Of a DNA stretch of 64,000 nt, positions 1 through 64,000 are shown one piece after another. The position numbers and the translations under genes were made by a program. The notes beneath the pieces are model-generated. The model searched no databases. It had not been told where the DNA came from and saw nothing but the letters and a program-made list of their open reading frames with translations. Positions within the stretch are counted from its first letter, which is position 1. Every line of letters begins with the position of its first letter. Source of the stretch: Melioribacteraceae bacterium (GTDB lineage Bacteria; Bacteroidota; Ignavibacteria; Ignavibacteriales; Melioribacteraceae). Location: NCBI GenBank assembly GCA_021739765.1, contig JAIPBD010000015.1, forward strand, positions 57,767 to 121,766. The letters are read 5' to 3'.

Positions 1-947
1 TAAGGCCGTTCAGCAAAGTCGCTGACCCGGAAACAACTCCGAGCGCTGTTTTTGTAACGGCCATGGACACAAACCCTTTTGCTCCATCTCTCGAAAAAAT
101 TATTTCACTTAACGAAAATCAATTTAAAAACGGTTTAACGGTTCTTTCCAAATTAACAGAAGGAAAAGTTTATGTGTGCAAATCTCCAAACGAAAAAGTG
201 CCCGTGGTTGATTTGCCTCAAATTTCCGTAGAAGAGTTTGAAGGCCCTCACCCTTCCGGCAATGTCGGCACACATATTCACTTTTTAAATCCTGTTGGAA
301 GAAAAAGATCTGTTTGGTACGTAAACGCCCAGGATGTAATTGCAATCGGGCAATTGTTTACAACGGGTAAAATTAAAACGGATAGAATTATTTCACTTGC
401 CGGCTCATCCGTAAAAAATCCTCGATTGGTTAAGACAAGACGCGGAGCTTCAATTACCGAACTAATCAACAATGAAGTTAAAGATGAAAACTTTAGAGCG
501 ATCTCAGGCTCTGTTCTTTCCGGCAGAAGCGCGGTTGACACGGAGGCTTATCTCGGGAGATTTCATCAGCAAGTTTCGGTTATTCCAAATCCTGTAAAGC
601 GAGATTTTTTGGGTTGGCTGAATCCGTTTGTAAATAATTATTCAATGAAAAATATAGTTTTCTCGAAACTGGCTCCCTCTAAAGAATATGAATTCAATAC
701 TAACTTAAACGGCGGTAAAAGAGCAATTGTGCCGAGCGGAAATTTTGAAAAAGTCGTTCCGCTTGATATTCTTCCTACCTATTTGCTTAGAGCGATAGCC
801 GTAAAAGATGTTGAAGAAGCCGAACAACTTGGCATTCTGGAATTGGATGAAGAAGATTTGGCCCTTTGTACTTTTTCTTGTCCATCTAAATTGGAATATG
901 GACCGATGTTGAGAGAAAATTTAACAATTATTGAAAAGGAAGGTTAA
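1..947 (+). CDS. nqrA: Na+-translocating NADH:quinone reductase subunit A (5' end cut off)
   Basis: This is the 3' part of NqrA, a subunit of the six-subunit membrane pump that couples NADH oxidation and quinone reduction to Na+ export. The frame is open from the window edge: the codons before the in-frame ATG at 63 read RPFSKVADPETTP, followed by VTAMDTNPFAPS, a conserved NqrA stretch. ATG 63 is therefore internal and not the start. About 314 codons are visible against roughly 445 in the family, so about 130 residues are missing on the left. The stop lies 3 nt before nqrB. The identity is secure because the remaining five subunits follow in canonical order. Confidence 0.95.
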   Translation, partial: RPFSKVADPETTPSAVFVTAMDTNPFAPSLEKIISLNENQFKNGLTVLSKLTEGKVYVCKSPNEKVPVVDLPQISVEEFEGPHPSGNVGTHIHFLNPVGRKRSVWYVNAQDVIAIGQLFTTGKIKTDRIISLAGSSVKNPRLVKTRRGASITELINNEVKDENFRAISGSVLSGRSAVDTEAYLGRFHQQVSVIPNPVKRDFLGWLNPFVNNYSMKNIVFSKLAPSKEYEFNTNLNGGKRAIVPSGNFEKVVPLDILPTYLLRAIAVKDVEEAEQLGILELDEEDLALCTFSCPSKLEYGPMLRENLTIIEKEG

Positions 948-950
948 TTA

Positions 951-2150
951 GTGAAGCTTTTAAGAAACTTATTAGATAAACAGGAAGAGAATTTTCTTGA
1001 AGGTGGAAAATTCGAAAAGCTGTATCCTTTGTATGAGACAATCGATACTTTCCTTTATACGCCATCGTCTCCTACAAAATCAGCTTCGCATATCAGAGAT
1101 GTGATGGACCTTAAGAGAATGATGATGACAGTTGTTATTGCTCTTATTCCAGCTGTTTTAATGGCGCTTTATAATACCGGATTACAAGCAAACCTGGGAA
1201 TTCAAACAATTGGCGCAAGTTCAACGCACTGGCAAGCACAGGTAATTGATTGGCTTGGTTTGGGACATGATCCTTCAAGCCTTCTTGGTAACATGGTATT
1301 CGGAGCATTATACTTTTTGCCCGTTTACATGGTTACCTTAGCGGTAGGCGGTTTCTGGGAAGTTCTTTTCGCGATTGTCCGAAAGCATGAAGTAAACGAA
1401 GGATTCCTGGTAACATCGCTATTATTTCCCTTAATACTTCCGCCGAATATTCCATACTGGCAGGTTGCTCTGGGAATTTCATTCGGCGTTGTCATAGGTA
1501 AAGAAGTATTCGGCGGTGTTGGCATGAACATCCTTAACCCCGCTTTGGTTGCGAGAGCTTTTTTATTCTTCGCGTATCCCGCGCAAATTTCGGGCGATAA
1601 AGTTTGGGTCGCGATTGATGGTTTAAGCCAAGCTACACCATTGGCGCAATTTGCGGATAAAACAATGGCGGTTTCATATTCGTGGATGGATTCGTTCCTC
1701 GGTTTCATTCCGGGTTCGATGGGAGAAACTTCGGCGCTTGCATGTTTGATAGGAGCCGTAATATTAATTAGCAGCAAAGTCGGTTCATGGAAAATAATGT
1801 TATCGGTTGTTGTCGGAACTGTTGTTACAACATTAGCATTAAACGCAATGGGCAGTTCAACAAATCCAATGTTCGATATGCCGTTCTACTGGCATTTTGT
1901 AATTGGCGGATTTGCTTTCGGCGCGGTGTTTATGGCAACGGATCCTGTAAGTGCAACAATGACGGAGACAGGGAAATATATTTATGGTTTCTTTATCGGA
2001 TTTTTCGTGGTTCTGGTTAGAGTTGTTAATCCCGCATTCCCCGAAGGAATGATGCTCGCAATATTATTTATGAATGTCTTTGCCCCGATAATCGACCGGT
2101 ATTTTATTAACAAAAACATTAAAAGGAGGCTAGCAAGAAATGTCGTCTGA
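951..2150 (+). CDS. nqrB: Na+-NQR subunit B, covalent-FMN membrane subunit
   Basis: NqrB is the large integral membrane subunit of Na+-NQR and carries a covalently bound FMN as well as riboflavin. The protein is 399 residues, close to the family length, with many hydrophobic helices from about residue 55 onward. The flavinylation motif is visible as [11 protein letters not shown], with Thr229 as the expected FMN-phosphoester acceptor; the usual form is SGAT, so the second position here is Gln. It begins with GTG 3 nt after nqrA and overlaps nqrC by 11 nt, which suggests translational coupling. ApbE, the enzyme that attaches the FMN, is encoded about 4 kb downstream. Confidence 0.96.
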
Positions 2151-2946
2151 TAGCACAAAAAAAACCATAATGGTTGCTTTGGGAGTATGTCTTGTGTGCT
2201 CTATCCTGGTTTCATCAGCTGCGGTTTCCTTGAGTTCTATTCAAGCAGAAAACAAGCAGGTAGATAAAATAAAAAACATACTGGCAGCCGGTGGAATTGA
2301 TTACGCAAATAATGATCCCCAGCAAATATATTTAAATAGAATTAAACCGGTAACTATTGAATTAGAATCCGGCGAAATTATTAACCCGGAAGAAAAATCG
2401 GATTTACTTAAACCGAAAAACTTCGATATAAATAAAGTCAGCAATGATCCGGAATTAGGCGAGGCCATTCCATCTTCCGAAGATCTTGCCGATATAAAAA
2501 GAAAGCCTTCGTACATGGTAATTTACGAAGTAATGGATGCCGACGAAAATATTGAAAAATACATCTTTCCCGTTCACGGAAAAGGACTTTGGTCAACTTT
2601 ATACGGATTTATTTCTTTAGATAGCCAGCTTAAAAAAGTAGAAGGAATTACATTTTACCAACACGGCGAAACACCCGGCCTCGGCGGTGAAGTTGATAAC
2701 CCGGTTTGGAAAAACAGCTGGAAAGGAAAAATAGCGTTCAACGATAAAGGTGATTATATAATTGATGTCCTAAAAGGAAAAGTTGATCCGAGCAGCTCGG
2801 AGGCATATCGTCAAGTTGACGGCTTATCGGGCTCAACGTTAACAACTCGTGGTGTTGATAATTTGTTAAAATACTGGCTTGGTGAAAACGGATACAAACC
2901 GTTTCTGGAGAATGTAAAAGCGGAGGGTTCCGATGAAAAAATATAA
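2140..2946 (+). CDS. nqrC: Na+-NQR subunit C, covalent-FMN periplasmic subunit
   Basis: NqrC has one N-terminal membrane anchor (about residues 9-30) and a soluble FMN-binding domain that passes electrons to NqrB. The flavin acceptor motif is [12 protein letters not shown], with Thr233 as the expected covalent FMN site; the common form is SGATLT, so Ala is replaced by Ser. The segment [11 protein letters not shown] (about residues 176-186) is also typical of FMN-binding domains of this family. The length of 268 is normal. A ribosome-binding site, AAAGGAGG, lies inside the 3' end of nqrB, and the gene overlaps nqrD by 14 nt. Confidence 0.96.
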
Positions 2947-3553
2947 AGAGATTTTATTAGATCCGATATTTAATGAGAATCCGATTGCTCTGCAAATTCT
3001 TGGGATTTGTTCTGCACTCGCTGTTACTTCAAAATTGGAAACTTCGATTGTGATGGCTCTTGCCGTAACTTTTGTATTAACACTTTCTAATTTTTCGGTC
3101 AGCTTAATTAGAAAACATATTCCGGGCAGCATCAGAATTCTGGTTGAAATGACAATCATTGCTTCGCTCGTAATTATTGCGGATCAAATTATCAAAGCAT
3201 TTTTGTACGATATCAGCAAACAGCTTTCGGTTTATGTCGGATTAATAATCACAAACTGTATAATTATGGGAAGAGCCGAAGCGTTCGCGCTTCAGAATTC
3301 ACCTGGCAGAAGTGTTCTGGATGGTATCGGAAACGGCCTCGGATATTCTTTTGTGTTACTGTTCGTTGGATTTTTCCGTGAACTTTTTGGTTCCGGCAAA
3401 TTACTCGGTTTTACAATCTTCCCTCTGAATACCGAGGGTGGATGGTACAATCCCAACGGTTTATTCCTGTTAGCTCCCAGCGCATTTATCCTAATCGGAT
3501 TGTTAATATGGGCAATACGCGCTTGGAAGCCAGAACAAGTTGAGGAGGGTTAA
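2933..3553 (+). CDS. nqrD: Na+-NQR subunit D
   Basis: NqrD is an integral membrane subunit, a homologue of RnfE, that together with NqrE holds an intramembrane iron centre through cysteines. The 206-residue product has about six hydrophobic helices and conserved family segments such as [20 protein letters not shown] near the N-terminus and [18 protein letters not shown] in the middle. Cys25 or Cys26 in the ILGICSA segment and the Cys in TNCIIMGR are the expected iron ligands. The gene overlaps nqrC and lies 2 nt before nqrE. Confidence 0.96.
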
Positions 3554-3555
3554 AA

Positions 3556-4167
3556 ATGATAGAACATTATTTGAGTTTATTCGTTAAATCGATTTTTATT
3601 GAGAATATGGCTCTCGCATTCTTTCTTGGGATGTGTACATTTCTTGCTGTATCAAAAAGAGTTGAAACCGCTGTTGGGCTTGGAATAGCAGTCGTAGTTG
3701 TTCAAGCCATAACCGTTCCTGTAAATAATTTGATATACAACTATGTATTACGTGAAGGCGCGCTCGCCGGAATAGGATTGGAAGGATTGGATTTAACATT
3801 TCTCGGCTTGATAACATACATAGGTGTTATTGCGGCAATGGTACAAATCCTGGAGATGGTTCTCGATAAATTCGTGCCCTCGCTTTATAACTCACTTGGA
3901 ATTTTCTTGCCTCTTATTACCGTTAACTGCGCGATTCTCGGCGGAACTCTTTTTATGGTAGAAAGAGATTACATTTTCGGAGAAAGCGTTGTTTTTGGTT
4001 TGGGTTCGGGAACTGGTTTTGCGATAGCAATTATTGCGCTGGCCGGTGTTCGGGAAAAAATGAAATACAGCAACGTACCCGAAGGTTTAAGAGGTCTTGG
4101 TATAACTTTTATAACTGTTGGATTAATGGCAATTGCTTTTATGCTGTTTTCCGGAATTCAATTATAA
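3556..4167 (+). CDS. nqrE: Na+-NQR subunit E
   Basis: NqrE is the membrane partner of NqrD and a homologue of RnfA. The 203-residue product has about six transmembrane helices and family segments [20 protein letters not shown] and [17 protein letters not shown]. The Cys residues in GMCTF and VNCAIL are the expected ligands of the intramembrane iron centre shared with NqrD. A strong GAGGGT Shine-Dalgarno lies at the end of nqrD, and nqrF follows after 6 nt. Confidence 0.96.
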
Positions 4168-4173
4168 GGATTT

Positions 4174-5415
4174 ATGAATATGGATGGAATCAACATAATA
4201 ATTATCGGCGTCGTAATGTTCACCCTAATTGTGTTGGTCTTGGTTGGATTAATTCTAGTAGCCAAATCAAAATTAGTCGCTTCGGGAAACGTAACTATTT
4301 CAATTAATGATGACGATGATAAATCTCTCACTGTGCCAATCGGTGGAAAACTGTTAAATGTTTTATCCGATAATAAAATATACCTCCCATCCGCATGCGG
4401 CGGCGGCGGTACATGCGGTGAGTGCAAATGTATTGTTCCCGATGGTGGCGGCGATGTTCTGCCAACCGAAAAGACAAAACTAAACAGAAAACAAGTCCGC
4501 GAACATTACAGACTTTCATGTCAAGTTCCTGTTAAAAGTGATATGAAGATCGAAGTCCCCGCGGAAGTATTTGATATTAAAAAATGGGAATGTACTGTCG
4601 TATCAAATCATAATGTTGCTACTTTTATTAAAGAACTGCTTTTAGAATTGCCTGAGGGTGAAAACGTAGATTTTCGTGCCGGTGGTTATATCCAGATTGA
4701 AGCTCCCCCTCATGTAGTGGATTATAAAGATTTTGATGTGGAGGAAGAATTTAGAGAAGATTGGGATAACTACAAGGTGTGGCAATATAAATCTAAAGTG
4801 GGCGAAGATATTGTTAGAGCTTACTCGATGGCGAGTTTTCCTCTTGAAGTGGGAAAGATCATGCTTAACGTAAGAATCGCTACTCCTCCACCAAGGATGC
4901 CCGATGTTCCACCAGGACAAATGTCTTCATACATTTTTAATTTAAAACCGGGTGATAAAGTAACTATTTCAGGTCCTTACGGAGAGTTTTTCGCGAAGGA
5001 GACGGATAACGAAATGGTATTCATCGGTGGCGGAGCGGGTATGGCTCCGATGCGCTCTCACATTTTTGATCAATTGATAAGGCTGAACTCTAACCGTAAA
5101 ATATCTTTCTGGTACGGTGCGCGAAGTTTGAAAGAAATTTTCTATCAAGATCATTTCGATAAATTGGCGGCCGAACATGAAAATTTTGAATGGCATGTTG
5201 CTCTTTCCGAACCAAAGGAAGAAGATAATTGGACTGGATTAACAGGATTTATTCATCAAGTGTTGTTGGAAGAGTATTTAAAAAATCATCCTGCGCCTGA
5301 AGACTGCGAATATTACATTTGCGGTCCGCCGATGATGAATTCTGCCGTTACCCAAATGCTCGATAATTTGGGTGTTGAACCCGAAAATGTTATGATGGAT
5401 GATTTCGGCGGGTAA
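4174..5415 (+). CDS. nqrF: Na+-NQR subunit F, NADH dehydrogenase with 2Fe-2S and FAD
   Basis: NqrF is the electron entry subunit: it oxidises NADH at FAD and passes electrons through a 2Fe-2S cluster. The 413-residue protein has an N-terminal membrane helix (about 7-30), a ferredoxin domain with Cys75, Cys81, Cys84 and Cys116, the FAD-binding RAYSMAS motif, the NAD-binding stretch [12 protein letters not shown] and a C-terminal CGPPMMN motif. All key residues are present. It is the last gene of the nqr operon proper, since a strong hairpin with a T run follows at 5459-5498. Confidence 0.97.
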
Positions 5416-5458
5416 GAAAACTTATTGATAATACCAATATTTAGTATTACTTTTTAAC

Positions 5459-5498
5459 AGTCTGGGCGTTTGATGAAACTTGGCCCAGACTCTTTTTT
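5459..5498 (+). terminator. Rho-independent terminator after nqrF
   Basis: A perfect 9-bp stem, AGTCTGGGC with GCCCAGACT, encloses a 15-nt loop and is followed directly by CTTTTTT. It starts 44 nt after the nqrF stop and separates nqrA-F from the CBS-apbE-nqrM genes. Confidence 0.85.
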
Positions 5499-5534
5499 AC
5501 GATTTATCCAAACCGTTATTTCAAAAATTAATTT

Positions 5535-6014
5535 TTGGGAGGTCATCTGAAAACTGCAAGTAATTTACTCGATGAAAAGAAAAGCGGAGAACTGATTTTT
5601 GTTGATCCCGACTCTACAATATATGATGCCGTTCTCAAAATGAATGAGATGAAAATTGGCGCAATGTTGGTAAAAGAAAGTGACAAAATCGTAGGAATTT
5701 ATACCGAACGCGATTTGTTGATAAATTCCGCCGATCCGAAATTTGACGCTAAATCTTCGAAAATTTCAGATAAAATGTCGACGAAACTTATCAAAGTAGA
5801 GCATGACGCATCAATCTATAAAATGATGGATATTTTTCTCGGAAGGAGAATTCGTCATTTAATTGTTGAAAAAAACGGTGAATTTTTAGGCGTACTTTCT
5901 CAAGGCGACGTAGTGCGAGCGAACTTAAATGAAAAAACAAACGAGATAAATGAACTTAAAGGATTAGTGAGCTTCGAATATTATTCAAATTGGCATTGGG
6001 ATAAGAAAAAATAA
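5535..6014 (+). CDS. CBS-domain pair protein
   Basis: A 159-residue cytoplasmic protein made almost entirely of two CBS domains (about residues 20-75 and 85-140), a module that usually binds adenine nucleotides and acts as an energy or ligand sensor. The segments GIYTERDLL and GVLSQGDVVRA are the typical ends of the two domains. The start is uncertain: the frame opens with TTG at 5535, and a GGGAGG sequence (5537-5542) lies inside it just before CTG 5547; the first ATG would cut into the first CBS domain. It stands alone between the nqrF terminator and apbE. A link to NQR is only suggested by position. Confidence 0.85.
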   Translation: MGGHLKTASNLLDEKKSGELIFVDPDSTIYDAVLKMNEMKIGAMLVKESDKIVGIYTERDLLINSADPKFDAKSSKISDKMSTKLIKVEHDASIYKMMDIFLGRRIRHLIVEKNGEFLGVLSQGDVVRANLNEKTNEINELKGLVSFEYYSNWHWDKKK

Positions 6015-6125
6015 TTCTGCCGTCAAAAACCAAAATAATCTCGATCACCATTGATGCCGTGAGCAGCAGCGTGTCAAATTGGGGTTGTTTCTTCCCGGTA
6101 AAAACTTATAAGTCCAACACTTAAA

Positions 6126-7166
6126 ATGTTAAGAAAATATAAAATATACGCGTTAATGGTTTTTCTCCTTTCTTTCTTGATTTCTTGTTCCGGTGAGGAC
6201 AAAACTTTTGACGGAAGATTAAATGTTCTCAGTGGACTGACGATGGGAACAACTTACTCTGTGAAAATTGTCGTGGATAATCAGTTGCCGGATCTAAAAA
6301 TTTCCGCTTTGAAACAGTCGATTGATTCAACTCTGATTGAAGTTAATCGTCAGATGTCTACATACATTCCCGAATCTGAAATTTCTCAATTCAACATACT
6401 TGATAATTCGGAGTGGTTCGATATTTCGGAAAATTTCGCGTTTGTTCTCGATCAATCAATTGAACTTTGCAAATTAACCGAGGGGAATTTAGATATTACA
6501 ATCGGACCGGTTGTTAATCTTTGGGGATTTGGACCCGAGCAGCGACCGCATACAATTCCCGCTGATGAAGAAATCGTGCGTAGAATGTTATCGGTCGGAA
6601 TCGATAATCTCGGATTAAGATTAAGTCCCCCGGCAGTAAAGAAAGATAATCCTAATCTGATGGTTGATTTATCCTCAACGGCTAAAGGCTTCGGAGTTGA
6701 TGAAGTTTTTGATCTTCTCACTGAATTAGGGTATAAAAACGTGATGGTTGAAATCGGTGGCGAAATAAGAGTTTCCGGTAAAAATCAGAACGATGAATTG
6801 TGGAAAGTCGGTATTTCTACTCCCGATCAATCCGGAGGAATTGATCAGGTTATTCCGTTAAGCAACATGGCAATGGCAACTTCGGGCGATTATTGGAATT
6901 ATTTTGAAGAAGATGGCGTCAGATATTCTCATACAATTGATCCTCATACTGGAAGGCCGATAAACCACAAGCTTGCGTCGGTTACCGTTTTTAATTCGAC
7001 TTGCTTGCAAGCAGACGGATTAGCGACCGGAATTTTTGTTATGGGGCCGGAAAAAGGTTACAGTTTTGCGGTAGAAATGGAACTTGCTGTTTCTATGATT
7101 GTTAAGAACGATAAAGGGTTTAAAATTATAAAAAGTCCAAAGTTCACCGAACTTTTTGGAAATTAG
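6126..7166 (+). CDS. apbE: FAD:protein FMN transferase (lipoprotein)
   Basis: ApbE transfers FMN from FAD to a Thr of target proteins, here most likely Thr229 of NqrB and Thr233 of NqrC. The 346-residue protein has a lipoprotein signal with lipobox LISC (Cys21), so it acts on the outer face of the membrane. Family motifs in order are GLTMGTTYSV, DLSSTAKGFGVDEV, EIGGEIRVSGKN, ATSGDYWNYFEEDGVRYSHTI followed by DPHTGRP, and ADGLATGIFVMG. The family length is similar. It is followed after 11 nt by the NqrM-like gene, so the two form a maturation unit. Confidence 0.95.
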   Translation: MLRKYKIYALMVFLLSFLISCSGEDKTFDGRLNVLSGLTMGTTYSVKIVVDNQLPDLKISALKQSIDSTLIEVNRQMSTYIPESEISQFNILDNSEWFDISENFAFVLDQSIELCKLTEGNLDITIGPVVNLWGFGPEQRPHTIPADEEIVRRMLSVGIDNLGLRLSPPAVKKDNPNLMVDLSSTAKGFGVDEVFDLLTELGYKNVMVEIGGEIRVSGKNQNDELWKVGISTPDQSGGIDQVIPLSNMAMATSGDYWNYFEEDGVRYSHTIDPHTGRPINHKLASVTVFNSTCLQADGLATGIFVMGPEKGYSFAVEMELAVSMIVKNDKGFKIIKSPKFTELFGN

Positions 7167-7177
7167 AAAGGCAGAAA

Positions 7178-7384
7178 ATGTTACAGATATTTGTAGTTAC
7201 GGTATTTTTTGTATTAGCGTTTTCATTAATGGCGATGGCGCTTCATTTCGCAAAATGGAAAAAGAAAGCTTCTGGATGCTGCGGAGGTGGTAATTGTGAT
7301 ACAGACGGTGGTGGAAGTCATAGCTGTTACCGCAGCAAGTTAGATTTCGTAAACGAACATGCGATAAAACAGAAAGCAAATTAG
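7178..7384 (+). CDS. nqrM: NqrM-like Na+-NQR maturation protein
   Basis: A 68-residue protein with one N-terminal membrane helix (about residues 4-24), a basic KWKKK stop-transfer segment and a Gly/Cys-rich tail with four cysteines (Cys34, Cys35, Cys40, Cys50). This layout matches NqrM, a short single-helix protein with conserved cysteines needed for Na+-NQR assembly and thought to deliver iron to the NqrD/NqrE centre. Its place directly after apbE, near nqrA-F, supports this. The sequence is too short for certainty from inspection alone, so the name rests on layout plus context. Confidence 0.75.
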   Translation: MLQIFVVTVFFVLAFSLMAMALHFAKWKKKASGCCGGGNCDTDGGGSHSCYRSKLDFVNEHAIKQKAN

Positions 7385-7546
7385 TTTTGAAGGTGAGCTC
7401 CGAAAATTCAAAACTTTGAGAGAATTTCGGGTCGTCATAAATCATAGAAGAACTTTGTTAAATCATTGAACTCATTCGCGATTCTATAAATCCATTCGAC
7501 CAAAATTTACATCAGTATGATAAAAGTGTATTAGCTGAGATTAGAA

Positions 7547-7584
7547 AAACCAACAAATCCGTTTAGTAACGAACTTGTTGGTTT
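7547..7584. terminator. Inverted repeat between convergent genes
   Basis: A perfect 10-bp stem, AAACCAACAA with TTGTTGGTTT, encloses an 18-nt loop between the nqrM-like gene (+) and an M1 peptidase gene (-). Its place in a convergent intergenic region suggests a bidirectional terminator, but the T tract is short on both strands. Confidence 0.45.
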
Positions 7585-7624
7585 AGATATTCTGAATGTT
7601 TTGTAGTAAATAATTTTTGACCGG

Positions 7625-9793
7625 TTATTCTACTTTATTCGCAGGAATGTTCATTCCACCCTGTAAAATCAGCATTCTTTTTACACTTCCGTTTTCATCA
7701 AATTCGAAATTCAATTTAACTTGGTTTTCGGTGGCCACAAATTCCTCAAGCGAATAAGGCACCAATTCTGATTCTTCCTGTCCCATCATTTTGCCGAGAA
7801 GCGAACCTCCGTTTGCCCGTATTGTAATCACAAAATTATCAGTTATTTGGTATTTCCCGATATATTTTTGCATCTGTTCATCCGTTAATTCAATAGCTTT
7901 TCGTTCTACTTTAATCAATACTTTTTCATTATCGTCTTTTCGCGCATCGGGAATATATTTATCGCCAACGACCACACTTTTTATCTTTTTGAATGTTTCA
8001 AACTTGGCTGTGTATTCGGTTTTACCATCCTCCCAAATCGAAACATTTTCATAAAACATTTCTTCGCTATCATCTTCATAAACTAAGGTTACTTTTAGCG
8101 GAACCGGAAGGATTCCAATTTTTTCTACAGTAACTTCAACCTCATCTTCCTCGATATTTAGCTGTTTAATCGCAAGATCGGGATAGCCAAAATCAAAGTA
8201 CCAAGGATTCCAAAACCAACTTAAATCTTCTCCGTAAACAGAATTAAATGTAAAGAAAAAATCGTATGGTATGGGATGTTTGCCCGCCCACCGTTTTTCA
8301 AATTCTTGAAAAGCGGCGTTGAATTTTTCCCTTCCGAATAAGTCTTCCAAAATGTGTAAAGCTACTCCGGGTCTATAATATGAAACAATACCAAATTCCC
8401 GTGAGCGCGAATGAAGATTAATGGTCGGCACCATCATCGGCATTTCTCTCGATGTTCCCGCGAAACTTTGATAAATGGCTGTTGATTGAGCAGCAGGATC
8501 AATCATTTCCTGTAATTCACTTTGAACTTCGGTTGAGATCATTTGCGCAAAGCCTTCGTCCATCCACGAATACTTTCTTTCGTTGATACCGAAATGAAAA
8601 GGAGCGTACATGTGTGTAACTTCATGGGCTGTAACTGCAACCGCAAAAGCAGCGGAAGGCGATGATCCATCGTTTACCATCATCGGGTACTCCATTCCCC
8701 CGGTTCCGTTAAATACTGTTACTTCGGGATATGGGAACGGAATTGCGGGAATATCAAAGGAGAGTGATTCTACTGTCCTTTTTGTATAATAAGCGACTTC
8801 CCGAAAATCCTCCGATTTAGGGTTATACGCGGCTCCAATTGCGGTTCTTCTTCCACTCTCATTATCAACTACAGCACTTGTTCCATCCCACAAATAGTGG
8901 TCACTTAGCGCAAATACAAAATCGGGCACATTCTCCGCTCTATAATACCAAACGTTTTCAGTTCCTTTTGCCGTAATATTTCCGGCATTCAAATCTTCTT
9001 CGGTAATTATGTGAATGATGGAATCGGAGAGGGTTGATTTTGCATATCGTTCCGCTATTTGATCGGCTAAAACCTCGTCCGGATTTTGAATTAATCCTGT
9101 AGCCCAAACTACATAATTTTCGGGGACGATAACTTCAACATCAAAATTTGAGAAATCGTTGTAAAATTCATGGCCGACATAATCAATTCTATCCCAGCTG
9201 TCGATATCATCATACACCGCCATTTGGGGATACCAATAAGCGATAAAAAAACTAGTTTCATCAATTACACCGGTTCTAACGCTGTTATCTTTTGGAATAG
9301 GAAAGCTCCATTCCGTTTCTACCGTCATTTCTTCACCGGGATTCAACTTGTCGATAAGCCTGAGCAGAATATTTGTGCCACGTTGCCTTATTCTCCTGGA
9401 TTCAGATTTGTAATCAACACCGTTAATTGAAAGTTTTGTAAGTTCAACACCATCGTGTAAACTCTCCGGATCTAGGGGAAGATCCCTTTCGGCTCCTTTT
9501 TTGTAAAAATCATGATATAAACGAATCACTGCGTTTGTTATCGTATCCGGACTATTATTATAATAAGTTATTACTCCTTCACCTTTCAGTGTTTGTTTTG
9601 CCGGATCAACCATAACCCTTAAACGGTAATCGGAATTATTTTGCCAATATTGTTCACCGGGGGTTCCATCTAACGATCTTGTTCCATTTTTGTATGCTTG
9701 TTGGATTTCCAAAGGCATATAAAGGTTAGATTCCTGTGCAATTAAAATTGTTGAGAACATTAAAAAGAGTATGGAAATAGAAAATTTCTTCAT
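7625..9793 (-). CDS. Secreted M1-family metallopeptidase (722 aa)
   Basis: A zinc metallopeptidase of the M1 aminopeptidase type. The 722-residue protein has a signal peptide (about residues 1-20, ending ILIAQ), an N-terminal beta domain and a catalytic domain with HEVTH at 390-394 and the third zinc ligand Glu413 in WMDEGF, which is the HExxH-X18-E pattern. The substrate-side GxMEN motif appears as GGMEY (about 365-369). The C-terminal part is a beta-rich extension of about 150 residues beyond the neighbouring paralogue. It lies 10 nt downstream of that paralogue, in the same operon. The substrate is unknown. Confidence 0.9.
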   Translation of the reverse strand: MKKFSISILFLMFSTILIAQESNLYMPLEIQQAYKNGTRSLDGTPGEQYWQNNSDYRLRVMVDPAKQTLKGEGVITYYNNSPDTITNAVIRLYHDFYKKGAERDLPLDPESLHDGVELTKLSINGVDYKSESRRIRQRGTNILLRLIDKLNPGEEMTVETEWSFPIPKDNSVRTGVIDETSFFIAYWYPQMAVYDDIDSWDRIDYVGHEFYNDFSNFDVEVIVPENYVVWATGLIQNPDEVLADQIAERYAKSTLSDSIIHIITEEDLNAGNITAKGTENVWYYRAENVPDFVFALSDHYLWDGTSAVVDNESGRRTAIGAAYNPKSEDFREVAYYTKRTVESLSFDIPAIPFPYPEVTVFNGTGGMEYPMMVNDGSSPSAAFAVAVTAHEVTHMYAPFHFGINERKYSWMDEGFAQMISTEVQSELQEMIDPAAQSTAIYQSFAGTSREMPMMVPTINLHSRSREFGIVSYYRPGVALHILEDLFGREKFNAAFQEFEKRWAGKHPIPYDFFFTFNSVYGEDLSWFWNPWYFDFGYPDLAIKQLNIEEDEVEVTVEKIGILPVPLKVTLVYEDDSEEMFYENVSIWEDGKTEYTAKFETFKKIKSVVVGDKYIPDARKDDNEKVLIKVERKAIELTDEQMQKYIGKYQITDNFVITIRANGGSLLGKMMGQEESELVPYSLEEFVATENQVKLNFEFDENGSVKRMLILQGGMNIPANKVE

Positions 9794-9803
9794 GACAAGT
9801 ACC

Positions 9804-11684
9804 TTATTTCATATTAAAAACATTGTTTTCTTTGAAAGTATCCGGAATTGTAGAATCTCCCAGAACAATTTCTTTCAATTTTTTGGAGACTTTTTGATTA
9901 ACAAAAGTAACGGATTTTGTTTTCCATTCACGGGCTGATTTTTCAACAACATCCTGAGTTCCGTCTTCATATTTAAATGTGACTACAATTCGAGTAGGAA
10001 TTGAACCTCGATTTTCAATTTTTACGGAATAAATATCCCCGTATGTTTTTACATCATCAATGGCCAAATCAGGATATCCCGAACCGAAAAACCATGGCTT
10101 CCAGAACCAGCTTAAGTCTTCGCCCGTAACATCATTAAAAGTGTAGAAAAAGTCCCAAGGAAGCGGATGTTTCTCGTTCCATCTTTCCATGTACTCCAAA
10201 TTCGCTTCTTTGAATAAGTCTCTTCCCAACAACTTATAAAGTTGATAATAAGCTGTTGCCGGTTTCGAATAAAATGCTGTTCGTGATAAACCTTTGTTCG
10301 AATAGGATGGAATCATCATCGGAAGTTCGGTTTCTAATCCTGCATCTTCTTCATAACTGCTAACATATCGAGACATATATGAATAATCCGGTACGTATTC
10401 TTCAACGACTTCTCTGGGATAAAAAGACGCCCATCCTTCATCCATCCAGGCGTATTTTCGTTCGTTCGTTCCCATATGAAACGGAAGATAAGAGTGAGCG
10501 ATTTCATGAAAGATCAATCCAACATGGCTTCCCAATTCAGAAGGCGCGCCGTTGTTTGCCATCATCGGGGCTTCCATTCCACCGCCTCTGCCGCCGTTGC
10601 TGAAGGATGTAACATGAGGCCAAGGGTAAGGATAACCGGGAAGCTCTTTCGACATATACTCAATAACTCGTCTTGAATACTGAGCCGCCATATCATAATG
10701 AACAGTGCTGTCTTCATAAACAACAGCGGTTAATACTCGTCTTCCTTTTTCGACCTCAACGCTGGCTCCATCCCACAAAAAATTATTTGTAACAATAAAG
10801 GATACATCAGGAACCGATTCCGCTTTGTACACATACGTTAACTTGTCCCCCGATTTAGTAACCGCGTTGTTTGCCCAATCATCGGCAGTAATTATTCTAA
10901 CTGTTTCGTCGGACCGGAGAGCGTTTTTATATTTGCTGATAATTTCGCTTTGATAGGTCTCGTCCATGTTTTGTTGAACCCCGGCTCCTATAACAACATG
11001 TCCGGCGGGAACGGTGATTTCATATTGAAAGTTGTTGAAATCGTTGTAAAACTCAACGGAGCCCGAATAATTTTGTGTGTCCCAACCATCAATATCATCG
11101 TAGACGGATACTTGAGGATACCAGTACGCAACATATAATTCACCATTTCCGTAGTTCCCCATTCTAACACGAATGATTTTGGGAATAAAAAACTGATAAT
11201 CCATTGAAATCTCGGAAGTTGAGTTTGGAGCGATTTTTTCTTTCAATCGAATGGTGAGGTTCGTTCCGCTTACAGAAACTTTTGCTCCCCAACCTGTGCT
11301 CAATTCATATTCTTTTTCGTTAACAACAATATTTGAAACTTCGACCGGATCAAGCAACTCGGTGGTTCCGATACTCCAGTCCCTTGCGCTTCCTTTTGCG
11401 GTGATGTTCGGATACAACCTGAAGATGATTCGATCCAGTGAATCCGGACTATTATTGTGATATTTAATTTTTACGTTTCCTTTTAGCATACTTGTATCCG
11501 GAAAAATTTCGGCTTTTATTAAATAATCAGCGCTGTTTTGCCAATAATTTTCTCCTGGTGTTCCGGATAAAGTTCTTGTTCCATTATCATAAGCTGCTTG
11601 AATGTTGCGGGGTGTGTAAAGTTTTTGTGAGAAAAGAATTGTAGCAGATAACATCAAAATTAGAAATAAAATTTTCCTGTGCAT
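9804..11684 (-). CDS. Secreted M1-family metallopeptidase (626 aa)
   Basis: A paralogue of the next gene downstream and the first gene of a two-gene minus-strand operon. It has a signal peptide (about 1-20, ending ILFSQ), the same opening segment (GTPGENYWQN), HEIAH at 393-397 with third zinc ligand Glu416 in WMDEGW, and GGGMEAPMM (about 367-375) in place of GxMEN. It lacks the long C-terminal extension of its neighbour. Both proteins should work in the periplasm or outside the cell. The pair looks like a tandem duplication followed by divergence. Confidence 0.9.
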   Translation of the reverse strand: MHRKILFLILMLSATILFSQKLYTPRNIQAAYDNGTRTLSGTPGENYWQNSADYLIKAEIFPDTSMLKGNVKIKYHNNSPDSLDRIIFRLYPNITAKGSARDWSIGTTELLDPVEVSNIVVNEKEYELSTGWGAKVSVSGTNLTIRLKEKIAPNSTSEISMDYQFFIPKIIRVRMGNYGNGELYVAYWYPQVSVYDDIDGWDTQNYSGSVEFYNDFNNFQYEITVPAGHVVIGAGVQQNMDETYQSEIISKYKNALRSDETVRIITADDWANNAVTKSGDKLTYVYKAESVPDVSFIVTNNFLWDGASVEVEKGRRVLTAVVYEDSTVHYDMAAQYSRRVIEYMSKELPGYPYPWPHVTSFSNGGRGGGMEAPMMANNGAPSELGSHVGLIFHEIAHSYLPFHMGTNERKYAWMDEGWASFYPREVVEEYVPDYSYMSRYVSSYEEDAGLETELPMMIPSYSNKGLSRTAFYSKPATAYYQLYKLLGRDLFKEANLEYMERWNEKHPLPWDFFYTFNDVTGEDLSWFWKPWFFGSGYPDLAIDDVKTYGDIYSVKIENRGSIPTRIVVTFKYEDGTQDVVEKSAREWKTKSVTFVNQKVSKKLKEIVLGDSTIPDTFKENNVFNMK

Positions 11685-11901
11685 TTTGTCCTCAACAATT
11701 TGATTTATTATAATTGGATAACCTTCAAAAATAGTGGATTATTTTCTGGTGTGAAAGTCTTGCTGATATTTCCGAAAGGATAATTTTTATTAACAATTTT
11801 AATTACAGATAAATCCAATAGTTTGTTTGAGTACTATTCTTCTTGTTTTGTAGTTGAAATCTTTCTTAAATTAATACCAATCATCAATTCAGGATCGATA
11901 A

Positions 11902-13374
11902 ATGAATTTTCCTTCAGATTTGTGCTCAAAAATAGTATTTGGTCTATTTTTTTCAGCGATGGTTTCGAATCATGTACTTGCCCAATTAACCCTTAACTCC
12001 ACAGATGATGAAATAATTTCGCTCACTTTTAATAATAAAATTGATAACGCAATTGAGCTCTGTAAAAAACAATCGGAATTAAATCCGAACACACTGAAAT
12101 ACAAGTTTTTGTGTACAAACGCAAAAACACTTGATATTGGAAATAAAATTAGAGAACAACGAGGCATGAACCGCGATTCGCTGCGAAATTTGTACTTCGG
12201 GGAGTTGGTCGAGTTTTGTGAAACTTCTATTGATGGAGTTGAAGAGGAAAATCTCTCATTGGATGAAAGGTTTTTTTATGCGGGAATATTAGGCTATAAA
12301 GCCAGAGCTTATGGTTCCCAAGGTTCCTGGTGGAGTGCTTTTAGTACCGGACTGAGTGCTCGTTCAAGAATGGAAGACATTATCGAGCAAAATCCTAATT
12401 TTTATGACGCTTACCTTTTATTGGGAATGATGGATTATTACTCTGACCGTTTGAGCGGAGTAATGGGATTTATCGCGGGAATGTTGGGGCTTTCTGGAGA
12501 TCGGGATAAGGGAATTGAGTACATGAATCTGGCTTTTGAAAAAGGTACGATTGTGAAGTCGCAAGCACTAATCCTTATGATTGAATTATACGGAATGCTC
12601 GAAGGCAACGAAGAGGAGTCTTTAAAGTTTGTTGAGATTTATACAAACAAGTATCCCGAACACGAACGTTATCAAAATTGGAAGTTTCAGCTTTATTTAA
12701 GAAGGTTTATGATGAGCAAAGCTGACGAAATGAAATCTTTGCTTAAAGATGATTTTTTTGACGAATATGCGCTTGCCAATTATTATTTCCACAAAGGTGA
12801 TCTTGGTAAATCACGAGAATATTTTGAATTGATGATTCAAAACAAGGAAGCGTATTGGAGCGGAGCTATTGAAAACGCTAATTACAATTTAGCGTTATCA
12901 TATTTTCTTGAGGGTAATCTAAAGAGGTACAAAGAATATTTGCCAAAGCTTGATGAGAATAATCGCGAAAGAATTGAGATAGAAACTTCAACCGAAGCTT
13001 CCGCAAAAGATTTATTTGAAACGATGGTTTTAATCGGAAAAACAGACAACTTCTCGGACGAGGTAATCAGAACAATTAATCAAAAAATTGAAAAGGCAAA
13101 AGGCAATGAAGCGGTTGAAAAACTTCTGCTGTATAAAGCAAGTTATCTTTATAAAACCGCAAAATATAATGAAGCGTTGGTCGAATTTTCCCGCTTACGG
13201 GATTCGGAAATAGAATCTATAAAATCTGAAACATATCACTATTTGATTGATATCTATTTAAAGATGGAACAGAAAAAACAGCAAGTCGAAGCCCTCGTGG
13301 AAGAAATCGACGATTTTGATAATGATAGACTTGTTTTCCGCTCAATGGATTTAGAGAAAAAATACGGGATCTAA
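11902..13374 (+). CDS. Secreted TPR-like repeat protein
   Basis: A 490-residue protein with an N-terminal signal sequence (about 1-27, ending HVLAQ) and a mostly helical body. Segments such as NYNLALSYFLEGNLKRYKEY and the C-terminal YKTAKYNEALVEFSRL have the spacing of tetratricopeptide repeats. TPR proteins act as protein-binding scaffolds, and no catalytic motif is visible. It is transcribed divergently from the M1 peptidase operon, with 217 nt between the two. A role in envelope protein assembly is possible but not shown. Confidence 0.75.
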   Translation: MNFPSDLCSKIVFGLFFSAMVSNHVLAQLTLNSTDDEIISLTFNNKIDNAIELCKKQSELNPNTLKYKFLCTNAKTLDIGNKIREQRGMNRDSLRNLYFGELVEFCETSIDGVEEENLSLDERFFYAGILGYKARAYGSQGSWWSAFSTGLSARSRMEDIIEQNPNFYDAYLLLGMMDYYSDRLSGVMGFIAGMLGLSGDRDKGIEYMNLAFEKGTIVKSQALILMIELYGMLEGNEEESLKFVEIYTNKYPEHERYQNWKFQLYLRRFMMSKADEMKSLLKDDFFDEYALANYYFHKGDLGKSREYFELMIQNKEAYWSGAIENANYNLALSYFLEGNLKRYKEYLPKLDENNRERIEIETSTEASAKDLFETMVLIGKTDNFSDEVIRTINQKIEKAKGNEAVEKLLLYKASYLYKTAKYNEALVEFSRLRDSEIESIKSETYHYLIDIYLKMEQKKQQVEALVEEIDDFDNDRLVFRSMDLEKKYGI

Positions 13375-13469
13375 AGAAAGATCTGTTTATTTGACGCTCC
13401 ACCGAGATTCAATATTTATTTTATTCAGAGAATAAGTGGGATTTTCTAATTTCCCACCAAAGGATAAAT

Positions 13470-14270
13470 TTGAAAAATGTTATTAAGGATTTAATAAAAA
13501 CAACAATACCAAATCAATTTAGGACTAAACTCCGGCAACATTACAGCCTGTATTCTTTTTTTGGATTTAAGCACAAGTGCCCATTTTGCAATTCGAATCT
13601 AAAATCTTTTTTGCCTCACGGACTAAACTTTCCGGTTTTGAAAAAAAAAGAGGTTGTCGCCGCAGGATTCCGTGAAAATGTGCTTTGCCCCAAATGTGGT
13701 TCTTATGATCGTGAGCGGTTGTTGTATCTTTTCCTTATAAAGAAAACCAAACTGCTCCGGCAGCAAACAAAACTATTGCATGTAGCCCCTGAAGATAAGT
13801 TGGTTGGTCTTCTAAATAATCAAAACAATATAGATTACCTGACGGCGGATCTCCTTCGGAAGAATGTAATGGTAAACATGGACATCACGGATATTCAATA
13901 TCCCGATAATTCGTTTGACGCAATTATTTGTAATCATGTTCTTGAGCATGTGCCCGATGATCAAAAAGCGATGACCGAATTATTTCGTGTATTAAAACCC
14001 AACGGTTGGGCGGTTTTGCAAGTACCGATTTCTTATAAACTGGATGAAACTTTCGAAGATGAGTCAATAGTAAAAGAAAGTGATAAAGAGATTTTTTTTG
14101 GACAGGAAGATCATGTGAGAATTTATGCCGCCGATTATTTTGAAAGATTACAGAGTGTTGGTTTTAAGCTGGAAATTTTTGATTGGCGAACGGATTTGAA
14201 AGATTTTGGTGGTGAAAAAAACTTGTTCGGATTGAATAAAAACGAAAAGATCTTTTTTGTTACAAAATAA
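13470..14270 (+). CDS. SAM-dependent class I methyltransferase with N-terminal zinc-ribbon-like segment
   Basis: A 266-residue methyltransferase of the Methyltransf_11 type. The N-terminal part has two CPxC pairs (KCPFCNSN and LCPKCGSYDRERLL), as in a zinc ribbon. The SAM-binding domain follows: LLHVAPEDKL (motif I region), ADLLRKNVMVNMDITDIQYP, then ICNHVLEHVPDD and VLKPNGWAVLQVP. Such proteins are often found in cell-surface glycan gene sets, but the acceptor cannot be read from the sequence. The start is TTG at 13470, preceded by AAAGGA at a good distance; no better ATG exists. Confidence 0.85.
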   Translation: MKNVIKDLIKTTIPNQFRTKLRQHYSLYSFFGFKHKCPFCNSNLKSFLPHGLNFPVLKKKEVVAAGFRENVLCPKCGSYDRERLLYLFLIKKTKLLRQQTKLLHVAPEDKLVGLLNNQNNIDYLTADLLRKNVMVNMDITDIQYPDNSFDAIICNHVLEHVPDDQKAMTELFRVLKPNGWAVLQVPISYKLDETFEDESIVKESDKEIFFGQEDHVRIYAADYFERLQSVGFKLEIFDWRTDLKDFGGEKNLFGLNKNEKIFFVTK

Positions 14271-14578
14271 ATTGTATTGTAATTGTTTACTTAAATATGT
14301 CAATATCGAGGCAGAAAAAAGATTAATTGATTCCTAAAGCCCGTTTTGGTTTCTTAAAATCTCCACTAGCAATAGTTAATAGAGCCATCATTTCGATTAA
14401 ACCAATTGGTCTTCGAACCTATTAGGAAAATTCGATTAATTCGTAATTTTACAATTTGTATTTTTTATGTGAATCAAACAGTATTCTAAAAATCAGTCAT
14501 TTGTCATTTCGAGTCGTCATAATAGCCAAGTGTTCAGAATGAGTTTATCATTCGTCATATCAACAAAAGGGGAAATCC
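14271..14578. other. Intergenic region, 308 bp
   Basis: No ORF or RNA gene is recognisable. Short direct repeats of the type TCATTTGTCATTTCGAGTCG and ATTCGTCAT occur near its right end. The WD40 gene's ribosome-binding site AAAGGGGAA lies at 14566-14574. Confidence 0.5.
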
Positions 14579-15652
14579 GTGAAAGTCAAAAAGACTAAGA
14601 ATAATAAACGAAAAATCATAAGCCTAATCTTTTTGTTTATAACAACTCTGTTTTTATATGATCAAGTATTTGTTCAAGCTGATGAGGTTGATGGTAATTT
14701 AGCCGATCTGCAGTTAACCTTCGATGAACATGAAGCGGGAGTCTGGACCGTTGTATTTAGTCCGAATGACACTTTGGTTGCAAGTTCAAGTATCGATTCT
14801 GTGGTAAAGATTTGGGATAGAAATACCGGGGATGTGATGCAGAATTTGGAACATCCGTACGGCGTTCCGGCTTTGGCGTTTAGTCCTGATGGAAAAATGG
14901 TCGCAACCGGTTGTTATGATGGCCTCATAAGAATTTGGAAAATTCAAAATGGCGAATTGATAAATAAAACTAAGATCGACAATGGTACAATTTGGGGGCT
15001 TACATTCAGTCCGGATGGAAATACAATTGCCGCGGGCGGAGTTAAAGGGAAAGTTAGACTCTGGAATTATGAAACAAATGAGGAAAAATATTTGGCGGGA
15101 CATAGCGAGGGCGATGTTTGGTCTCTAGCGTACCGTTCCGATGGAAAAGTGCTTGTGAGTGCCGGACACGATGATACGGTTAAAGTTTGGAACGCGTCTC
15201 ATGGAAAATTAATTCACAACATTTCCGGCCATACTGATGCGATTGTTTCTGTTGCTTTTAGTCCGGACGGAAAAACTCTTGCAAGCGGAAGTGATGATAA
15301 AACAATCAAATTATGGGACGCAAACAATTGGGAATTGCTTCAAACTTTGTCGGGCGATTCGGAATGTGTTTATAGTGTCGCATTTAGCCCCGATGGAAAA
15401 ACGTTAATTAGCGGAAGCCGGGATAAAAAGATGGTGGGAGAAATTCTTCAATATCATCTCAGATATAATGGATTATCAAATGCGGTTACGGTATGATTTT
15501 GGAATTTGGAATCTCACTCAGTAGTTCAAACCTTAAGCGGTCATTCAAACGATGTAAGTTCTGTTGCATATAGTTTTGATGGCAAATATATCGCGAGCGC
15601 AAGCGAAGACAGTACGGTGAAAATTTGGAAATTGAGAAACCTAACCGAATAA
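14579..15652 (+). pseudogene. WD40-repeat protein gene interrupted by an in-frame TGA
   Basis: The frame starts at GTG 14579 after AAAGGGGAA and encodes a membrane anchor or signal segment (about residues 11-30) followed by WD40 repeats of about 42 residues (recurring SPDGKTLASGS...IKLWD). It meets TGA at 15494-15496, but the same frame continues with FWNLESHSVVQTLSGHSN, another full WD40 repeat ending VKIWKL, and stops at TAA 15650-15652. Before the TGA, about 20 residues (KMVGEILQYHLRYNGLSNAV) sit where a blade should read straight through, which looks like an in-frame insertion of about 60 bp. The intact ancestor would have had about 335 residues. Either it is a pseudogene or the protein is made truncated at 305 residues. 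Confidence 0.8.
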
Positions 15653-15663
15653 TATTGATCGAA

Positions 15664-16509
15664 TTAGGTAATCGGCGTTATATTCAAATCGTTTTTTAAT
15701 GTTGCTTCCGCCGAACCTCTAACGGTTCCCGTAACCGGCATTGTGTTTTCGGGAAATGCGCTTGATGCTAACGGAATATGGTAACAGTCAGTTATTATTC
15801 CATGACCCGGATCAAAACCAATCCATCCCGCGCCGGGAAGAAAAGCCTCAACCCATGCGTGAAGTTCGAACAAAGGTTTATCGGCTTGCAGATAGAAGTA
15901 GCCACTGACGAAACGTGACGCGATTCCCATATTGCGAAACAATTGAATTTGCATCCAGGCTAAATCCCGACATGAACCGTCTTTTCGTTTAAACGTTTCT
16001 TCCGGATTAAGAGGGGGTCCTAATTCTCTATACCCGAGAACAAAATCTTCATGAATTTGTCTCGTAAGTTTGGTTAAAAATTCTAATGTGTTATTATTCG
16101 ATTTTCTTACGTTTTCCAGCAAATATTCGTTCATAGCTTTTGACATCGGAGTAGTTGTTAAAGCCGGTTTTAACAATTGAAAAGTTTGATCATCATAAAT
16201 GAACGGAAGCTCTAAAAATTCGGGAGGATGTATAAGAAAATTGAAAGGATTGAATGGAGTAACATCAACATAAGTGCTTACGGATATTCGAAAACTTTGA
16301 TGAGTATCTTCGAACCAATACAGACGGATATGATTGTTTTCCGTATCAATCTGTTCCGAAAATCCTACCGGAATTGGCGAGACCTCCAAATTAAAAGAAG
16401 CAATCGATAGGTGCGGTGAAGTTTTTGGTTTAAAACGTAAAAAATGAGGTTCGAAAAACACTTTTTCTGAATAAGAATATTCCGTGATATGCGAAATGTT
16501 AAATTTCAT
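15664..16509 (-). CDS. Transglutaminase-like cysteine protease of the Anbu operon
   Basis: A 281-residue protein with a bacterial transglutaminase N-terminal domain (about 1-90) and a transglutaminase-like core. The catalytic triad is visible as Cys180 in KDGSCRDLAW, His217 in ELHAWVEAF and Asp233 in GFDPGHG. In Anbu operons these proteins are thought to act as peptidases or amide-transfer enzymes on a peptide product. It is the last gene of the minus-strand operon, 6 nt after anbu. No signal peptide is seen, so it should be cytoplasmic. Confidence 0.92.
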   Translation of the reverse strand: MKFNISHITEYSYSEKVFFEPHFLRFKPKTSPHLSIASFNLEVSPIPVGFSEQIDTENNHIRLYWFEDTHQSFRISVSTYVDVTPFNPFNFLIHPPEFLELPFIYDDQTFQLLKPALTTTPMSKAMNEYLLENVRKSNNNTLEFLTKLTRQIHEDFVLGYRELGPPLNPEETFKRKDGSCRDLAWMQIQLFRNMGIASRFVSGYFYLQADKPLFELHAWVEAFLPGAGWIGFDPGHGIITDCYHIPLASSAFPENTMPVTGTVRGSAEATLKNDLNITPIT

Positions 16510-16515
16510 GATCGA

Positions 16516-17277
16516 TTATTCAATTTCAAAATCTTCTTCTAATTTTACCACATCAGCATCTTTGATGAACAATTTCTCAACCCAATCTTCGGGCAATTTA
16601 TTTACTGTTTGACTTAATTCTTTCTGCCAGATTTTTGATACTTCCAACAGCTCCTCTTTACGATATCTTTTTTCGATTATGTTGAAACTATCTTTTTCGT
16701 AATAGATAACATCGATTGGATAATCAACATCGTTCGCGCTAACTCGTGTGGAATTAAATGATAAAAATCCGGCTTTCAGTGCAAATTTCATACTTGAATC
16801 ATATTTAAGAACTCTGTCGAGAATTGGTTTTCCATAACCCTTATTTCCGATGATCATAAACGGAGAGCCTTCCGAAATTTCAACCCAATTTCCCTCGGGA
16901 TACAACAAGTAGATTTTGTGTTCTTTATCTTCTTCTAATTGTCCGCCGACGAGCGCAAACAGATTAAAACTTAAGCCCGCTTCTTTAAGCGATTCTTTAT
17001 CTTCGCTTGCCGCCCGTTTTACTTGCGCGGCAAACGCGTTTACAGCTTTGTAAAGTTTATTAAATGATTCATCGTTGTCTTCGATAATTTCTTTAAAATA
17101 GGTTAGCGCTTTATCTCTTACCGATCGTAATCCGGAAGTCATTATAAAAAACGAATGCTTTTTTTTATTAACGGTAAAAACTTTTTTGGCTCTTGTAGTT
17201 TCGTTTCCTGAAGTAATTCTTGTATCCGAAATACCAACAATTCCGTCTTTAACTTTTATGCCGAGGCAGTATGTCAT
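16516..17277 (-). CDS. anbu: Anbu, bacterial proteasome-related Ntn hydrolase
   Basis: Anbu is a homologue of the proteasome beta subunit and HslV, found in bacteria without a 20S proteasome. The 253-residue product begins MTYCLGIKVKDGIVGISDTR; removal of Met1 would expose Thr2 as the N-terminal nucleophile, with Asp18 and the Lys31/Lys32 pair as the other expected active-site residues. The start matches the family exactly. The stop-start overlap with the alpha-E gene (4 nt) and the short gap to the transglutaminase gene show a tight operon. The natural substrate of Anbu is not established. Confidence 0.93.
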   Translation of the reverse strand: MTYCLGIKVKDGIVGISDTRITSGNETTRAKKVFTVNKKKHSFFIMTSGLRSVRDKALTYFKEIIEDNDESFNKLYKAVNAFAAQVKRAASEDKESLKEAGLSFNLFALVGGQLEEDKEHKIYLLYPEGNWVEISEGSPFMIIGNKGYGKPILDRVLKYDSSMKFALKAGFLSFNSTRVSANDVDYPIDVIYYEKDSFNIIEKRYRKEELLEVSKIWQKELSQTVNKLPEDWVEKLFIKDADVVKLEEDFEIE

Positions 17278-18248
17278 TGGTTCACTTGATTATTGTTTGT
17301 GAAATTTTTAATTGAAAAGAACGATTCAAATATAGCTACAGAAACATCATTCAACTTCATCTGAAAGTTATCTATATATTCATGCAGTCCGGAAGAAATA
17401 ATTTCATTTATATCCGCGTATTCTAACTGAGATTTTAAAAGGCCAAGTTTTCGTTCTGCAATATTTGAATATCCGGTATTGCTGCCGGTTATAGATATGA
17501 ATGATAATTCTGCATGAATAAGGCACCGGAGCATTGAACGCGGAAAAACTTTATCAAGTATCAAAAACTCGGAAATATTAACGGGAGTTAGTTTCCCGAA
17601 TTCTTTTCTGTACATATCATAAGCGCTCACGGATTTTAACAACGCCGCCCATTGTACCAGATCCAATGGCGATCCGACAGCCTCAGAATCGGGCAATAAC
17701 ATGTGGTATTTAACATCCAAAACTCTCGAAGTTTTATCGGCCCTTTCAATCAGTTGTCCGATTTTCCCAAAATGCCAGCCGTCCTTTCTGGAAATTGTAG
17801 CATCAAAAATTCCGTACAGAAGTTGGCAGCCCTTTTTAACTTCAACAAAAAATTCTCTCGGATCAGTTTTTTCCCATAACTTTTTATCACTCTCTTCTTT
17901 TACAAGATAGTACAAGCTGTTTACTTGTTCCCACACTTCCCTTGTGATATCGGGCCTGACCGCCCTGGCGTTTTCACGCATATTTTTTAATGAGTTAAAT
18001 ATTGAATTCGGATTTTTTTCGTCGAATCCAAGGAAGAAAATTATTTGGGATTTATCGGCTTCTTCGTACAAAGATTTGTAAAGATCCCAATCTCCGGTTG
18101 TAACAACCAATGGCTTCCACTGAGCAGAAATATCAGGTGGAAGTTCCAGCGAGAGGTTAAAATTTACATCAAGGAAACGGGCATAATTTTCCGCCCTTTC
18201 CATGTATCTGTTCATCCAATAGATTGCGTCTGCTACTCTGCTAAGCAT
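17274..18248 (-). CDS. Alpha-E domain protein
   Basis: A 324-residue, mostly alpha-helical protein that starts MLSRVADAIYWMNRYMERAE, the signature opening of the alpha-E family. The family is found almost only beside circularly permuted ATP-grasp enzymes, transglutaminases and Anbu, and is thought to take part in peptide or amide synthesis or modification; its chemistry is not known. It overlaps anbu by 4 nt and follows the ATP-grasp gene after 14 nt. Confidence 0.92.
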   Translation of the reverse strand: MLSRVADAIYWMNRYMERAENYARFLDVNFNLSLELPPDISAQWKPLVVTTGDWDLYKSLYEEADKSQIIFFLGFDEKNPNSIFNSLKNMRENARAVRPDITREVWEQVNSLYYLVKEESDKKLWEKTDPREFFVEVKKGCQLLYGIFDATISRKDGWHFGKIGQLIERADKTSRVLDVKYHMLLPDSEAVGSPLDLVQWAALLKSVSAYDMYRKEFGKLTPVNISEFLILDKVFPRSMLRCLIHAELSFISITGSNTGYSNIAERKLGLLKSQLEYADINEIISSGLHEYIDNFQMKLNDVSVAIFESFFSIKNFTNNNQVNQ

Positions 18249-18262
18249 ATAAGATTCTGTTT

Positions 18263-19699
18263 TTAATGATCTAAAACCCAGGTGTCTTTACTTCCGCCGC
18301 CTTGTGAAGAATTTACAACGAGTGATCCTTTTTTTAGTGCGACGCGGGTTAAAGCTCCCGGAATAATTTTAATGTCTTTTCCATATAAAATATACGGTCG
18401 TAAATCTACGTGCCGACCTTCAATATTTTCACCAGAGATTGTGGGAACTCGAGAAAGATTTATTGTTGGTTGTGCAATATAGTTTCTGGGATTATTTTTA
18501 ATTTTCTCCACAAATTCTTGTCGTTCTTTTAATGTTGATTTAGGACCGATCAGCATTCCGTATCCTCCGGAAGCGTCTGTTTGTTTAACTACAAGTTTGC
18601 CGATGTTTTCGATTACATATTTTAGGTCCTTTTCGTCATCACAAATGAAAGTCTCGATATTCGGTAAAAGAACATCTTCACCCAAGTAATATTTGATAAT
18701 TCGACGTATGTAAGCATAAACGGCTTTATCGTCTGCTACACCGGTTCCGGGCGCATTCACGAGAACAACATTCCCTTTTCGGTACGCGTTAAACAGTCCT
18801 GGCGTTCCAAGCATTGAATCTTTTTTGAAAACCAGAGGATCGATAAATTCATCATCCACTCTTCGGTAAATTACGTCAACACGCTGTAATCCTTTTGTGG
18901 TTATCATATAAACGAAATCATCCTTTACAACAAGATCCCTTCCTTCAACTAACTCGGCTCCCATTTGCTGAGCCAAATAAGAGTGTTCGAAGTACGCGGA
19001 GTTGTAAATACCGGGTGTAAGAACAGCGATGTTAACCGGAGATGCATTTGAAAGCGATTCAAGCATATCACGCAAATGATGTGAATAATCATAAACCGGC
19101 CTGACCCTAAGTTTTTCAAACAATTCGGGGAAAGTACGTTTTAGTATTTCCCGGTTTTCGAGCATGTACGAAACTCCTGACGGGCAGCGAAGATTATCCT
19201 CTAAAACATAGAACGTACCGTCATCTCCCCTAATCAAATCAGAACCGGAAATATGACTCCAAACATTTTTCGGCGGTTTCAGTCCAATACACTCCTTCAA
19301 GTAAGGGGAACTGGATAGAATTAATTCTTTCGGAATAATATTGTCTTTAAGGATTTTTTGGTCATTATATAAATCATCCAAAAACAAATTTAGAGCTACA
19401 ATTCTCTGTTTCAACCCACGCTCAAGGAAATCCCAATCCTTTCCGCTGATGATTCGGGGAATAATATCGAGGTGAAGAATTCTTTCGATTCCTTTATTGT
19501 CGCTGTACACATTGAATGTCATCCCGAGTGATAATTGCGCACGATCGGTCGCTTTTTGAAGCAAGTTTAGTTTATTCCAGCCAATTTTTTCGATGCGCTC
19601 CTTAAACATAGAGTATTCTGGTCGGCTTATGTTCTTTTCATCGAACATTTCATCGAAAAAGCCTTCGGTTTGATATTTGCTTAAATCCATTTTCTGCAC
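18263..19699 (-). CDS. Circularly permuted type 2 ATP-grasp protein
   Basis: The first gene of the Anbu operon, 478 residues, the usual length. ATP-grasp enzymes of this circularly permuted group are predicted amidoligases that form peptide-like bonds with ATP. Recognisable segments are SGSDLIRGDDGTFYVLEDN, NAPGTGVADDKAVYAYI, LVVKQTDASGGYGMLIGP and the C-terminal VVNSSQGGGSKDTWVL. Together with the alpha-E, Anbu and transglutaminase genes it may make and process a peptide tag or small peptide. About 280 nt upstream is free of genes and should hold the operon promoter. Confidence 0.92.
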   Translation of the reverse strand: MQKMDLSKYQTEGFFDEMFDEKNISRPEYSMFKERIEKIGWNKLNLLQKATDRAQLSLGMTFNVYSDNKGIERILHLDIIPRIISGKDWDFLERGLKQRIVALNLFLDDLYNDQKILKDNIIPKELILSSSPYLKECIGLKPPKNVWSHISGSDLIRGDDGTFYVLEDNLRCPSGVSYMLENREILKRTFPELFEKLRVRPVYDYSHHLRDMLESLSNASPVNIAVLTPGIYNSAYFEHSYLAQQMGAELVEGRDLVVKDDFVYMITTKGLQRVDVIYRRVDDEFIDPLVFKKDSMLGTPGLFNAYRKGNVVLVNAPGTGVADDKAVYAYIRRIIKYYLGEDVLLPNIETFICDDEKDLKYVIENIGKLVVKQTDASGGYGMLIGPKSTLKERQEFVEKIKNNPRNYIAQPTINLSRVPTISGENIEGRHVDLRPYILYGKDIKIIPGALTRVALKKGSLVVNSSQGGGSKDTWVLDH

Positions 19700-19983
19700 A
19701 TTTTAATTTCAGACTTATTGACTAATTATCTTTTAATATAACGAAAATGACGATATTTAATATCTGTGTGGACATTTTGTTACAATTTCTATTATCTCGA
19801 CAAATTGTCCTTTTTTAGAGGTAGAATATAAAACGTTTTATTTGAAAAATGTAAACAACAACACACTTTTAAACAGACAGATGAAAGCAATAAAAATTCG
19901 TACAATCGGTTTCATTAATTTGTAGCAAAAATCTCCCAACGAAGTTGAAGAGTGTTTATTTTGCACACAAATTTTGAGGATGA

Positions 19984-20886
19984 ATGACAAAGAAAAAATA
20001 TGATCGAATCGTGCCAATATCACAGGCATTGTTAGTTACATTTTTGTGGTCTACGTCCTTTATTATAATTAAATGGGGATTGGTAGAAATACCACCAATA
20101 ACTTATGCCGGATTAAGATATTTAATCGCTTCTTTGTGTTTCCTTCCTTTTATCACGCGCAAAAAATACATTACAGAGATTAAAGTGCTTACAAGAAAGG
20201 AATGGAGAAAATTGATTCTTCTCGGATTTGTGTTTTATACTTTTACCCAAGGCGCGCAGTTCTTGGGCTTGTCTCTACTCCCCTCTGTTACCGTAAGTTT
20301 GATGCTAAATTTCACTCCAATTGTTGTCGCTGTTTTGGGAATTTTTATCCTTAACGAAAAGCCCACAACCCTACAATGGATTGGTGCTGTGCTCTTTTTG
20401 CTCGGAATTCTCACCTACTTCTTCCCAATAGATTTTGTGGGGAATCAGGCGCTCGGATTAATTGTTATGTCGGTTGGTGTTCTGGCAAATGCCGGATCGG
20501 CTATTATCGGGCGAGATATTAATCGAAGCAAAAATATTAGTCCGTTAGTGATAACATTTATCAGCATGGGAGTCGGATCAATATTTTTAATAATTATCGG
20601 GTTCGTAAAAGATGGAATTCCGGCCATCGGATTCGAAACTTGGATGTATTTGCTTTGGCTGGCGATTATAAATACCGCTTTCGCATTCACCCTCTGGAAT
20701 TTAACAATGCAAACTTTGACGGCAATGGAATCGAGCATTATCAACGGAACGATGCTGATTCAAATTGCGGTACTCGCATGGTTTTTTCTGGATGAAAGTA
20801 TTTCAATTCAAGAAGGAGCGGGAATGTTGATTGCGGCAACCGGAGCAGTATTGGTTCAAATAAAAGCGCGAAAAAGAGTTAAATAA
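19984..20886 (+). CDS. DMT-superfamily (EamA) transporter
   Basis: A 300-residue membrane protein with ten hydrophobic helices in two EamA halves. The first half contains LWSTSFIIIKWGL and AGLRYLIASLCFLPF; the second begins near residue 155 with LGLIVMSVGVLANAG. Such proteins are usually exporters of metabolites or amino acids, but the substrate cannot be read from sequence. ATG 19984 follows a GAGGA ribosome-binding site. It stands alone. Confidence 0.9.
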   Translation: MTKKKYDRIVPISQALLVTFLWSTSFIIIKWGLVEIPPITYAGLRYLIASLCFLPFITRKKYITEIKVLTRKEWRKLILLGFVFYTFTQGAQFLGLSLLPSVTVSLMLNFTPIVVAVLGIFILNEKPTTLQWIGAVLFLLGILTYFFPIDFVGNQALGLIVMSVGVLANAGSAIIGRDINRSKNISPLVITFISMGVGSIFLIIIGFVKDGIPAIGFETWMYLLWLAIINTAFAFTLWNLTMQTLTAMESSIINGTMLIQIAVLAWFFLDESISIQEGAGMLIAATGAVLVQIKARKRVK

Positions 20887-21134
20887 AATTAAATATGAAG
20901 CGCTGAAACTGATTTTTTAAAATTATTTCGAAACGATCAAAAGTTTCCGATGACTTATTTTTAGAAATTCTGCACTTTTCGTCACCATTTACCGAGTATT
21001 TTCTATCACTTACCGATTTTTCATTTCTATTTCATGTTTACGGTCATAGTTTTTCGCAAGTAATTAAAGCAATTACTCTTTTAGCGGAATTCAATAATGA
21101 TTCCGGAAATTTTTAACTATTGGGGAGAAACATA

Positions 21135-21794
21135 ATGAGACAATTAAAAACTTGCATTACCGGCTACGCAGTTGTAATCTTGATGGTTTTAGGAACCTTA
21201 AATATTTTGGCTCAATCCAAAGAATCAGAAACAAAAATTGAAAAACCAAAATTTGATCTTCATACAGCAATTTATGTAAAAAATATTAATGCTATAAAAC
21301 AGCATATCGAGTATGGCTCGGATTTAAATAAACCTGAGCCGATGTTTGGTTCAACGCCCCTTATGTCCGCTTCCGCGATGGGTCAGTTGCAAGTTGCGCA
21401 AATGCTTGTTGAAGCAGGAGCGGATGTGAACCTTAAAAACAAAGATGGATCAACAGCACTTCAAATTGCGATTGTTTTTGACAAAACAGAAATTGCCGAA
21501 TTTTTGATAGACGCCGGCTCCGAATTGAACGGTAAAAATAACGATGGTTCTACCCCGTTGCATACAGCTGCCTTTTTTTGCCGATTAGATATAGTAAAAC
21601 AATTATTGAAAAATGGCGCGGACAAAACTATAAAAAACAATTACGGTGATACCGCGAAGGAAGTTGTTGAAACTCCTTTTGATCAAGTAGAAGGCATCTA
21701 TGATTCGATTGGATCGGGATTAAAATCACTCGGTGTGGTTTTAGATTATGATTATATAAAAGCAACAAGACCAATAATCGCCGAAATGCTTTAA
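21135..21794 (+). CDS. Secreted ankyrin-repeat protein
   Basis: A protein of 219 residues with a signal peptide (about 1-26, ending NILAQS) and three to four ankyrin repeats between about residues 45 and 165, with repeated GSTPLHTAAFFCRLDIVKQL-type units. Ankyrin repeats mediate protein binding. The ATG at 21135 is preferred over an in-frame TTG at 21120 because GGGGAG (21122-21127) is then a well-placed ribosome-binding site. It is likely periplasmic. Its partner is unknown. Confidence 0.85.
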   Translation: MRQLKTCITGYAVVILMVLGTLNILAQSKESETKIEKPKFDLHTAIYVKNINAIKQHIEYGSDLNKPEPMFGSTPLMSASAMGQLQVAQMLVEAGADVNLKNKDGSTALQIAIVFDKTEIAEFLIDAGSELNGKNNDGSTPLHTAAFFCRLDIVKQLLKNGADKTIKNNYGDTAKEVVETPFDQVEGIYDSIGSGLKSLGVVLDYDYIKATRPIIAEML

Positions 21795-21837
21795 TTGCTA
21801 ACAATAGAGATAATTCAATTTATTTGTGGGGAAAATT

Positions 21838-22932
21838 TTGGACTCAACACGAAGATATGACATTGACTGGTTAAGAGTAATTGCGATTGGATTACTGATA
21901 ATTTATCACATTGCGATTGTTTTTCAACCTTGGGGACTTTTTATAGGATTTATACAAAGTAGCGAAACCAGCGAAGCGATATGGATTCCAATGTCATTAA
22001 TAAATATTTGGAGAATCCCGCTTCTTTTCTTCGTTTCGGGGATGGGTGTCTGCTTTGCATTACGAAACCGTGATTGGAAACAGTTATTGATGGATCGCGC
22101 ACAAAGGATTCTGCTGCCTCTTGTTTTCGGAATTTTTGCCATTGTACCGATTCATGTTTATCTATTTCAGACATATTACGAACAAGAGCTTAGCTACTCC
22201 CCGAATATGGGTCATCTGTGGTTTCTTGCAAATATTTTAATTTATGTGCTTCAGACAATCGGAATGGCATTTTTGGATAAAAGTTACGACAACAAATTTT
22301 TCAACTTTTTTAAACGATTATTAAAGAAACCTTATTTCCTTTATTTGTTTATGATTCCATTTATTTTGGAAGCCGTGGTTGTTAATCCGGATATTTTTAC
22401 TCTTTACTACGGTTCCGGTCACGGGTTTATTCTTGGGATGTTTGCCTTTTTCTTTGGCTTTTTGTTTGTGGCAATCGGTAAAGAGTTTTGGAATGCTGTT
22501 GATAACATGAAGTTCGTAAATCTCGCGGTTGCCTTTGGTTTATATTTGGTTCGATATTTCGTTTATGATTTGAACTCTCCCAACTATTTAATATCGATTG
22601 AATCGATGAGTTGGATATTCGCGGTATTTGGATTGGCTTATAAATACTTAAACAGACCGAGCAGATTATTGAGTTATTTGAGCCAATCCGTTTACCCGGT
22701 CTACATTATTCACATGATTTTCCTCTACTGGATGTCATTGTTAATTTTACCTTTGGGATATTCCCTGGAAGTGAACTTTTTATTGATAATTATTCTAACT
22801 TTTGTTGGCTGTTATCTCACATATGATTTAATAATTAAAAGAGTGGGATTTTTGAGACCTTTGTTTGGATTAAAAGGAAATAGAAAAACAAAAGAGAAAA
22901 GAACACAAAAAGTGTTTCTTGAAAATCCGTAA
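21838..22932 (+). CDS. Acyltransferase-3 family membrane protein
   Basis: A polytopic membrane protein of about 364 residues with roughly ten helices. The opening YDIDWLRVIAIGLLIIYHIA is typical of acyltransferase-3/OpgC-like enzymes, which O-acylate glycans or other envelope molecules; the His in LIIYH is the conserved one. The start is probably TTG 21838, since GGGGA (21827-21831) would be its ribosome-binding site; a GTG at 21826 is also in frame. The sulfatase gene follows after 9 nt, so both are probably cotranscribed. The acceptor is unknown. Confidence 0.88.
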   Translation: MDSTRRYDIDWLRVIAIGLLIIYHIAIVFQPWGLFIGFIQSSETSEAIWIPMSLINIWRIPLLFFVSGMGVCFALRNRDWKQLLMDRAQRILLPLVFGIFAIVPIHVYLFQTYYEQELSYSPNMGHLWFLANILIYVLQTIGMAFLDKSYDNKFFNFFKRLLKKPYFLYLFMIPFILEAVVVNPDIFTLYYGSGHGFILGMFAFFFGFLFVAIGKEFWNAVDNMKFVNLAVAFGLYLVRYFVYDLNSPNYLISIESMSWIFAVFGLAYKYLNRPSRLLSYLSQSVYPVYIIHMIFLYWMSLLILPLGYSLEVNFLLIIILTFVGCYLTYDLIIKRVGFLRPLFGLKGNRKTKEKRTQKVFLENP

Positions 22933-22941
22933 AGTGACATT

Positions 22942-24828
22942 ATGAATAAAAAATCCGTTTCACGACGGGATTTCATCTTTTCCTCGGTAACTGCGGTTGC
23001 CGGGGTTTCTATGCTTCCCGGTGTTCTTTCCTTCCAATCGAAACCTGATTTAAGACCCAATATTTTGTGGATTACAAGCGAAGATAATAGCCCGTTTTTA
23101 GGTTGTTATGGTGATGAATACGCCACAACTCCAAACTTGGACAAATTCTCCAAAGAATCAATTTTTTATGAAAGCGCTTTTGCAAACACTCCGGTTTGCG
23201 CTCCTGCGAGATTTACAATTCTGACGGGGATGTATGCTTCCTCAATCGGAACAGAGAATATGAGGAGCCGCTATAATATTCCCGAATTTGTGAAACCTCT
23301 CCCAATTCTGATGAGAGAAGCGGGATATTATTGCACAAATCCCGGTAAAACTGATTACAACTATAACACCAACCAAGAAAATATTTATGAGGATTGGAAC
23401 ACATCCGATAAATCCTTTTGGAATAAAGGAACGTATAAAGATCGAAAAAAAGGACAACCATTTTTTCATATTACCAATATTACGGTTTCACATGAAAGCT
23501 CGGCTCATAAACCGATTAAACTGAAACACGATCCAAATAATTTAACGCTCCCGCCCTATCACCCGGATAATGAATCGGTTCGGAATGATCACGCGAATTA
23601 TTATGATAAAATAGAAGAGATGGATGCAAAAGTTGGGAAAATTCTCGACCAACTCGAAAAGGATGGTTTGGCTGAGGATACAATAGTTTTTTACTATGCT
23701 GATCATGGTGGAATATTGTGCAGAAGCAAACGTTTCCTTTATGATTCGGGAACCCGGGTTCCGATGATTATTCGTTTCCCCAAAAAATTCCAACATTTTT
23801 CCCCGGGAAAGCCGGGTTCAAAAACAGATCGAGTTATCAGCTTTGTTGATTTGGCACCTACGTTATTAAATTTAGCCGGAATGGATATTCCAAAATACAT
23901 TCAAGGAAAAGCATTTCTTGGGAATGAACAATCCGCGCCAAGTCCTTACGTTTTTCTTTTCAGAGGGAGAATGGATGAACGTTTTGATATGATGCGGGCG
24001 GTGCGCGATAAACGGTTCAAGTACATCCGAAATTATTTCCCTCACCGGATTTATGGGCAGCATCTGGAATATTTGTGGCGTGCGAATACGACCAAGATTT
24101 GGGAACAAGAATATAAAGCCGGGCGTTGCAATAAATCGCAAAGTATATTTTGGGAAAGCAAACCGACCGAAGAGCTCTTTGACACAAAATCTGATCCGTG
24201 GGAGGTGAATAATCTCGCGGAAAATCCGGACTACGAAAACATTCTTTTAAAAATGCGTGAAGCTAACAATCAATGGGTTCGTAAAAATAAGGACGCCGGA
24301 TTTATTCCTGAAGGTGAAATGATTGAAAGAGCCGGTAGAATTCCGATTCATGACTTTATCCGGAATAAAAATGTGCCAATCGAAAAAATAATCGAAACTG
24401 CTGAAATAGCTGGCGATGGCGATCCTACAAATCTAAAATTACTAATTCCCAGATTGGATGATTCAGATAGCGCGGTTAGATTTTGGGCAGCAACTGGTTG
24501 TGTTATTCTCGGTGAAAAGGTAAAATCGGCCATTCCCAAATTAAAAGCTTTGTTAAATGATAATTCCGGCGACGTAGCGGTTACAGCTGCAGAAGCACTT
24601 TCTCTTTTAGGCGAATCCAAATTGTCTTTTTCGGTGTTGTTGGAGCAGTTGCGAAATAGTAATTCGAAAGTTGCTCTTCGTTCAGCGAATGTTTTTGAAG
24701 TGTTGGGTGATAAAGCAATCCCATTTATTGGCGAAATGAAAAAAATAATCGAAGAGACAGATGACGATTATGTTAAAAGGGCTCTTTCGTGGACGGTTGA
24801 GAAGCTTGAAATGACCAAAATACATTGA
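22942..24828 (+). CDS. Tat-exported sulfatase with C-terminal HEAT-like repeats
   Basis: A 628-residue sulfatase that should remove sulfate esters from glycans or other molecules. It begins with a twin-arginine signal (SRRDF, Arg8-Arg9, and a hydrophobic stretch to about residue 27). The catalytic core (about 36-480) starts NILWITSEDNSPFLGCYGDE, with metal ligands in the EDN segment, and contains Cys86 in the CAPAR motif, the expected formylglycine site. The last 140 residues hold HEAT-like helical repeats (SAVRFWAATGCVILGEKVKS and similar units). No dedicated formylglycine-generating enzyme is in the window. Confidence 0.92.
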   Translation: MNKKSVSRRDFIFSSVTAVAGVSMLPGVLSFQSKPDLRPNILWITSEDNSPFLGCYGDEYATTPNLDKFSKESIFYESAFANTPVCAPARFTILTGMYASSIGTENMRSRYNIPEFVKPLPILMREAGYYCTNPGKTDYNYNTNQENIYEDWNTSDKSFWNKGTYKDRKKGQPFFHITNITVSHESSAHKPIKLKHDPNNLTLPPYHPDNESVRNDHANYYDKIEEMDAKVGKILDQLEKDGLAEDTIVFYYADHGGILCRSKRFLYDSGTRVPMIIRFPKKFQHFSPGKPGSKTDRVISFVDLAPTLLNLAGMDIPKYIQGKAFLGNEQSAPSPYVFLFRGRMDERFDMMRAVRDKRFKYIRNYFPHRIYGQHLEYLWRANTTKIWEQEYKAGRCNKSQSIFWESKPTEELFDTKSDPWEVNNLAENPDYENILLKMREANNQWVRKNKDAGFIPEGEMIERAGRIPIHDFIRNKNVPIEKIIETAEIAGDGDPTNLKLLIPRLDDSDSAVRFWAATGCVILGEKVKSAIPKLKALLNDNSGDVAVTAAEALSLLGESKLSFSVLLEQLRNSNSKVALRSANVFEVLGDKAIPFIGEMKKIIEETDDDYVKRALSWTVEKLEMTKIH

Positions 24829-25102
24829 ACAATTCCGAACTTTTACTAAATTTGGACGTTCTGTCGTTTATTGTGAAGCGTTTAAATTCGAATTATAAGG
24901 TTTCAACGGACTCGTCTTGTAGAGTTTAGCAAAAACTCTCGAGCAAAATGCGGAACCGCGGCGGCTAATTTGAATTACTGTTTATAAGTTTTTCCACACG
25001 AATAATTATAATTGAACCCGATTTTTTTGAGTTACAGAATTTGTCATCTTCGGTAAGAGTTCAACCAAACCTTACTTTACCACTAATTAACATGAATAAT
25101 TA

Positions 25103-26548
25103 ATGCTCTTTAATTCATTTGATTTCGCAATATTTCTTCCAATTGTTTTCGCTATCTATTGGCTAATTGGAAGCAGAAATTTAAAACTTCAAAATCTGTT
25201 TGTTGTTGCAGCGAGTTATTTGTTTTACGGATGGTGGGATTGGCGATTTTTATCGCTTATTATTTTCAGCACAATTGTCGATTATTCGGTTGGGCGGGGA
25301 TTAGCGGTTGAGCAGAACCAAACAAAAAGAAAAGGTTTACTCTGGACGAGTTTGGCCACCAACCTTGGATTTTTGGCTGTTTTTAAATATTACAATTTTT
25401 TTCTGGAAAACTTCTCTTCGGCATTTTCTTTCGCCGGCGGAGAAATAGCCGCGTCTTCGTTGGATATAGTTTTGCCTGTGGGAATTAGTTTTTACACCTT
25501 TCAAACATTAAGTTATTCGATTGATGTTTATAAAGGAAAGCTTCAGCCAACCAAAGATTATATCGCGTTCTCCGCATTTGTTAGTTTTTTCCCCCAATTA
25601 GTTGCCGGTCCAATTGAACGAGCGTCCAATCTTTTGCCGCAACTCTTATCAAAACGAGTTTTTGATTATTCAAAAGCAGTTGATGGAATGCGTCAGATGC
25701 TTTGGGGATTATTCAAAAAGATAGTAATTGCGGATAACTGTGCCGAATACACAAATCTGATATTTAATAACTCAGCCGATCTTTCGGGAAGCACTTTATT
25801 GCTCGGAGCGCTGTTTTTTACTTTTCAAATCTATTGCGATTTTTCGGGCTATTCGGATATTGCCATTGGAGCTTCCCGTTTGTTTGGAATTAACCTGACA
25901 CAAAACTTCGCTTTTCCTTTCTTTTCAAGAGATATCGCTGAGTTTTGGAGACGTTGGCATATTTCACTTTCAACATGGTTTAGAGACTATTTATATATTC
26001 CGTTGGGTGGCAGCAGAGGAAATACATGGACAAAAGTAAGAAATGTTTTTATCCTTTTTGCTGTAAGCGGATTTTGGCACGGCGCAAATTGGACGTTTAT
26101 TGTTTGGGGATTGCTAAATGCACTTTATTTTTTACCACTGCTGCTCATGAAAAAAAATAGAGATAATCGCGATGTTGTTGCTGCGGGTAAAATACTCCCT
26201 TCGATTTCTGAAACCCTAAAGATGTTCACAACATTTATGCTGACAGCTTTGGCTCTGGCGGTTTTTAGAGCAGAAAATTTGACACATGCATATTCTTACA
26301 TAATCAACATTTTTTCTTCGACACTTTTTACAATCCCGATACTTCCGGTTGCTTTTCCAAAAGGATTGATTCTCGGCATTACTGTTTTTATGATGTTGGA
26401 GTGGTATGGAAGAGAGCGCCAGTATGCATTTTCGGCAATAGTTGAAAAATTAACAAAGCCGGTTAGAGTTCTTGTCTACCTTGTTCTCCTTTTTATGATT
26501 TATTACTTTGCCGGCGAGCAACAACAATTTATATATTTTCAGTTTTGA
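25103..26548 (+). CDS. MBOAT-family membrane O-acyltransferase (AlgI-like)
   Basis: A 481-residue membrane-bound O-acyltransferase with about eleven helices. It carries the family segments QLVAGPIERASNLLPQL, AEFWRRWHISLSTWFRDYLY and SGFWHGANWTFIVWG; the His in GFWHGAN, near residue 327, is the expected catalytic residue. AlgI-type enzymes pass an acyl group across the membrane for glycan O-acetylation. The next gene encodes an SGNH-type partner, the usual arrangement. Which glycan is modified is not shown. Confidence 0.93.
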   Translation: MLFNSFDFAIFLPIVFAIYWLIGSRNLKLQNLFVVAASYLFYGWWDWRFLSLIIFSTIVDYSVGRGLAVEQNQTKRKGLLWTSLATNLGFLAVFKYYNFFLENFSSAFSFAGGEIAASSLDIVLPVGISFYTFQTLSYSIDVYKGKLQPTKDYIAFSAFVSFFPQLVAGPIERASNLLPQLLSKRVFDYSKAVDGMRQMLWGLFKKIVIADNCAEYTNLIFNNSADLSGSTLLLGALFFTFQIYCDFSGYSDIAIGASRLFGINLTQNFAFPFFSRDIAEFWRRWHISLSTWFRDYLYIPLGGSRGNTWTKVRNVFILFAVSGFWHGANWTFIVWGLLNALYFLPLLLMKKNRDNRDVVAAGKILPSISETLKMFTTFMLTALALAVFRAENLTHAYSYIINIFSSTLFTIPILPVAFPKGLILGITVFMMLEWYGRERQYAFSAIVEKLTKPVRVLVYLVLLFMIYYFAGEQQQFIYFQF

Positions 26549-26553
26549 TCAAT

Positions 26554-27525
26554 ATGAAAAAATTTGTTTTTCAATCACTTTGGTTGTTTTTACTAACATC
26601 TTCATGCTATCTGTTACTGTCGCTTTTTACCGAACCTGAAATCAAAGAGACGAATGACTATTTAGCGGCGATTATAGATAAACACGAAAGAGCAAATAGC
26701 ATTAATGAGCCCAGAATTATTTTTATGGCAGGATCAAGTCTGGCATTTGGTTTAAATAGTGAGAAAATTGAAAAGCAGTTTTCCATTCCGGTTGTTAATC
26801 TTGCTTTGCACGGCGGTGTGGGTCTTCATTTTATGCTGGAAGAATTAAAAAGCATAATCCGCAAGAATGATGTTGTGTTTTTGACCGTAGAATATTTGCT
26901 GCGTGAAGATGGCGACTACGGCATTAAAAAACTTACAAGCACTTTCTTTCCAGAGGCTTCCGATTATTATAACACTAATCTGAAAGATGAAATAACAATC
27001 CATTTAGATAGAACCAGATCACACATCGAAATCCTCCTCGGGCATCAAATGGATAAAGTACAACCTTCACAAATTTATTTTCGAAAAGCATTTAATAAAT
27101 ACGGTGATGTAGTCTCCCATTTGGATAAAGACCCCAGAATCGAATTAAATGGTCGAGGAGAAGTCCCAAGCAGAAATTGGGATCGGAATAATGAGATGCT
27201 AAATGAGTTTTATAATTTTGCTTTAGCCAAAGAAGCCAGTGTGTTTTTCATCTATCCGACCTATCCGCTCAGTGAATACAATATATATTCGGAAATTATC
27301 GAAAAAGTTAAATCTAAATTATCAGCAAATCTCCAAATTGAAATAATTAACCAACCGGAAGATTTAGTGTTCGGCGACGATATGTTCTTCGATACAATCT
27401 TTCATCTGAATCAAGAGGGACGCGAAAAACAAACTCAAAAATATATTGAGTTTATACAAAGTAACTCTAACGCAATGAGAAGCATTGAACGAGTTCGAGA
27501 GCTGCTAAGAAATTCAGACAACTAA
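26554..27525 (+). CDS. Membrane-anchored SGNH-like (DltD/AlgJ-type) partner of the MBOAT enzyme
   Basis: A 323-residue protein with an N-terminal membrane anchor and an SGNH-hydrolase-like body. The nucleophile block is IIFMAGSSLAFGLNSEKI (Ser of GSS) and the C-terminal block DTIFHLNQEGREK supplies the DxxH pair. Partners of this kind act outside the membrane and transfer the acyl group to the glycan. ATG 26554 is preferred over an in-frame TTG at 26545 that would overlap the MBOAT stop. The ATG lies 5 nt after that stop. Confidence 0.82.
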   Translation: MKKFVFQSLWLFLLTSSCYLLLSLFTEPEIKETNDYLAAIIDKHERANSINEPRIIFMAGSSLAFGLNSEKIEKQFSIPVVNLALHGGVGLHFMLEELKSIIRKNDVVFLTVEYLLREDGDYGIKKLTSTFFPEASDYYNTNLKDEITIHLDRTRSHIEILLGHQMDKVQPSQIYFRKAFNKYGDVVSHLDKDPRIELNGRGEVPSRNWDRNNEMLNEFYNFALAKEASVFFIYPTYPLSEYNIYSEIIEKVKSKLSANLQIEIINQPEDLVFGDDMFFDTIFHLNQEGREKQTQKYIEFIQSNSNAMRSIERVRELLRNSDN

Positions 27526-27634
27526 AGAGAAAACAATCGTTTTTTGAGCAAAAAATAAATCCCCCAAAGTGCTCACTTCTACTTCACATAAAATTCGCCA
27601 AATAAATTAATTATGGAAAATTATTTAAAATAAC

Positions 27635-27688
27635 TTGACTACTTGTTAATTGTCTTGTATCTTAGACAAGAAGTAAAATATACTTTAC
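27635..27688 (+). promoter_or_regulatory. Promoter with two palindromes upstream of the membrane protein/XRE pair
   Basis: TTGACT (27635-27640) and TATCTT (27658-27663), 17 nt apart, form a sigma-70-like promoter. The inverted repeat CTTGT-N7-ACAAG (27654-27670) covers the -10 element, and a second palindrome, GTAAAATATACTTTAC (27673-27688), lies just downstream. Both are candidate operators for the XRE protein encoded in the operon. Confidence 0.6.
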
Positions 27689-27735
27689 ATTTAGACAAAC
27701 ATACACTACTAATATTTTAAAAAGGGGGCTGTGTC

Positions 27736-28182
27736 ATGACTGTAAAATCAATTCTTGACTGCGAAAGAAAAAACATAAAAAAGCTGCACAAACTACAATT
27801 GCCAAATTATTTCAAAAAAGTGGGTTATGCGTTGTTCATTCTTTCTATCGTTTCTATGTTTATTAACGCATTTACGGTGAACGATCTTATGTTCAGAGAA
27901 ATCGTAAAACTTGGAATGTTGATCGGTTTACTTCTCGTTTCTATCTCAAAAGAGGAAATTGAAGACGAACTGGTTAAAGAATTAAGAATGCAATCCTACA
28001 CATTTGCTTTTATTGCGGGAGTTGTTTTCTCATTATTGATGCCATTTGTTGACTTTATATTTGATTATTTCTCTTCAGGCAACGGTGCGATTGTTAAAGA
28101 TCTGGGCGATTGGCAAATTTTGTGGCTGCTTTTAAGTATTCAAGTATTTTATTTCGAATATTTAAAGAAGCTTCACAAATGA
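27736..28182 (+). CDS. Small membrane protein coupled to an XRE regulator
   Basis: A 148-residue protein with four predicted membrane helices (about 32-50, 57-70, 90-115 and 125-143) and a charged segment EEIEDELVKELRMQ in the middle. ATG 27736 follows a strong AAAGGGGG. The gene overlaps the regulator by 4 nt. Small membrane proteins paired with a short HTH regulator of this type are common, but their function is mostly unknown. Confidence 0.8.
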   Translation: MTVKSILDCERKNIKKLHKLQLPNYFKKVGYALFILSIVSMFINAFTVNDLMFREIVKLGMLIGLLLVSISKEEIEDELVKELRMQSYTFAFIAGVVFSLLMPFVDFIFDYFSSGNGAIVKDLGDWQILWLLLSIQVFYFEYLKKLHK

Positions 28183-28379
28183 AAAATCTATTAAAAGTTG
28201 AACGGGCGATATTAGATTTAACACAGGACGATTTAGCCAAACAGATTGAAGTTTCAAGGCAAACAATCAATTCGATAGAGAAGGGGCGATTTGTCCCTTC
28301 TACAATACTCGCTTTAAAATTGTCGAAAGTATTTGGCAAATCGGTAAATGATATTTTTTCTTTAGAAGAAGGTGATTAA
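28179..28379 (+). CDS. XRE-family transcriptional regulator (66 aa)
   Basis: A short HTH protein made of little more than the DNA-binding domain: ERAILDLTQDDLAKQIEVSR is the first part of the HTH and QTINSIEKGRFVPST the recognition part, ending GKSVNDIFSLEEGD. The start is taken at ATG 28179, which overlaps the TGA of the membrane protein gene; a longer in-frame opening to 28110 only reads the upstream gene in another frame. It probably represses its own operon through the palindromes upstream. Confidence 0.92.
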   Translation: MKNLLKVERAILDLTQDDLAKQIEVSRQTINSIEKGRFVPSTILALKLSKVFGKSVNDIFSLEEGD

Positions 28380-28407
28380 CCGCGAATGTAAAGATGCGGT
28401 GGTTTTT
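28379..28407 (+). terminator. Possible terminator after the XRE gene
   Basis: A 5-bp stem, ACCGC with GCGGT, with a 12-nt loop is followed by GGTTTTT. It overlaps the stop codon of the XRE gene. The stem is short, so this is a weak call. Confidence 0.4.
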
Positions 28408-28530
28408 AGGAATCATTATTAAATCACAAAGAGCAAAAATTCCGGAAATGTCAGTTTCTTGTGTCTTTTATCCTGACGCGAAGTTTATCTTTACTTGTGT
28501 ACAGCATTGATATAGTTAAATTAATTGTAA

Positions 28531-29250
28531 ATGAAAAAAATTCTAAGAAATATAGTTGATAAATTAGGCGTAAGTATTTTTAGTCATCGCCAATTACCGA
28601 TTGGCACCGATTATCGGAAAACCTTGCGCCGGATGTTCCCTCCCGAAGAAATTGAGGTTGTATTTGATGTTGGGGCGAACATGGGTCAATTTTGCATACA
28701 TTGCAACGAAATATTCAAAAACTCGCAAATATATTCCTTTGAACCTGTTAACCGTACTTACGAAATATTAACAGAAAGAACCAAACGAATTAAAAACATT
28801 TCGTGCTTTAATTTTGCGTTTGGAGAAAAGGAAGGTTCCGCTGAAATTTTTCTGCAAGAATTGACTTGGATGAATTCGCTAAATAAAAACTTGAATGTTC
28901 CAACCGGTAAAGATCAAAAAACTCAAAAGGTACAGATTAATACAATTGATTCATTTGCGAAATCGAAAAACATTAATTCGATCGATTTCCTCAAAATTGA
29001 TACGGAAGGATTTGATCTTGATGTGTTAAAAGGTGCGGTTGGTTTACTGGAGGAACGTAAAATCAAATTCATATTTGTTGAAGTATCATTTAACGAAAGG
29101 AATAATCAAAATAGCAGCTTTGATTCCATAAACAGTTTTTTGCGAAAATACAATTTCGAAATACACGGATTTTACAATCAATCCATACATGACAAAAGCC
29201 ATTATATGGATTATTGCGATGCGCTTTTTTTCTTACAACCAAACAGTTGA
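28531..29250 (+). CDS. FkbM-family methyltransferase
   Basis: A 239-residue SAM-dependent methyltransferase. Motif I reads VVFDVGANMGQFCIH, followed by SFEPVNRTYEIL, and the FkbM signature IDFLKIDTEGFDLDVLKGA lies near residues 150-170. FkbM proteins methylate hydroxyl groups in sugars or secondary metabolites. No glycan-synthesis neighbours are present, so the substrate is open. Confidence 0.92.
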   Translation: MKKILRNIVDKLGVSIFSHRQLPIGTDYRKTLRRMFPPEEIEVVFDVGANMGQFCIHCNEIFKNSQIYSFEPVNRTYEILTERTKRIKNISCFNFAFGEKEGSAEIFLQELTWMNSLNKNLNVPTGKDQKTQKVQINTIDSFAKSKNINSIDFLKIDTEGFDLDVLKGAVGLLEERKIKFIFVEVSFNERNNQNSSFDSINSFLRKYNFEIHGFYNQSIHDKSHYMDYCDALFFLQPNS

Positions 29251-29311
29251 TTATAGCTAAACCAATATTAAAATGATGCCGGCTTAAGAATTTGGTTTAC
29301 ACTTCTGCGAA

Positions 29312-29605
29312 CTAAATTGAACCTGCGTCGTAAATCCTTATTGCTGTTATAGATGGACAACTTGACGCGATTTGTTCGGCTTCTTCCATGTTCTCCGCCT
29401 TAATAATTGAATAACCTGTATAAGAATCAAGCCCCAATGGCAATTCTTTTACACTTCCGTCTTTTGCGATTTCTCTCCCAAACATAAAGTGGCTCCCGGC
29501 GTCAATGAATTTATCTCCAACCTCCTGAAACCAACTTCCCCATTCCTGCATTATTTTTTCGGTCGGAGGGACGAATCCAATGTGTAGTAAAATGAACTTT
29601 TTCAT
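29312..29605 (-). CDS. YCII-related protein (97 aa)
   Basis: A small ferredoxin-like fold protein of the YCII/DGPF type, with the segments MKKFILLHIGFVPPTEKIMQ, KDGSVKELPLG and the C-terminal AEQIASSCPSITAIRIYDAGS. The start at 29605 has an AAAGGAGAT ribosome-binding site; the frame is open for 32 more codons upstream but these look unlike protein. It lies downstream of the oxidoreductase gene with 92 nt between. Function is not known for this family. Confidence 0.82.
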   Translation of the reverse strand: MKKFILLHIGFVPPTEKIMQEWGSWFQEVGDKFIDAGSHFMFGREIAKDGSVKELPLGLDSYTGYSIIKAENMEEAEQIASSCPSITAIRIYDAGSI

Positions 29606-29697
29606 ATTATCTCCTTTCTTGATTTTTGAATAATGAACAACTTCGCTCGTTTTTGATAAAGAATTGTTTTGCCCTTCCATTTTTGGCAGACAGATAA

Positions 29698-30666
29698 TCA
29701 ATTTGTGACAACAAGTTTCCCCTTACTCAATCCCGATTCCATATATTTGTGGGCTTCAACGATTTCCTCAAGTTTATAAACCCTGTCAATGTTTAATTCA
29801 ATTTTATGCAATTCAACAAGATCTATAAAATTCTGAAGCATCTCAGAGGAGAGGTTTTCCGCATCCCCGGCATAGCCGGTTAATCTGCCTTGAGATGGAA
29901 TGTCATTCATCGGAGAAAAATTTTCCATCGTCCAAGAATTTCCCAGGATTCCCGTCATACAAACAATTCCCTTCGCACTGATACATTTTAACGAATCTTT
30001 TAGCGTGACTGTTCCAACCAACTCTAAAACTTTGTGCACTCCATCCGGAAAAATTTTTCGAAGTGAATCGGCGATTTCCCCACCATCAATTAAAACATAA
30101 TCCGATCCATTTTGGATTAAATGAGATTTTTTGTCCGGATTCCTTGTTGTTGAAATTACGGTTAACCCGTAAAATTTTGCCAATTGACAGGCGAGCATTC
30201 CTATAGAAGAAGTTCCACCACGAATTAATAGTCTCTCCCCTTTCTGAATTTCCAACGCGCCCAACAAGGAGCCGGAAACCGTTTGAAACATTTCCGGAAT
30301 TGCTCCTAATTTTTGCCAAGGCAAATTACTTTCAAATTTGAAAATGATTCTTAAAGGAACTAAAACGTATTCGGCATAACTACCGTTGAATTCTCGTCCC
30401 ATTTCGCCCATAATTGCGGCGACCTTTTGTCCTTTTTTAAATGTATGCGAAGGATCATTTTCTACAATTCCAACACATTCTATTCCCTGTATAATTGGAA
30501 ACTTAACATTTGGCGAATGTCCTTGTCGAGTATACATCTCAGAACGATTTAGCCCAAACGCTTTTACCATTATTAAAACCCATCCATCTTTTACGGAAGG
30601 AATTGGCAACTCATTAATTTGTATTTGTTCCGGTGACCCTTTTTGCTTAGTAACTGCAGCTTTCAT
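29698..30666 (-). CDS. MDR-family quinone oxidoreductase-like protein
   Basis: A 322-residue zinc-independent medium-chain dehydrogenase/reductase. The N-terminal GroES-like domain shows NRSEMYTRQG and IQGIECVGIVE without the zinc-site Cys cluster. The nucleotide-binding domain has LIRGGTSSIGMLACQLAKFY, an NADPH-type Rossmann motif. It probably reduces a quinone or enone with NADPH. It heads a two-gene minus-strand unit with the YCII-like gene. Confidence 0.9.
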   Translation of the reverse strand: MKAAVTKQKGSPEQIQINELPIPSVKDGWVLIMVKAFGLNRSEMYTRQGHSPNVKFPIIQGIECVGIVENDPSHTFKKGQKVAAIMGEMGREFNGSYAEYVLVPLRIIFKFESNLPWQKLGAIPEMFQTVSGSLLGALEIQKGERLLIRGGTSSIGMLACQLAKFYGLTVISTTRNPDKKSHLIQNGSDYVLIDGGEIADSLRKIFPDGVHKVLELVGTVTLKDSLKCISAKGIVCMTGILGNSWTMENFSPMNDIPSQGRLTGYAGDAENLSSEMLQNFIDLVELHKIELNIDRVYKLEEIVEAHKYMESGLSKGKLVVTN

Positions 30667-30860
30667 TAAAATCTCGACATTATAATAAGTCCGATTATCT
30701 TATTAACATAATAAGGGATTGGAAGATACAAAACCTTGAAGTAAATACAATTTTAGTCATCGGATCAGAAAAGATATAATCAGATAATTATTTTGGAATG
30801 GAAATGTCCGAATTTAGCTTGTAATTTATTCCTACAATTCCAATAATTTTGGGAAGCCAA

Positions 30861-31511
30861 ATGAAGACTTATATGTCAATATTATTAGTAGTTACCGGAT
30901 TCGTACTTTCATCATGTACGACATCAATTGTTGTGATGGATGATTACACGGATATCGCGTTTTTAGACAAAAAACTGACAATAGTAAAATTATACGATGA
31001 GCCGGAAATCGGCATTCCTGAGGATGTGACCGAAGATCTTGGAGAAGGAAAGCCTGCGGAAGTCTTTCAAAAATATTTTGAAAGTGATCTTATAAGGAAT
31101 TTTCAGATTTACAGCTCGCTTAATAGAATTGAGGTGGGAACTTTAGATTCCAAATCAGATTTGAACGAGGTGAACCTCGAATGGAGCGAGAATCGAAACT
31201 TTACAGCGTATTTGCCGGATGCTGAATCTAAAACATTGTTTTTGGATTCGGATTTTATTCTTTTTCTAAATGATTTACAAATAAATAAAACGTCGCAACG
31301 CGGAGCGATTTTGGATAATTACGACGATGTTTTGTTGACTAAATTGGAATTCACCTTTTGGGATAATATGCACGGCAAGCTAGTTTCATACGGTGAAATT
31401 GATGAATCAACTCTCGCGTCAGGTTCTCTTTCTAAAAATGAATGGAATGAGACGGTGAAAAAAATCGCGATTACTTTACTCTTGAATAGTCCATTAAAAA
31501 AGGTTTACTAA
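30861..31511 (+). CDS. Lipoprotein of unknown function
   Basis: A 216-residue lipoprotein with lipobox VLSSC (Cys19). The rest has no motif that I recognise; it includes LGEGKPAEVFQKYFESDLIR and SDFILFLNDLQINKT, which suggest a soluble alpha/beta domain. ATG 30861 is preferred to the in-frame TTG at 30849 because GGGAAG then acts as ribosome-binding site. It ends 1 nt before the GH16 lipoprotein gene, so the two are coupled. Confidence 0.75.
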   Translation: MKTYMSILLVVTGFVLSSCTTSIVVMDDYTDIAFLDKKLTIVKLYDEPEIGIPEDVTEDLGEGKPAEVFQKYFESDLIRNFQIYSSLNRIEVGTLDSKSDLNEVNLEWSENRNFTAYLPDAESKTLFLDSDFILFLNDLQINKTSQRGAILDNYDDVLLTKLEFTFWDNMHGKLVSYGEIDESTLASGSLSKNEWNETVKKIAITLLLNSPLKKVY

Positions 31512-31512
31512 T

Positions 31513-32355
31513 ATGAAACTGAATTTAGCACAATTAAAAATAGTGATTATCATTCTTGCAATTTCCGTCGTGTTTGGATGTGATGATAGTCCCGCCCAGA
31601 CTGAAGAAAAACCTAGCGAAGAGTGGAGTTTGGTCTGGCAGGATGAATTTAACGGGGAAGGCGAGGTTGATTTAACTAAGTGGGATAAACCCCAATATAA
31701 CAGAAGAAATAACGATAATGGTCCGGATGGTTGGTGGGTTCAACAAGATTCATATTTGGATGGTGACGGTAATCTAATAATCCGCGCGCGAGAAATTTTA
31801 GACGGGAACCAAGACGGAGATCCGCATGATTACGCAACCGGGGCAATTAGAAGTATCGGGAAATTTGAGCAGGCTTTTGGCAAGTTTGAAATCAGGTGCA
31901 AACTTCCAACCCAACCCGGATGGTGGGTCGCCTTTTGGCTTATGTCTTCCTCCGTTGGAAATGTTGATAATTCCGGAGAGGATGGGACCGAAATTGATAT
32001 AATGGAAGGATTTGGATGGACAAATAAAATTAATCAAGCACTTCACTGGGATGGTTATGGCGAAGCGCATAAATCAGATGGACATCAAGAATATGCTGAT
32101 GGTATTAGAAACGGGTTTCACACTTACACATTAGAGTGGTACGAAAATGAATACGTCTTTTTTATTGATAGCGTTGAAACTTGGAGAACAAGTTCCGGTG
32201 GGGTTTCCAAAGTACCGGCGTATGTAAAAATTACAGGCGAACTATCTACTCTCGATTGGGCAAAAGGAACCGAATGGGCGAATGATCCTGCAAAAGCGGT
32301 ATTTCCGGATTCTTTTGTTGTGGATTATGTAAGGGTTTACAAGTTCAATGAATAA
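31513..32355 (+). CDS. GH16 glycoside hydrolase, lipoprotein
   Basis: A 280-residue lipoprotein (lipobox VFGC, Cys23) that is a complete glycoside hydrolase family 16 domain. The catalytic motif DGTEIDIMEGFGW holds the nucleophile Glu160 and the acid/base Glu165, with Asp162 between. The aromatic segment PGWWVAFWLMSS precedes it. GH16 enzymes of this type cut beta-1,3- or mixed-linkage glucans, or galactans. Being lipid-anchored, it probably works at the outer membrane on the same substrate as the larger GH16 downstream. Confidence 0.94.
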   Translation: MKLNLAQLKIVIIILAISVVFGCDDSPAQTEEKPSEEWSLVWQDEFNGEGEVDLTKWDKPQYNRRNNDNGPDGWWVQQDSYLDGDGNLIIRAREILDGNQDGDPHDYATGAIRSIGKFEQAFGKFEIRCKLPTQPGWWVAFWLMSSSVGNVDNSGEDGTEIDIMEGFGWTNKINQALHWDGYGEAHKSDGHQEYADGIRNGFHTYTLEWYENEYVFFIDSVETWRTSSGGVSKVPAYVKITGELSTLDWAKGTEWANDPAKAVFPDSFVVDYVRVYKFNE

Positions 32356-32504
32356 TATTAATCACGACTTTGATTGAACAAATCGGCAGATATTAAATGA
32401 ATTGATAAATCCGGTGGTACAGAAAAATCTAAAGTAAGTTTTAGATTGTTGTATAATATATTCACAATATGTATGTTGTCATACAAGTTGTTTTTGTTTT
32501 TTTA

Positions 32505-35429
32505 ATGAGAACGCAAATGTATTTCAACAAATCTTTTCATCCCTCCAAACTTTTATTCATCGTACTGCTTTTTTCTTCTCTTTCTGTTAAAGGGCAAGTT
32601 GGTGATATTTTTATTTCTTCATTCGAATCCGACAATACCGGAAATATCAACAATCAAGGGAATTGGTCGGTTGGTTCGGCCAAAGTTTCCGTTACTGAAA
32701 ATTCTGATTATGTTCATTCAGGATCAAAAGGATTGATGTTTTTAGCACAAAACGAAAAGTTAAATGCTACCAACATTCAATTTGGTGCTTCGCAAAAGGG
32801 CGTTTCGGGAATCGTTTACATTGATATGTATGTTAAAATCTCATCGATGTCGACTAAGGATTTTGCGATAAGCGGTTACGACCTTTTCGGCGGAGGGAGC
32901 GAAAAAAGAACCTTTGTTTTTGAATTCGATACTCCATCCGGTTCGGGAGGAAAGTTTCAGATTTATAACGGCTCTTCAAAAGAAAATGTCGGAAATTATA
33001 CTCTTGGTGAATGGAATAGAATAAGCGCAAAGATCGATTACGAAAACTCTGTTTATCAAACAATTTTTAACGAATCGGAAGTTGTTTCAGCCGGATTTCG
33101 TGAAAATTATACTCCGACAGCGAATGGAACACGTCCGGCGAATGTTAAAGAATACCACGAACTAAGATTTAATCTCGGTTATGACGAAGCAATCGGAAGT
33201 TTAAATGCCGCAATGGACGATATCTATGTAAGCACCAATCCAATTTCAAATGTTTCGTTTCCCGGAATTGAAATCAATTATACGGTGGATATCGAACAAC
33301 CAAATATCGGGTCAATTTCGATTGAACCCAAACTTTCCGAATATCCGGATAGCACCGAAGTTACTGTTTCGCTTTCAATTCCGGATGGTTACAAAAACGA
33401 AGGCTGGACAGGCGACCTTTCAGGAACTGAGCTCGTAAAAACATTCTTTGTTCATCAAAATATGGAGTTCAGTGCGGTAGTTTCCGTAGATGAAAATAAC
33501 CCTACCGTTGAGTATACGGTAACAATAATCCAACCGGATTTCGGTACAATTTCTCTAAATCCACCCGGAGGAGTTTACTACAATTATACAAATGTAGAAG
33601 CTATTTTGGATTTGCCCGCTGAATATGTAAACAAGGGATGGACCGGTGATTTATCCGGAACCGAATTAAAAAAATCATTTGTAGTTTTCGGAAACATGAC
33701 GATCGGAGCGGATGTTGCCTTCGATACAACTCCGCCAACCATTTATCCGGTTTCATCCGGTTCTGAACTTAAAAATGTTTGCAAAGGGAACAACCTAAAA
33801 CCGGGTGATATAGTTGAAGTCGCCGACGGAATATTTGATTCGGGAAATATCACCATTGAATCTTCGGGCACAGCAAATAAACCGATAATTATCCGTGCGA
33901 AAAATATTGGAGCAACCGAGCTTCACGGCGAGAGTGCGTTTACTTTCAGGAAAAATGAACACGTCGTTTTGGAAGGATTCAAATTTACATCGAATGTTTA
34001 CACGGTTATAAAACTGGAGGCATGTAACAATATTCGGATTACCAGAAATGTTTTTAAATTGACGGAAACCGAAGGCGAAAGCGGAAAGTGGTTATACATC
34101 GGCGGATATTGGGATGACGCGACTTTGCGAAGTTTCGAGAACAGAGTTGATCACAATGTTTTTCGGGATAAACACCAACTCGGCAACTTTATCACAATCG
34201 ATGGCGGAAATAATGTATCCCAACATGATAGAATTGACCACAACTATTTTTACAATATCGGTCCGAGACACGAAAACGAAATGGAAGCGATTCGTGTGGG
34301 CTGGAGTGAATTATCGTTAACCGATGGTTTTACGGTAATCGAGTATAACTTGTTTGAAGAGTGTGATGGTGATCCCGAGATTATTTCGATAAAAAGCGGA
34401 AAGGATACCGTTCGATATAACACGATCCGAAGAAGTCAAGGAACGGTTTCACTTCGGCACGGAGATGGCTCAGTAATTCATGATAATTTTTTCTTAGGCG
34501 AAGGAAAAACCGGAACGGGCGGAATTCGTGTTTATGCCAGGAATCATAAAATTTACAACAATTATTTCGAAGGATTAACCGGAGACAAATGGGACGCCGC
34601 AATTACTCTCGGAAACGGCGATACCGAAACAGGATCGCTAAGCGCGCATTGGAGGATCGATAATGTAATTGTCAGCCACAATACTCTTGTTAATAATTTT
34701 GCGAATATTGAAATCGGCTATGGCAGATCAGATAATTCATGGAAGAAAGAGCCCAAGAACGTAACACTTGCTAACAATTTAGTTGTTGGCGGAAAAGCGA
34801 ACCTGATCAAAATTTTCAACACTCCCGCTAATTTTACCTGGGAGGGTAATCTGATGTTTCCCCAAAATGGATTCGCGGTAGGAATGACGGCATCCGAAAG
34901 TGAAATAATGGTTGTCGACCCGCTGTTAACCTTCGAGGATAGTTTGTGGATTTTATCGCCGACAAGTCCGGCGATTGATGCCGCGACATCAAATAACTCT
35001 GTGATAGCGGATGACATTCAAGGGCAACTGAGGACGGGTATAAGTGATATCGGAGCCGACGAATTCTCAAGCGCGAAAATAAAACGAAAACCGCTCTATT
35101 CGTATAATGTTGGTCCGTTCGCTAACGATGATGTTGTCTCGGTTAATGAAAAATCCCAAGCAGCCCGCTCCTTTTTATTGTTGAGAAATTATCCGAATCC
35201 GTTTAATCCGAGCACAACAATTGAATATACTCTTGATAAATCATCAAATGTAAAACTCAGCATCTATACTTTACTCGGAGAAAAAATAACCTCCCTCCTA
35301 GATCGTTTTCAAACAGCAGGAACTTATCAAATTAAATGGAACGCGAAAGATTTTCCGACCGGAATTTACATCGCTGTTTTAGAAGGTGAAGGAATTTATA
35401 AAAATCTAAAATTGCTCTTGGTGAAATAA
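32505..35429 (+). CDS. Secreted PL6-like polysaccharide lyase with InlB-type repeats and sorting domain
   Basis: A protein of about 974 residues. In order: signal peptide (ending LSVKGQ), an N-terminal jelly-roll-like domain to about residue 240, two repeats of about 70 residues sharing NEGWTGDLSGTEL/NKGWTGDLSGTEL (InlB B-repeat type), a parallel beta-helix of the chondroitinase B/alginate lyase family PL6 (about 400-860), and a C-terminal sorting domain starting NYPNPFNPSTTI. In the helix, EIISIKSG and VSLRHG hold the Lys and Arg expected for catalysis. The start is uncertain: ATGs at 32469, 32505 and 32517 are possible, and a usable signal peptide favours the later ones. Confidence 0.85.
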   Translation: MRTQMYFNKSFHPSKLLFIVLLFSSLSVKGQVGDIFISSFESDNTGNINNQGNWSVGSAKVSVTENSDYVHSGSKGLMFLAQNEKLNATNIQFGASQKGVSGIVYIDMYVKISSMSTKDFAISGYDLFGGGSEKRTFVFEFDTPSGSGGKFQIYNGSSKENVGNYTLGEWNRISAKIDYENSVYQTIFNESEVVSAGFRENYTPTANGTRPANVKEYHELRFNLGYDEAIGSLNAAMDDIYVSTNPISNVSFPGIEINYTVDIEQPNIGSISIEPKLSEYPDSTEVTVSLSIPDGYKNEGWTGDLSGTELVKTFFVHQNMEFSAVVSVDENNPTVEYTVTIIQPDFGTISLNPPGGVYYNYTNVEAILDLPAEYVNKGWTGDLSGTELKKSFVVFGNMTIGADVAFDTTPPTIYPVSSGSELKNVCKGNNLKPGDIVEVADGIFDSGNITIESSGTANKPIIIRAKNIGATELHGESAFTFRKNEHVVLEGFKFTSNVYTVIKLEACNNIRITRNVFKLTETEGESGKWLYIGGYWDDATLRSFENRVDHNVFRDKHQLGNFITIDGGNNVSQHDRIDHNYFYNIGPRHENEMEAIRVGWSELSLTDGFTVIEYNLFEECDGDPEIISIKSGKDTVRYNTIRRSQGTVSLRHGDGSVIHDNFFLGEGKTGTGGIRVYARNHKIYNNYFEGLTGDKWDAAITLGNGDTETGSLSAHWRIDNVIVSHNTLVNNFANIEIGYGRSDNSWKKEPKNVTLANNLVVGGKANLIKIFNTPANFTWEGNLMFPQNGFAVGMTASESEIMVVDPLLTFEDSLWILSPTSPAIDAATSNNSVIADDIQGQLRTGISDIGADEFSSAKIKRKPLYSYNVGPFANDDVVSVNEKSQAARSFLLLRNYPNPFNPSTTIEYTLDKSSNVKLSIYTLLGEKITSLLDRFQTAGTYQIKWNAKDFPTGIYIAVLEGEGIYKNLKLLLVK

Positions 35430-35484
35430 TCCACACATGTTAAATTTTCCAGGATAATCAAATCTTTTAAATGGATTTGCCAAT

Positions 35485-35931
35485 ATGGAAACTGTAAATC
35501 ATTTTGATTTTCTTGGAGCAATAGTAGCCATCATCAACAATCTTCTTTTAATTGGAATTTTTATAGCGAGAATTTACAAGAAGGAACGGATTGAGTATTG
35601 GCTCGGGCTCATATTTATTCTCACCATAATTCCCCTTCTGATAATGTTCATAAACGCGTTGGCTGCCAACCGCCCCTTCCTTTATTTCCTCCAGCTCGGA
35701 CTGATAATTGTGTTTGTTATTTTGGAATTGTTACTGGATTACATCCTAAAAATTGATTTCCGTCATGATTTCAAAATTGTAATTCCATACCTGATACTTT
35801 TCTATGCTTCATTCGGTGGAATGATCGGAATAGCAACTTATGCCGGAAAATTGTGGAGTGTTCTGGCAATTATTGGTTTTTTGGTAATGACAGCGATAAG
35901 TCTCCTTATGCATTTTAAAACGAATGAATAA
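35485..35931 (+). CDS. Four-helix membrane protein, unknown function
   Basis: A 148-residue protein with four clear hydrophobic helices (about 10-27, 37-55, 62-90 and 97-143, the last probably split) and few charged residues outside them. No motif is recognised. It sits between two polysaccharide-active genes in the same direction; a role in the same process is possible by position only. Confidence 0.7.
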   Translation: METVNHFDFLGAIVAIINNLLLIGIFIARIYKKERIEYWLGLIFILTIIPLLIMFINALAANRPFLYFLQLGLIIVFVILELLLDYILKIDFRHDFKIVIPYLILFYASFGGMIGIATYAGKLWSVLAIIGFLVMTAISLLMHFKTNE

Positions 35932-36095
35932 CAAATATTATTTCTCGAATAGAGGTCTTGAATTACTTAAATTGCCCATTCATTTAAAAGACATTACGGT
36001 TTTTTGATAAACCTATTAACACATTAACTATGCAATTAACTTGAGCCGAACTTGCCTTCTGGAAGGATCGGACGAATTATCAAAAAGGAGATTTC

Positions 36096-39047
36096 TTGAA
36101 ATATTTGATGAAGTATTCCGCACTCTTTTTTTTCATTATTATATTTTCTCAAAAAACAAACGCGCAAGTCGGGGAAGTAATTTGGGAAGACAATTTTAAC
36201 AACCTTGATAACTGGAATATCGAAATCGGAAACGGTTCATGGGGATGGGGAAACGGTGAACTGGAATATTACAGGAAGGAAAATGTTAAAATTTCAGAAA
36301 TTCCCGGCGAAAGCGGAAATTTTGCGCTGCAAATTACAGCAAAAAACGAATCCGGGCCCGGCATCACCGATCAATGGGGAAATCCTTTAAATTACACTTC
36401 AGGTAAGCTGACAACACTTTCGAAAATTTCAATCAAATATGGTGTGGTTGAAGCGAGGGTTCGAGTCCCCGATTTGGAGCTCGGAGGTTGGCCGGCGTTT
36501 TGGCTGCTCGGAACTTCAAATTATGCATGGCCTCATAAAGGCGAAATTGATATGATGGAAATGGGACACAGTAAATCATTTCGGGATTTACATGATACAC
36601 ACAATGGTGGAAATGGTGCGAATAATTCAACGGTAAACCAAATGACAAGCGCAAACGCCCTGTTTTTTTCGGATGATGCCGTTACACCGGAAAATCCTTC
36701 GGGAGCGGCCAGTTTGTCCTGGGATCCGGATGATGAATATGTTCGACCATATTACAATTACACAAATCCTTTTAACGACAGATTCCTTATTTACCGAATG
36801 TATTGGGATGATAAAAGTATTCGATTTACTGTAACCGATGAAGGAACTGAATACGATCTTTACACCGATCCTTTCCCAATCGACAGCGTTTCCAGTGAGT
36901 TTAACCAACCATTTTACCTTATTACAAATCTTGCAATCGGTGGAGCGCTTACAGATGCTTATAATTTAGGCGATCCCGGCTCGGGACAGCCGGTTTCGAT
37001 GCCTTTCCCCGCAGAGATGTACGTCGATTATGTAAAAGTTATGAAATGGAACGGAATGGGAAATGTAAACGTCGGTCCTCCAATTCCGGAGAGTGGAGCT
37101 TTTGGAATATTTACCGATAGTACTATTACCAACGGCAAACTTGAAGCCGGAATCAGTTCTGAAATATATGTTTGGGAAGCTACGCTTGATGCGACAGCAA
37201 TTCCGCCCCTTGAAGGTGATAATGTTCTTTCCTGGAAATCAAATGGAAAAGGTTGGTTCGGCGCCGGAATAATGTCGGTTCAACCAAGAAACCTGATCAA
37301 TTTTGAAGAAGGAAACCTCAATTTCAGCATAAAAATACCGGGAAATGTTGCCTTCAAAATCGGGATTATCGATACATGGAATAATCAGTCGTACATAGAA
37401 TTTCCGGCGAATCAATCAAAATATGGACTTGTAAGAAACGGAGAATGGGGGCAAGCGTCAATTCCAATAAGTGAAATTCGCGGCTCGGCAATTGACCTGA
37501 GAATGATGAGTTATGAGTTTGTGATATTGGAGGAAAACGGAGCATCAGTCGAATTTGCGCTCGATGATATCTATTGGGATGGCGGCGGAATTCCTAATGT
37601 GCCGGTTGCCAACGCCGGACCGGATCAAACAGTTTTGGACGGTGACCTGAACGGAAGCGAATCTGTAATTTTGGATGGAAGCGAAAGCATCGATTATGAT
37701 GGTACAATTGATATTTATGAATGGAGTATTGGCGATTCACTGATTGCAACCGGAATGAATCCGGAAGTGATTCTTAATCTTGGCGAATTCATAATTACTC
37801 TGAAAGTTATTGATAACGACGGTAAATCGTCTTCGGATGAAGTTAAAATTATTGTTTTGAATAATTATCCCCCAAAAGCAAACGCGGGCGAAAATATTAC
37901 GGTTGCAGATGCTGACAGAACCGGAAGCGAAGATGTACAATTAGACGCTTCGGCAAGTACTGATTCTGATGGATCTATCGTAAAATATTCCTGGAAAGAA
38001 AACGATTCGGAAATAGCGACTGGAGTAAAACCAAACGTAAATTTTGGAATAGGAAAACACACTATAATTTTAACTGTGGAAGATGATGACGGAGCAACCG
38101 ACTCCGATGAGATAGTTGTTACGGTTAATAACAGTTTATCCGTTTCGGCTCCGGCAATTGTTTTCGCGAATGAAACCATATCGATCGACACACTTATCGA
38201 ACAAGTTTGGTATGAAACGCCTGAAATGAAAATCAATAATGTAACTGTCGGTTCACGAACAAGTGATTTTCAAGCTCAATGGAAAGCAATGTATGATAAT
38301 TCGAACCTCTATGTTTTGGTTGAAGTAACCGATGAAGTTCAAATAAATGATTCGGGCGCTGAATGGTACAAAGATGATTGTGTAGAAGTTTTTATTGATG
38401 GTAATAACAGCAAAGGAACTTCGTATGATGGTGTAAATGATTTTCAATTCGGATTTAGATGGGATGATGAAAATATAAATTTTGGTAATAATTCTCTAAA
38501 TAGAACAACCGGAATTGAGTTTATCACTTACAAAACTCAAATCGGTTATAATCTCGAAGCTAAAATCCCCTGGGCTACAATCGGAGTTACTCCACAAACA
38601 AACAGTCGAATCGGATTTGATGTCGGAGTTGACGATGATGACAACGGTGGAGATCGTGAGTGTGCCGTTGCCTCAATATTTACGGCGGATAATGCTTGGA
38701 ATAATCCAAGTGTTTTCGGGAGTATTCAGCTGGTTCGCCCAACCGGAATAGAGGACAATTACGGAAGAGAGAATTCGTTTCCGACGGAATTCAAACTTTC
38801 AAAAAATTACCCGAATCCGTTTAACCCGGTAACAACAATTTCATACTCACTCCCGGAAAACGTTGATGTAAATTTGGCGGTTTATGATCTTAACGGAAGA
38901 TTGGTTAAAACTCTAATCGACAAGTCACAATCGGCGGGGAATTACAATATCACATGGAATGCTTTGCACGAATCTTCAGGAGTCTACTTTTTCAAAATCT
39001 CAGCGGGTAAATTCAGTGCGATTCAGAAATGCATTTTATTGAAATAA
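36096..39047 (+). CDS. Large secreted GH16 enzyme with PKD and CBM9-like domains
   Basis: A 983-residue secreted hydrolase. In order: signal peptide (1-23), GH16 catalytic domain (about 28-320) with EIDMME holding Glu150 and Glu155, a beta-rich binding-type domain (about 330-500), two PKD domains (about 503-590 and 592-680, both with NAG-D or NAGENITVAD openings), a CBM9-like domain (about 700-885, with WKAMYDNSNLYVLVEVTDE) and a sorting domain starting NYPNPFNPVTTI. It probably acts outside the cell on a beta-glucan such as laminarin. The start is TTG 36096, with AAGGAG 5 nt before. Confidence 0.92.
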   Translation: MKYLMKYSALFFFIIIFSQKTNAQVGEVIWEDNFNNLDNWNIEIGNGSWGWGNGELEYYRKENVKISEIPGESGNFALQITAKNESGPGITDQWGNPLNYTSGKLTTLSKISIKYGVVEARVRVPDLELGGWPAFWLLGTSNYAWPHKGEIDMMEMGHSKSFRDLHDTHNGGNGANNSTVNQMTSANALFFSDDAVTPENPSGAASLSWDPDDEYVRPYYNYTNPFNDRFLIYRMYWDDKSIRFTVTDEGTEYDLYTDPFPIDSVSSEFNQPFYLITNLAIGGALTDAYNLGDPGSGQPVSMPFPAEMYVDYVKVMKWNGMGNVNVGPPIPESGAFGIFTDSTITNGKLEAGISSEIYVWEATLDATAIPPLEGDNVLSWKSNGKGWFGAGIMSVQPRNLINFEEGNLNFSIKIPGNVAFKIGIIDTWNNQSYIEFPANQSKYGLVRNGEWGQASIPISEIRGSAIDLRMMSYEFVILEENGASVEFALDDIYWDGGGIPNVPVANAGPDQTVLDGDLNGSESVILDGSESIDYDGTIDIYEWSIGDSLIATGMNPEVILNLGEFIITLKVIDNDGKSSSDEVKIIVLNNYPPKANAGENITVADADRTGSEDVQLDASASTDSDGSIVKYSWKENDSEIATGVKPNVNFGIGKHTIILTVEDDDGATDSDEIVVTVNNSLSVSAPAIVFANETISIDTLIEQVWYETPEMKINNVTVGSRTSDFQAQWKAMYDNSNLYVLVEVTDEVQINDSGAEWYKDDCVEVFIDGNNSKGTSYDGVNDFQFGFRWDDENINFGNNSLNRTTGIEFITYKTQIGYNLEAKIPWATIGVTPQTNSRIGFDVGVDDDDNGGDRECAVASIFTADNAWNNPSVFGSIQLVRPTGIEDNYGRENSFPTEFKLSKNYPNPFNPVTTISYSLPENVDVNLAVYDLNGRLVKTLIDKSQSAGNYNITWNALHESSGVYFFKISAGKFSAIQKCILLK

Positions 39048-39100
39048 TTAAATACAATTAAAAATGAAAAAAGTGCAATAAAAACAAAAGGAAACATAAT

Positions 39101-41275
39101 ATGAGAAAAGCGATTCTTATAATTGCGGTTGCTATCATTTATCAAATTAACTACAGCAATATATTTGCTCAGGAAATATCTATGCAGGAAAAAATAGAAT
39201 CATTAATTAAAAAAATGACCTTAGAAGAAAAAATTGGAATGCTGCACGCAAGTTCATCTTTTACTTCAGGCGGCGTTGAACGACTCGGAGTTACCGAATT
39301 AATTATGTCTGATGGACCTCACGGCGTAAGAAGAGAACACGGCAGAGATTGGGAAGCCGATGAAACAGATGAAGATTTTGCGACATATCTTCCGACCGGA
39401 ATTACTTTGGCTTCAACCTGGAATCGTGAATTAGGATATGTTTATGGAACCGTTCTTGGAAGTGAAGCAAACGCGCGCAACAAAGACGTTATTTTGGGGC
39501 CAGGTGTAAATATAATTCGCAGCCCACTAAACGGTAGAAATTTTGAATATATGAGCGAAGATCCATATCTCACCGCAGAAATGAGTATTGGTTATATAAA
39601 GGGAGTTCAAGAACAAGAGGTTGCGGCTTGTATTAAACATTACGTCGCGAATAATCAGGAAACATTGAGAGGATCTATTGATGCCGTTGTAAGCGAACGA
39701 GCTTTAAGAGAAATTTACCTTCCCGCTTTCAAAGCAGCAGTAGAGAGGGCTGATGTCTGGTCGATTATGACAGCTTACAACAAAGTGAACGGAATATTTT
39801 GCAGTGAAAGTGATTTTCTTCTCAACCAAATCCTTAAACAAGAATATGGTTTTGATGGAGCTTTGATAAGCGATTGGGGAGCGGTTCACAGCACAAAAGA
39901 AACCTTGATGCATGGCGTTGATATTGAGATGGGGACGGAACTGAATATGCTGCCGAATGCGGATTACACAAAATTTTTCCTCGCCGATTCAGCGTATGAA
40001 GCAGTCAAAAAGGGAGAGGTTGATGAAAAGTTTGTTGATGAAAAAATCAGATCAATTCTCCGACTAATGTTCAGAGTTAAAAAGTTTGATGAACGAGTAA
40101 AAAGAGAAATGAATACTCCGGAACATCAGGCTTTGGCGTTAAAAGTAGCTGAGGAAGGGATTGTTCTTTTGAAGAATGAAAATATTCTGCCGATTCAAAA
40201 GAAAGTGAAAAAGATTGCTGTTATTGGTAATAACGCAATTAGAAAACACACACAGTATTCAATTCAAGGCGGAAGTTCGCAAGTAAAAGCTCTTTACGAA
40301 AAAACTCCGTTGGAAGGAATTCAAAATGTGGCCGGAAAAGATTATGAAATCTCTTTTGCGACAGGCTACTTAACAACCCGCGAAAATAAAGCTGATGAAA
40401 AACTTGTTGCCGAAGCCGTCGCGCTTGCAAAAGAATCGGATTTGGTGGTTTTTGTCGGAGGCTGGGTTCATGGTTATGATGACAGTAACTGGGGCGAAGG
40501 AACATTTGATGCGGAATCTTTGGACAAGCTAAATCTGGATTTATTATTCGAACAAGATAAGTTAATTGAAAAATTAGCCGAAGCGAATCCAAATATAGTT
40601 TCCGTTATTTTTGGCGGAAGTTCGGCAAAATTTGGAAAATGGTCGGACGTCTCCAAAGCACTCTTACATGTTTGGTATCCAGGAATGGAAGGGGGAACGG
40701 CAATCGCGAACATACTATTGGGAATTGTTAATCCCTCCGGTAAACTTCCTGTTTCATTCGCAAAGGATTATCTAGATTATCCTTCACATGTGTTGGGAGA
40801 ATACCCGGGAAATGAAACAACTGTAAATTACAACGAAGATATTTTCGTCGGTTACAGATACTTTGATACATTCGACAAACTGGTTGTTTATCCGTTTGGT
40901 CATGGATTATCATACACAAAGTTTGATTATGGCAAAATTAATATTCCTAGTATAGATTATTCAAAATCAGATAAAATAAAATTTTCCATAAATATTACAA
41001 ATAGCGGAGAGTTTAACGGAGCGGAAATTGTACAAGTTTATGTTTCCGATAAAGAGTCCTCCCTCCGCCGTCCAGAAAAAGAACTAAAATCTTTCGAGAA
41101 AATATTTTTGAATAAAGGAGAAACAAAAACCGTAGAGTTCCAACTAAACAAAGATGCTTTTTCGTTTTATGATCCGGAGACAAAAAAATGGATAGTTGAG
41201 CCCGGTGAATTTGAGATCCTTGTTGGGGCGTCAGCTTTGGATATTAAACAGACGACTTTTATTACAATAAATTAA
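39101..41275 (+). CDS. GH3 beta-glucosidase
   Basis: A 724-residue family 3 glycoside hydrolase with a signal peptide (1-23). The N-terminal barrel shows IMSDGPHGVRRE, KHYVANNQE and the nucleophile Asp258 in GALISDWGAVHS; the second domain includes VVFVGGWVHGYD and the C-terminal fibronectin-like domain starts near residue 625. It should release glucose from short beta-linked oligosaccharides made by the GH16 enzymes upstream. It carries no C-terminal sorting domain, so it probably stays in the periplasm. Confidence 0.94.
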   Translation: MRKAILIIAVAIIYQINYSNIFAQEISMQEKIESLIKKMTLEEKIGMLHASSSFTSGGVERLGVTELIMSDGPHGVRREHGRDWEADETDEDFATYLPTGITLASTWNRELGYVYGTVLGSEANARNKDVILGPGVNIIRSPLNGRNFEYMSEDPYLTAEMSIGYIKGVQEQEVAACIKHYVANNQETLRGSIDAVVSERALREIYLPAFKAAVERADVWSIMTAYNKVNGIFCSESDFLLNQILKQEYGFDGALISDWGAVHSTKETLMHGVDIEMGTELNMLPNADYTKFFLADSAYEAVKKGEVDEKFVDEKIRSILRLMFRVKKFDERVKREMNTPEHQALALKVAEEGIVLLKNENILPIQKKVKKIAVIGNNAIRKHTQYSIQGGSSQVKALYEKTPLEGIQNVAGKDYEISFATGYLTTRENKADEKLVAEAVALAKESDLVVFVGGWVHGYDDSNWGEGTFDAESLDKLNLDLLFEQDKLIEKLAEANPNIVSVIFGGSSAKFGKWSDVSKALLHVWYPGMEGGTAIANILLGIVNPSGKLPVSFAKDYLDYPSHVLGEYPGNETTVNYNEDIFVGYRYFDTFDKLVVYPFGHGLSYTKFDYGKINIPSIDYSKSDKIKFSINITNSGEFNGAEIVQVYVSDKESSLRRPEKELKSFEKIFLNKGETKTVEFQLNKDAFSFYDPETKKWIVEPGEFEILVGASALDIKQTTFITIN

Positions 41276-41373
41276 AATAGATCTGTTCAAACTCAAACAC
41301 ATAATAAATGTTTCTTTTTCACGTAGCTTGATCTCCGGCAGATTCGCCGGTTTTAAATATATCCCGTTAAGCA

Positions 41374-41409
41374 AAAAGGGGCGACGGACTTTTATCCACC
41401 GCCCCTTTT
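41374..41409. terminator. Bidirectional terminator
   Basis: A perfect 10-bp stem, AAAAGGGGCG with CGCCCCTTTT, encloses a 16-nt loop. It lies between the convergent GH3 gene and the LamG/GLUG gene and has A/T tracts on both sides, so it can end transcription from either side. Confidence 0.85.
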
Positions 41410-41459
41410 GAATTCCCCGCAATTCGAAACTCGAAACTCGAGAATCGATTGGAGGCTTC

Positions 41460-44400
41460 TTATCTCAACAACATCATTTTATGTATGGCGGTAAAGTCGC
41501 CCGATTGCATACGGTAGAAATACATCCCGCTCGAAACCGGTTCTCCAACTGAGTTTCGTCCATTCCAATTTATCTTATATTCTCCGGGACTTTTTTCTTC
41601 ATCTACCAAGACCTTTACGATCTCGCCCAGCATATTAAAGATCACTAGATTTACTTTACTTTCTCTTGGAACTTGAAATGTTATTATTGTAGTCGGATTG
41701 AATGGGTTCGGATAGTTTTGTGACAATGCATATTCGTTTGGAATAAATTTGTTATCAATTTCAATTCTTTCGGAATACTCATACGCCCCGTTGAAATCGA
41801 TTTGTTTCAGTCTATATTCCAAAACATTATTTAAAGGACTAATATCAGCAAAAGAATATGATGTGGTTGTATTTGAATTCCCTCTGCCTTTTACAAAACC
41901 AATCTTCTCCCAATTTGTTTTTTCCAAACCGGTTAATTCTTTTCTTTCAATCTCGAACCCATAGTTATCGAGTTCTGTTGCAGTTTTCCAATTTAACTGA
42001 ATTTGATTTTTAACTTTTTTGGCCGCGAATGTAACCAACTCAACTGGGAGCGGTGCAGAGATATCGCCAACAGTTACGGGCGAGAACGATGAATAATAGT
42101 TTAATGTTTCAACACAAAGCTGACTATCAACCATAGTTTCTTCACTAGTCGGTAAAGCAATCCAAGATGAACCATCGTAGTGGTAAATTGTTGGTGTGCC
42201 GTCAAATCCGGCGGTTAAACTGGAATCATAACATAGAGTGATCTTAATTTTACCTCCGGATATGTTTCCAACATCCCAATATTTTCCAATTGTTTTTGCA
42301 TTCTGGAAAATATTCGGAGGAGTTTCATTTATCTCTTCAAAATCGAGCGAAATGCTTTCTCCGTCATTCTGTGCAGTAAAACCGATATTCATGTAACTTA
42401 TAATTTTACGAGAACGGGTGATATTTTGAACCGGAAGCCGAACACCAAAAAATCTTTGGTTCGTTAGGAAAGGATAACCGGAGTTTAGATTTTCATTAAT
42501 TGCCCACACATTTTTCAAACCGTTTTTAGTTTCATTTACAAAATCCCAATTCGCGTCTAAAAACGTGGTTTCAATTTTTAATTCCTCGCTGGTTTTAGGG
42601 GTCGCACCGATTCCCGTTAGCTTGAGAGTTGTTTCGGTATCGAAAAAGTTTCCATTGAACTCGCTATTGTAATCGATTCCAACAAAACCGTTTCCATTCG
42701 ACTTCATTTTTCCGGTGGCATAACAGCAACCAATTGTTGAATTTATGGAATATCCTATAAAAGCAGCATTTGCAGAAGAATTTGAGGAGCTGCTTGTAGA
42801 TTTACTACCAATAAAAATTTCAACACCACTGTAATTGTTTGATATATCTGAATCCTCACTGTAACCGATAAATCCACCGGTATTTCCGGCTCCTGATGCG
42901 GAACCATCACTGAAACAATTTTTAATTATTGAGTTATCAGCCTGACCAATCAAACCACCAATATTTCCAAAATATCTGGTTTCGTATCTATACCTAATTT
43001 CCCAACCCACCATATAGGGTATTCTAACAACTTCGGAAGCGGAGACAGAAATTTCTGTGTGTGAATCAATTATTTTAGAATTAAAGGCGCTGGCAATCAA
43101 TCCCCCCAAATAATCGCCATCACCCCTGATCGATCCTTTAACACTGCAGTTATAAACCGTAGTGTTTAAGGCGGTTGCAACAAGTCCCGCAACCGTACTT
43201 TTTCCAGAAATATTGATATTCACTAAATTTAAATTTTTAATTTCCGCACCATTCGTAACCCCAAACAATGCTTGGTTATCGGATAGGTTGTTGCTCATGG
43301 TTAATCCGGTAATAGTTTTTCCTCTTCCGTCGAAGGTGCCAGTAAAATGTCTTCCATTGGTGAAGTTGGTCGGAAAACCTATTGTATAAATACTAATTCC
43401 GGTCATATCGATATCTTGAGTTAAAGCAAAATGCTTGTCAAAAAATTCGGAATCACCCGCTAAGTTTTGCATGTCCTCAGGCGTTCCAATTAAGAAAGGA
43501 TCCCTAATCGTACCTGATCCTGAAAATGGTGGTGCCGGACCGGTGGTGAAGGATCTTTCTACGGAATATTGAATTCCTAAATCTGTTTTGATAAATGAGC
43601 GGTAAAAATAATCTGTATCAGCCGAGAGTCCTGAAATATTAGCTGAAAACTTTGTTGAATCTTCAGATTCCGTAAACTCAATGTGTGTATCTGCTATTTT
43701 CGGCTCTCCGGTTGTATTCCAGCAAAAGCCAAATCCGGTAATTGGTAGTTCGCCGACATAAATTACATCCGCGGTTAATTTGGCGGTAAAATAAAATACA
43801 TCTTCAGCTTCTCTGGATTTAACATATGATTCCTGTTCTCGATATGGCTGCCATGTAAGGAATGGATAACCAGCATTTACGTTGGGATTCAAGCCCCAAG
43901 TAGGGTCAATTCTTGTTTCAGTTCCCCACGAATAAGAATATGTGAAATCCGGAATAAATGACCAGAAAGAGACCGCATAGGTTGATTTGGCTTTCATCTC
44001 CTCAGTTGTTTTTCCACTCGCTCCTTCTCCACTTTTCTGGGAGGATATTTCTTTATCAAAGAATGAATTCAAGTATTGTCCGGATTCATCTATTCCAACA
44101 AATCCTTTATTCGCATCTGTTTCTTCATTCGCTCCCCAAAAGTTTCCTTTCGATTCATTTACGACAACGGCTGAGTATGATTCTGAAATAATCCCACTAT
44201 TATTTCCACAAAATCCTCCGAAAGATTGTTCTTCTCCAGCCAACCGGGTAACAGAACCTTGGCTAAAACTTTTTGAAATTGTTGCTTTGTTTTTGCCGAC
44301 TAATGCACCAACACAGTCATTTCCTTCAACATCCCCGATCACAAAACATTCCGTAACGCTACTAACTGTTGATGATGAGAAATCACCCCCCAGAATACCA

Positions 44401-46496
44401 ACGGAGCGATCGCCAATAACTTTAGCATCGGTAATTCCGAGCTTCATTATTTTTGCGTAATCACCTGTTAATCCAAAAAAGCCGGTACTTGATTCTCCGG
44501 GTCGGTTAATAGAAAGATTTGAAATTGTATGCTTGTTTCCATCATAAGTGCCTTCAAAAGGTGTGTTTTCATTACCGATTGGTGAAAATCCTTTACCTTC
44601 ATCCCAAGTTGAAGTTTCACTTGCATCAATGTTTTGATATTGTTTGAAATATTTATCCCAATAGAATTCATTTTGAGAAAGTGATTTTAGATGGTCTAAA
44701 GTTGAAATAATGAATGGTTGAGTAATTGATCCAGATCCCGGGAAATCATAAATAAAAAGTGCTTGATCAGCACCTTCTTGCCAGTGCAAAATGGGATAAC
44801 CGTTATTTACGGTTTCAAGCTGGTCCATATCCCATAGTTCTTCAGAGCTCTCATCATCAAAAGATTTCCCGAAAAAATCCCAAGCCGATGAGAGACCATC
44901 TGTGGAAATATCGATATATGTTTTAAAATCTTTTAATTCGTTCGTCGTTTTGGCTGTCGCTCCGGCTCCGGATGATTGACTTGAATACTCCTTGTCAAAA
45001 AAGTTATTATTGGTTGTGAGTCCTGCATTATAACCGACGAATCCTTTGTTTGAGGCATATTGTATATTTACTGCTAAGGCTAAATAAGAACTTTCAATTG
45101 TTGAATTTATAGCTTGTCCAACAAAGCCACCGGTTTGTGGATAATTGCTTTGAACATTCAATTCACCAATCGTGTAACTGTTTCTAATTGTTGAGGCACT
45201 CAATACTCCAACAAATCCGCCCGTAAAATTTTTGGCATTAACGGAGACCTTGGAGAAGCTGTTTTCAATTGTGCAATTTCCGGTGAGAGTACCAACTAAT
45301 CCACCGACTTCATAAAACCCGGTTACATTTCCGGTTGCTGAACATTGGTCAATGGTACTTTCGTTTGATGCCATACCAACTAATCCGCCCACATAAGTGC
45401 TATTACCAGCATTGACATTTATGTTTTCAACTCTGAGCCTTTTAACAATGGCGCCATTTATCTTGCCAAAAAATCCCATGTAGGAATTATAATTAGTTGG
45501 ATGACTTATAAATACATTTTCGATTTTTTTTGAATAACCGTTAAATTCCCCTGTAAAAGCAACCTCCTTCGTTCCAATAGGGAGGAAACCTTTTCCGTCT
45601 TCATAAAAATCTCCGCCAGCCGCAAAATCCGCCTCACTGAATTCTATGTCATTGATCATGGTGAATTTCTGATCCCAAAAATCCGGCGCATGAACCAACC
45701 AATACAAATCATCTTTACCGGTTATACTATAACCGGAACTTACAAAACTTGGTTTGTCCATAAACTTATAGTCACCCGAAATTGTTTTAAATCCACCATT
45801 CCGAACGTATCCGGTTTTATTATTCCCCGAGCGATCATAAATCGCGGATTGTGTATTTCCTTCCATATCGTATCTGGCTAAGAGTCCCTCTTGACCCGAA
45901 GGAATAATGGTATGTTTCGCCCGATTGATTTGAGTTTTGGACCTGGCATAATTCCATATTCTCAACTCATCAATTTGACCATTATAAAAACCCCAGCCCT
46001 CAGGCGTATCTCCGGTGTGGGCGTCAGTTCCAATCAATGTCGAGTTGCTATACTCATAATGAACTAGGTTTCCGGATGTTCCAAGATCGTCTGTTACTTT
46101 GAGATCACCATCGATATATAACTTCACATATCTACCGTCAAATGTCCCTGCAAAATGGTGCCAGCCTGGAGTCAGATTCGTTGTAGGATAAGTAAGAATT
46201 CTATAATCACCACCAACATGCAAATGAAACCAAACTTCATCCATATTAAAAATGGCCAAACTGTAACCGCCTAGCTGCGTGTTACTAATAAATTTTTGAG
46301 AAATCGCTGGTGTCCAATCTTCATTATTTGCCCAGAACTCGATTGTGAGTGCTGCCGATGGTTTGAGATCCCACGAATTTCCGAGGGTCACATAATCATC
46401 TACTCCATCAAAAGACATTGATTTGATGTTTTGAGATAGAATTACTGAGATGGGAATTAGCATAAAAATGAGAATGATTCGAATAATGTTTTTCAT
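41460..46496 (-). CDS. Giant LamG/GLUG surface protein with sorting domain (1678 aa)
   Basis: The largest protein in the window. In order: signal peptide (1-21), a LamG/concanavalin-like domain (about 25-215, opening KSMSFDGVDDYVTLG), then three GLUG-repeat blocks (about 255-575, 585-890 and 1000-1380), each starting with a segment of the type LDHLKSLSQN and ending with an FFDKE...SGAGATAKTTNEL-type unit, a fibronectin-like domain (about 905-1000) between the second and third block, and a sorting domain starting NYPNPFNPTTII. Such proteins are surface adhesins or glycan binders; no catalytic site is seen. The start has an AGGAG site upstream. Confidence 0.88.
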   Translation of the reverse strand: MKNIIRIILIFMLIPISVILSQNIKSMSFDGVDDYVTLGNSWDLKPSAALTIEFWANNEDWTPAISQKFISNTQLGGYSLAIFNMDEVWFHLHVGGDYRILTYPTTNLTPGWHHFAGTFDGRYVKLYIDGDLKVTDDLGTSGNLVHYEYSNSTLIGTDAHTGDTPEGWGFYNGQIDELRIWNYARSKTQINRAKHTIIPSGQEGLLARYDMEGNTQSAIYDRSGNNKTGYVRNGGFKTISGDYKFMDKPSFVSSGYSITGKDDLYWLVHAPDFWDQKFTMINDIEFSEADFAAGGDFYEDGKGFLPIGTKEVAFTGEFNGYSKKIENVFISHPTNYNSYMGFFGKINGAIVKRLRVENINVNAGNSTYVGGLVGMASNESTIDQCSATGNVTGFYEVGGLVGTLTGNCTIENSFSKVSVNAKNFTGGFVGVLSASTIRNSYTIGELNVQSNYPQTGGFVGQAINSTIESSYLALAVNIQYASNKGFVGYNAGLTTNNNFFDKEYSSQSSGAGATAKTTNELKDFKTYIDISTDGLSSAWDFFGKSFDDESSEELWDMDQLETVNNGYPILHWQEGADQALFIYDFPGSGSITQPFIISTLDHLKSLSQNEFYWDKYFKQYQNIDASETSTWDEGKGFSPIGNENTPFEGTYDGNKHTISNLSINRPGESSTGFFGLTGDYAKIMKLGITDAKVIGDRSVGILGGDFSSSTVSSVTECFVIGDVEGNDCVGALVGKNKATISKSFSQGSVTRLAGEEQSFGGFCGNNSGIISESYSAVVVNESKGNFWGANEETDANKGFVGIDESGQYLNSFFDKEISSQKSGEGASGKTTEEMKAKSTYAVSFWSFIPDFTYSYSWGTETRIDPTWGLNPNVNAGYPFLTWQPYREQESYVKSREAEDVFYFTAKLTADVIYVGELPITGFGFCWNTTGEPKIADTHIEFTESEDSTKFSANISGLSADTDYFYRSFIKTDLGIQYSVERSFTTGPAPPFSGSGTIRDPFLIGTPEDMQNLAGDSEFFDKHFALTQDIDMTGISIYTIGFPTNFTNGRHFTGTFDGRGKTITGLTMSNNLSDNQALFGVTNGAEIKNLNLVNINISGKSTVAGLVATALNTTVYNCSVKGSIRGDGDYLGGLIASAFNSKIIDSHTEISVSASEVVRIPYMVGWEIRYRYETRYFGNIGGLIGQADNSIIKNCFSDGSASGAGNTGGFIGYSEDSDISNNYSGVEIFIGSKSTSSSSNSSANAAFIGYSINSTIGCCYATGKMKSNGNGFVGIDYNSEFNGNFFDTETTLKLTGIGATPKTSEELKIETTFLDANWDFVNETKNGLKNVWAINENLNSGYPFLTNQRFFGVRLPVQNITRSRKIISYMNIGFTAQNDGESISLDFEEINETPPNIFQNAKTIGKYWDVGNISGGKIKITLCYDSSLTAGFDGTPTIYHYDGSSWIALPTSEETMVDSQLCVETLNYYSSFSPVTVGDISAPLPVELVTFAAKKVKNQIQLNWKTATELDNYGFEIERKELTGLEKTNWEKIGFVKGRGNSNTTTSYSFADISPLNNVLEYRLKQIDFNGAYEYSERIEIDNKFIPNEYALSQNYPNPFNPTTIITFQVPRESKVNLVIFNMLGEIVKVLVDEEKSPGEYKINWNGRNSVGEPVSSGMYFYRMQSGDFTAIHKMMLLR

Positions 46497-47055
46497 AAGG
46501 AAACTCCTGAATATTCAATAAAAGCACATAGCAATAGAACACTCTTCATGCTGAAAGCTTAAGTATTAAGCTTTATGTGAAAACTATTTGGTTGTTATAC
46601 AGCAACCGCAAAAGTTGCGGAAATCAATAGATTGATTAGCTAAATTAGATTTCAAAAATAAACTGGTTCGTTTTGCCTTTTCAAGAAGTATGCCATTCCG
46701 CAAGAAGCAACGTATTCAATGGAGTAGAAATCACTGAATAAAACTATTTATAGGCTTAGATGAATTAGTAGTCTTTATATGAAATGTATCATATTTGCAA
46801 GGTTGGAAACACGTTTTGCTAGATAGAACGACATTCTCAGAAATAATAAAAACAAAAATTGATTTTATAATAAATGATAATCGATATTAGACGAAATCTT
46901 TTCTATTATATATATTATTAGATTACAAACTATATAATGATGCGGTGAGAGAAATTTCACTTACGAGATGGAGCAGTAAACCCTTAGACAAATGCAACTT
47001 ATTATTTTGGCTTTTTCTTTAACAACAACATTTATTAAACTTAATTGAAACAAAT
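46497..47055. other. Divergent intergenic region, 559 bp, with hairpins
   Basis: The region separates the giant LamG/GLUG gene (-) from the ADP-ribosylglycohydrolase gene (+). It is very AT-rich and has no ORF. It holds the 21-bp palindrome described separately (46554-46574) and a short hairpin, CCGCAA-AAG-TTGCGG (46606-46620). The promoters of both genes should lie here. Confidence 0.6.
46554..46574. promoter_or_regulatory. 21-bp palindrome upstream of the LamG/GLUG gene
   Basis: AAAGCTTAA-GTA-TTAAGCTTT is a perfect 9-bp inverted repeat with a 3-nt centre, 58 bp upstream of the minus-strand start codon. It has the form of an operator for a dimeric regulator. No regulator is encoded next to it. 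Confidence 0.45.
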
Positions 47056-49014
47056 ATGTTCAAATTGAAAACATCTATTCTGCTATTCTTAGTCCTATTG
47101 GTGGGAATCATAAATGCATTTGGTCAATTAAAAACCGACCAAGAATTGCATTCGAAACTTCTTTCGGTTGAAGAATACAAAAGTGCAGTTTATGCTTCAT
47201 GGCTGGGTCAGATTGTCGGCAATACTTACGGATTGAATTACGAATTCAGATTTATAGATGATCCCGGTCCGAATGAATTCCCTTACGGTTATGATTGGAC
47301 TTTAGACTTATTGCGCAAATACAACGGCGCTTTTTCCGATGATGATACAGATATAGAGTATATGTATTTGACACAAATGGAAAAACACGGAATTGATCCG
47401 ACTTACGCACAACTCGCGGAGGCCTGGAAATATCATGTAAGGGAAAAGGTTTGGTGCGCGAATCGTGCGGCTGTAACTTTGATGCATGCCGGCCACTTTC
47501 CGCCTGTCACGGGCTCAAAAGATTTCAATACGCAATGGATGCAAATCGACGCTCAGCTTGTAAATGAAATCTGGGCGGTAACCGCCCCGGGAATGTTAGA
47601 CTACGCTGTTGATAAATCGGAGTTCGCCGCGAGAATTACAAATGATAGTTTCGGACTTGAGCCGACTTTGCATTATGCCGCGATGTACAGTTCCGCATTT
47701 TTCGAAAAAGATATTCACAAACTGATCGATATCGGTATATCGGTTCTTCCTCCAAATTCGAGATTTGCTAAGATTGTTGAACATGTAAAATCGCTGTATT
47801 TAGAATATCCAAACGATTGGCAAACCGTACGAAGAATTGTAAAAGAACACTATTACGTTTCGGAGGATTACAACAAACACGCTTGGCCTCCGATCGACGC
47901 CAACTTAAACGGGGCCTTTGGAATTATGGCTCTCCTTTACGGAGAAGGCGATTTTCAAAAAACGCTCGATTACAGTTGCGCGTTCGGAATGGATGCCGAT
48001 AACCAAGCCGCGACAATGTGTGGTTTGCTCGGAATTGTGAACGGTTTTAAAACAATTCCGGAGGATTTGCTTTTTCCGTTGGAAAATGCTGAATGGGAAA
48101 AACCTTTTAATGATTTTTACAAAATGGTAACTCGTGAAGGATTGGAAGACGCAAAGATTTCTGATCTTGCCGAAAGAATCTCCCAACAAGGCGAGGATAT
48201 TATTCTAACCAATGGTGGAAAAATAATCGAAAAAGATGGCGAAAAATATTATCGTATAAATCTTGCAGCAGAATTCGTTGCTCCATTTGAACTTAATCCT
48301 CTTCCCGATTTTTACGTTGAAGTAAATAAGCCGTTCAGTTATCCTATTTATACCGGAGGAAAATCGGGTGAATTTGAAGTTATTTTAAGTGGAAATACAC
48401 CTTCGGGATTTGAAATCATAAATGGAAACTTAAGCGGTACTCCTAATAAAAGTGGAAAATTTAACTTCCGGATTATCGCGACAAGCGCGGAAGAAGAAAA
48501 AGTAATCGACGTAAATATTTTAGTTCATTCAAAAAATATTGCCGCAGAAGCGGATGAAATTCTCTTTAATAAAAACGCGTCAGATAAAAATATCGAAATT
48601 TTAAGAGATGGCTCGAAAGAACAAACTTATTACAGCATCAAGAGAAATGCAGAACGGGAATTGGATTTTTACGGCTACAAGTGGAACGAAGCCCGAAAAA
48701 TTTCCGCAATATCTTTTAACAACGGAATTCCGCAAGAATTTTGCGGCTGGTTTACTTCATTCGAAGTTGAGTATTTAGCAAATGGGACTTGGACAAAAAT
48801 TGAAGATGTAAAAATTTCGCCGGAAATGAATTTGGAAAATAGTCAATGGCTGAAACCAAGTTTAATAGATTACGAAATCAGCTTTGCCGAGGTTTATACA
48901 GAGGGCATCAGAATTATTGGGCTTTCGGGTGGAATTGAGAAAGACGCGGCAAATGCTCACCTGGGGATGCAGTATTATACAGCGATTAGCGAACTGAGAG
49001 TTTTTGAAAAGTGA
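47056..49014 (+). CDS. Secreted ADP-ribosylglycohydrolase-fold protein with Ig and discoidin-like domains
   Basis: A 652-residue protein with a signal peptide (1-23). The N-terminal domain (about 35-380) has the ADP-ribosylglycohydrolase fold: SWLGQIVGNTYGLNYEFR, the metal-binding segment SDDDTDIEYM (Asp95-Thr98) and GMDADNQAATMCGLLG near residue 310, where the usual DADT ligand string reads DADN. It is followed by a putative Ig domain (about 410-490, EVILSGNTPSGFEIINGNLS) and a C-terminal discoidin-like domain (about 520-650). It lacks the NPFNP sorting domain. Location outside the cytoplasm makes a classic ADP-ribose role unlikely; a glycan-related hydrolase is possible. Confidence 0.85.
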   Translation: MFKLKTSILLFLVLLVGIINAFGQLKTDQELHSKLLSVEEYKSAVYASWLGQIVGNTYGLNYEFRFIDDPGPNEFPYGYDWTLDLLRKYNGAFSDDDTDIEYMYLTQMEKHGIDPTYAQLAEAWKYHVREKVWCANRAAVTLMHAGHFPPVTGSKDFNTQWMQIDAQLVNEIWAVTAPGMLDYAVDKSEFAARITNDSFGLEPTLHYAAMYSSAFFEKDIHKLIDIGISVLPPNSRFAKIVEHVKSLYLEYPNDWQTVRRIVKEHYYVSEDYNKHAWPPIDANLNGAFGIMALLYGEGDFQKTLDYSCAFGMDADNQAATMCGLLGIVNGFKTIPEDLLFPLENAEWEKPFNDFYKMVTREGLEDAKISDLAERISQQGEDIILTNGGKIIEKDGEKYYRINLAAEFVAPFELNPLPDFYVEVNKPFSYPIYTGGKSGEFEVILSGNTPSGFEIINGNLSGTPNKSGKFNFRIIATSAEEEKVIDVNILVHSKNIAAEADEILFNKNASDKNIEILRDGSKEQTYYSIKRNAERELDFYGYKWNEARKISAISFNNGIPQEFCGWFTSFEVEYLANGTWTKIEDVKISPEMNLENSQWLKPSLIDYEISFAEVYTEGIRIIGLSGGIEKDAANAHLGMQYYTAISELRVFEK

Positions 49015-49032
49015 TGTTTCCCAATCAAACAA

Positions 49033-50925
49033 TTATAACTTATTAATTTCTTCTTTCAGCTTTTCAAGTTGCTCCCAGCGGTCGTACAAACTTTTAACAT
49101 TTTCTTTGGCGGATTCGAGCTGCTCGTTTAATTCGTTAATTTCATCTTTGTATTGATTATAAAAATCGGGAGAGGAAAATATTGATTCAATCCGCTCCAC
49201 TTCTTCTTCCGCGCTTACGATTTTTGCTTCAATTTGTTCAAGCTCTAAAGCATCCTTATAACTTAATTTTTTTTGTTTCGGTTTTTGATAACCACCGGAC
49301 TTCACATTCTGCGATTTTGATTTTTTTGGAATCGTTCCCCTACTTTTCCTTTTCTCCACATAATAATTATAGTCGCCATCGCTGTAAAAAATTTTACCGT
49401 CGTCTTCAAATACAATTATTCCGTCACACACACGATTCAAAAAATAGCGGTCGTGACTCACAACAAGCGCGCAACCTTCAAACGCGATTAACGCTTCTTC
49501 AAGAATTCGTAAAGTGGGCAAATCCAAATCGTTCGTCGGTTCATCCAGCATCAGAAAATTTCCGCCTTTGCTTAAAATCTTAGCAAGCGTAAGTCTGCTT
49601 TTTTCGCCTCCCGATAATCTTCCAACAAGCGTATTAATTCGATCATCGGTAAATAGGAATCGTTTGAGGTAAGTCCAAATCGAAACTTGCTGATTGCCGA
49701 ACGAAATAATTTCACTTCCGTCACCAATCGCTTTAATAACCGTTTCATCATCGTTAAGGTGTAATCGGGATTGGTTGATATAATTAAATTTAGTGGTTTC
49801 CCCGATCTCAATTTTTCCGGTGAATGTTGTTATTTCGCCGAGAATTAATTTGAGTAAAGTCGTTTTCCCCGTGCCGTTTCTTCCGACTACTCCAATTTTT
49901 TTGCCTGCTTCGAAAAGGTGGTTAAATCCTTCGAACAAAGTTTTTTCACCGAACTTCATTCCGACATTTTTTAATTCTACCACCTTTTTCCCCAACCTTT
50001 CCGCCGGGGGAATAATTAATTCAACCTCAAGTTCGGCTTCATAATTACTTTCGGAAGAGACTTCATAAAAATTATCGATTCGACTTTTTGCTTTTGTTGT
50101 TCGAGCTTTCGGTCCCCGTCTGATCCATTCGAGTTCACGTTTTAGAAAATTTTGTCTCTTCCTTTCTTCAACTTCCTGCGTCCGCTGCCTTTCCGATTTG
50201 TTAATCAGATAGTCTGTATAATTTCCTTGATGAGAGAAAAATGTACCGGATGATAATTCAACAATACGGTTCGCGATTCGATCAAGAAAATAACGGTCGT
50301 GAGTAACAAAAATGCACGTTCCTTGATAACCGGCGAGAAAATTTTCGATCCATTCGATTGATAAAGTATCGAGATGGTTTGTCGGTTCGTCAAGTATTAA
50401 TAAATCCGGCTTGGAAATCAAAGCGCGGCAAAGGGCGATTCGTCGTTTTTCCCCACCCGAAAGGTTTACAATTGCGTTTTCTTTTTCCGGTGTGCCAAGA
50501 ATTTTAATTAAATAATCGATTCGTTTGTCGAGATTCCATGAGTCCTTTCGAATCAATTCTTCTTCCAGAATGTGTTTCTTGTTGGAATCATAAGGAGTTT
50601 TTTCATATTCTTTCAAAAGTTCGAGTTCGTTTTCCGCACCCAACAAAATATTTTCATAAACATTTTTATTTTCGTCGAGCGTAAACTCTTGAGATAGAAT
50701 GCTGATGTTTAAATTTTTCTTCTTCGCGACTTCACCGGAATCACATTGCAATAAACCGGAGATTATTTTCAAAAAAGTCGATTTACCGGCGCCGTTTCTT
50801 CCGATCAATCCAATGCGGTCTCCTTCGTGTATACTTAGCGAAGCTTTGTCGAGGATTACATTTTCGCCAATATGGAACTGCAATTCTTTAGCGGTTAATA
50901 TTACTTCGTTAACTTCTGTTGCCAT
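49033..50925 (-). CDS. ABC-F family ATPase (Uup-like)
   Basis: A 630-residue soluble protein with two ABC domains and no membrane segment. Walker A motifs are GRNGAGKSTFL (near residue 41) and GRNGTGKTTLL (near 347); signatures are LSGGEKRRIAL and LSGGEKSRLTL; Walker B motifs are LLILDEPTNHLD and FLMLDEPTNDLD. A charged coiled coil fills the last 100 residues, as in Uup. ABC-F proteins act on ribosomes or DNA. The gene stands alone. Confidence 0.95.
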   Translation of the reverse strand: MATEVNEVILTAKELQFHIGENVILDKASLSIHEGDRIGLIGRNGAGKSTFLKIISGLLQCDSGEVAKKKNLNISILSQEFTLDENKNVYENILLGAENELELLKEYEKTPYDSNKKHILEEELIRKDSWNLDKRIDYLIKILGTPEKENAIVNLSGGEKRRIALCRALISKPDLLILDEPTNHLDTLSIEWIENFLAGYQGTCIFVTHDRYFLDRIANRIVELSSGTFFSHQGNYTDYLINKSERQRTQEVEERKRQNFLKRELEWIRRGPKARTTKAKSRIDNFYEVSSESNYEAELEVELIIPPAERLGKKVVELKNVGMKFGEKTLFEGFNHLFEAGKKIGVVGRNGTGKTTLLKLILGEITTFTGKIEIGETTKFNYINQSRLHLNDDETVIKAIGDGSEIISFGNQQVSIWTYLKRFLFTDDRINTLVGRLSGGEKSRLTLAKILSKGGNFLMLDEPTNDLDLPTLRILEEALIAFEGCALVVSHDRYFLNRVCDGIIVFEDDGKIFYSDGDYNYYVEKRKSRGTIPKKSKSQNVKSGGYQKPKQKKLSYKDALELEQIEAKIVSAEEEVERIESIFSSPDFYNQYKDEINELNEQLESAKENVKSLYDRWEQLEKLKEEINKL

Positions 50926-51002
50926 AGTTTTCTTTTATATGAGGAAAGTTTTGTTTAGGAAGACAAATATAAGCAATGAATTGAAAGTAAAGCTCTATTT
51001 GA

Positions 51003-51632
51003 TCACCGCTTTTTGATTTGATATCTCAAACCGGTTTTTAATTTTTCCGGATCAGATTTTCTGGGATCGCTCAAATATATTTCGTGGTGACTTTGGATAA
51101 AATCGAATCCTTTTTCTCTTGTTAAACTTTTCATTTTATCAACTGTTTTGGGCTCATCCGCGTAAGCCCCGATGTGCAGCATTTGTACGGATAAGCCTTC
51201 ATTAAAATTTTCAAATCGAATGTTTTTAATAAAGAGGTTTCCTTTTTTCTCGAAAGCGATTTTTTGTGAATTCAAAAACAAATCATTTGTAACAAAATCC
51301 GGCATCAAAATCATCAGTGTAAATTTCCAATTATCCTTTACTTTTTCATCAATCGATTTATCCTTTAAATCCCATAAACCTTCCAGCGGCATTACAACAA
51401 AATCAATTGGATTTGTTTCATTTTTCTTGCAAGCAAACTTAATTGTATAAGCGGTAGCGTAGAGCGCTTCAACCGACTTTTCAAAATTGGTTGAATTTCC
51501 GGGCTCCTTTCCCTTTTCAATTTCGCCGTCGATTTTTAGAAACTTGAATTCCGGCACATCTACAATTTCGGGTGATTTGGATGAGATCTTGTAAAATTGT
51601 TTTAGTTCCTTTTTCAAATCAATCTTTTCCAT
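51003..51632 (-). CDS. GyrI-like small-molecule-binding protein
   Basis: A 209-residue protein with a GyrI-like domain, without a DNA-binding part: VPEFKFLKIDGEIEKGKEPG near the start, FVVMPLEGLWDL in the middle and HHEIYLSDPRKSDPEKLKTG at the end. The last block is a strongly conserved ending of this family. Such proteins bind small or drug-like molecules. It lies 1 nt after the MerR gene, so they form one unit. Confidence 0.9.
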   Translation of the reverse strand: MEKIDLKKELKQFYKISSKSPEIVDVPEFKFLKIDGEIEKGKEPGNSTNFEKSVEALYATAYTIKFACKKNETNPIDFVVMPLEGLWDLKDKSIDEKVKDNWKFTLMILMPDFVTNDLFLNSQKIAFEKKGNLFIKNIRFENFNEGLSVQMLHIGAYADEPKTVDKMKSLTREKGFDFIQSHHEIYLSDPRKSDPEKLKTGLRYQIKKR

Positions 51633-51633
51633 T

Positions 51634-52443
51634 TTATTCCTCGATGAATAATTGAACTTCAGTCAAATAATTATTTGGGTTTCCTTTAAATATCATACCG
51701 GGTCCTTTAATATAAACTTCCCTGGTTGGTGTCAGCATTTTGTATTGTTTCTTTTTAAGGTATTCGAAAAGTTTTTTGTAGGTGGAGGCAAGATTATTAT
51801 ACGATCCTTTGTGAATTAACGAAATACATTTCCCGCCTGATAATTCTCTGACAGAAATTTCGTCGGAGTCAATTCCATTTTTGACAGGAAAACTCGTTTC
51901 AAAGTCAGCGTCATTTTCTCGATACTCACCGTCGTAATAAAGCGTCATGGGATTTCCGATAATTCGTTTTCCTAATTTTTTTGCGAGAGTTGTAAACCCT
52001 TTTCCGGCTTCATTATATTTCCCCTTCATTCTGTAACCGGCTATCAAAATTGAATCAATCTTTTTTTCAACTACTGCATACGAAATGTGATTTTTCATTT
52101 TAGTCTCCTTTTCCTTTTTGATGATTAGATCAATAGAGTCGGAGATTCTTTCATAATGGCTAATTTTCGATTTTATTTCGTTCCGCTTAGTTTTCAATTG
52201 TTCGAGTAAGTCTGATTCATCATCAAATTCAGATAGAATCTCCTTAATTTCCGCGAGAGTAAAATCAAACCGCTTCAGCGTTTTAATGGATTCCGCCCGT
52301 TCAAAATTATGTTCGTCATAATACCGGTACTTCGAAAATTCATCTACTTCACATGGTATCAGAATTTCCTTTTCATGATAAAGACGCAAAGTTTTAATTG
52401 TGAGCGAAGTTATCCTCGAAAATTCACCAATTGTGTATTTCAT
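51634..52443 (-). CDS. MerR-family regulator with GyrI-like effector domain
   Basis: A 269-residue transcription regulator. The MerR HTH is at the N-terminus (MKYTIGEFSRITSLTIKTLR), followed by a helical linker of about 40 residues and a GyrI-like effector-binding domain (about 125-269). The start is taken at 52443 because the MerR family begins with this Met; the 24 upstream codons in frame do not fit. It is similar in layout to BmrR-type regulators that sense drugs or lipophilic cations, and probably controls its own two-gene unit. Confidence 0.9.
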   Translation of the reverse strand: MKYTIGEFSRITSLTIKTLRLYHEKEILIPCEVDEFSKYRYYDEHNFERAESIKTLKRFDFTLAEIKEILSEFDDESDLLEQLKTKRNEIKSKISHYERISDSIDLIIKKEKETKMKNHISYAVVEKKIDSILIAGYRMKGKYNEAGKGFTTLAKKLGKRIIGNPMTLYYDGEYRENDADFETSFPVKNGIDSDEISVRELSGGKCISLIHKGSYNNLASTYKKLFEYLKKKQYKMLTPTREVYIKGPGMIFKGNPNNYLTEVQLFIEE

Positions 52444-52630
52444 ATCCAACTCAATTGTAAAAAGAAAACCGGTTTTCAAATACAAATATATGAACTGACC
52501 CGGGGGGAGAGTCAAGAATTAATTTTTAGGGGATGAGAATGGATTATTAAGTAGTTCTTTAAAGAGAGGAATAAACGCTTTTATTCAGGCAAATAAATTT
52601 CTTATTTTTCACTAAGACCATGGGGGTAAT

Positions 52631-53263
52631 ATGAAAAATTTAATAGTTGTCTTTACAATTCTGATCTCGTCAACAATATCCGCACAGCTTTTTAGTCAAA
52701 CCGGAATCAAAATCGGTGGTGTTTTCTCAAATCAAACATGGGATTACGCTCCTCAACTTAATATCATCTTTGAGCCGGATTCGCGACCCGGATTTTATGC
52801 CGGAGTTTTTACGAGTTTGATTCATCTGCCAATCCTCTCGATTGAAGGAGAATTATATTATGCTCAGCGCGGAATGAAAATTGACATACCGACCACAACA
52901 ACCACTAATCCGGATGGCATCGGTTCGATGACCTGGGATACACGCCTTGATTATATCGGTATCGCTTTGCTTGCAAAGGCCAAAATGAATCTCGGATTAT
53001 TTACTCCGTATATTCTTGCGGGGCCAAAATATGAATCGGAAATTGCGGCTCATTATTCTTTTGGAGTGGCGAATCCTGTAGAGAAAAAGTTTAACAAAGA
53101 AAGGATCGGATTGCGAATCGGTGGTGGAACAGAAATAGATTTCGGAGGCTATCGCACCCTCTTTGAAATCACCTATGATCATGATTTTAACAGTATTTAT
53201 GAGGAAGAACAACTAATTGTAAACACAAATTCAATCGAAATAAAATTAGGCGTGTTGCTTTAA
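52631..53263 (+). CDS. Outer-membrane beta-barrel protein, PorT-like
   Basis: A 210-residue protein with a signal peptide (about 1-22) and alternating amphipathic strands typical of a small eight-stranded barrel: FAGVFTSLIHLPILSIEG-like strands, FTPYILAGPKYESEI and the C-terminal TNSIEIKLGVLL. ATG 52631 follows a GGGGG ribosome-binding site. No neighbour indicates a role. Confidence 0.82.
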   Translation: MKNLIVVFTILISSTISAQLFSQTGIKIGGVFSNQTWDYAPQLNIIFEPDSRPGFYAGVFTSLIHLPILSIEGELYYAQRGMKIDIPTTTTTNPDGIGSMTWDTRLDYIGIALLAKAKMNLGLFTPYILAGPKYESEIAAHYSFGVANPVEKKFNKERIGLRIGGGTEIDFGGYRTLFEITYDHDFNSIYEEEQLIVNTNSIEIKLGVLL

Positions 53264-53585
53264 TCGGTTTTAACGCTCTCCCCTTACTCTTCCTTTCAAT
53301 CAATTTTCTAGGTGTTTGAAAATTATGAAATGTTTAATTCCTTAGTGAATTATAAACCCGGAATCGTGCCGATCGATACGCTCACATTTCCTTAGAACAT
53401 TGCACTCCATTAGACTATATTTGATTTGTTACTAATCCCATCCGGATTTTGGGTATCCAAGTTTGTGTAGAATTTTTCAAGATGCGAACTTCCTTAATTG
53501 TTTCAATTAGTGATGATCTGTTTAAAATAATTCCCGCGCCTAAGCGTTATATAAAATTTTTAATGATAAGCAATGAGGTTGCAAA
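53264..53585. other. Intergenic region, 322 bp
   Basis: I see no gene, RNA or repeat in it. The TTG start of the next gene is preceded by GAGG at 53575-53578. Confidence 0.5.
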
Positions 53586-54773
53586 TTGGATAAAGATCAA
53601 ATAGATAAATGGCTCGCTGAAGGAACAATTACAACTCAGCAAGCAGAGGTGATGTTAAAAGACACAACCATCACAATAAAAGAAAAAAGCAGCAATAAAT
53701 TTTTAACAACTATCTCCGTTCTTGGTGCCTTATTTATCGGTAATGGTATATTGTGGATGGTCGCTTCAAACTGGGATTGGACACCGGACATCGTTAAGTT
53801 ATTAATACTGTTTGTCTCAACTTCCGGAACCTTGATGCTCGGTTACTATTTAGGATATACCGGCAAGGACTATCCAAAAATTGGAAATGCGCTTATTTTT
53901 CTCTCTACTATTCTCTACTGCATAAGTGTTGTGTTAATAGCTCAAATTTACAATGTAAATACCGGGGAGGATTGGTTGACACTTCTCTGTTTCTTGGGTG
54001 TGCTTCCGGTAGTTTATTTGTTTCAAGCTCCCATTGTCGCGGTTTTCAGCAACCTGCTTTTATGGTCATGGGCAATGTCCCTTCTTCTAAAAAATATCAG
54101 CGAAGATAATATTGTAGACGCGATGTTTATATCTCAAGTATTCGGTCTATTTTTATTTGGGATTGGTTCCATACATTACATTTGGGAAAAATTTGCTAAA
54201 GTTGCACGTTCCTACCGCTTATTTGGAATTATAATTACAATAATCACCTTATTTAGTTACACTTTTAGATTTACCCTCGAAACGATTCACGACGGGGTTG
54301 ATTCTGAGATCAATCTTCTAATTCTGATTCCTGTTTATTTAGTTATCTCTCTGATGTTGATATTCAACTTATTGAAGAATCCTTCTAAGTCAGAAACAAA
54401 CAAAATTGAAGCATGGACTACAATCATCGTTTTTAACGCATTTACATTTTTTAGTTTTCTCCTCTATAATGAAGCGGCGGTGCTGATGTTCTGGGTAATT
54501 TTTAATTTAACATTTGTCGGAATCGTAATGGTTTTATTCAAAACCGGCTATAACAGAATGGATATGCGATTGATAAATATTGCTTCGATCAGCACGTTTA
54601 GTTTTTTGGTTGTGAAGTTTTTCGACATCTTTTCAAATCTCCTCGAAAGTGGAATTACTTGGCTTCTTTTCGGATTGCTTCTGATTGGCGGAGCGGTTTT
54701 ACTTGAGAAAAAAAGAAAGCAGATTAGGAAAAATTTTGACAATGCAAGACTTGAAGGTGGAAATAATGGTTAA
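53586..54773 (+). CDS. DUF2157 membrane protein
   Basis: A 395-residue membrane protein with a DUF2157-type N-terminus (DQIDKWLAEGTITTQQAEVM) and about ten helices. It starts with TTG after a GAGG site. It overlaps the GDYXXLXY gene by 8 nt. DUF2157 and GDYXXLXY proteins are often encoded together; their job is not known. Confidence 0.9.
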   Translation: MDKDQIDKWLAEGTITTQQAEVMLKDTTITIKEKSSNKFLTTISVLGALFIGNGILWMVASNWDWTPDIVKLLILFVSTSGTLMLGYYLGYTGKDYPKIGNALIFLSTILYCISVVLIAQIYNVNTGEDWLTLLCFLGVLPVVYLFQAPIVAVFSNLLLWSWAMSLLLKNISEDNIVDAMFISQVFGLFLFGIGSIHYIWEKFAKVARSYRLFGIIITIITLFSYTFRFTLETIHDGVDSEINLLILIPVYLVISLMLIFNLLKNPSKSETNKIEAWTTIIVFNAFTFFSFLLYNEAAVLMFWVIFNLTFVGIVMVLFKTGYNRMDMRLINIASISTFSFLVVKFFDIFSNLLESGITWLLFGLLLIGGAVLLEKKRKQIRKNFDNARLEGGNNG

Positions 54774-55470
54774 GTTCAAATCGGTTGTTAGTGTAATAAT
54801 TTTTTGGACGGTATTACTTTTTGGATTTGTTCTCACCAAAGAATATACACTTTCTGAAGGCGAAGAAATTCTGCTAAAAATAGCTCCGAAGGATCCAAGG
54901 GATTTATTCAGAGGCGATTATGTGGTATTAACATTCGATATAAATGAAATAGATTTAAGCACAGTACAGCCTCTGTATGACGAGTATGGATATGAGATGG
55001 GGGCTCAGGAAGAAGCATTTGAAGTGCCACCCGAAGAACCGGTTTTTGATGATGAAGGATTTACAGCTGATACTTCCGAAAGTAAAATTGAGTACAATTA
55101 TGATCCTCATGAAAATTTTTATGTTGGACGGATGGTTTATGTTTCTGTATTTAACACCGGGAAATACTGGATACCGAATAAAGTTTCTATCTATAAACCC
55201 GATTCCGGATTGTTCCTTGTAGGCACGGTCGTTTCTTTTTATGGGAAATTTTTACGAGTTAACTATGGCTTCGAAAATTACTTCATTCAGGAAGGTACGG
55301 GAAAAGAAATCGAGGCCTTATTTGATAAACTCGAAGCTGTGGTTGCTGTCGATAAATTCGGCAACGCGTTAATAAAACAATTATTGTATGATGGAGTTGA
55401 CCTTGATGAATATCTCGAGAATCAAATGTATTATGTTGAAGAAGCAATTGAAGAAACAAGTACCGAGTAA
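54766..55470 (+). CDS. GDYXXLXY-domain protein
   Basis: A 234-residue protein with one N-terminal membrane helix (about 8-25) and the family motif in PKDPRDLFRGDYVVLTF (GDY followed by VVLTF, so the final Tyr is Phe). The rest is periplasmic. An acidic stretch of about 45 residues in the middle (EEAFEVPPEEPVFDDE region) is an insertion not expected in short members. ATG 54766 is used because it overlaps the DUF2157 stop in the usual way. Confidence 0.9.
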   Translation: MVKFKSVVSVIIFWTVLLFGFVLTKEYTLSEGEEILLKIAPKDPRDLFRGDYVVLTFDINEIDLSTVQPLYDEYGYEMGAQEEAFEVPPEEPVFDDEGFTADTSESKIEYNYDPHENFYVGRMVYVSVFNTGKYWIPNKVSIYKPDSGLFLVGTVVSFYGKFLRVNYGFENYFIQEGTGKEIEALFDKLEAVVAVDKFGNALIKQLLYDGVDLDEYLENQMYYVEEAIEETSTE

Positions 55471-55485
55471 TAATTTGTAGAATTT

Positions 55486-55514
55486 TTGCCCCGGGATCTT
55501 CTCCGGGGCAATTT
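55486..55514 (+). terminator. Terminator after the GDYXXLXY gene
   Basis: A perfect 9-bp stem, TTGCCCCGG with CCGGGGCAA, around an 8-nt loop, followed by TTT. It begins 15 nt after the stop codon. Confidence 0.75.
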
Positions 55515-55722
55515 GAATTCGGAACATAAAAACCAAATTTTATATTTCCCCCCCATACCTCCGGTAGTTAAGCCAAATAAATCCCTTAAATAAATAGCTC
55601 GGAACAGAATCACAATAAAAATCGGGCATGTAGGTGTTTTGTTGAAATTTGGTTAGTTTTGGGTCTGTTATTTTTCTAAAAAACAGAAACAAAATTATTA
55701 ATACTGAAACAAAGGCGTTAAA

Positions 55723-56553
55723 ATGATTTTTATTGAATCGAATAAAACTAAAAACTCGAACTTTACCGGCAAATTGGTCCTTTCATTTCTACTTGTGGTT
55801 TTTTTCTCAACAAATTTGTTTTGCCAGCAGAGAACAGATGTTGTTACATTTAAAGTTAAAACCAGCAGTTCGGGTGGAAATTATTCACCAAAAAATATCG
55901 GAGCAATTTGGGTTGAAGATAACTCGGGAAATTTTGTAAAAACTCTGAAACTTTGGGCAAACAAAAGAAAACAATATCTCTACACGTGGAAAAGCACCTC
56001 CGGAGAAAATACAGTTGACGCGGTTACTTCTGCGACTCTGACATCGCATCAATCACACGAGGTTACGTGGGATGTTAAGGATAAAAACGGCAATCGTGTT
56101 TCTGATGGTACTTACAAACTAAAAATTGAAATAACCGATAAGCACTCTCAAGGACCGGTTGCTTCGTTTAATTTCCCGATTGGAGATTCAACAAACGTAA
56201 TTCAACCCGCCGATTTAACCAATTTTCATAATATTGAACTGAGCTGGAATTCACACCCGACTTCTTTGAATGATGGCGTTGGATTCGAATACAATTATCA
56301 ACTGTATCAAAATTATCCCAATCCTTTTAATCCCACAACAACCATAGTATTTGCGATTCCGGTAAGAGATAGAGTTCAAATCGAAGTTTATAATTCGATT
56401 GGTGAAAAAGTTGCCGGATTGGTAAATAAAGAATTGGAAAGAGGCGAATACAAAATTTCGTTCGATGCTTCCAATATCCCAAGCGGCGTGCTTTTTTTCA
56501 AAATGAAAACTTCGTCTTTTGAAGAGATTAAAAAATCAATACTTCTGAAATAA
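55723..56553 (+). CDS. DUF2271 protein fused to a C-terminal sorting domain
   Basis: A 276-residue secreted protein. After a hydrophobic signal region (about 15-36, ending NLFCQ) comes a DUF2271-type domain (about 40-160: SPKNIGAIWVEDNSGNFVKT, KRKQYLYTWKS, VTWDVKDKNGNRVSDGTYKL), and then a sorting domain starting NYPNPFNPTTTI. DUF2271 proteins are often linked to flavin-based redox proteins such as ApbE targets; the fusion with a sorting domain points to cell-surface display. No metal or redox motif is evident. Confidence 0.82.
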   Translation: MIFIESNKTKNSNFTGKLVLSFLLVVFFSTNLFCQQRTDVVTFKVKTSSSGGNYSPKNIGAIWVEDNSGNFVKTLKLWANKRKQYLYTWKSTSGENTVDAVTSATLTSHQSHEVTWDVKDKNGNRVSDGTYKLKIEITDKHSQGPVASFNFPIGDSTNVIQPADLTNFHNIELSWNSHPTSLNDGVGFEYNYQLYQNYPNPFNPTTTIVFAIPVRDRVQIEVYNSIGEKVAGLVNKELERGEYKISFDASNIPSGVLFFKMKTSSFEEIKKSILLK

Positions 56554-56741
56554 TTTTAGATTGAAGTTTCCGGAATTCCTCATGTTTTTGGATTGTTGGA
56601 AGAGTCCTTTTGATAACCTCTGCGAAAAAAAACAGATTCATCAATTTGTTCATAACAAAAGACGTTGTTTTGTTTATTTTTGTGGTGCTCAAGATATACG
56701 AAATGATGTTCAATATTTAATCATCTTAAATAAAATAAATT

Positions 56742-58406
56742 ATGTTTAGACCCAAGTTCTTTGTTTTGCTGCCCCAAATCAGTAAAAGCCAAATTTTAAA
56801 TGATATAGTTGCCGGCGTTTTAGTCGGAATTGTTGCGCTACCGTTGGCGATAGCATTCGGAATCGCATCCGGCGTTTCGCCTGAAAAAGGAATAATTACC
56901 GCAATAATTGGTGGATTTATTGTCTCGTTTCTGGGTGGAAGCCGTGTTCAAATTGGAGGTCCGACCGGTGCGTTTATAGTTATCGTTTATGGAATTGTTG
57001 AGAAGTTTGGACTCGACGGGTTAATTGTGGCAACCATTATGGCCGGTGTAATTCTTATTATTATGGGATTCGCCCAGCTCGGTTCCATTATCAAATTTAT
57101 TCCATATCCGGTAATAGTCGGATTTACAAGCGGAATTGCTGTCGTAATTTTTTCCAGTCAGGTAAACGATTTTTTTGGACTAAATATCGAAAAAGTGCCG
57201 GCGGATTTTGTGGACAAATGGACGCTCTATTTCCAAAACTTTTCGTCAATTAATTATGAAACGTTTTTCATAGGAATATTTTCTTTTTTAATAATACTTT
57301 TTTGGCCAAAAGTATCACGGAAAATTCCGGGATCAATTATTGCAATTTTTGTATCAACAATTTTAGTTCATTTTTTCCAGATGAATGTCGCGACAATTGA
57401 ATCAAGATTTGGAGAAATTCCTTCATCATTTCCGAGTCCGTCAATCCCAATTTTTGATCTTGCAACCATAAAACAGTTAATTCTACCCGCGACAACAATC
57501 GCGATTTTAGCGGCGATTGAATCACTTCTTTCCGCCGTTGTGGCAGATGGAATGATCGGTGGGAAACATAAATCCAACATGGAATTGGTCGCCACCGGAA
57601 TTGCGAATATCTTCACGCCGCTTTTTGGCGGTATTCCGGTAACAGGGGCAATTGCACGGACTGCCACAAATATTAAAAATGGAGGAAGAACTCCTATCGC
57701 AGGAATGGTGCACGCGATTACGCTTCTCGGGATTATGTTGTTATTGGGTCAATGGGCAAAATTGATACCGATGGCAACTCTTGCCGCGATTTTAATTGTT
57801 GTTGCTTACAATATGAGTGAACACAGGATCTTCCGGCAATTGCTAAAAAGCCCGAGAAGTGATGTTGCTGTTTTACTTACTACCTTCGGACTAACTGTTG
57901 TTTTTGATCTGACGATTGCGATTGAAGTCGGCATGATTCTCGCCGTAATACTATTTATGCGCCGAATGGCAAATGTTTCAAATATTAACGTTATTACCCG
58001 AGAAATTAATGATTCTGAAGAAGCGGATGATGCCGCTTCAATTCAAACTAAAATAGTTCCGGATGGAGTTCAGGTTTACGAAATCAACGGACCGTTTTTC
58101 TTCGGCGCCGCGTCAAAATTTAAAGGCGTGATGAACAGGTTGGAAATAATGCCCGAAGTCGTCATTTTCAGAATGAGAAATGTTCCGGCAATTGACGCAA
58201 CCGGATTAAATCTGCTGAGTCAGATTATTCGCGATAACAAAAACAAAAGTGTTCATTTGATATTTTCCGGAGTTCATGATCAACCGTTAGAGGCGTTAAA
58301 AAATTATAATTTGACTCAAGAAATAGGGGAAGAAAACATTTTTAATAATATTGATGACGCTTTGCAAAGGTCGAAAGAATTGGTTCAAAAAAAGTATAAA
58401 AAGTAA
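56742..58406 (+). CDS. SulP-family anion transporter with STAS domain
   Basis: A 554-residue transporter with 10-12 membrane helices and a C-terminal cytoplasmic STAS domain (about 440-545). The opening [36 protein letters not shown] and [20 protein letters not shown] are SulP hallmarks; IDATGLNLL in the STAS domain is typical. Substrates in this family are sulfate, bicarbonate or other anions; which one applies here is open. It ends 7 nt before the first copy of the dispersed repeat. Confidence 0.95.
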
Positions 58407-58412
58407 ATTGAC

Positions 58413-58825
58413 TTCCGTGGGTGTCATGGTCATACCAGCTATTCAAATAATCGTAACCATGACATAAACACAGCACCCAAACCGCGTCAGTGTTCAATCG
58501 GGATTTAATGTCACGGTATCAAATGCAAAGATGGATTCTAAGACCGCGCCAACATGGTAATGATGCAAAATTCAAGTTCCAGCGGAACGACATGTTTATA
58601 GAAACCATCAGAAACGAGCGAAAAAAGAGTTCCAGAGGAACGGCATGTGACCAACGCAAACATTTTCAACAATTTGAAATGCCACATGCCGCTTCTACGA
58701 AGCTCAATTTCAAATCCTAATAGCTATTCTATAAACATGTCGTGGCTCTGCCACTTTTTGATTTTGTGCAATATGTAATTCGTAGCATAACAATTCGATT
58801 TTTAATTTACTCAATAATTATGCAG
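58413..58825. repeat. Structured repeat copy R1 (modules A, B and C)
   Basis: A 413-bp full copy. Hairpin A: TGTCATGGT (58422-58430), 25-nt loop, ACCATGACA (58456-58464). Hairpin B: TGTCACGGT (58509-58517), 25-nt loop, degraded right arm ACCGCGCCA (58543-58551). Module C (58561-58825): outer inverted arms of 17 bp (58587-58603 with 58727-58743), inner arms CGGCATGTG (58641-58649) and CACATGCCG (58683-58691), GTTCC-N3-GGAAC at 58576-58588 and 58629-58641, and GTGGC-TCT-GCCAC-TTTTT (58742-58759), which resembles a terminator. Confidence 0.9.
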
Positions 58826-58912
58826 TTCCGTGGGTGTCATGGTCATACCAGCTATTCAAATAATCGTAACCATGACACAAACAATTCTAAGACCGTGACA
58901 ACCTGGTAATAG
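58826..58912. repeat. Structured repeat copy R2 (A plus right half of B)
   Basis: Begins with TTCCGTGGG directly after R1. Hairpin A is perfect: GTGTCATGGT (58834-58843) pairs with ACCATGACAC (58869-58878). The left arm and most of the loop of B are deleted, leaving TTCTAAGACCGTGACA and the ACCTGGTAAT tail (58900-58909). Confidence 0.88.
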
Positions 58913-58958
58913 CTTATTTGTCAAACCATAATTCCACTTTTTTACCTATTTTTGCCAC

Positions 58959-59540
58959 ATGGAAATGGAGCTCGAAAAAATATTACTGAAAATTTTCGAA
59001 CGTTTCGCAAGTGTTTCAGAAAATTCATTCAAAGAAGTATTGGATCTTATTTCTTTGAAGACATATCCTCCGAATTATTATTTTGTTAATGAAGGCAAAC
59101 GTGAAGAAAGCGAATATTTTGTATTAGATGGAATTATTCGCAGTAATATTTTTACTAGAAAAGGTGAAGATGTAACTTTGTCCTTTTTTTATGAAAAATC
59201 AGTTTTGCCCCCTTGCATTTCACGCACGAACGATGGAATTTCCACTTTAAATTTTCAGTCACTCAGTGAAGTGAAAATAGCGATCATTAACGCAAACTTG
59301 TTTCGTGAATTGATGCAAAAGCATTTAGACTTATATCAATTTGGAAATATGGTTATGATGTCTGAACTTCAAATAAAAGCAAAAAAGGAGATTAGTTTTG
59401 CAACTCTCTCCGCGAAGGTAAGATTGGAAGAATTAAGATCGCAATTTCCTGGAATTGAGAATCTGATTCCCCATACCCACATTGCTTCATATCTCGGTAT
59501 TACACCCATCTCTCTTAGCCGACTTCGTAACAAACAGTAA
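58959..59540 (+). CDS. Crp/Fnr-family transcriptional regulator
   Basis: A 193-residue regulator with a cyclic-nucleotide-binding-type beta roll (about 20-125) and a C-terminal winged HTH, whose recognition part is THIASYLGITPISLSRLRNK. The ligand-binding residues of true cAMP-CRP are not evident, so the signal is unknown. It starts 46 nt after the R2 repeat. It may control the hydrolase genes that follow in the same direction. Confidence 0.9.
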   Translation: MEMELEKILLKIFERFASVSENSFKEVLDLISLKTYPPNYYFVNEGKREESEYFVLDGIIRSNIFTRKGEDVTLSFFYEKSVLPPCISRTNDGISTLNFQSLSEVKIAIINANLFRELMQKHLDLYQFGNMVMMSELQIKAKKEISFATLSAKVRLEELRSQFPGIENLIPHTHIASYLGITPISLSRLRNKQ

Positions 59541-59654
59541 AAGTCCTATTCTTATCAATTGTTAATAGAGTTGTTATCATTTGTTAATGGGGATTCATTT
59601 CTTGTCGTATAAATTTGATTAGAAATTTTTAATTAACGACATGAGAGGGACAAA

Positions 59655-60584
59655 ATGAAAAATCTATTATTATCACTCGCCGGTTTTCTTTTGAGTGTAA
59701 ATATTTATTCTCAGGAAAATTTTAAAATAGCTAGTGGTTCAGCAATTTTGGACACATGGATTTACCCAAAGACTAATTCCGAGACGGTGATTCTTCTTCA
59801 TGGTGGACCGGGTGTTCCCACACCAATGGATGAAATTAAACTTCTACTTAAAGATAATTATCAAGTAATTTATTTTCACCAACGCGGAGTCGGTGAATCA
59901 TTTGTTGAAGATGGAAATTATCAGCTTGACAGTTACCTCAATGATATCACAAATATCGCGGATTACTTTTCTGCAGAAAAATTTCATTTGTATGGACATT
60001 CGTGGGGAGGGCTTTATGCTCAGATTTATTCACAAGAAAATCCCAATCGAATACTAAGTCTTTTCCTCGCAAGTCCAGCTTCCGGCACCGGCTCGCAGTG
60101 GGATGAAACAGAGGACGAAGTTTTAAGTTTTAACGAATCCAAAACCAACTTTTGGCAATTTGTAAGCATGGGATACTTTTCACTCGTTGGAATGTTAGGA
60201 TTTGATAGTGGTTATCAATGTTTATTTAAGATTGTTCTAAACAATTACAATTTCGGGTTTGAAGTGCCGGAACAAGATTTGAGTTGGATGGAGAGTATTA
60301 AATCTGAACCAATTAATAAAACTAGATCAATTCTTTCTAATTACGATTTATTAAAAGATGCTCAGTCCGTGAACTTCCCGGTTACAATTACCTATGGGGA
60401 GAAAGATATTTATGGAAAAAGTAAAAAACATGTTATTGATCGATTTCCAAATGCAACGGTTTTAGAAATTCCTAATTCAGGTCACCTTCCAGCGATTCAT
60501 AATTTTGAAGGCTTTAGAAAAATCTTTGCTGCACATTTTAACATTTATGATTCGTTTCTATCGGCAAAGCTAACAGAGCAATAA
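59655..60584 (+). CDS. Secreted alpha/beta hydrolase
   Basis: A 309-residue alpha/beta hydrolase with a signal peptide (1-20, ending NIYSQ). The oxyanion segment is LLHGGPGVPTPMDE and the nucleophile is Ser116 in LYGHSWGGLY; the acid is probably in TYGEKDIYG and the His in NSGHLPAIHN. The HGGPG motif is that of the prolyl aminopeptidase (S33) group, so it could be a peptidase or an esterase. It shares its direction and a 32-nt spacing with the next hydrolase gene. Confidence 0.9.
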   Translation: MKNLLLSLAGFLLSVNIYSQENFKIASGSAILDTWIYPKTNSETVILLHGGPGVPTPMDEIKLLLKDNYQVIYFHQRGVGESFVEDGNYQLDSYLNDITNIADYFSAEKFHLYGHSWGGLYAQIYSQENPNRILSLFLASPASGTGSQWDETEDEVLSFNESKTNFWQFVSMGYFSLVGMLGFDSGYQCLFKIVLNNYNFGFEVPEQDLSWMESIKSEPINKTRSILSNYDLLKDAQSVNFPVTITYGEKDIYGKSKKHVIDRFPNATVLEIPNSGHLPAIHNFEGFRKIFAAHFNIYDSFLSAKLTEQ

Positions 60585-60616
60585 ACAATTTTATTTGTTG
60601 ATTATATGAGAATAAG

Positions 60617-61783
60617 ATGATGAATAAACCAGTTCCATTACTTCTTTTATTATTGATACTAAACGCTTGTTCAAGCAATGTTTTGGAGAGTAACATGACT
60701 CCTAAAGAAAGAGCAAATTTGGTGTTGGGCAATATGATCAAAAATTCAGAAACCCCAGGGGTGCAATATTCGATTTTCAATTCGGACAGTACAATTTTTG
60801 ATTTTTGCTCCGGTTACTCAATTCTTGAAAACAAAGTTTCGTTAAAACCGGAAAACACAATTAATGCATTTTCTGTTACCAAAACGTTCACGGCACTTGC
60901 GATACTTCAACTTGCAGAAAAAGGTTTGTTGGGATTAGATGACAACGTGCAAATATATCTCGATGATCTGCCTTATAAGGAGAATTTTACAATTCGCCAG
61001 CTTCTAAATCATACTGCGGGAATTCCAAATCCTCTTCCGATAAGCTGGATTCACCTTTATGAAGAACACCCGGATTTTAATTACGATTCGTTTGTGAAAA
61101 AGGTAATTCATGAGAATTGTGAATTGGATAACATACCTGGCGAAAAATTTGCCTATTCAAATGTCGGTTATTTGATACTTGGTGAAATAATTGAAAAAGT
61201 TTCTGGTGTTGATTATCGAACTTATATTGAGAAAAACATAATTGGCAAATTAGAATTAGATAAAGATTCGGATTTGAGTTTCAATATTTCGGATACGACA
61301 AATCACTCGGGTGGATATATCAAGAAGTGGAGCTTCATAAACTTTGGATTAAATTTCCTTATGGATAAAGACAAATATATGGGTGATTCGTATAATGGCT
61401 GGAATCGTTTCAAATATTTTTATATGAATGGTTATCCGTTTGGTGGTTTAATTGGAAATGCAAAAGGATTTAGGAAATATCTGCAATCCTTGTTGAGGGA
61501 AAATTCGACCATAATTGGAGAATCCAAAAAGAAGTTATTCGAGGCTCAGTTTACAAGCAATGGCGAACCACTCGAAATGGGCTTGAGCTGGTTTAAGGGA
61601 AAATTAGGGAGCGAAACCTACTTCGCGCATGCCGGCGGCGGCGGTGGATATTATTGTGAAATTAGAATTTATCCAGATCGAAAAATGGGAAGTGTGATTA
61701 TTTTTAATAAAACCGGTGTTTCAGATTCGAGAATTTTGGATGAAGTGGATAAGTTCTTCATTGAAATAATCTCCGTTGATTAA
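60617..61783 (+). CDS. Serine hydrolase of the beta-lactamase (class C-like) family, lipoprotein
   Basis: A 388-residue lipoprotein (LILNACSS, Cys18) of the serine beta-lactamase-like/penicillin-binding-protein fold. The catalytic motif SVTK (Ser86-Lys89) and the YSN motif (FAYSNVGYLILGE, about 172-174) are present, and HAGGGGGYY takes the place of KTG. Such proteins are usually esterases or D-amino-acid peptidases; beta-lactam resistance cannot be concluded. Its stop lies 46 nt before repeat copy R3. Confidence 0.9.
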   Translation: MMNKPVPLLLLLLILNACSSNVLESNMTPKERANLVLGNMIKNSETPGVQYSIFNSDSTIFDFCSGYSILENKVSLKPENTINAFSVTKTFTALAILQLAEKGLLGLDDNVQIYLDDLPYKENFTIRQLLNHTAGIPNPLPISWIHLYEEHPDFNYDSFVKKVIHENCELDNIPGEKFAYSNVGYLILGEIIEKVSGVDYRTYIEKNIIGKLELDKDSDLSFNISDTTNHSGGYIKKWSFINFGLNFLMDKDKYMGDSYNGWNRFKYFYMNGYPFGGLIGNAKGFRKYLQSLLRENSTIIGESKKKLFEAQFTSNGEPLEMGLSWFKGKLGSETYFAHAGGGGGYYCEIRIYPDRKMGSVIIFNKTGVSDSRILDEVDKFFIEIISVD

Positions 61784-61829
61784 TGACCCAAGTCTTCGGA
61801 TGACAGCAAACAAATATCAAACGGTTCCA

Positions 61830-61980
61830 TTCCGTGGGTGTCATGGTCATACCAACTATTCAAATAATCGTAACCATGACACAAGCAGAGCACTAAAACT
61901 GTTGCGCTGTTCAATCGGGATATAATGTCACGGTATCAAATTCAAAGATGAATTCTAAGACCGTGACAGCCTTGTATTAC
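61830..61980. repeat. Structured repeat copy R3 (A and B)
   Basis: Hairpin A: TGTCATGGT (61839-61847) with ACCATGACA (61873-61881), loop 25 nt. Hairpin B: TGTCACGGT (61926-61934) with ACCGTGACA (61960-61968), loop 25 nt. Left arms of A and B are 87 nt apart, as in R1, R5 and R6. No C module follows. Confidence 0.92.
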
Positions 61981-62050
61981 CCCGCTCAGCGCTATGCCCC
62001 ATTCCCTCTGCTTTACACTTAACGCTCCACGCTCTACGCTAATCCACTCA

Positions 62051-62140
62051 GAGCACCCAAACTGCTTCAGAGTTCAATCGAGAATTAGTGTCACGGTATC
62101 AAATTGTAAAGGTGAATCCTAAGACCGTGACAATCTTATA
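62051..62140. repeat. Structured repeat copy R4 (B only)
   Basis: Starts at GAGCACCCAAACTG, the linker between A and B, and contains hairpin B: TGTCACGGT (62089-62097) with ACCGTGACA (62124-62132); the loop is 26 nt. Module A is absent. Confidence 0.88.
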
Positions 62141-62186
62141 TGCGAAAAAGGCGTCCGCTTAATAGACCTGTTACATTTGCATTTGA

Positions 62187-62543
62187 TTACATTAAATCAA
62201 AGACTGATTTCAATGCTCGATCTATTTCAATAATTTTATTTTCTGATAATTGACCACGGATTTTAACTAATCTATATTTATAATCTATTGGTCTAGTTTG
62301 AAGGCAATCGGCGATGGATTTCTTGGTGAGTCCGTTTTCTTTTGAAGGTTCTAAAAAAATGTTAGTATGAATTTGAGCTTTTTTCTCGTTCCAACCGGTT
62401 ATTGGAACAACTTGAATTACTGGAACCATTTGATTGTAAACATCATTGGTAACAACAACACAGGGTCTTATCTTTCCGGTTTCAGAACCTTTTACCGGAT
62501 TTAAATCTATATCAATAACCATCCCTCTTTTAATTGATTTCAT
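62187..62543 (-). CDS. MazF/PemK-type mRNA interferase toxin
   Basis: A 118-residue toxin of the MazF/PemK family. The typical opening is KRGMVIDIDLNPVKGSETGK followed by IRPCVVVTND, with VVPITG in the middle and SIADCLQTRPIDYKYRL near the C-terminus. MazF toxins cut mRNA at short motifs, and inhibition by the partner keeps them silent. The start overlaps the antitoxin stop by 4 nt. The pair is flanked by repeat copies R4 and R5. Confidence 0.95.
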   Translation of the reverse strand: MKSIKRGMVIDIDLNPVKGSETGKIRPCVVVTNDVYNQMVPVIQVVPITGWNEKKAQIHTNIFLEPSKENGLTKKSIADCLQTRPIDYKYRLVKIRGQLSENKIIEIDRALKSVFDLM

Positions 62544-62773
62544 TTAGGCCAATCCTCAATTGCCGAGTTTGTTAAATCTCTTAATTCTGAATCTTCTTTA
62601 TAAATCTCGGCATACAGTTTAGCTGACTTTGCCAACTTTTGTTTCTCTATCGATTTAATAAAATCATCAATAGCAGAACGAACCAATGAACTTTTATCTT
62701 TGAAGCCGAGTTCTTGATATTTGTTCAATATTTTTATGTGGTTCTCATCAAAACTTATTTTTGTTTGTTGCAT
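62540..62773 (-). CDS. Ribbon-helix-helix antitoxin
   Basis: A 77-residue protein with an N-terminal ribbon-helix-helix fold (QTKISFDENHIKILNKYQEL, then KSSLVRSAIDDFIKSI) and a flexible, acidic C-terminal part ending AIEDWPK that should wrap the toxin. It lies directly upstream of the mazF-like gene with a 4-nt overlap, the classic order. It probably also represses its own promoter. Confidence 0.9.
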   Translation of the reverse strand: MQQTKISFDENHIKILNKYQELGFKDKSSLVRSAIDDFIKSIEKQKLAKSAKLYAEIYKEDSELRDLTNSAIEDWPK

Positions 62774-62949
62774 TTTAACCTCTGATAGCTCCTATATTAG
62801 TTCTTGTTTATAGCCCCAATATAAGAGCCTCAATTTAAATTTTCAACCCATTCTATTGCAAATATTACTACTAAATAACCCGACCTACTTCCGGGATATA
62901 GGAGAAGCAATTGCTGGCGTTATTTCTTCTTTTATGATCGGTTTTATCC

Positions 62950-63309
62950 TTCCGTGGGTGTCATGGTCAAAATAGCTATTCAAATAATAGTAACCATGAC
63001 ACAAACAGAGCACCCAAACTGCTCCAGAGTTCAATCGAGAATTAGTGTCACGGTATCAAATTCTAAGATGGATTCTACGACCGTGACAACATGGTAATGA
63101 TGCAAAATTCAAGTTGCAGCGGAACGACATGTTTATAGAAACCATCAGAAACGAGCGAAAAAAGAGTTCCAGCGGAACGGGATGTGACCGACGCAAACAT
63201 TTTCAACAATTTGAAATGCCACATATGCCGCTTCTACGAAGCTCAATTCCTAATCCTAATAGCTAATCTATAAACATTTCGTGGCTCTGCCACTTTTTGA
63301 TTTTGGGCA
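62950..63309. repeat. Structured repeat copy R5 (A, B and a C module with an internal deletion)
   Basis: Hairpin A: TGTCATGGT (62959-62967) with ACCATGACA (62993-63001), loop 25 nt. Hairpin B: TGTCACGGT (63046-63054) with ACCGTGACA (63080-63088), loop 25 nt. Module C (about 63099-63309) lacks the last 53 nt found in R1 and R6, so the copy is 360 bp long. Confidence 0.92.
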
Positions 63310-63722
63310 ATCCGTGGGTGTCATGGTCATACCAGCAATTCAAATAATCGTAACCATGACACAAACACAGCGCCCAAACCGCGTCAGTGTTCAACCGGGA
63401 TTTAATGTCATGGTATCAAATTCAAAGATGGGTTCTAAGACCGTGACAACCTGGTAATGATGCAAAATTCAAGTTCCAGCGGAACGACATGTTTATAGAA
63501 ACCATCAGAAACGAGCGAAAAAAGAGTTCCAGCGGAACGGCATGTGACCAACGCAAACATTTTCAAGAATTTGAAATGCCACATGCCGCTTCTACGAAGC
63601 TCAATTCCTAATCCTAATAGCTATTCTATAAACATGTCGTGGCTCTGCCACTTTTTGATTTTGTGCAATATGTAATCTGTTGCATAACAATTCGATTTTG
63701 AATTTGCTTAATAATTATGCAG
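63310..63722. repeat. Structured repeat copy R6 (full, 413 bp)
   Basis: The same length and order as R1. Hairpin A: TGTCATGGT (63319-63327) with ACCATGACA (63353-63361). Hairpin B: TGTCATGGT (63406-63414) with ACCGTGACA (63440-63448), where the C in the left arm became T, giving a T-G pair that is still compatible in RNA. A full C module follows (63459-63722). Confidence 0.92.
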
Positions 63723-63842
63723 TTCCGTGGGTGTGATGGTCATAATAGCTATTCAAATAATCGTAACCATGACACAAACAATCGAGAAATAGTGTCACGG
63801 TATCAAATGCAAAAATGGGTTCTAAGACCGTGACAGCCTTGT
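63723..63842. repeat. Structured repeat copy R7 (A and B, shortened linker)
   Basis: Hairpin A: TGTGATGGT (63732-63740, one mismatch) with ACCATGACA (63766-63774). Hairpin B: TGTCACGGT (63793-63801) with ACCGTGACA (63827-63835). The A-to-B spacing is 61 instead of 87 nt, because 26 nt of the linker are deleted. Confidence 0.9.
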
Positions 63843-63865
63843 ATTCCCTTTTGGGTTGTCATTAT

Positions 63866-63919
63866 AAAAAGTTCAACTTTTCTAATCCCGTTCTTATTCT
63901 TCAAAAGTTGAACTTTTTT
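63866..63919. terminator. Strong hairpin with A/T tracts
   Basis: A perfect 16-bp stem, AAAAAGTTCAACTTTT (63866-63881) with AAAAGTTGAACTTTTT (63903-63918), has a 21-nt loop and a trailing T. It sits between repeat copies R7 and R8 with no gene next to it, so it may be the end of a lost or off-window transcript. Confidence 0.6.
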
Positions 63920-63945
63920 GAAACTGTTCCACATAAAGTTCTTTT

Positions 63946-64000
63946 TTCCGTGGGCGTCATGGTCATACCAGCTATTCAAATAATCGTAACCATGACACAA
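63946..64000. repeat. Structured repeat copy R8 (continues beyond the window)
   Basis: Starts TTCCGTGGGCG. Hairpin A: TGTCATGGT is preceded by GC instead of GT; left arm 63955-63963, right arm ACCATGACA 63989-63997, loop 25 nt. The window ends before module B. Confidence 0.85.

Follow-up and report, generated by a model that had tools for sequence, protein, structure and literature searches.

Paired palindromes in and around attC sites of a probable integrase-less cassette array in a Melioribacteraceae bacterium

Hairpins and genes at the locus

We analysed a window of 64,000 nt from contig JAIPBD010000015.1 of a Melioribacteraceae bacterium, the last 5.6 kb of which carry two kinds of hairpin, A and B, among genes and other repeats. 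The features of this part are as follows.

58413–58559, plus strand: A+B unit 1 (A at 58413–58470; B at 58493–58559, with a degraded right arm)
58560–58772, plus: second repeat, R1, about 213 nt, sharing its family with the repeats that surround the Y1 transposase gene at C9:498
58826–58908, plus: A hairpin fused to a right half-B (58884–58908), with an internal deletion
58959–59540, plus: gene between copies, with a cNMP-binding domain (PF00027) under the Pfam cut-off
59655–60584, plus: alpha/beta hydrolase gene between copies (PF00561)
60617–61783, plus: beta-lactamase-fold serine hydrolase family gene between copies (PF00144)
61830–61976, plus: full A+B unit
62049–62137, plus: lone B hairpin without A, 26-nt loop
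62170–62879, minus: possible gene cassette with a PemK toxin gene (62187–62543)
62863–62949, minus: module L, the conserved attC right-hand block at the cassette start
62950–63096, plus: A+B unit flush against module L
63097–63310, plus: R1 repeat separating two A+B units
63311–63456, plus: A+B unit, B stem with T opposite G
63457–63669, plus: R1 repeat
63723–63843, plus: A+B unit lacking 26 nt between the hairpins
63946–64000, plus: A hairpin at the contig end, which is also the window end

Profile and pattern searches detected seven A hairpins (starting at 58413, 58826, 61830, 62950, 63310/63311, 63723 and 63946) and six B hairpins (58493, 61910, 62073, 63030, 63390 and 63779) in 58413–64000, all on the plus strand, while the profile search of the whole window found no A/B hairpin upstream of 58413. 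The abundance of hairpins in the window is far above chance, as TGTCAYGGT-N20..30-ACCRTGACA gave 10 exact matches in the window and none in any of 100 dinucleotide shuffles. The loop measures 25 nt in all seven A and in five of the six B hairpins, and 26 nt in the B at 62089–62132. The arms of A and B are one pair apart (T-A in A, C-G in B), and T lies opposite G in the B stem at 63406–63448. All of these features, together with the hairpin count and the degraded right arm of the first B (58493–58559), had been described in an earlier note on this sequence, and each was reproduced. One arm mismatch is present in each of the A copies A7 (TGTGATGGT) and A8 (CGTCATGGT).

Distribution and structure of the repeat family

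The earlier note had proposed searching the genome and its relatives for further copies; the genome yielded 33 exact A/B palindromes, and the relatives a single weak A/B match (104 candidates scored per genome). The A+B unit of about 147 nt had at least 29 full or partial BLAST matches in the genome (40 of 44 candidates scored). At loci that were chosen for their hits, five clusters accounted for 41 of 70 unique places and C1:321–327k for a further 12. Orientation was uniform within the clusters of C13, C15, C33, the end of C6 and C1:325–327k, taking the better-scoring strand at each place. Single A/B hairpins are also present elsewhere in the genome, and those on C4, C6, C8, C14 and C30 have ordinary genes on both sides. 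Scanning a genome-contig collection, from which the genome's own records were possibly excluded, for the B-type pattern gave four isolated matches, and a scan of viral contigs gave four contigs with one common sequence context, differing from A+B. A/B looks like a lineage-specific family of palindromes of about 45 nt, often paired as A+B and so far seen in this genome only. The A+B units have sharp ends and form a mosaic with R1, and the sharp ends bear out the repeat-element character suggested earlier. Coding sequence was rejected as an identity for A+B; some copies contain about 34 open codons, but indels of 1 nt and 26 nt disrupt the frame.

Genome-wide, C-G, T-A and A-T are all found at the stem position that distinguishes A from B, as are G-U and many mismatches. 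This covariation is real but small, and few independent changes underlie it. Loop length stays close to 25 nt and the stem shows covarying positions, so the picture is not the one that the earlier note associated with accidental inheritance from one ancestral copy. Its suggestion of selection on structure was supported in part: the hairpin is conserved, the loop is near-fixed and some change is compensatory, but the signal expected of a palindromic duplex binding site would be no different.

The Y1 transposase (PF01797, RAYT-like) was found at three places in the genome, two of them with an internal stop. At these places the A/B model detected nothing in L034 and L036 and scored 14.5 bits (E 0.82) in L035, and BLAST found one 21-nt A/B match, in L035 only. 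Around the PF01797 gene at C9:498 lies a different repeat; the transposase is tied to this neighbouring repeat, not to A/B. A RAYT with matching flanks, looked for at the suggestion of the earlier note, was thus not found, and a RAYT-driven REP was set aside because A/B does not flank the Y1 transposase gene; the mobile REP/MITE-like candidate of that note keeps its repeat character and loses its RAYT link. REP hairpins carry GTAG at the 5′ foot. Inspection of an alignment of 19 units by eye revealed no GTAG there. Visual inspection showed imperfect terminal inverted repeats in variants from C33 and C5, at 14/16 in one C33 copy, with no target-site duplication visible by eye and neither a mobilising enzyme nor an empty site found. 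The sequence CAAGGCTGTCAYGG occurred with at most one mismatch at 27 places, and inspection of two such pairs by eye showed no transposase among the ORFs.

Probable cassette array and attC sites

For many of the copies the surroundings are an integron-type cassette array, and some sit within attC intervals, a setting that was invisible to the earlier reader of the sequence. Several gene units in the A/B clusters begin with G|TT and end in an R″ box whose sequence complements the start of the same unit. Among 17 candidate units, eight show start/R″ runs of 5–9 nt and the other nine runs of at most 4 nt. In the set scored first, eight of nine units pair over 5–9 nt beyond GTT/AAC, compared with a mean of 1.6 and a maximum of 4 in 72 mismatched combinations; the observed total was reached in 0 of 100,000 permutations, a figure that is too favourable, since the boxes of these nine units were picked by eye after the relation had been noticed and the C1 and C6 BrnT units were obtained by searching for the relation itself. 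The window's PemK unit failed the test, with its start GTTATTTAG at 62879 and an end box CAAATGTAAC of no clear complementarity. Eight further candidates, scored later and outside the first count of nine, also failed (best run 4 nt): PIN, HK, Mrr_cat and 8910–9431 on C33, DUF1801 on C6, the sigma-factor unit on C13 and two on C1. In the glyoxalase unit the R box is AGC instead of AAC. Exact 10-mer start/R″ pairs numbered 4 per 22.9 kb array strand versus 0.56 per 10 kb of control, so that position carries more of the case for cassettes than the counts do.

AAC/GTT R boxes mark two or more attC sites, the number that defines a CALIN; these sites were assigned by motif and complementarity rather than by the standard attC covariance model. 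A canonical attC of 177 nt on C1 (L017:6388–6565) has the same right end as sites near IntI in relatives, AACGCC|GTTA being common to this genome and the IntI neighbourhoods. In three C13 units, in the Phd/ParE unit of C33 and in the L097:2634–3197 unit of C6, R″ is immediately followed by the conserved R2 block, and module L adjoins A+B also in C13 (three times) and C33. The complete attC intervals of C13 (352, 709 and 711 nt) hold one, two and two A+B units as an interior block, and the A+B|R2 junction is alike in six sites, three each on C13 and C33. An R″-L″-L′-R′ stem with extrahelical bases was seen in the relative L112, but free folds of the C1 attC and the 352-nt site choose otherwise; the CCGATT/AATCGG pairing for the attC stem was read by eye. 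Type II toxin–antitoxin genes lie between copies (PemK, ParE/Phd, YafQ/RelB, PIN, and C6 BrnT with a CopG/BrnA antitoxin); the small gene upstream of PemK (62540–62773) has no Pfam match and is a candidate antitoxin by position only. Within the window, a single A+B adjoins an attC block and most A+B copies are in no recognised attC; those at 58413, 58826 and 61830 lie outside any, as do those of C1:325–327k. That R2-A+B-L is itself a gene-less cassette is a less favoured reading, set aside by eye because neighbouring units would be left without an attC.

For the integron integrase, TIGR02249 matched 10 pieces of this genome at E≤1e-5, none above the cut-off (best 81 bits), and it matched control genomes too (14/14 below cut-off). 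No integron integrase was found in this genome at 1e-40, and a canonical integron with integrase was rejected on this ground; IntI above the cut-off is present in 24 of 58 relatives.

Origin of the palindromes

We consider it probable that the A/B palindromes were incorporated into attC sites of an integrase-less cassette array (CALIN), part of an old integron. On the strand opposite to that of the hairpins, the order of the regular unit would be G|TT-gene-R″(..AAC)-R2-[B-A, or A+B-R1-A+B]-L-next G|TT, which puts A+B where these unusually long attC sites would have their variable terminal structure. The interior position in attC, the dispersed single copies and the near-absence in relatives argue for a lineage-specific REP/MITE-like palindrome within an attC family. 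A+B may have originated as a non-autonomous insert of that type, entered an ancestral attC and been copied along with the attC family for as long as there was an integrase; its toleration would follow from its position, as the R boxes stay where they are when the terminal part takes up an insert. The eight failing units and a weak A-like match on C6 make this explanation less sure and raise two of its rivals slightly.

That A/B is instead a native terminal part of attC, kept by integrase selection for folding as a single strand, with the other copies as stray attC pieces, appears unlikely. The R2 junction alike in six attCs, the stem compensation, the long attCs of relatives (about 210 nt with an internal hairpin in L112) and, next to the attC that follows the L097:2634–3197 unit, the weak A-like match of 19 bits (E 0.058) agree with it, but A/B matches are missing from the canonical C1 attC and from IntI-bearing relatives (104 candidates scored per genome), and the C4, C6, C8, C14 and C30 hairpins stand between ordinary genes with no R boxes noted by eye in 120 nt on each side. 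Somewhat less likely still are ordinary REP/MITE-like intergenic repeats in a repeat-rich region, with an incidental integron setting. Sharp ends, the mosaic with R1, the 14/16 inverted repeat of the C33 copy, the single copies elsewhere and the majority of window copies outside recognised attC fit such repeats; the one orientation of each main cluster, the recurrence at the same place within attC intervals and the concentration in arrays, at loci chosen for hits, speak against them. We regard as improbable that dispersed palindromes were recruited as attC building material, a hairpin-flanked gene being a proto-cassette and the long A+B-bearing attCs being recombined by an integrase; an example would be the YoeB/DUF2683 pair, which at C1:93.9–95.2 kb is flanked by two B hairpins in inverted orientation.

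Palindromic duplex sites bound by a dimeric regulator or a nucleoid protein are a very improbable candidate. Two 9-nt half-sites with near-fixed spacing and symmetric covariation would give the same picture, but a 43-nt span, tandem placement and degraded or half copies are unusual for operators. The least probable candidate is an RNA element (a processing site, terminator or small RNA). One unit had an RNA fold z-score of −4.2, and of 11 terminator-like sites one lay between A and B (63026–63006, minus) and one in module L; however, DNA folds of the two strands score alike, copies occur on either strand relative to genes, and a T-run after the arms was absent on either strand in the 11 window hairpins checked. 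As the terminator scan is blind to 25-nt loops, the missing T-runs, and not the scan, argue against a terminator. No Rfam family reached its gathering score, so a known RNA family was rejected and the processed-RNA suggestion of the earlier note gained no support from that side.

Comparison with known systems and significance

CALIN denotes an integron cassette array without integrase, a term used in PMC9024848. The present A+B array resembles one in its G|TT starts, own-start-complementary R″ in eight units, toxin–antitoxin cassettes and an attC right end as near IntI in relatives; it differs in attC intervals of 352–711 nt with repeat units inside, in half of its candidate units lacking matching boxes, and in mixed gene orientation and spread across several contigs. 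PMC2727003 gives attC lengths of 57–142 nt and a large variable terminal structure in sites such as VCR. The sites studied here share the conserved R boxes and variable terminal part, but their interior is a repeat also present elsewhere in the genome. With the REP elements that accompany TnpAREP/RAYT, as portrayed in PMC8266576, A+B has in common short, paired intergenic palindromes in mosaics with other motifs; it differs in that the Y1 transposase is tied to another repeat and no GTAG foot was seen. IS1111-attC elements and attC-associated group II introns are likewise mobile elements settled in attC, but they carry an enzyme gene, unlike A+B. In a title-level literature search, none of the titles concerned dispersed palindromes within attC sites.

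The results point to attC sites several times longer than the published range, with a repeat family of the same genome as their interior, which bears on how attC sites turn lineage-specific. Where palindromes cluster at the end of a contig, an integron array may have gone unrecognised. If the long A+B sites are recombinogenic, the size limits of attC would be wider than described, and the proto-cassette reading, if true, would bear on the origin of cassettes and of lineage-specific attC families.

Distribution of the hairpins in the genome

All 13 hairpins of types A and B (9-bp arms, approximately 25-nt loop) were present at 58413–64000 of the window, in agreement with the earlier note, and the genome search with the exact palindrome pattern for which that note had asked gave 33 places. 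The same pattern gave 0 matches in 58 relatives, a listing without any second genome of the same genus. For the paired unit, A+B, BLAST scored 40 of 44 candidates and gave at least 29 complete or partial matches in this genome, located on contigs C1, C6 (end), C13 (end), C15 (end; the contig of the window), C18 (end; one unit) and C33. Taking the better-scoring strand, a single common orientation was observed within C13, C15, C33, the C6 end and C1:325–327k. Since the clusters on C6, C13, C15 and C18 reach contig ends or nearly so, the array length is probably underestimated; the contig breaks of C6 and C15 lie inside or at an A hairpin, and contig C15 stops where the window stops. On C1, a YoeB/DUF2683 pair (L016:5912–7162; C1:93.9–95.2 kb) is flanked by two B hairpins inverted to each other.

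A covariance model built from 32 hairpins, with 150 of 7146 candidates from the genome scored and both palindrome strands counted, gave at least 110 matches at E≤1. At E≤0.01, 70 unique places were detected in 20 fetched sources: 41 in the C6, C13, C15, C18 and C33 clusters and 29 elsewhere, 12 of the latter at C1:321–327k and others between ordinary genes on C4, C6, C8, C14 and C30. In the relatives, the model gave one match (E 0.0016; 104 candidates scored per genome, strict filters), a single hairpin with altered arms. Related palindromes were observed in the fetched stretches L025 (4641–7626, partly in ~206-nt steps), L018, L129 and L131, some with the left arm broken by a CCCGATGCTTCGGG hairpin. 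B-like hairpins in ~165–169-nt steps were found at L017:1408–2127 and 7215–7425 (C1), most of them mismatched (C-A) at stem position 6.

Conservation of the hairpin stem

Covariation was scored over ten stem pairs with 500 shuffles in two sets. Both-side changes occurred at the foot pair, position 6 (C-G, T-A, A-T) and position 9 (T-A, C-G). The first set contained 25 both-side-change cells against 11.3 in shuffles (0/500 reached 25), and the larger set, an alignment fitted to the covariance model and containing both strands of many places, 71 against 39.5. Neither the count of pairs changed on both sides (60/500 and 455/500 shuffles reached the observed value) nor that of pair types (400/500 and 422/500) was above shuffles. 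Position 6 was unpaired in 14 of the 29 hairpins outside the five clusters. The hairpin structure is thus kept, but the independent evidence from covariation is modest.

Module organization and gene units

All-against-all comparison of the clusters resolved four modules with sharp ends, L (~85 nt), A+B (147 nt), R1 (~213 nt) and R2 (~115 nt), arranged in C13 as L-A+B-(R1-A+B)-R2. The R1 family, found behind A+B units in the window, also occurs in many copies around a Y1 transposase gene (PF01797, RAYT-like) in L034 (C9:498–842).

The short gene units between A/B copies encode PemK, ParE/Phd, YafQ/RelB, PIN, two glyoxalase-superfamily proteins, a histidine kinase, an Mrr-like nuclease and products without Pfam match. 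At the C6 start, an interrupted IS110-family transposase in two open pieces (L097:1197–2258) adjoins a BrnT unit and another unit with an ORF lacking any Pfam match.

On the strand opposite to the hairpins, several units start with G|TTAGCTGC, G|TTATAAGC or G|TTAGGGTG, and in several the reverse complement of the unit's own start closes the unit directly before R2. This complementarity is the R''/R' relation of integron cassettes, in which R'', an end box of the recombination site attC, is complementary to its own cassette start.

Complementarity between unit start and R''

The pairing of each unit's own start with its own R'' was scored as nucleotides beyond GTT/AAC, in nine units and afterwards in eight more candidates absent from this first count.

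Start/R'' runs in candidate units
First count
C13 last unit: 9 nt
C6 BrnT unit: 8 nt
C13 YafQ unit: 7 nt
C1 348-aa unit: 7 nt
C13 glyoxalase unit: 6 nt
C33 ParE unit: 5 nt
C18 unit: 5 nt
C6 unit, L097:2634–3197: 5 nt
PemK unit, window 62170..62879, minus strand: 1 nt
Scored afterwards (best run)
C13 sigma-factor unit: 4 nt
A C1 unit: 3 nt
C6 DUF1801 unit: 3 nt
C33 PIN unit: 2 nt
C33 Mrr_cat unit: 2 nt
C1 243-aa unit: 1 nt
C33 HK unit: 1 nt
C33 8910–9431 unit: 1 nt

Among the first nine units, PemK was the sole failure. Mismatched start/R'' combinations (n=72) gave runs of 4 nt or fewer in all cases (mean 1.6), and a permutation test of these nine units gave 0/100,000, a result that is too favourable because the boxes were picked visually, with the relation already noticed. 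Overall, the relation fits 8 of the 17 candidate units. In control sequence, the rate of exact 10-mer pairs was 0.56 per 10 kb of strand; there were two in the C13 array (5.4 kb), one each in those of C6 (4.3 kb) and C1 (4.0 kb), and none in those of C33 (7.7 kb) and C18 (1.5 kb).

attC sites and integron integrase

No match over cut-off to the integron integrase model TIGR02249 was detected in the genome of the window; 24 of the 58 relatives had one. Of seven stretches fetched around integrases of the relatives (L107–L113), five contained attC right ends of the form AACG(C/T)C|GTTA, which were absent from L108 and L109; the nearest upstream TAAC lay ~50 to 257 nt from the right end, a distance that is possibly not the attC length. 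The window's own genome contains one attC with such a right end, 177 nt long, on C1; C6 and C13 bear similar right ends.

Three attC intervals of C13 contain A+B:
352 nt, one A+B unit
709 nt, two A+B units
711 nt, two A+B units

The junction of A+B with R2 is alike across six sites, of which C13 and C33 have three each; the remaining A+B copies, including most of those in the window, lie outside any recognised attC. In the C6 array, L097:3467–3513 matches type A weakly (19.1 bits, E 0.058) close to one of the attC sites. In PMC2727003, attC lengths are 57–142 nt and the variable terminal structure is at the top of the attC stem. According to PMC8946536, large and short terminal structures recombine equally on conjugative delivery, and long ones perform worse under replicative conditions. 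An integron-type array without integrase and a REP/MITE-like repeat are each ordinary in kind, and unusual as a combination.
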